The notes under the pieces are model-generated. The model saw nothing but the letters and a program-made list of their open reading frames with translations, had not been told where the DNA came from and did not search any database. A program made the position numbers and the translations under genes. This document shows, piece by piece, positions 1 to 11,349 of a DNA stretch of 11,349 bases (position 1 is its first letter; the number at the start of each line of letters is the position of its first letter). The DNA is from JAFGIT01 sp016929465 [NCBI: Candidatus Coatesbacteria bacterium] (GTDB lineage: Bacteria; B130-G9): NCBI GenBank assembly GCA_016929465.1, contig JAFGIT010000008.1, forward strand, positions 1 to 11,349, given 5' to 3'.

Positions 1-688
1 GCGGCATTTCGTGGTCCTCGATCTGTTCCGTTCGTATCGGTGTGAACGAGCCGAGACCCGTATGAACGGTGATCTCGGCGAATTCGATTCCGAGGTCGGC
101 AAGGTTATCCAGGTACTTCCTGGTGAAGTGAAGGCCTGCGGTTGGAGCGGCAACTGCTCCGGGTCTTCTCGAATAGACCGTCTGATAGAGCATCTCATCC
201 GCCGCATCTGGTCCTTTGGGCCGCTTTATGTATGGAGGCAGGGGCATTTCTGCAATCTGGTCAAGAACCTCATCGATTCCGCCTTGCTTCGCGTCGAGTG
301 AAACGCGCAGCTTGCGCCCATCCTTCTCGAGAACGGTTGCGGTCAATCTGCCCTGGCCGAAAACGAGCCTCGAACCTGGACGGAGTGGACGAGATGCCTT
401 TCCGAGTGCTTCGTAAATGCCGTCTTCGATCTTCCGCAGGAGGAAGAGCTCCACTTTTCCGCCGCCGATATCCCTGTGTCCGAGGAGCCGGCACTTCATC
501 ACTCGAGTATTGTTCAGGACGAGGAGATCACCTCTCGTAATGAACTCATGCAGCTTGTCGAACCGAGTGTGCTCTATATTGCCGCTCTCTCTCTCCAGCA
601 CCAGCAGGCGGGCCGTGTCGCGGTCCTCGAGGGGCGTCTGCGCAATCCGAGACTCGGGCAGGTCGTATTCGAATTCGCACCTTCTCAA
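1..688 (-). CDS. queA: S-adenosylmethionine:tRNA ribosyltransferase-isomerase, N-terminal part (runs off left edge)
   Basis: QueA moves the ribosyl group of S-adenosylmethionine onto preQ1 at the wobble position of tRNAs with GUN anticodons, forming epoxyqueuosine in the cytoplasm. The minus-strand frame is open from 688 to the left edge and gives 229 residues; family members have about 340-360, so the C-terminal third is outside. Family motifs are clear: LPESRIAQTPL near residues 10-20, LVLNNTRV near 55, PLPPYIKR at 149-156 and GAVAAPTAGLHFT at 177-189, ending in HTGLGSFTPIRTE near the edge. The frame has a TAA nine codons upstream and no ATG or GTG before the conserved N-terminus. TTG at 688-686 is therefore the likely start, with AAGGA at 700-696 seven bases upstream. 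It is divergent from the rpoZ-yebC-ruvCA cluster, whereas in many bacteria queA follows ruvB. Family assignment is near certain; the start codon is inferred. Confidence 0.95.
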   Translation of the reverse strand, partial: MRRCEFEYDLPESRIAQTPLEDRDTARLLVLERESGNIEHTRFDKLHEFITRGDLLVLNNTRVMKCRLLGHRDIGGGKVELFLLRKIEDGIYEALGKASRPLRPGSRLVFGQGRLTATVLEKDGRKLRVSLDAKQGGIDEVLDQIAEMPLPPYIKRPKGPDAADEMLYQTVYSRRPGAVAAPTAGLHFTRKYLDNLADLGIEFAEITVHTGLGSFTPIRTEQIEDHEMP

Positions 689-908
689 ATTCTCATCCTT
701 ATCGATTTAGTATGTGTCCCAACAAGCCTGCAAGAGAAACCTCCCCAGCGTAGCGGGATGCCACAGGCAAACGATCGAGGCGCCATTTTGGGCCTCGATT
801 CTGTAAACAACTACCGAAAGATGTCCGGCTTCGTCAATTGAGGATGGCTGTCTAATGAATGAAATCCAAAGGGGATATAAGAGTCCCATGACCGCGGCGC
901 ATACAGTA

Positions 909-972
909 TGTAGGGGCTGGCCTTGTGCCTGCCCGAGATATGGATGGGCGGGGACAAGCCACCGTCCCTACA
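909..972. repeat. Imperfect inverted repeat, hairpin-forming intergenic element
   Basis: The left arm (909-934, beginning TGTAGGGGCTGGCC) and the right arm (946-972, ending ACCGTCCCTACA) are reverse complements at about 20 of 26 positions. An 11-base centre, GAGATATGGAT, separates them. The outer seven bases (TGTAGGG/CCCTACA) and the inner GGGC/GCCC pairs are perfect, and CTTGT/ACAAG matches in between. Terminal GTAGGGGC repeats with a GGGC core resemble dispersed intergenic palindromes I know from many environmental bacterial genomes. That similarity is from memory, not from a search. I see no target-site duplication and no transposase, so a non-autonomous miniature element or a REP-like palindrome are both possible. 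Confidence 0.7.
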
Positions 973-1167
973 CGACACGAAATCCGATTTATTGGACGAC
1001 CTCTGAGGATGGCGATATTGCGACCTTTGTGAATCGCTGATTCGGCCTGAGGCAATAGCGGAGCTCAAGTGTTTTGAAACGGGAATAGGCCAAGATGCGG
1101 ATTTTCGCGCTTTGGTGCTATTCGTGCTCCATTGGCGGCCGTCTTTGGCGAGACCATCAGGGGCAAG

Positions 1168-1197
1168 TTGACAGATTGCCTGTTTCCTTGTTATTTA
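1168..1197 (+). promoter_or_regulatory. Candidate sigma-70-type promoter ending just before the small membrane protein gene
   Basis: A perfect TTGACA at 1168-1173 is followed after 18 bases by TATTTA at 1192-1197, which matches only three of six positions of the -10 consensus. Transcription from it would begin at about 1203-1205, on the ATG at 1204. This would fit the absence of a ribosome binding site there and imply a leaderless message. The -10 box is weak, so this is a suggestion only. Confidence 0.35.
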
Positions 1198-1203
1198 TGG
1201 CAC

Positions 1204-1449
1204 ATGGGCAAGAAAAGCAAAAAGTCGAAATCCAGCTTAGAGCAGCAACCTTTGGAGCGTGGGCCGGGCTACAGCCTGCCTCAGCTCCTGGTGGCCAATG
1301 TGATCGCGTGGGCGGTCTTTCTGCTGATACCGTTTGTTGTTGGCAAGACCTTTGTGGGCCATGGGGCGGAGATTTACACGTTCTTCTCTCTGCTCGGACT
1401 CGGATTCAGCGCGGGCAGCATTCTGGACTTTTCATTGGATAGGCTTTGA
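1204..1449 (+). CDS. Small membrane protein with two predicted helices, unknown function
   Basis: I do not recognise this 81-residue protein. It starts MGKKSKKSKSS, a strongly basic head of about 12 residues that would sit in the cytoplasm. A hydrophobic helix follows at about residues 28-46 (LLVANVIAWAVFLLIPFVV), then a short loop containing GKTFVGHGAE, then a second hydrophobic segment at about 55-76 (YTFFSLLGLGFSAGSIL). The frame is open further upstream to a TTG at 1132, but those extra residues look random, and the ATG at 1204 gives a sensible topology. No ribosome binding site is visible before it. It is the first gene of the rightward cluster, 32 bases before the probable omega-subunit gene. 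The composition and the helix pair argue that it is real; the function is unknown. Confidence 0.6.
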   Translation: MGKKSKKSKSSLEQQPLERGPGYSLPQLLVANVIAWAVFLLIPFVVGKTFVGHGAEIYTFFSLLGLGFSAGSILDFSLDRL

Positions 1450-1481
1450 CACTGAAATTACATAAGAGGTAGCGAAAAGAT

Positions 1482-1721
1482 ATGGAACAGGAAAGACGAA
1501 GGCGGGGAGTGACTGACCTTATCTTTGACGGGATAAGCAAAGTGGGGTCGGAGTATGACTTCACCGTATTGTCAGCCGGGCGGGCACTGCAGATACAGTC
1601 CGGCATGCTTCCCTTCTCCCGCACAGCCGGCAAGGGTCCTCTAGAGACTGCGATCGAGGAGATCATCGAAGGCCGGGTAGAGATAAAACATCAGGATGAG
1701 GACGATAACATAATTGAATGA
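1482..1721 (+). CDS. rpoZ: Probable DNA-directed RNA polymerase omega subunit
   Basis: Omega is the small subunit that helps assemble the beta-prime subunit into RNA polymerase. This 79-residue protein has the expected size and order of elements. A segment SEYDFTVLSAGRALQIQSG (about residues 23-41) corresponds to the omega helix with the family's 'xLVxxAxKRAxQ' pattern, here AGRALQ in place of AKRARQ. The segment LETAIEEIIEGRVEI (about 55-69) corresponds to the 'xxALxEIxxGKI' pattern. The acidic tail DEDDNIIE is also usual. The ATG at 1482 has only AAGAGG at 1464-1469, 12 bases away, a rather distant ribosome binding site. The gene sits 24 bases before yebC and is probably cotranscribed with it. 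The missing Lys-Arg pair makes this a divergent member; an unrelated small protein cannot be ruled out. Confidence 0.65.
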   Translation: MEQERRRRGVTDLIFDGISKVGSEYDFTVLSAGRALQIQSGMLPFSRTAGKGPLETAIEEIIEGRVEIKHQDEDDNIIE

Positions 1722-1745
1722 TAACCTTTCGTCTGGAGGCGCGTG

Positions 1746-2495
1746 ATGTCCGGGCACTCTAAATGGAGCACAATAAAGCGCAAGAAGGGCAAAGAGGATG
1801 CCAAGCGGGGCAATCTCTTCACCAGGTTGATCAAGGAGATCACCGTCGCCGCGAGGCAAGGCGGCGGCGACCCTAACAGCAATCCCAGATTGCGCACGGC
1901 GATGGTCTCAGCACGGTCCGCCAATATGCCGAACGACAATATAGAGCGGGCAATAAAGAAGGGCACCGGGGAGCTCCCCGGGGTTTCCTATGAGGACGTC
2001 AGCTACGAGGGTTATGGTCCTGGAGGCGTTGCGATCCTCATCGAGTGCCTGACCGACAACAAGAATCGAACCGTCTCCGAATTAAGGCACATCCTCTCCA
2101 AGAACGGCGGGAGATTGGCTGAGATGGGAAGCGTATCCTGGGTCTTTGATAGGAAGACGCTCATCGGTATAGACGAGAAGGATGTCCAGGACGAGGAAAA
2201 GCTGCTCGAGGCAGCAATTTCTGCCGGCGCAGATGACATGAGCAATGAGGATGGTGTATTCGAGATCACGGCCGCTCCGGATCATTTTGCCGACCTTGTC
2301 GAGGCCTTGACGGAAGATGGCTACGAGCCCGTATCCGCCGAGCTGACGATGATACCGAGGACGATGGCCAAGGTCGAGGGCAAGGAGGCCATCCAAATGC
2401 TTAGGTTGATGGAGCGCCTCGAGGACAGCGACGAGGTTCAGAAGGTCTTTGCGAATTTTGACATCGATCCCGAGATCATGGAGGAAATCGACTGA
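1746..2495 (+). CDS. yebC: YebC/PmpR (TACO1) family protein
   Basis: The N-terminus [21 protein letters not shown] is diagnostic of the YebC/TACO1 family, as are [28 protein letters not shown] and the central [14 protein letters not shown]. The length of 249 residues is typical. Members have been described as DNA-binding transcription regulators (PmpR) and, more recently, as ribosome-associated factors that help translation through difficult sequences such as polyproline; mitochondrial TACO1 is a translation activator. The ATG at 1746 is preferred over the in-frame GTG at 1743. GGAGG at 1735-1739 lies six bases from the ATG, and MSGHSKWS is the usual family start. The stop TGA (2493-2495) overlaps the proposed CTG start of ruvC. 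The yebC-ruvC-ruvA order is common in bacteria. Confidence 0.97.
2480..2485 (+). promoter_or_regulatory. Ribosome binding site that fixes the ruvC start
   Basis: GGAGGA lies inside the last codons of yebC, six bases before CTG at 2492. The ruvC frame has a TGA at 2459-2461. Between that stop and the first conserved RuvC residues there is no ATG, GTG or TTG. Spacing, the four-base CTGA overlap and the protein alignment all converge on CTG 2492 as the start. Confidence 0.75.
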
Positions 2496-3013
2496 TAGTT
2501 CTGGGCGTTGACCCTAGCTGCAGATCGACTGGTTACGGCGTAATCGAGCAGGGCGAGCGAAATAGTCTCGCTCTCGTCGATTACGGGGCTATCCCAGTTC
2601 CGGCGGCGACTTCATTGCCGGAGACACTTCATAGAATCTACATCAAGATCGAGTCTATAATAGCGGAATTCAAGCCGGATGTGATGGCTCTCGAGGCGGT
2701 GTTCTACGCTCAAAACGTCCGGTCCGCAATCAGGCTTGGCGCAGTCAGAGGCGTGGTCATGCTTGCAGCTCGCAGCAGCGAAGTCCCAGTTTTCGAGCAC
2801 GCAGCTACCGAGATTAAGCTCGCCGTTGCGGGATTCGGCCGAGCGAGCAAGGAGTCCGTTCAGAAGATGGTCAAAGTCGCTCTTGGCCTAAAAGAGGTCC
2901 CAACTCCCAACGATGCAGCGGACGCATTGGCTGCGGCGATCTGCCATTTGAATACTGCGAAACTCCGCGAGAAGATCAGTAGCTCCGTTGGCAAGAGGAT
3001 GAGCGTCAAATGA
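2492..3013 (+). CDS. ruvC: Holliday junction resolvase RuvC, probable CTG start
   Basis: RuvC is the dimeric endonuclease that cuts Holliday junctions symmetrically, working with the RuvAB branch migration motor. From CTG 2492 the protein begins (M)[19 protein letters not shown] and is 173 residues long, the length of E. coli RuvC as I recall it. The RNase H-fold acidic residues are in place: D7 in GVDPS, E68 in [10 protein letters not shown], and D141 and D144 in NDAADALA. No ATG, GTG or TTG exists in frame between the upstream stop at 2459 and TTG 2615. Starting at 2615 would remove the catalytic D7, so a non-standard start is needed: CTG 2492, or less likely ATA 2495. It overlaps yebC by four bases and has GGAGGA upstream, which implies translational coupling. 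A sequencing error turning ATGA into CTGA is the main alternative. Confidence 0.95.
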
Positions 3014-3037
3014 TCCGCGTTAGGGAGTGTTGATGAG

Positions 3038-3628
3038 ATGATGGATTATATAACCGGAACCATCATTGAGAAGTCACCGGAGCGCGTCGTATTGGAGGCC
3101 GGGGGCATTGGAATATCTCTTCAGATTACATTTTCGACGTATCAGCAGTTGGGACAAGTAGGCTCCAGGGCCAAGCTTCTTACGCACCTGCAATTCAGGG
3201 AACCCTCATTTGACCTTTATGGCTTTGCATCGTCCTCAGAGAGGGATGTATTCCGGCTTCTGATTCAGGTCTCGGGGGTGGGTGTCAAAGTAGCAAGGAC
3301 GATTCTTTCTGGAATCAATCCCCGAGATGTCAGAGATGCCATTCTAAATAATGATGTGGCCCGTTTGTCGTGTGCTCCGGGAATCGGCAAAAAGACGGCC
3401 GAGCGCATCTGCGTATTTCTTCGTGACAAGGCCCTTCAGCTGACTACTCAGCGGGAACCGGGGACTTCAGGTGCAGATGATGCCGAGAATGACGCCCTTG
3501 CTGCTCTCGAGTCGCTCGGGATCCCTGCGAGCAAAGCGAGACCGGTGATACGGAAGCTCATCGAGCGGCACGGTTCATCCATCGCTGTGGACGAGCTTGT
3601 CCGGGGAGCGCTCAAATCACTGTTCTAG
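3038..3628 (+). CDS. ruvA: Holliday junction branch migration protein RuvA
   Basis: RuvA binds Holliday junctions as a tetramer and positions RuvB hexamers for branch migration. The 196-residue protein has the three standard domains. An OB-fold covers residues 1-63 (MMDYITG to FDLYGF). A helix-hairpin-helix domain follows, with two motifs: LIQVSGVGVKVARTIL (75-90) and CAPGIGKKTAERICVFL (112-128). After an acidic linker the small RuvB-binding domain covers about 150-196 (NDALAALESLGIP onward). The first ATG at 3038 is preferred over 3041 because MMDYITG lines up with the family start M-x-x-x-(I/L)-x-G; GGGAG at 3023-3027 is ten bases upstream. It follows ruvC by 24 bases. ruvB, the usual next gene, is absent: a 487-base gap and an unrelated gene follow. 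Confidence 0.97.
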   Translation: MMDYITGTIIEKSPERVVLEAGGIGISLQITFSTYQQLGQVGSRAKLLTHLQFREPSFDLYGFASSSERDVFRLLIQVSGVGVKVARTILSGINPRDVRDAILNNDVARLSCAPGIGKKTAERICVFLRDKALQLTTQREPGTSGADDAENDALAALESLGIPASKARPVIRKLIERHGSSIAVDELVRGALKSLF

Positions 3629-3706
3629 AGACAGGCTGAGCTGTAACCCCCCCAGTAATAGGCCTCGTATCGGCCCGTTTGGTTAGATCGCAACGGCTAT
3701 GAACAA

Positions 3707-3748
3707 TCCCGATCAGCGTCCTTGATAGCCTGCTCCGGAATCTCGGGA
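3707..3748. repeat. Inverted repeat TCCCGA / TCGGGA
   Basis: TCCCGA at 3707-3712 pairs with TCGGGA at 3743-3748 across 30 bases. CAA sits just before the left arm and CAATTG just after the right, so the match extends weakly if two bases bulge out. Role unknown; it may be part of the 3' end of the ruvA message. Confidence 0.3.
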
Positions 3749-3776
3749 CAATTGGATTGGAGGTTATTGTGATAAT

Positions 3777-3790
3777 TCCCCCCGGGGGGA
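3777..3790. repeat. Perfect 14-base palindrome TCCCCCCGGGGGGA
   Basis: Six C followed directly by six G, flanked by T and A, make a loopless perfect palindrome. It sits in AT-rich surroundings (GATAAT before, TTTGAC after), so it stands out in composition. A hairpin would need to open the central pairs to form a loop. A protein site or part of a repetitive element are possible. Confidence 0.5.
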
Positions 3791-3812
3791 TTTGACTTCC
3801 CGCTGAAATGTG

Positions 3813-3848
3813 GGCGATTCATTCGCCGCTCCCGGCCACGATTTGGCC
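3813..3848. repeat. Two adjacent 5-5-5 hairpin sequences
   Basis: GGCGA-TTCAT-TCGCC (3813-3827) is followed after six bases by GGCCA-CGATT-TGGCC (3834-3848). Each has perfect five-base arms and a five-base loop. No T-run follows, so they do not look like a simple terminator. They could act in the RNA, for example to stabilise the 3' end or in a leader, or as paired protein sites. Confidence 0.45.
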
Positions 3849-3912
3849 TTGAAATTCTGACTCCCCGCGCCTATTGATAGCCAATTATCATAGTTATTTT
3901 GAGTCTCGATAA

Positions 3913-3927
3913 GCCTTGACTTAAGGC
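3913..3927. repeat. Third 5-5-5 hairpin sequence GCCTT-GACTT-AAGGC
   Basis: Perfect five-base arms around a five-base loop, the same geometry as the two at 3813-3848. It contains TTGACT (3916-3921), a near-consensus -35 box, so it could be an operator over a promoter whose -10 is TATTAT at 3942. The 20-base gap between the boxes is too long for a good sigma-70 promoter. Confidence 0.35.
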
Positions 3928-3941
3928 CACAAGATGCGGCA

Positions 3942-3970
3942 TATTATATTCGCAAGTGATATATATGCGA
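3942..3970 (+). promoter_or_regulatory. AT-rich candidate -10 region with a flanking inverted repeat
   Basis: TATTATATT at 3942-3950 contains two overlapping five-of-six matches to TATAAT. Directly after it, TCGCA (3950-3954) and TGCGA (3966-3970) form an inverted repeat with an 11-base AT-rich centre. Transcription from here would give a leader of roughly 160 bases for the giant gene. No well-spaced -35 is visible, so the promoter call is weak. Confidence 0.3.
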
Positions 3971-4015
3971 GTTGGGTGCTTGCTGACAGTGTTCATTATT
4001 CTGCTCTATTGCGGC

Positions 4016-4029
4016 AACCGGGGACGGTT
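4016..4029 (+). promoter_or_regulatory. Possible leader hairpin AACCG-GGGA-CGGTT
   Basis: A five-base stem closes a GGGA loop that fits the stable GNRA tetraloop pattern. It would lie in the untranslated leader of the giant gene. It does not match any riboswitch consensus that I can recognise. Confidence 0.3.
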
Positions 4030-4104
4030 ACCTGCGGTAGAAGAGGTGTTTCTATAAGACGTTATGCTATGTATTGGGGTTGCGATTTCTTGATTGGAGA
4101 ATCT

Positions 4105-4111
4105 AAGGAGG
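4105..4111 (+). promoter_or_regulatory. Strong ribosome binding site for the giant surface protein
   Basis: AAGGAGG, a near-perfect anti-16S complement, ends four bases before ATG 4116. It fixes the start, and a signal peptide follows directly. Confidence 0.85.
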
Positions 4112-4115
4112 AGTT

Positions 4116-7100
4116 ATGCGGAGATCTTTGAAGGCTAAGTTGGTTTTTCTGACCGCAGTATGCCTTTTCGGGTTAATCTCAGCAGCGATCGGGCAGTCGA
4201 TTGGTAGCGGCTGGCCGACATTGCATTTGGACTCGAGAAACAGGCGTGTTACAATGGAGGAAGGCCCCGATATCGCCGAGCAGAACCTTACGATCCACTG
4301 GAGTTTCGAGGCCGGATATGGCCGATCTAATCCACTGGTAGATTCTACCGGGCGAATATATGTCTTTGGCACCATAGATGGTGCACTGGGGGCATTCTCG
4401 AAGCTATTCTGCTTCAGAGAGGCTTTGCCCGATGAGGAGACCAATTGCATCACGCCCGAGCTGCTTTGGGCAACGGAGATGAATTGCTATCCTTCGAGCA
4501 CATGGTCAACCGGCGCCATCTCTCCCGATGAAAGTCGTTTCTTCTTCGCTGGCGTTGGGGACAATGGGCTTTCTCTCGATTGCTGGGATCCAGAAGGTAA
4601 TCCCGACGAGGATAATCCGGATGAGAAGTCCCTTCTCCTTTTCTCCAGTCCTTTCTTCAACGGAGGCGACGGTGCATCGGATTTGATCTTCGATAATCTG
4701 AATGTCCCCGACCTGGGGCTTACCGACGTTGTCATTGTATTTGGAAATTCAACGTCCACTTCGACCGGATATGCTTTCACCTATGACGGGATAAACGTAT
4801 GGTGGTATGGGATTAGCCCGCAAGATGCGGTTCCTTCACCCGTAGCATCATCTCCCACACACTGCTCTCAGACATATACGTACTATGATTATACGCCCGG
4901 TCCTCAGGGGGGCCTTCCGGGAAGCGGGACCTATTGGATGGGTGTCGGTCAGCCCACGACGATCTATGCCGGCGGCGAGGATGGTAACCTCTACGCCATG
5001 CACACGATCACGGAGACTTTCTGGTCTCCTCCGCCCGCGATTCAGCCACCGCCTCCTCCTCCTCTGGGCGATCCTGAACCAGTCACGCTGAAGTGGTCCT
5101 ATGCAATTGGCAGTGACGCCCTCGTGAGTTCTCCAGTGATTATTCCACGAAGCTGGGGCTTCCGGAAGGATCCGGTGCAGGATAATACCCCTGGCCCAAA
5201 TGGAGAAATTCCCCAGATCCACTACAACAATGTAGGCACTACTACCTGCACGATTTACATCTGCGATCCTGCCGGAGTTCTCTATTGCATCGAGGATTCC
5301 TACTACGAGGAGCATGATTGGGAGTTCTATGGTTGGATGCCCAGCGAGCCTCCCATGGACATTTGGATTGACAATAACGATGAGTACCAAACGCAGGGCG
5401 ATCCTCCGCCACCTCCGCCGGGATTCCCGATGGGTGCCTATCCACGCAAATATACCTCGAAGCTCCGTTGGTCCTATGACCAGTTCACCGGCGGGATACA
5501 CGGGACACCGATTCTCAGCGGAAACATCTTGTATGTTCAGGACGATACATCGATCACCGCGATAGACCTCCAGACTGGCATGGATATGAACACGAATTAC
5601 TTCGGCGAGACCGAGGGCACGGCGATCTGGTCAGCGTCTTGTCTTGACGATCAGCCACCATTGGCAAGCACCGGTTCTGAGTGGAATTTCGCCCCCGGTG
5701 GCTCCTATAGTGTCGCGCCGTCGCCGGTTCTTGATGGCAACGGTCTTATCTGGATGGTGACCAGCGACGGCTGGCTGGAGGTAGTCGCGAGTAGAGACAT
5801 GCCCGACAGAGGCCTTGTAATGGGCGATGTCGCTTTTCTCTATATCGTGCCAAATGAGGATGACCACCATAGAGGCTATTCGGTGGCGCCTTTCTATGAG
5901 CCGATGACGGGCCATGCGCCGCTTACCATGGCATGCTCGCCGATCATCTCTGATGGCACCCTCTATGTCAGAGGTGATGGCCAGGCCCCTGACCCCTTCT
6001 CGATGAGTCCATACGACACCGGTTGGGTGCTCAAAGTGAAGGAGAATGTAGTAGGACGTTTCAGGTTCAACGACGTGAACCCGAAAGTGGGCTACACGGA
6101 GTCCAACCGAATGCACCGTGTGCCGACCGTATTTGATTATGAGGTAAATTATTACGATCCCGACTGCAGCTCAGTCGGCGTCTATACGGATGATGGCAAT
6201 GCAGTTCCACATCCCGAGAATCCAGTCATGCTCATCGTTGATGGCTTCTATACTTTCTGGCGATCGGATGAGGAAGACCTCGGGTATCCGCCGCTTCATA
6301 TACTTCCAGGGAATGAGAATCCACAGAATCCCCCTGCTAGCTATGGCTTCCCGCCCTGGGGCATCTGGGAGGGGATGGTATATCAGGTAGAGACGGGCGA
6401 CGATGAGCGGAATCTCGGCATGTATGAATACGTCTCTGACGGGACGGTATCGAATCCGTCACTGCGAGAATACATCTACTACAATCAGAACGGCTGCTTC
6501 AATTACTTCTTCGAGATGGAAGATGGCTTCGGGGAGAACGCGCCGATATTGTCCGAGATATACTCCGGCCCGAATATGTGTCCGGAGCTTTATTTTGTGA
6601 AGACTGCGGTTGTGTTCGACGGGACAATAGCGCGGCCGGAGAAGAGCGTTCTGGATATTGCCGTTTGGTATTACGATTCCGATGAGGATTCTCCAGCCGT
6701 TCAAGACGTCGTAATGGAAGACGTTAACTACACGATGCAGAGCGACGCTGTAATCGGTAACTCGGCGGTTAGATGGGAAGACAGGTATTCGCTTCATTTG
6801 ACGACAACGAATGACACGCCGAGCTTCCATTTCGAATTCACCGACAGTCCGACACCAGTACACCCGGATTGGCCGAGGGATTCCGTCGAGCCTTGCACGA
6901 CGAGACACCCTGAATATGGCCAGTTGTTCACTCTGCTTCTCCGTGATGGCAGGGTTACTCCGGCGGTCGGGCCTCCAGGCGAATATACATATAGCGTGAG
7001 GTTCTTTGATCCGCATAGGCGGGCTTCGGGTATCAACACGGGGCAGATAGGTTCACTCAACGCCCATATCTATATTGATGGTGAGCAATATGAAATGGAG

Positions 7101-10100
7101 CTTCTGCCCGGAAACGGATCCCAGTTTGACGGCCTGTACACGTATAAGACCGTTTACAATGAATATGGTGAGCACAATTTCCGCTTCGATTTCTACTATG
7201 AAGGGCAGATGCCCTACTATAACCTTCCGAGAACAACCAGCGTCTTGACCTCGGACCCGGACAACGTCACAGTCGAGAGAAATCCAGCCCCGGCAATCGC
7301 CAGGGTCGAGGCTCCGGAGTTCGAATATGTCGGTCCTACGATCGCGCAATGGCCTTCGTTCAATCGCTATCAAGACAACAATTCGCTCGAAGGTCAGGCA
7401 TTCGGTCCCGCGATGCCTATAATGAGCGACATCTTGATTGGCGAGCCGATAAAGGGCACCCCGGTGATCGGTGGCTCCGAATCCACTATCTTCGTTGGCT
7501 CGCGTGACGGGCGTGTGTATGCCGTTACGCCCGAGTTGGACGAAATCAGATGGGAATTCGACACTGGTGACTTTGTTGATTGCACGACCGCCCTTGGCCA
7601 GGAGCGAAGTCTGATCGTCGCATCGAGGTCCGGAACGATATTTGCACTTGATTCCTGGACTGGCGAGAAACGCTGGATATTCAGCGCAGCAAACATCGCA
7701 GATAGTTCTCCGTGCGTCGGGCTGAGTGGCGATATTTATATCGGCTCGTATTCGGGTACGTTCTACTCGATCGACGGTCGAAGAGGCACGCTTAACTGGT
7801 CCTACGATCTGCCTACAAGTGGCGCGGTCCAGGGAAGTGCTGCAGAAGGAACCAGCTCGACAGTCTATTTCGGCTCGTATGACAACAACGTCTATGCGCT
7901 CAATAACGCAGGGCTTCTCCTCTGGAGCTTCGAGACGGATGGAATGGTCAATAGCTCGCCATCGGTCGAGAGCAATGGTAACGTGGACAGCGTCTATGTA
8001 GGCTCAATCGATCATTCCGTTTACAGACTCGATTATGACTTCACAATCGGGGCGCCCGAGCCGGATATGATCTGGAAATATACGACAGGTGGGCCGATAC
8101 AATATGCTTCGCCTGGCATTGATGGGGAGTTTATCTATGTCGCCTCCGATGCGCTCTACGCCATTGACAAGAATACGGGCGAGCTAGGATGGTCTTACGT
8201 CCCAGGTGGCTCAATCTTTGGCACGATCGCGGTCGACTCAAACGGCGTTGTTTACTTTGGTGCAAATGACGCGAGGGTTTATGCAGTCCGCGCGCCGGTT
8301 GATCCGGATTACATCGCCCGTAAGGAGGGCGAGTTGGTCTGGTGGCAGAATGTTGGCAGCAAGATATGGATATCTGGTGTCTCGATCTCGCCCGACAGTT
8401 ATGGCCATGAGACTGGTACTCGTACGAATGGCTACGGCGACTTGTATTTCGGTTGCTGGGATGGAAATCTCTACAAGATTGCTGACCGCGGCTATAACAT
8501 TCCGCCGGTGCTAACTTCTCCGTCCATTTCGCCAACGATTGGTGACAGTTCCCAATCCTTCCGGCTTGGTATCCACTTCAATGATGCAGATGGTGACGAG
8601 CCACTGCAGCAGAAGGTCTATATCGATGACGTCCCGTACGACATGGTGTTCACCGGGATTGGGATGCCGTCGAATGGTGAGTACGAGTTCTACACCGACT
8701 TCGCTTTGAGCAACGGGGTACATTCGTATTACTTCGAATTCAGCGACGGCAACTGGGCAGGCAACGATCCAGTGCGTCTGCCGGCGACTGCTCCTGAAGA
8801 CCAGTTCGATGGCCCGACGATTGACAACAAGCCAAATCTGTCGGACGCGATGGTAGATCCGACCTATGGTGACGACGATCAGGAGTTCGTCTTCTCAGTC
8901 TACTTCTCTGATCCAGACGGTGATGCTCCGGTATCGGCGATGGTGTTCATCGACGGCGATGGCCACGCCCTTCTGGACCCCGCAGGCGAAGGCGAGACAC
9001 CTTATGACGGTATCTATACTTATTCGGCACTTGGCTCCGCTCTGGGAGTGGGAGACCATACATATCACTTCGAGTTCGAGTATTCGGTGAATGAATGGGT
9101 GAGGATACCTGTGGTGGGCGAGCGGACCGATCTTACGGTCAACAACGCTCCTGTCCTGGAAACTGGAACCGTATCTCCTATGACGGGAGACACAACAGGG
9201 GATTACACCTACTCCGTCCACTATTTCGATGTCGATGATCATCCACCTGCAAGAGCGCATGTGGTTATTGACGGCACATCGCACGAGATGTCGCTCTATA
9301 GCGATTTCGACTCGGATGGGACGTATCAATTCGTCTATTCGGGCGAGCTGGTTGGTCCTGGCTCCCACATCTACTACTTCGATTTCGAAGATACAGAGGG
9401 AGGTATATCTCTGCTTCCGGCGCCTCCATTGCCGCCGCAGCTAGGACCACTAGTGAATGCCACGCCGACACTCTCATTAGGGCAAGTGACTCCTATCTCG
9501 GGTGATGCGGATACTGAATTCACGTTCTCTGTGCATTACTCAGACGTGGACGGAATCCGGCCGGGTGATATAGCTATGGTCCTCGATGGGACCCGCTATA
9601 CACTGACACTCGAGGAGGGCATAATAACCGACGGCCTCTATGCGAGAACGATCAACGGGGCTGACATTGGCCTGGGAGACGATCACTCGTTCTATTTCGA
9701 GGCGACAGATGACTCCGATTCTCATACGAGATTCCCAGCTGCGCCTGGCAGCTCATTGAGTGGGCCAGCTATCGTCGAGCCGGGCATTTATATTCCGTAT
9801 TGGCAAGTGAACAACCTGAGCGGAAAGGATACGACCCTGGTGATCGGCAATGCTGGAACCAGCGAGTTGTCCTCCGCGGTTGACGTGAGCGTCCATCTCT
9901 ACTCGGGCTTCTTGGGTTCGGAGATCGACACAATATCTCACACGATAGCTCCTGGAGAGCAGGTCAAGATCGATCTATCGGATAGGTTCGATGATGACCT
10001 AATGCGATTTGGCTTTGCGAAGGTCACTTGGGAGCGAGGTTCGATTGCGGTCTGGGCTATGGTTAGGAATGACGACTCTCAGGCGGTCTCGATGACACTC

Positions 10101-11349
10101 AAAGACCCGCAAATCAGGAGTTCCTACCTGCCATATTGGGAGGTTTCGAGCGAATCGACCATCGATACGGTACTGGCTGTTACCAACATTGGCGGAACAT
10201 TCGTCGATCTCAACATCGACTTCTACGACTTCGATGGGGATCCTGTCATCGCGACAAGCTTCTCCATCCAGCCAAGAGTCCTCCTGACATTGAAGTTGAG
10301 CGAGATTATTGCAGACCCAGAGGCGATCGGCTCCGCAGTTCTCACCTGGGACCGCGGCATCCTGGCGCTCTGGGGAATGGTAGTATCCGAGGGCAGCGGG
10401 AAGGCCTTTGAAGTAAGCTTCAATCAACCATTCAAGCTCTCAGCGGACCTCCCATACTGGATATATAAACGCTCCGCACTGACTCGGAAACTGAAGGAGA
10501 TGACGCCGGTCGAATACGGCTTCATTGATAGAGGCGTGGGCCACGCGCTTGACTATGATGTCGCGGCTATTCCGAATTCATCCCCCGCCAACAGGTCTGA
10601 TCTATCGGGTCAGATGGATTTGGGATTTGGCACGGGCGCCGGAAAGTTAGACGCACGCGTCTCTGATGTTGAGGTCAAATCCGGCCACAAGGCGCCGCCA
10701 ATCTTGACTGATTATCTGCCTTCGCCGGAGGCGCCTACGACATTGGACCGGATCACATTCGCCGTCGATTACTATGATGAGGATATGGATCCACCAGCGA
10801 TAGCGAAGCTCGTCTTCGTCCGCGATGGTGATGTTATCAGTGAACGTGAGATGACTCTCGAGGAAGGCGATGCTTATGACGGCAGGTATTCGCATCGGAC
10901 CTTCCTGACAGAGGACACACACTCATACCACTTCCTCTTCTCTGACGGAGAGACGACGGTTCAGCTTCCGGCCGGTTCCAATTACACTCTGACCGTGACT
11001 GCGGCCAGTCAGCAGTTGGATACATGGCTGGTAATAACGAACCTGACAGAGACGCCTGGCCCGGGAATTGTCAGCCTGTTTGGCCCACAGGGGAGCGTTG
11101 TTGGTCTTCTCGAGACGCAGCTTGGGGGCCTCTATAGCGCAGCGATGATGAAGCTGAGCGAGACATCGGTTCTGGACGGCTATGGAAGCGGCTCAATCTC
11201 GATGGGCATCGCTAATCCGCTTCTGAATGTCTGGGGTATCATACATAGTGACACGTTTGACACGGGCTACACACTGAATTTCGAGGCACTGCACGGCGAG
11301 TCGATGTATGTCCCGTACTGGTCGATCAACGATGAATACGGAGTTGACA
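4116..11349 (+). CDS. Giant exported mosaic protein: two PQQ-like beta-propellers, beta-sandwich modules and PYW repeats (runs off right edge)
   Basis: One frame stays open for at least 2411 codons without a stop. The protein starts MRRSLKAKLVFLTAVCLFGL, a Sec signal peptide with possible cleavage after AIG at residue 26, so it is exported. I do not recognise the whole protein as a named family. Domains in order: a divergent PQQ-type propeller region (about 55-650) with PPPPPP at 311-316 and 430-435; three beta-sandwich modules (about 654-1062); an eight-bladed PQQ-like propeller (about 1113-1460); four beta-sandwich modules (about 1461-1886); then PYW repeats of about 110 residues from 1890 to the edge, the third split by an eighth sandwich module. 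PQQ-like repeats here need not bind the cofactor; such propellers often act as scaffolds. The C-terminus is outside, so anchoring (cell wall, outer membrane or sorting domain) cannot be judged. Role in adhesion or surface structure is inference. It has its own strong ribosome binding site and probably its own promoter. Confidence 0.93.
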   Translation, partial: MRRSLKAKLVFLTAVCLFGLISAAIGQSIGSGWPTLHLDSRNRRVTMEEGPDIAEQNLTIHWSFEAGYGRSNPLVDSTGRIYVFGTIDGALGAFSKLFCFREALPDEETNCITPELLWATEMNCYPSSTWSTGAISPDESRFFFAGVGDNGLSLDCWDPEGNPDEDNPDEKSLLLFSSPFFNGGDGASDLIFDNLNVPDLGLTDVVIVFGNSTSTSTGYAFTYDGINVWWYGISPQDAVPSPVASSPTHCSQTYTYYDYTPGPQGGLPGSGTYWMGVGQPTTIYAGGEDGNLYAMHTITETFWSPPPAIQPPPPPPLGDPEPVTLKWSYAIGSDALVSSPVIIPRSWGFRKDPVQDNTPGPNGEIPQIHYNNVGTTTCTIYICDPAGVLYCIEDSYYEEHDWEFYGWMPSEPPMDIWIDNNDEYQTQGDPPPPPPGFPMGAYPRKYTSKLRWSYDQFTGGIHGTPILSGNILYVQDDTSITAIDLQTGMDMNTNYFGETEGTAIWSASCLDDQPPLASTGSEWNFAPGGSYSVAPSPVLDGNGLIWMVTSDGWLEVVASRDMPDRGLVMGDVAFLYIVPNEDDHHRGYSVAPFYEPMTGHAPLTMACSPIISDGTLYVRGDGQAPDPFSMSPYDTGWVLKVKENVVGRFRFNDVNPKVGYTESNRMHRVPTVFDYEVNYYDPDCSSVGVYTDDGNAVPHPENPVMLIVDGFYTFWRSDEEDLGYPPLHILPGNENPQNPPASYGFPPWGIWEGMVYQVETGDDERNLGMYEYVSDGTVSNPSLREYIYYNQNGCFNYFFEMEDGFGENAPILSEIYSGPNMCPELYFVKTAVVFDGTIARPEKSVLDIAVWYYDSDEDSPAVQDVVMEDVNYTMQSDAVIGNSAVRWEDRYSLHLTTTNDTPSFHFEFTDSPTPVHPDWPRDSVEPCTTRHPEYGQLFTLLLRDGRVTPAVGPPGEYTYSVRFFDPHRRASGINTGQIGSLNAHIYIDGEQYEMELLPGNGSQFDGLYTYKTVYNEYGEHNFRFDFYYEGQMPYYNLPRTTSVLTSDPDNVTVERNPAPAIARVEAPEFEYVGPTIAQWPSFNRYQDNNSLEGQAFGPAMPIMSDILIGEPIKGTPVIGGSESTIFVGSRDGRVYAVTPELDEIRWEFDTGDFVDCTTALGQERSLIVASRSGTIFALDSWTGEKRWIFSAANIADSSPCVGLSGDIYIGSYSGTFYSIDGRRGTLNWSYDLPTSGAVQGSAAEGTSSTVYFGSYDNNVYALNNAGLLLWSFETDGMVNSSPSVESNGNVDSVYVGSIDHSVYRLDYDFTIGAPEPDMIWKYTTGGPIQYASPGIDGEFIYVASDALYAIDKNTGELGWSYVPGGSIFGTIAVDSNGVVYFGANDARVYAVRAPVDPDYIARKEGELVWWQNVGSKIWISGVSISPDSYGHETGTRTNGYGDLYFGCWDGNLYKIADRGYNIPPVLTSPSISPTIGDSSQSFRLGIHFNDADGDEPLQQKVYIDDVPYDMVFTGIGMPSNGEYEFYTDFALSNGVHSYYFEFSDGNWAGNDPVRLPATAPEDQFDGPTIDNKPNLSDAMVDPTYGDDDQEFVFSVYFSDPDGDAPVSAMVFIDGDGHALLDPAGEGETPYDGIYTYSALGSALGVGDHTYHFEFEYSVNEWVRIPVVGERTDLTVNNAPVLETGTVSPMTGDTTGDYTYSVHYFDVDDHPPARAHVVIDGTSHEMSLYSDFDSDGTYQFVYSGELVGPGSHIYYFDFEDTEGGISLLPAPPLPPQLGPLVNATPTLSLGQVTPISGDADTEFTFSVHYSDVDGIRPGDIAMVLDGTRYTLTLEEGIITDGLYARTINGADIGLGDDHSFYFEATDDSDSHTRFPAAPGSSLSGPAIVEPGIYIPYWQVNNLSGKDTTLVIGNAGTSELSSAVDVSVHLYSGFLGSEIDTISHTIAPGEQVKIDLSDRFDDDLMRFGFAKVTWERGSIAVWAMVRNDDSQAVSMTLKDPQIRSSYLPYWEVSSESTIDTVLAVTNIGGTFVDLNIDFYDFDGDPVIATSFSIQPRVLLTLKLSEIIADPEAIGSAVLTWDRGILALWGMVVSEGSGKAFEVSFNQPFKLSADLPYWIYKRSALTRKLKEMTPVEYGFIDRGVGHALDYDVAAIPNSSPANRSDLSGQMDLGFGTGAGKLDARVSDVEVKSGHKAPPILTDYLPSPEAPTTLDRITFAVDYYDEDMDPPAIAKLVFVRDGDVISEREMTLEEGDAYDGRYSHRTFLTEDTHSYHFLFSDGETTVQLPAGSNYTLTVTAASQQLDTWLVITNLTETPGPGIVSLFGPQGSVVGLLETQLGGLYSAAMMKLSETSVLDGYGSGSISMGIANPLLNVWGIIHSDTFDTGYTLNFEALHGESMYVPYWSINDEYGVD
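4278..6074 (+). other. Domain: first, divergent PQQ-type beta-propeller region
   Basis: Repeated patterns of the kind 'W-x-(F/Y)...SSPv...g-x-(I/L)-Y-(V/A)-x-x-x-D-G-x-L-Y-(A/C)-(I/M)' mark propeller blades. Examples are LTIHWSFEAG with RIYVFGTIDG; TTIYAGGEDGNLYAM; LKWSYAIGSDALVSSPVI; VLYCIED; LRWSYDQFTGG with ILYVQDDTSITAIDLQTG; and SYSVAPSPVL with LIWMVTSDGWLEVV. The blades are interrupted by long insertions. Two of these are proline-rich: residues 305-320, and 430-435 within GDPPPPPPGFP. Several cysteines (KLFCF, MNCYP, LDCWD, THCSQ, TTCTIYIC, VLYCIE) could form disulfides outside the cell. The blade count is uncertain. Confidence 0.65.
6075..7300 (+). repeat. Domain repeat: beta-sandwich modules a, b and c between the propellers
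   Basis: Three modules separate the two propellers. Each has an aromatic-rich strand ending in a Y-D or F-D motif, a central strand (LIVDG in a, VVMEDVNYTM in b, IYIDGEQYEM in c), and in a and b a closing (F/Y)xF(E)xxD strand. Module a (NYYDPD, D at residue 681) carries a long insertion. Module b has the acidic motif YYDSDEDSP (D854). Module c has a degenerate acidic motif, FFDPHRRASG, but the clearest IDG strand. They are divergent copies of the modules at 8499-9774. Confidence 0.6.
7452..8490 (+). repeat. Domain: eight-bladed PQQ-like beta-propeller
   Basis: Residues about 1113-1460 hold eight units of roughly 39-50 residues. Each has the pattern (S)SPxV...(I/V)Y(V/F)GSxDGxVYA(L/I)D..TGExxWxY/F. 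Clear blades read IFVGSRDGRVYAV, LIVASRSGTIFALDSWTGE, IYIGSYSGTFYSIDGRRGT, VYFGSYDNNVYALNNAG, VYVGSIDHSVYRL, IYVASDALYAIDKNTGE, VYFGANDARVYAV and LYFGCWDGNLYKI. Eight blades is the number found in PQQ dehydrogenases and in the outer membrane assembly factor BamB. I see no dehydrogenase catalytic domain, so a structural or binding role is likelier. Confidence 0.85.
8499..9774 (+). repeat. Domain repeat: four tandem beta-sandwich modules with acidic DxDxxxP motif
   Basis: Four modules follow the consensus SPxxGD....(F/Y)xxSVxYxDxDGDxP...xVxIDGxxxxM...dGxYxYxxxl..GxHxYyFeFxDg. The acidic motif starts at residues 1490 (NDADGDEP), 1599 (SDPDGDAP), 1705 (FDVDDHPP) and 1810 (SDVDGIRP), giving spacings of 109, 106 and 105 residues. 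The motif resembles calcium-binding loops of extracellular beta-sandwich domains; calcium binding is inferred. Sequences differ enough that this is old duplication rather than a recent DNA-level repeat. Confidence 0.8.
9783..11349 (+). repeat. Domain repeat: PYW modules of about 110 residues, the third one split
   Basis: Units begin with a PYW motif (PYW codons at 9795, 10131, 10452 and 11313) and continue with an 8-residue link, DTxL(V/A)(I/V)xN, a middle (V)xLY/FYDxxG strand, a LS(D/E) turn, (G)SAxVTWxRG and (I/L)A(V/L)WGMV. The first two units are 112 and 107 residues. The third spans 287 residues because about 178 residues lie between its W and its DTWLVITN at 11019. The fourth is cut by the window edge. 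I know no name for this module, though similar 'DTxLxIxNT' repeats occur in surface proteins. Confidence 0.75.
10680..11009 (+). repeat. Domain repeat: eighth beta-sandwich module, inserted in PYW repeat 3
   Basis: The segment beginning APPILTDYLPSPEAP has the same strand order as the modules at 8499-9774. It has FAVDYYDEDMDPP (acidic motif at residue 2221), KLVFVRDGDVI, EEGDAYDGRYSHRT and a closing THSYHFLFSDGETTVQLP. It lies between the PYW start (10452) and the DTWLVITN continuation (11019) of the third PYW repeat. Confidence 0.75.

Follow-up and report, generated by a model that had tools for sequence, protein, structure and literature searches.

A large open reading frame at the end of the stretch presented above appears to finish, at its C-terminal side, with a tetrad of ASRAH-type beta-sandwich domains, the third of which is split by an insertion of about 178 residues. 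The reading that we favour, with a probability of roughly 0.7, is that the strand preceding the insertion, which carries the third copy of a PYW motif (PYW3), reaches back across the inserted material to complete domain 3. We set out below the features of the protein, the fold of its repeat, the conservation of the insertion and the question of which unit owns PYW3.

The protein and its locus

The window, by which we mean the whole stretch of 11,349 nucleotides that was analysed, is the entire contig C181 of a fragmented parent genome (423 contigs). Its last gene codes for a protein that we regard as probably secreted, in view of a signal-peptide-like start judged by eye. The features that matter here are the following.

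4116..11348, forward strand: ORF of 2411 aa, last gene of the window, open at the contig end; its parts are the signal-peptide-like start, propellers, Ig-like modules and the ASRAH-like tetrad
8496..9773, forward strand: Ig-like modules m1 to m4, ahead of the array (module HMM, with m1 to m4 among the HMM seeds, and alignment)
9786..10121, forward strand: ASRAH-like unit 1, with a PYW strand at its start (unit HMM)
10122..10442, forward strand: ASRAH-like unit 2, eight strands in the model including its own PYW (structure model, fold match)
10443..10460, forward strand: strand 1 of unit 3, ADLPYW (motif; DLPYW invariant across four genomes)
10461..10682, forward strand: tether of 74 residues, first part of the insertion (low conservation, predicted disorder)
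10683..11006, forward strand: inserted Ig-like module m5 (module HMM, model, fold and sequence match)
11019..11303, forward strand: body of unit 3, strands 2 to 8, starting with DTWL (unit HMM, model)
11304..11348, forward strand: start of unit 4 with the PYW4 strand, cut by the contig end (motif, unit HMM)

The remainder of unit 4 is found at the end of contig C91 (L042, reverse strand), where it adjoins a gene that we take, from its appearance, to be like thiC; a similar gene comes after the orthologs in genomes G001 and G003. Very large ORFs, of 2612 to 6033 aa, on contigs C382, C254 and C201 (G000) and C84 (G001) match the propeller or Ig-like parts many times, so that these genomes seem to encode several giant modular proteins.

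The PYW motifs stand at residues 1894, 2006, 2113 and 2400 (base 10452 is the first of PYW3 and base 11321 the last of PYW4), and the DTxL motifs at residues 1905, 2017 and 2302. The first-pass annotation had counted 9, 9 and 187 residues from W to D in repeats 1, 2 and 3, and 112, 107 and 287 residues from one PYW to the next, the last figure falling to 109 once 178 are subtracted; a recount gave exactly the same values. It had also divided the extra part into one module of the type found upstream, which an HMM of m1 to m4 recognizes, and some 70 residues unlike anything else here. The latter stretch, of 74 residues, has indeed no substantial match in the window's own genome: among the matches listed, only the protein itself covers more than its first 7 or last 16 residues.

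Fold of the PYW repeat

The ASRAH superfamily was defined by De Souza, Iyer and Aravind (PMC2739507) through its sandwich, a strand 1 tryptophan that contributes to keeping the two sheets together, and a nearly absolutely conserved asparagine ending strand 2. The model of unit 2 displays eight strands, the first of which contains PYW2, at a block pLDDT of 75-90. A fold comparison aligns it with Thermotoga TM1070 (1nc7_B) at Z 13.7, with an rmsd of 2.5 across 109 residues, and with the sensory rhodopsin transducer of Anabaena (ASRT, 2iia) at Z 10.6; the next unrelated match stands at Z 7.9. The comparison that recovered this eight-stranded TM1070/ASRT-like sandwich was made with unit 2, unit 3 showing seven strands, confident or moderately so, together with a low-confidence PYW3. 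The two diagnostic residues are general. Tryptophan is present in strand 1 of 31/31 complete units, unit 3 included, lying in the unit 2 model within strand 10-19 rather than at its very start, and asparagine comes 7 residues after the D of every one of the same units, again with unit 3 among them, N32 being in the model the last residue of strand 24-32.

Sequence profiles are much less eloquent. The ASRT-like family PF07100 matches one unit of 15 (E 0.098), and a search of the four genomes with it at E 0.001 returned nothing; ASRT is the top PDB sequence match of the units, but with E 0.041, and profile-profile comparison with two ASRT sequences gave a probability of 4.6%. The strand 2 signature of that family, SHEshChhN, is absent from the units, which read D/E/H-T/S-x-h...N. 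With the fold and the Trp and Asn residues present, the signature absent and the sequence profiles non-significant, we therefore call the PYW repeat ASRAH-type, by fold and diagnostic residues, and not ASRT-like. Other weak profile matches were to the Slr4 S-layer family (3/15 units, best E 0.0016, below the family cut-off) and to DUF5719 (1/15 units, E 0.1).

The units come in fours in the orthologs of G001 to G003 as well as in four paralogs, the window protein holding three and the start of a fourth. Secreted ASRAH forms are known as dyads or tetrads, and the tetrads have been interpreted as capable of assembling into a tetramer-like group (PMC2739507).

An old insertion in one unit of the array

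The search for the array covered 41 genomes and found it in four, all matches being of one family, and these are all four of the examined genomes of the phylum. The orthologs include those of Candidatus Coatesbacteria B130_G9 (QMNL01000019.1) and of JAGHCW010000120.1. At the same place and in frame, the insertion is present in all four genomes, that of the window and three others, where the distance from W to D in unit 3 is 187, 192, 187 and 194 residues. It is absent from 27 of the 27 other complete units, that is units 1 and 2 of the four proteins, unit 4 of three (the cut unit 4 of the window being excluded) and 16 units from four paralogous tetrads. In insertion-free units the W-to-D distance varies naturally between 9 and 17 residues, a range within which the 16 paralog units also fall. 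Such a paralogous four-unit protein is found in each of the four genomes; its N-terminal part resembles, by eye, a C39-type peptidase.

A genome in 423 contigs, with the gene cut by a contig end, could have made one suspect an assembly or frame artefact fusing two genes; an in-frame insertion in three other genomes rules this out. An HMM built from the 27 insertion-free units matches the unit 3 body, in all four genomes, only from position 10-13 of 108, so that the first 9-12 positions, hence the start of the unit, are not adjacent to the body; likewise, in a MAFFT alignment the other units map onto unit 3 as PYW, gap and body. In a tree of unit bodies each unit position makes its own group across genomes (unit 4 from three genomes), which places the array and its insertion before the split of the three genera. 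The grouping of unit 3 with unit 4 of the paralogs, which look alike by eye, is neither favoured nor rejected (p-AU 0.36). The three orthologs and the 27 insertion-free units thus argue firmly, at the level of sequence, for an insertion between strands 1 and 2 that is real, old and derived.

This agrees with the earlier proposal that, once the array had been duplicated, one domain had entered a loop of another, the units being orthologous across four genomes and the other complete units free of the insertion. The second half of the proposal, a surface arm with a side branch, finds no support: the repeats make up an ASRAH-like tetrad, of the kind to which the authors quoted above ascribe the ability to form a tetramer-like group. 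Orthologs without the insertion, which it had been suggested to look for, did not appear either, since all three orthologs carry it and the insertion-free copies are other units and paralogs.

Outside the phylum, the unit profile has weaker echoes. Of the 193 genomes searched with it, 7 match, three of which lie outside the phylum and match weakly (best E 9.9e-7). In L050, L051, L057 and L062, proteins from two such outside genomes, the unit HMM aligns at four separate places each, in several cases weakly (domain E <=1.3), and a four-repeat profile made from one outside-phylum protein aligns with the units studied here with a probability of 95.7%. Judging from these profiles, such sets of four may be widespread. 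One further, weak ASRAH-like match (E 1.9e-5) lies at G000:C240:7671-7925 in an ORF of 933 aa, on a contig shared with a paralogous tetrad.

The inserted module and its tether

When an HMM made from m1 to m4 only is run on the insertion, it recognizes a single module, at 33.4 bits in the case of the window and at 55.3-64.7 bits for the three orthologs; among 1000 shuffled insertions, 934 scored, with a maximum of 9.4 bits, and the 74-residue stretch alone gave -1.9 bits against the same HMM. Module m5, of about 105 residues, matches by fold a module of xanthanase (Z 13.3), and this match reaches residue 201 of the model, which indicates that m5 is a complete fold with its last strand used inside the module. 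An alignment of the module family likewise finds the Ig-like module of xanthanase (PDB 6fhj/6fhn, about residues 815-920; E 1.9e-12).

Copying of m5 from m1 to m4 of the same protein was considered and finds no support: in a quick tree of 83 modules over 102 columns, in which many forks stay open, the m5 copies of the four genomes make up a group of their own (SH-aLRT 99), outside the m1 to m4 groups. A split is also seen within the first Ig-like module of the paralogs (L017, L037, L038, L039), which the module HMM matches in two separate pieces, 1-33/40 and then 34-95; in L017 this lies at about residues 461-684 of the ORF spanning 1815-6503, and the stretch between the pieces is rich in D and N there.

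The tether that precedes m5 is of another nature. Its length in the four genomes is 74, 84, 79 and 72 residues, and it is predicted to be disordered (block pLDDT about 22-35). Its identity is only 13-18% when the window is compared with the orthologs, and 63% between two genomes of one genus; the corresponding window-to-ortholog identities are 48-62% for m5 and 56-73% for the unit 3 body. DLPYW is invariant in the four genomes and conservation stops at W. Five of the seven strand positions are invariant, against 2 of the 74 in the tether, a difference (Fisher p 1.6e-5) to be taken as indicative only, coming as it does from segments picked post hoc in four sequences that are related, two of them within one genus. 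The inserted module is held in an asymmetric way, joined on its C side to strand 2 of unit 3 by about 4 residues and on its N side to PYW3 by a long flexible link.

Which unit owns PYW3?

The body of unit 3 has seven strands in both AlphaFold models, one short of eight, at a confidence that is only moderate (pLDDT 37-69 in the first, 60-85 in the second). In the first model PYW3 forms no strand, and the unit 3 body is followed by a strand that contains PYW4 (404-411, pLDDT about 48-56). In the second, which left PYW4 out and whose input alignment had PYW3 lined up with the other PYW strands, PYW3 is a short strand (14-17) with a pLDDT of about 29-35. Confident docking of PYW3 in domain 3 is thus seen in neither model. 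Fold searches with the second model bear on m5 rather than on unit 3: the matches listed were mostly to the module, and ASRT and TM1070 are absent from the 50 listed. The first-pass annotation had named two structural outcomes, repeat 3 folding as one domain or PYW3 forming a separate domain with the 70 residues that follow. The models gave neither of them: a clean single fold of repeat 3 was not obtained, and the residues after PYW3, disordered and poorly conserved as we have seen, do not resemble a domain built with that strand.

It could be, then, that PYW3 stands outside domain 3, capping unit 2 or persisting as a leftover, and that the unit 3 body is either seven-stranded or completed by the last strand of m5 or by PYW4, the whole being a linear string of domains. 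The lack of confident docking, the position of the PYW4 strand after the unit 3 body in the first model, and the gap of only a few residues between the last strand of m5 and unit 3 strand 2 all lend something to this account. We nevertheless deem it rather unlikely, for unit 2 is already eight-stranded with its own PYW, the last strand of m5 is consumed within m5, and DLPYW has been retained in four genomes while the sequence downstream of it drifted. What is more, a PYW opens the arrays and none closes them. This order, together with a complete unit 2 and a unit 3 body that is one strand short, speaks for assigning PYW3 to unit 3.

A far less probable alternative, which we would rank well below the previous one, is that tethered PYW3 acts as a swappable donor strand, completing domain 3 of a neighbouring molecule and thereby leading to a surface polymer. 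Donor-strand systems use a missing edge strand, as would be the case here, and a long disordered tether bearing one conserved strand is what such a device might look like; if true, the insertion would be a means of building the polymer. Docking within the same chain is simpler, because the tether is long enough to permit it. We retain as likely the docking of PYW3 into its own domain 3 in three dimensions.

Proposed arrangement and comparison with known systems

We can understand the C-terminal part of the protein as a presumably compact tetrad of eight-stranded ASRAH-type domains, in which the loop between strands 1 and 2 of domain 3 would have received the extra residues, that is the disordered tether and one Ig-like module. 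The tether would let PYW3 return to its domain, so that the sandwich stays whole, and domain 3 would bear its extra module directly before strand 2, the residues of which line the ligand cleft in TM1070 (PMC2739507). Binding of sugars or small molecules by ASRAH domains was inferred by the same authors. A signal-peptide-like start followed by propellers, Ig-like modules and the tetrad would fit a secreted glycan-binding protein, and m5 would then likely be an extra binding or spacing module on its head.

The arrangement matters in several ways. A natural beta-sandwich apparently tolerates a folded domain and a long disordered tether between its strands 1 and 2, and this has been kept in three genera; the ASRAH fold becomes linked to giant proteins, probably secreted, of a phylum about which little is known; and the matches point to four-domain ASRAH-like sets elsewhere. 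PMC2739507 contains no description of an ASRAH domain that a module splits, and no such title stands among the papers listed for ASRT, ASRAH, or nested or inserted beta-sandwich domains at the cell surface. The nesting is unusual and yet understandable, as a product of ordinary evolution by domain insertion.

With the ASRAH superfamily, ASRT and TM1070 included (PMC2739507), the units share the eight-stranded sandwich, the Trp of strand 1, the Asn of strand 2 and the tetrad, known there from secreted forms; they differ in reading without SHEshChhN and in having domain 3 split between strands 1 and 2. The Ig-like module of the multi-modular xanthanase (6fhj/6fhn) is alike by sequence and fold, the difference being that here the module is nested in another domain. 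As for domain insertion in general, the abstract of PMC13114784 gives inserted domains a median of 115 residues and finds them in 20% of multidomain proteins. One domain likewise interrupts another in the present case, and the size is similar, about 105 residues; what sets it apart is that a long disordered tether lies on one side only, and that the interrupted domain belongs to a tandem tetrad, as one of its four copies.
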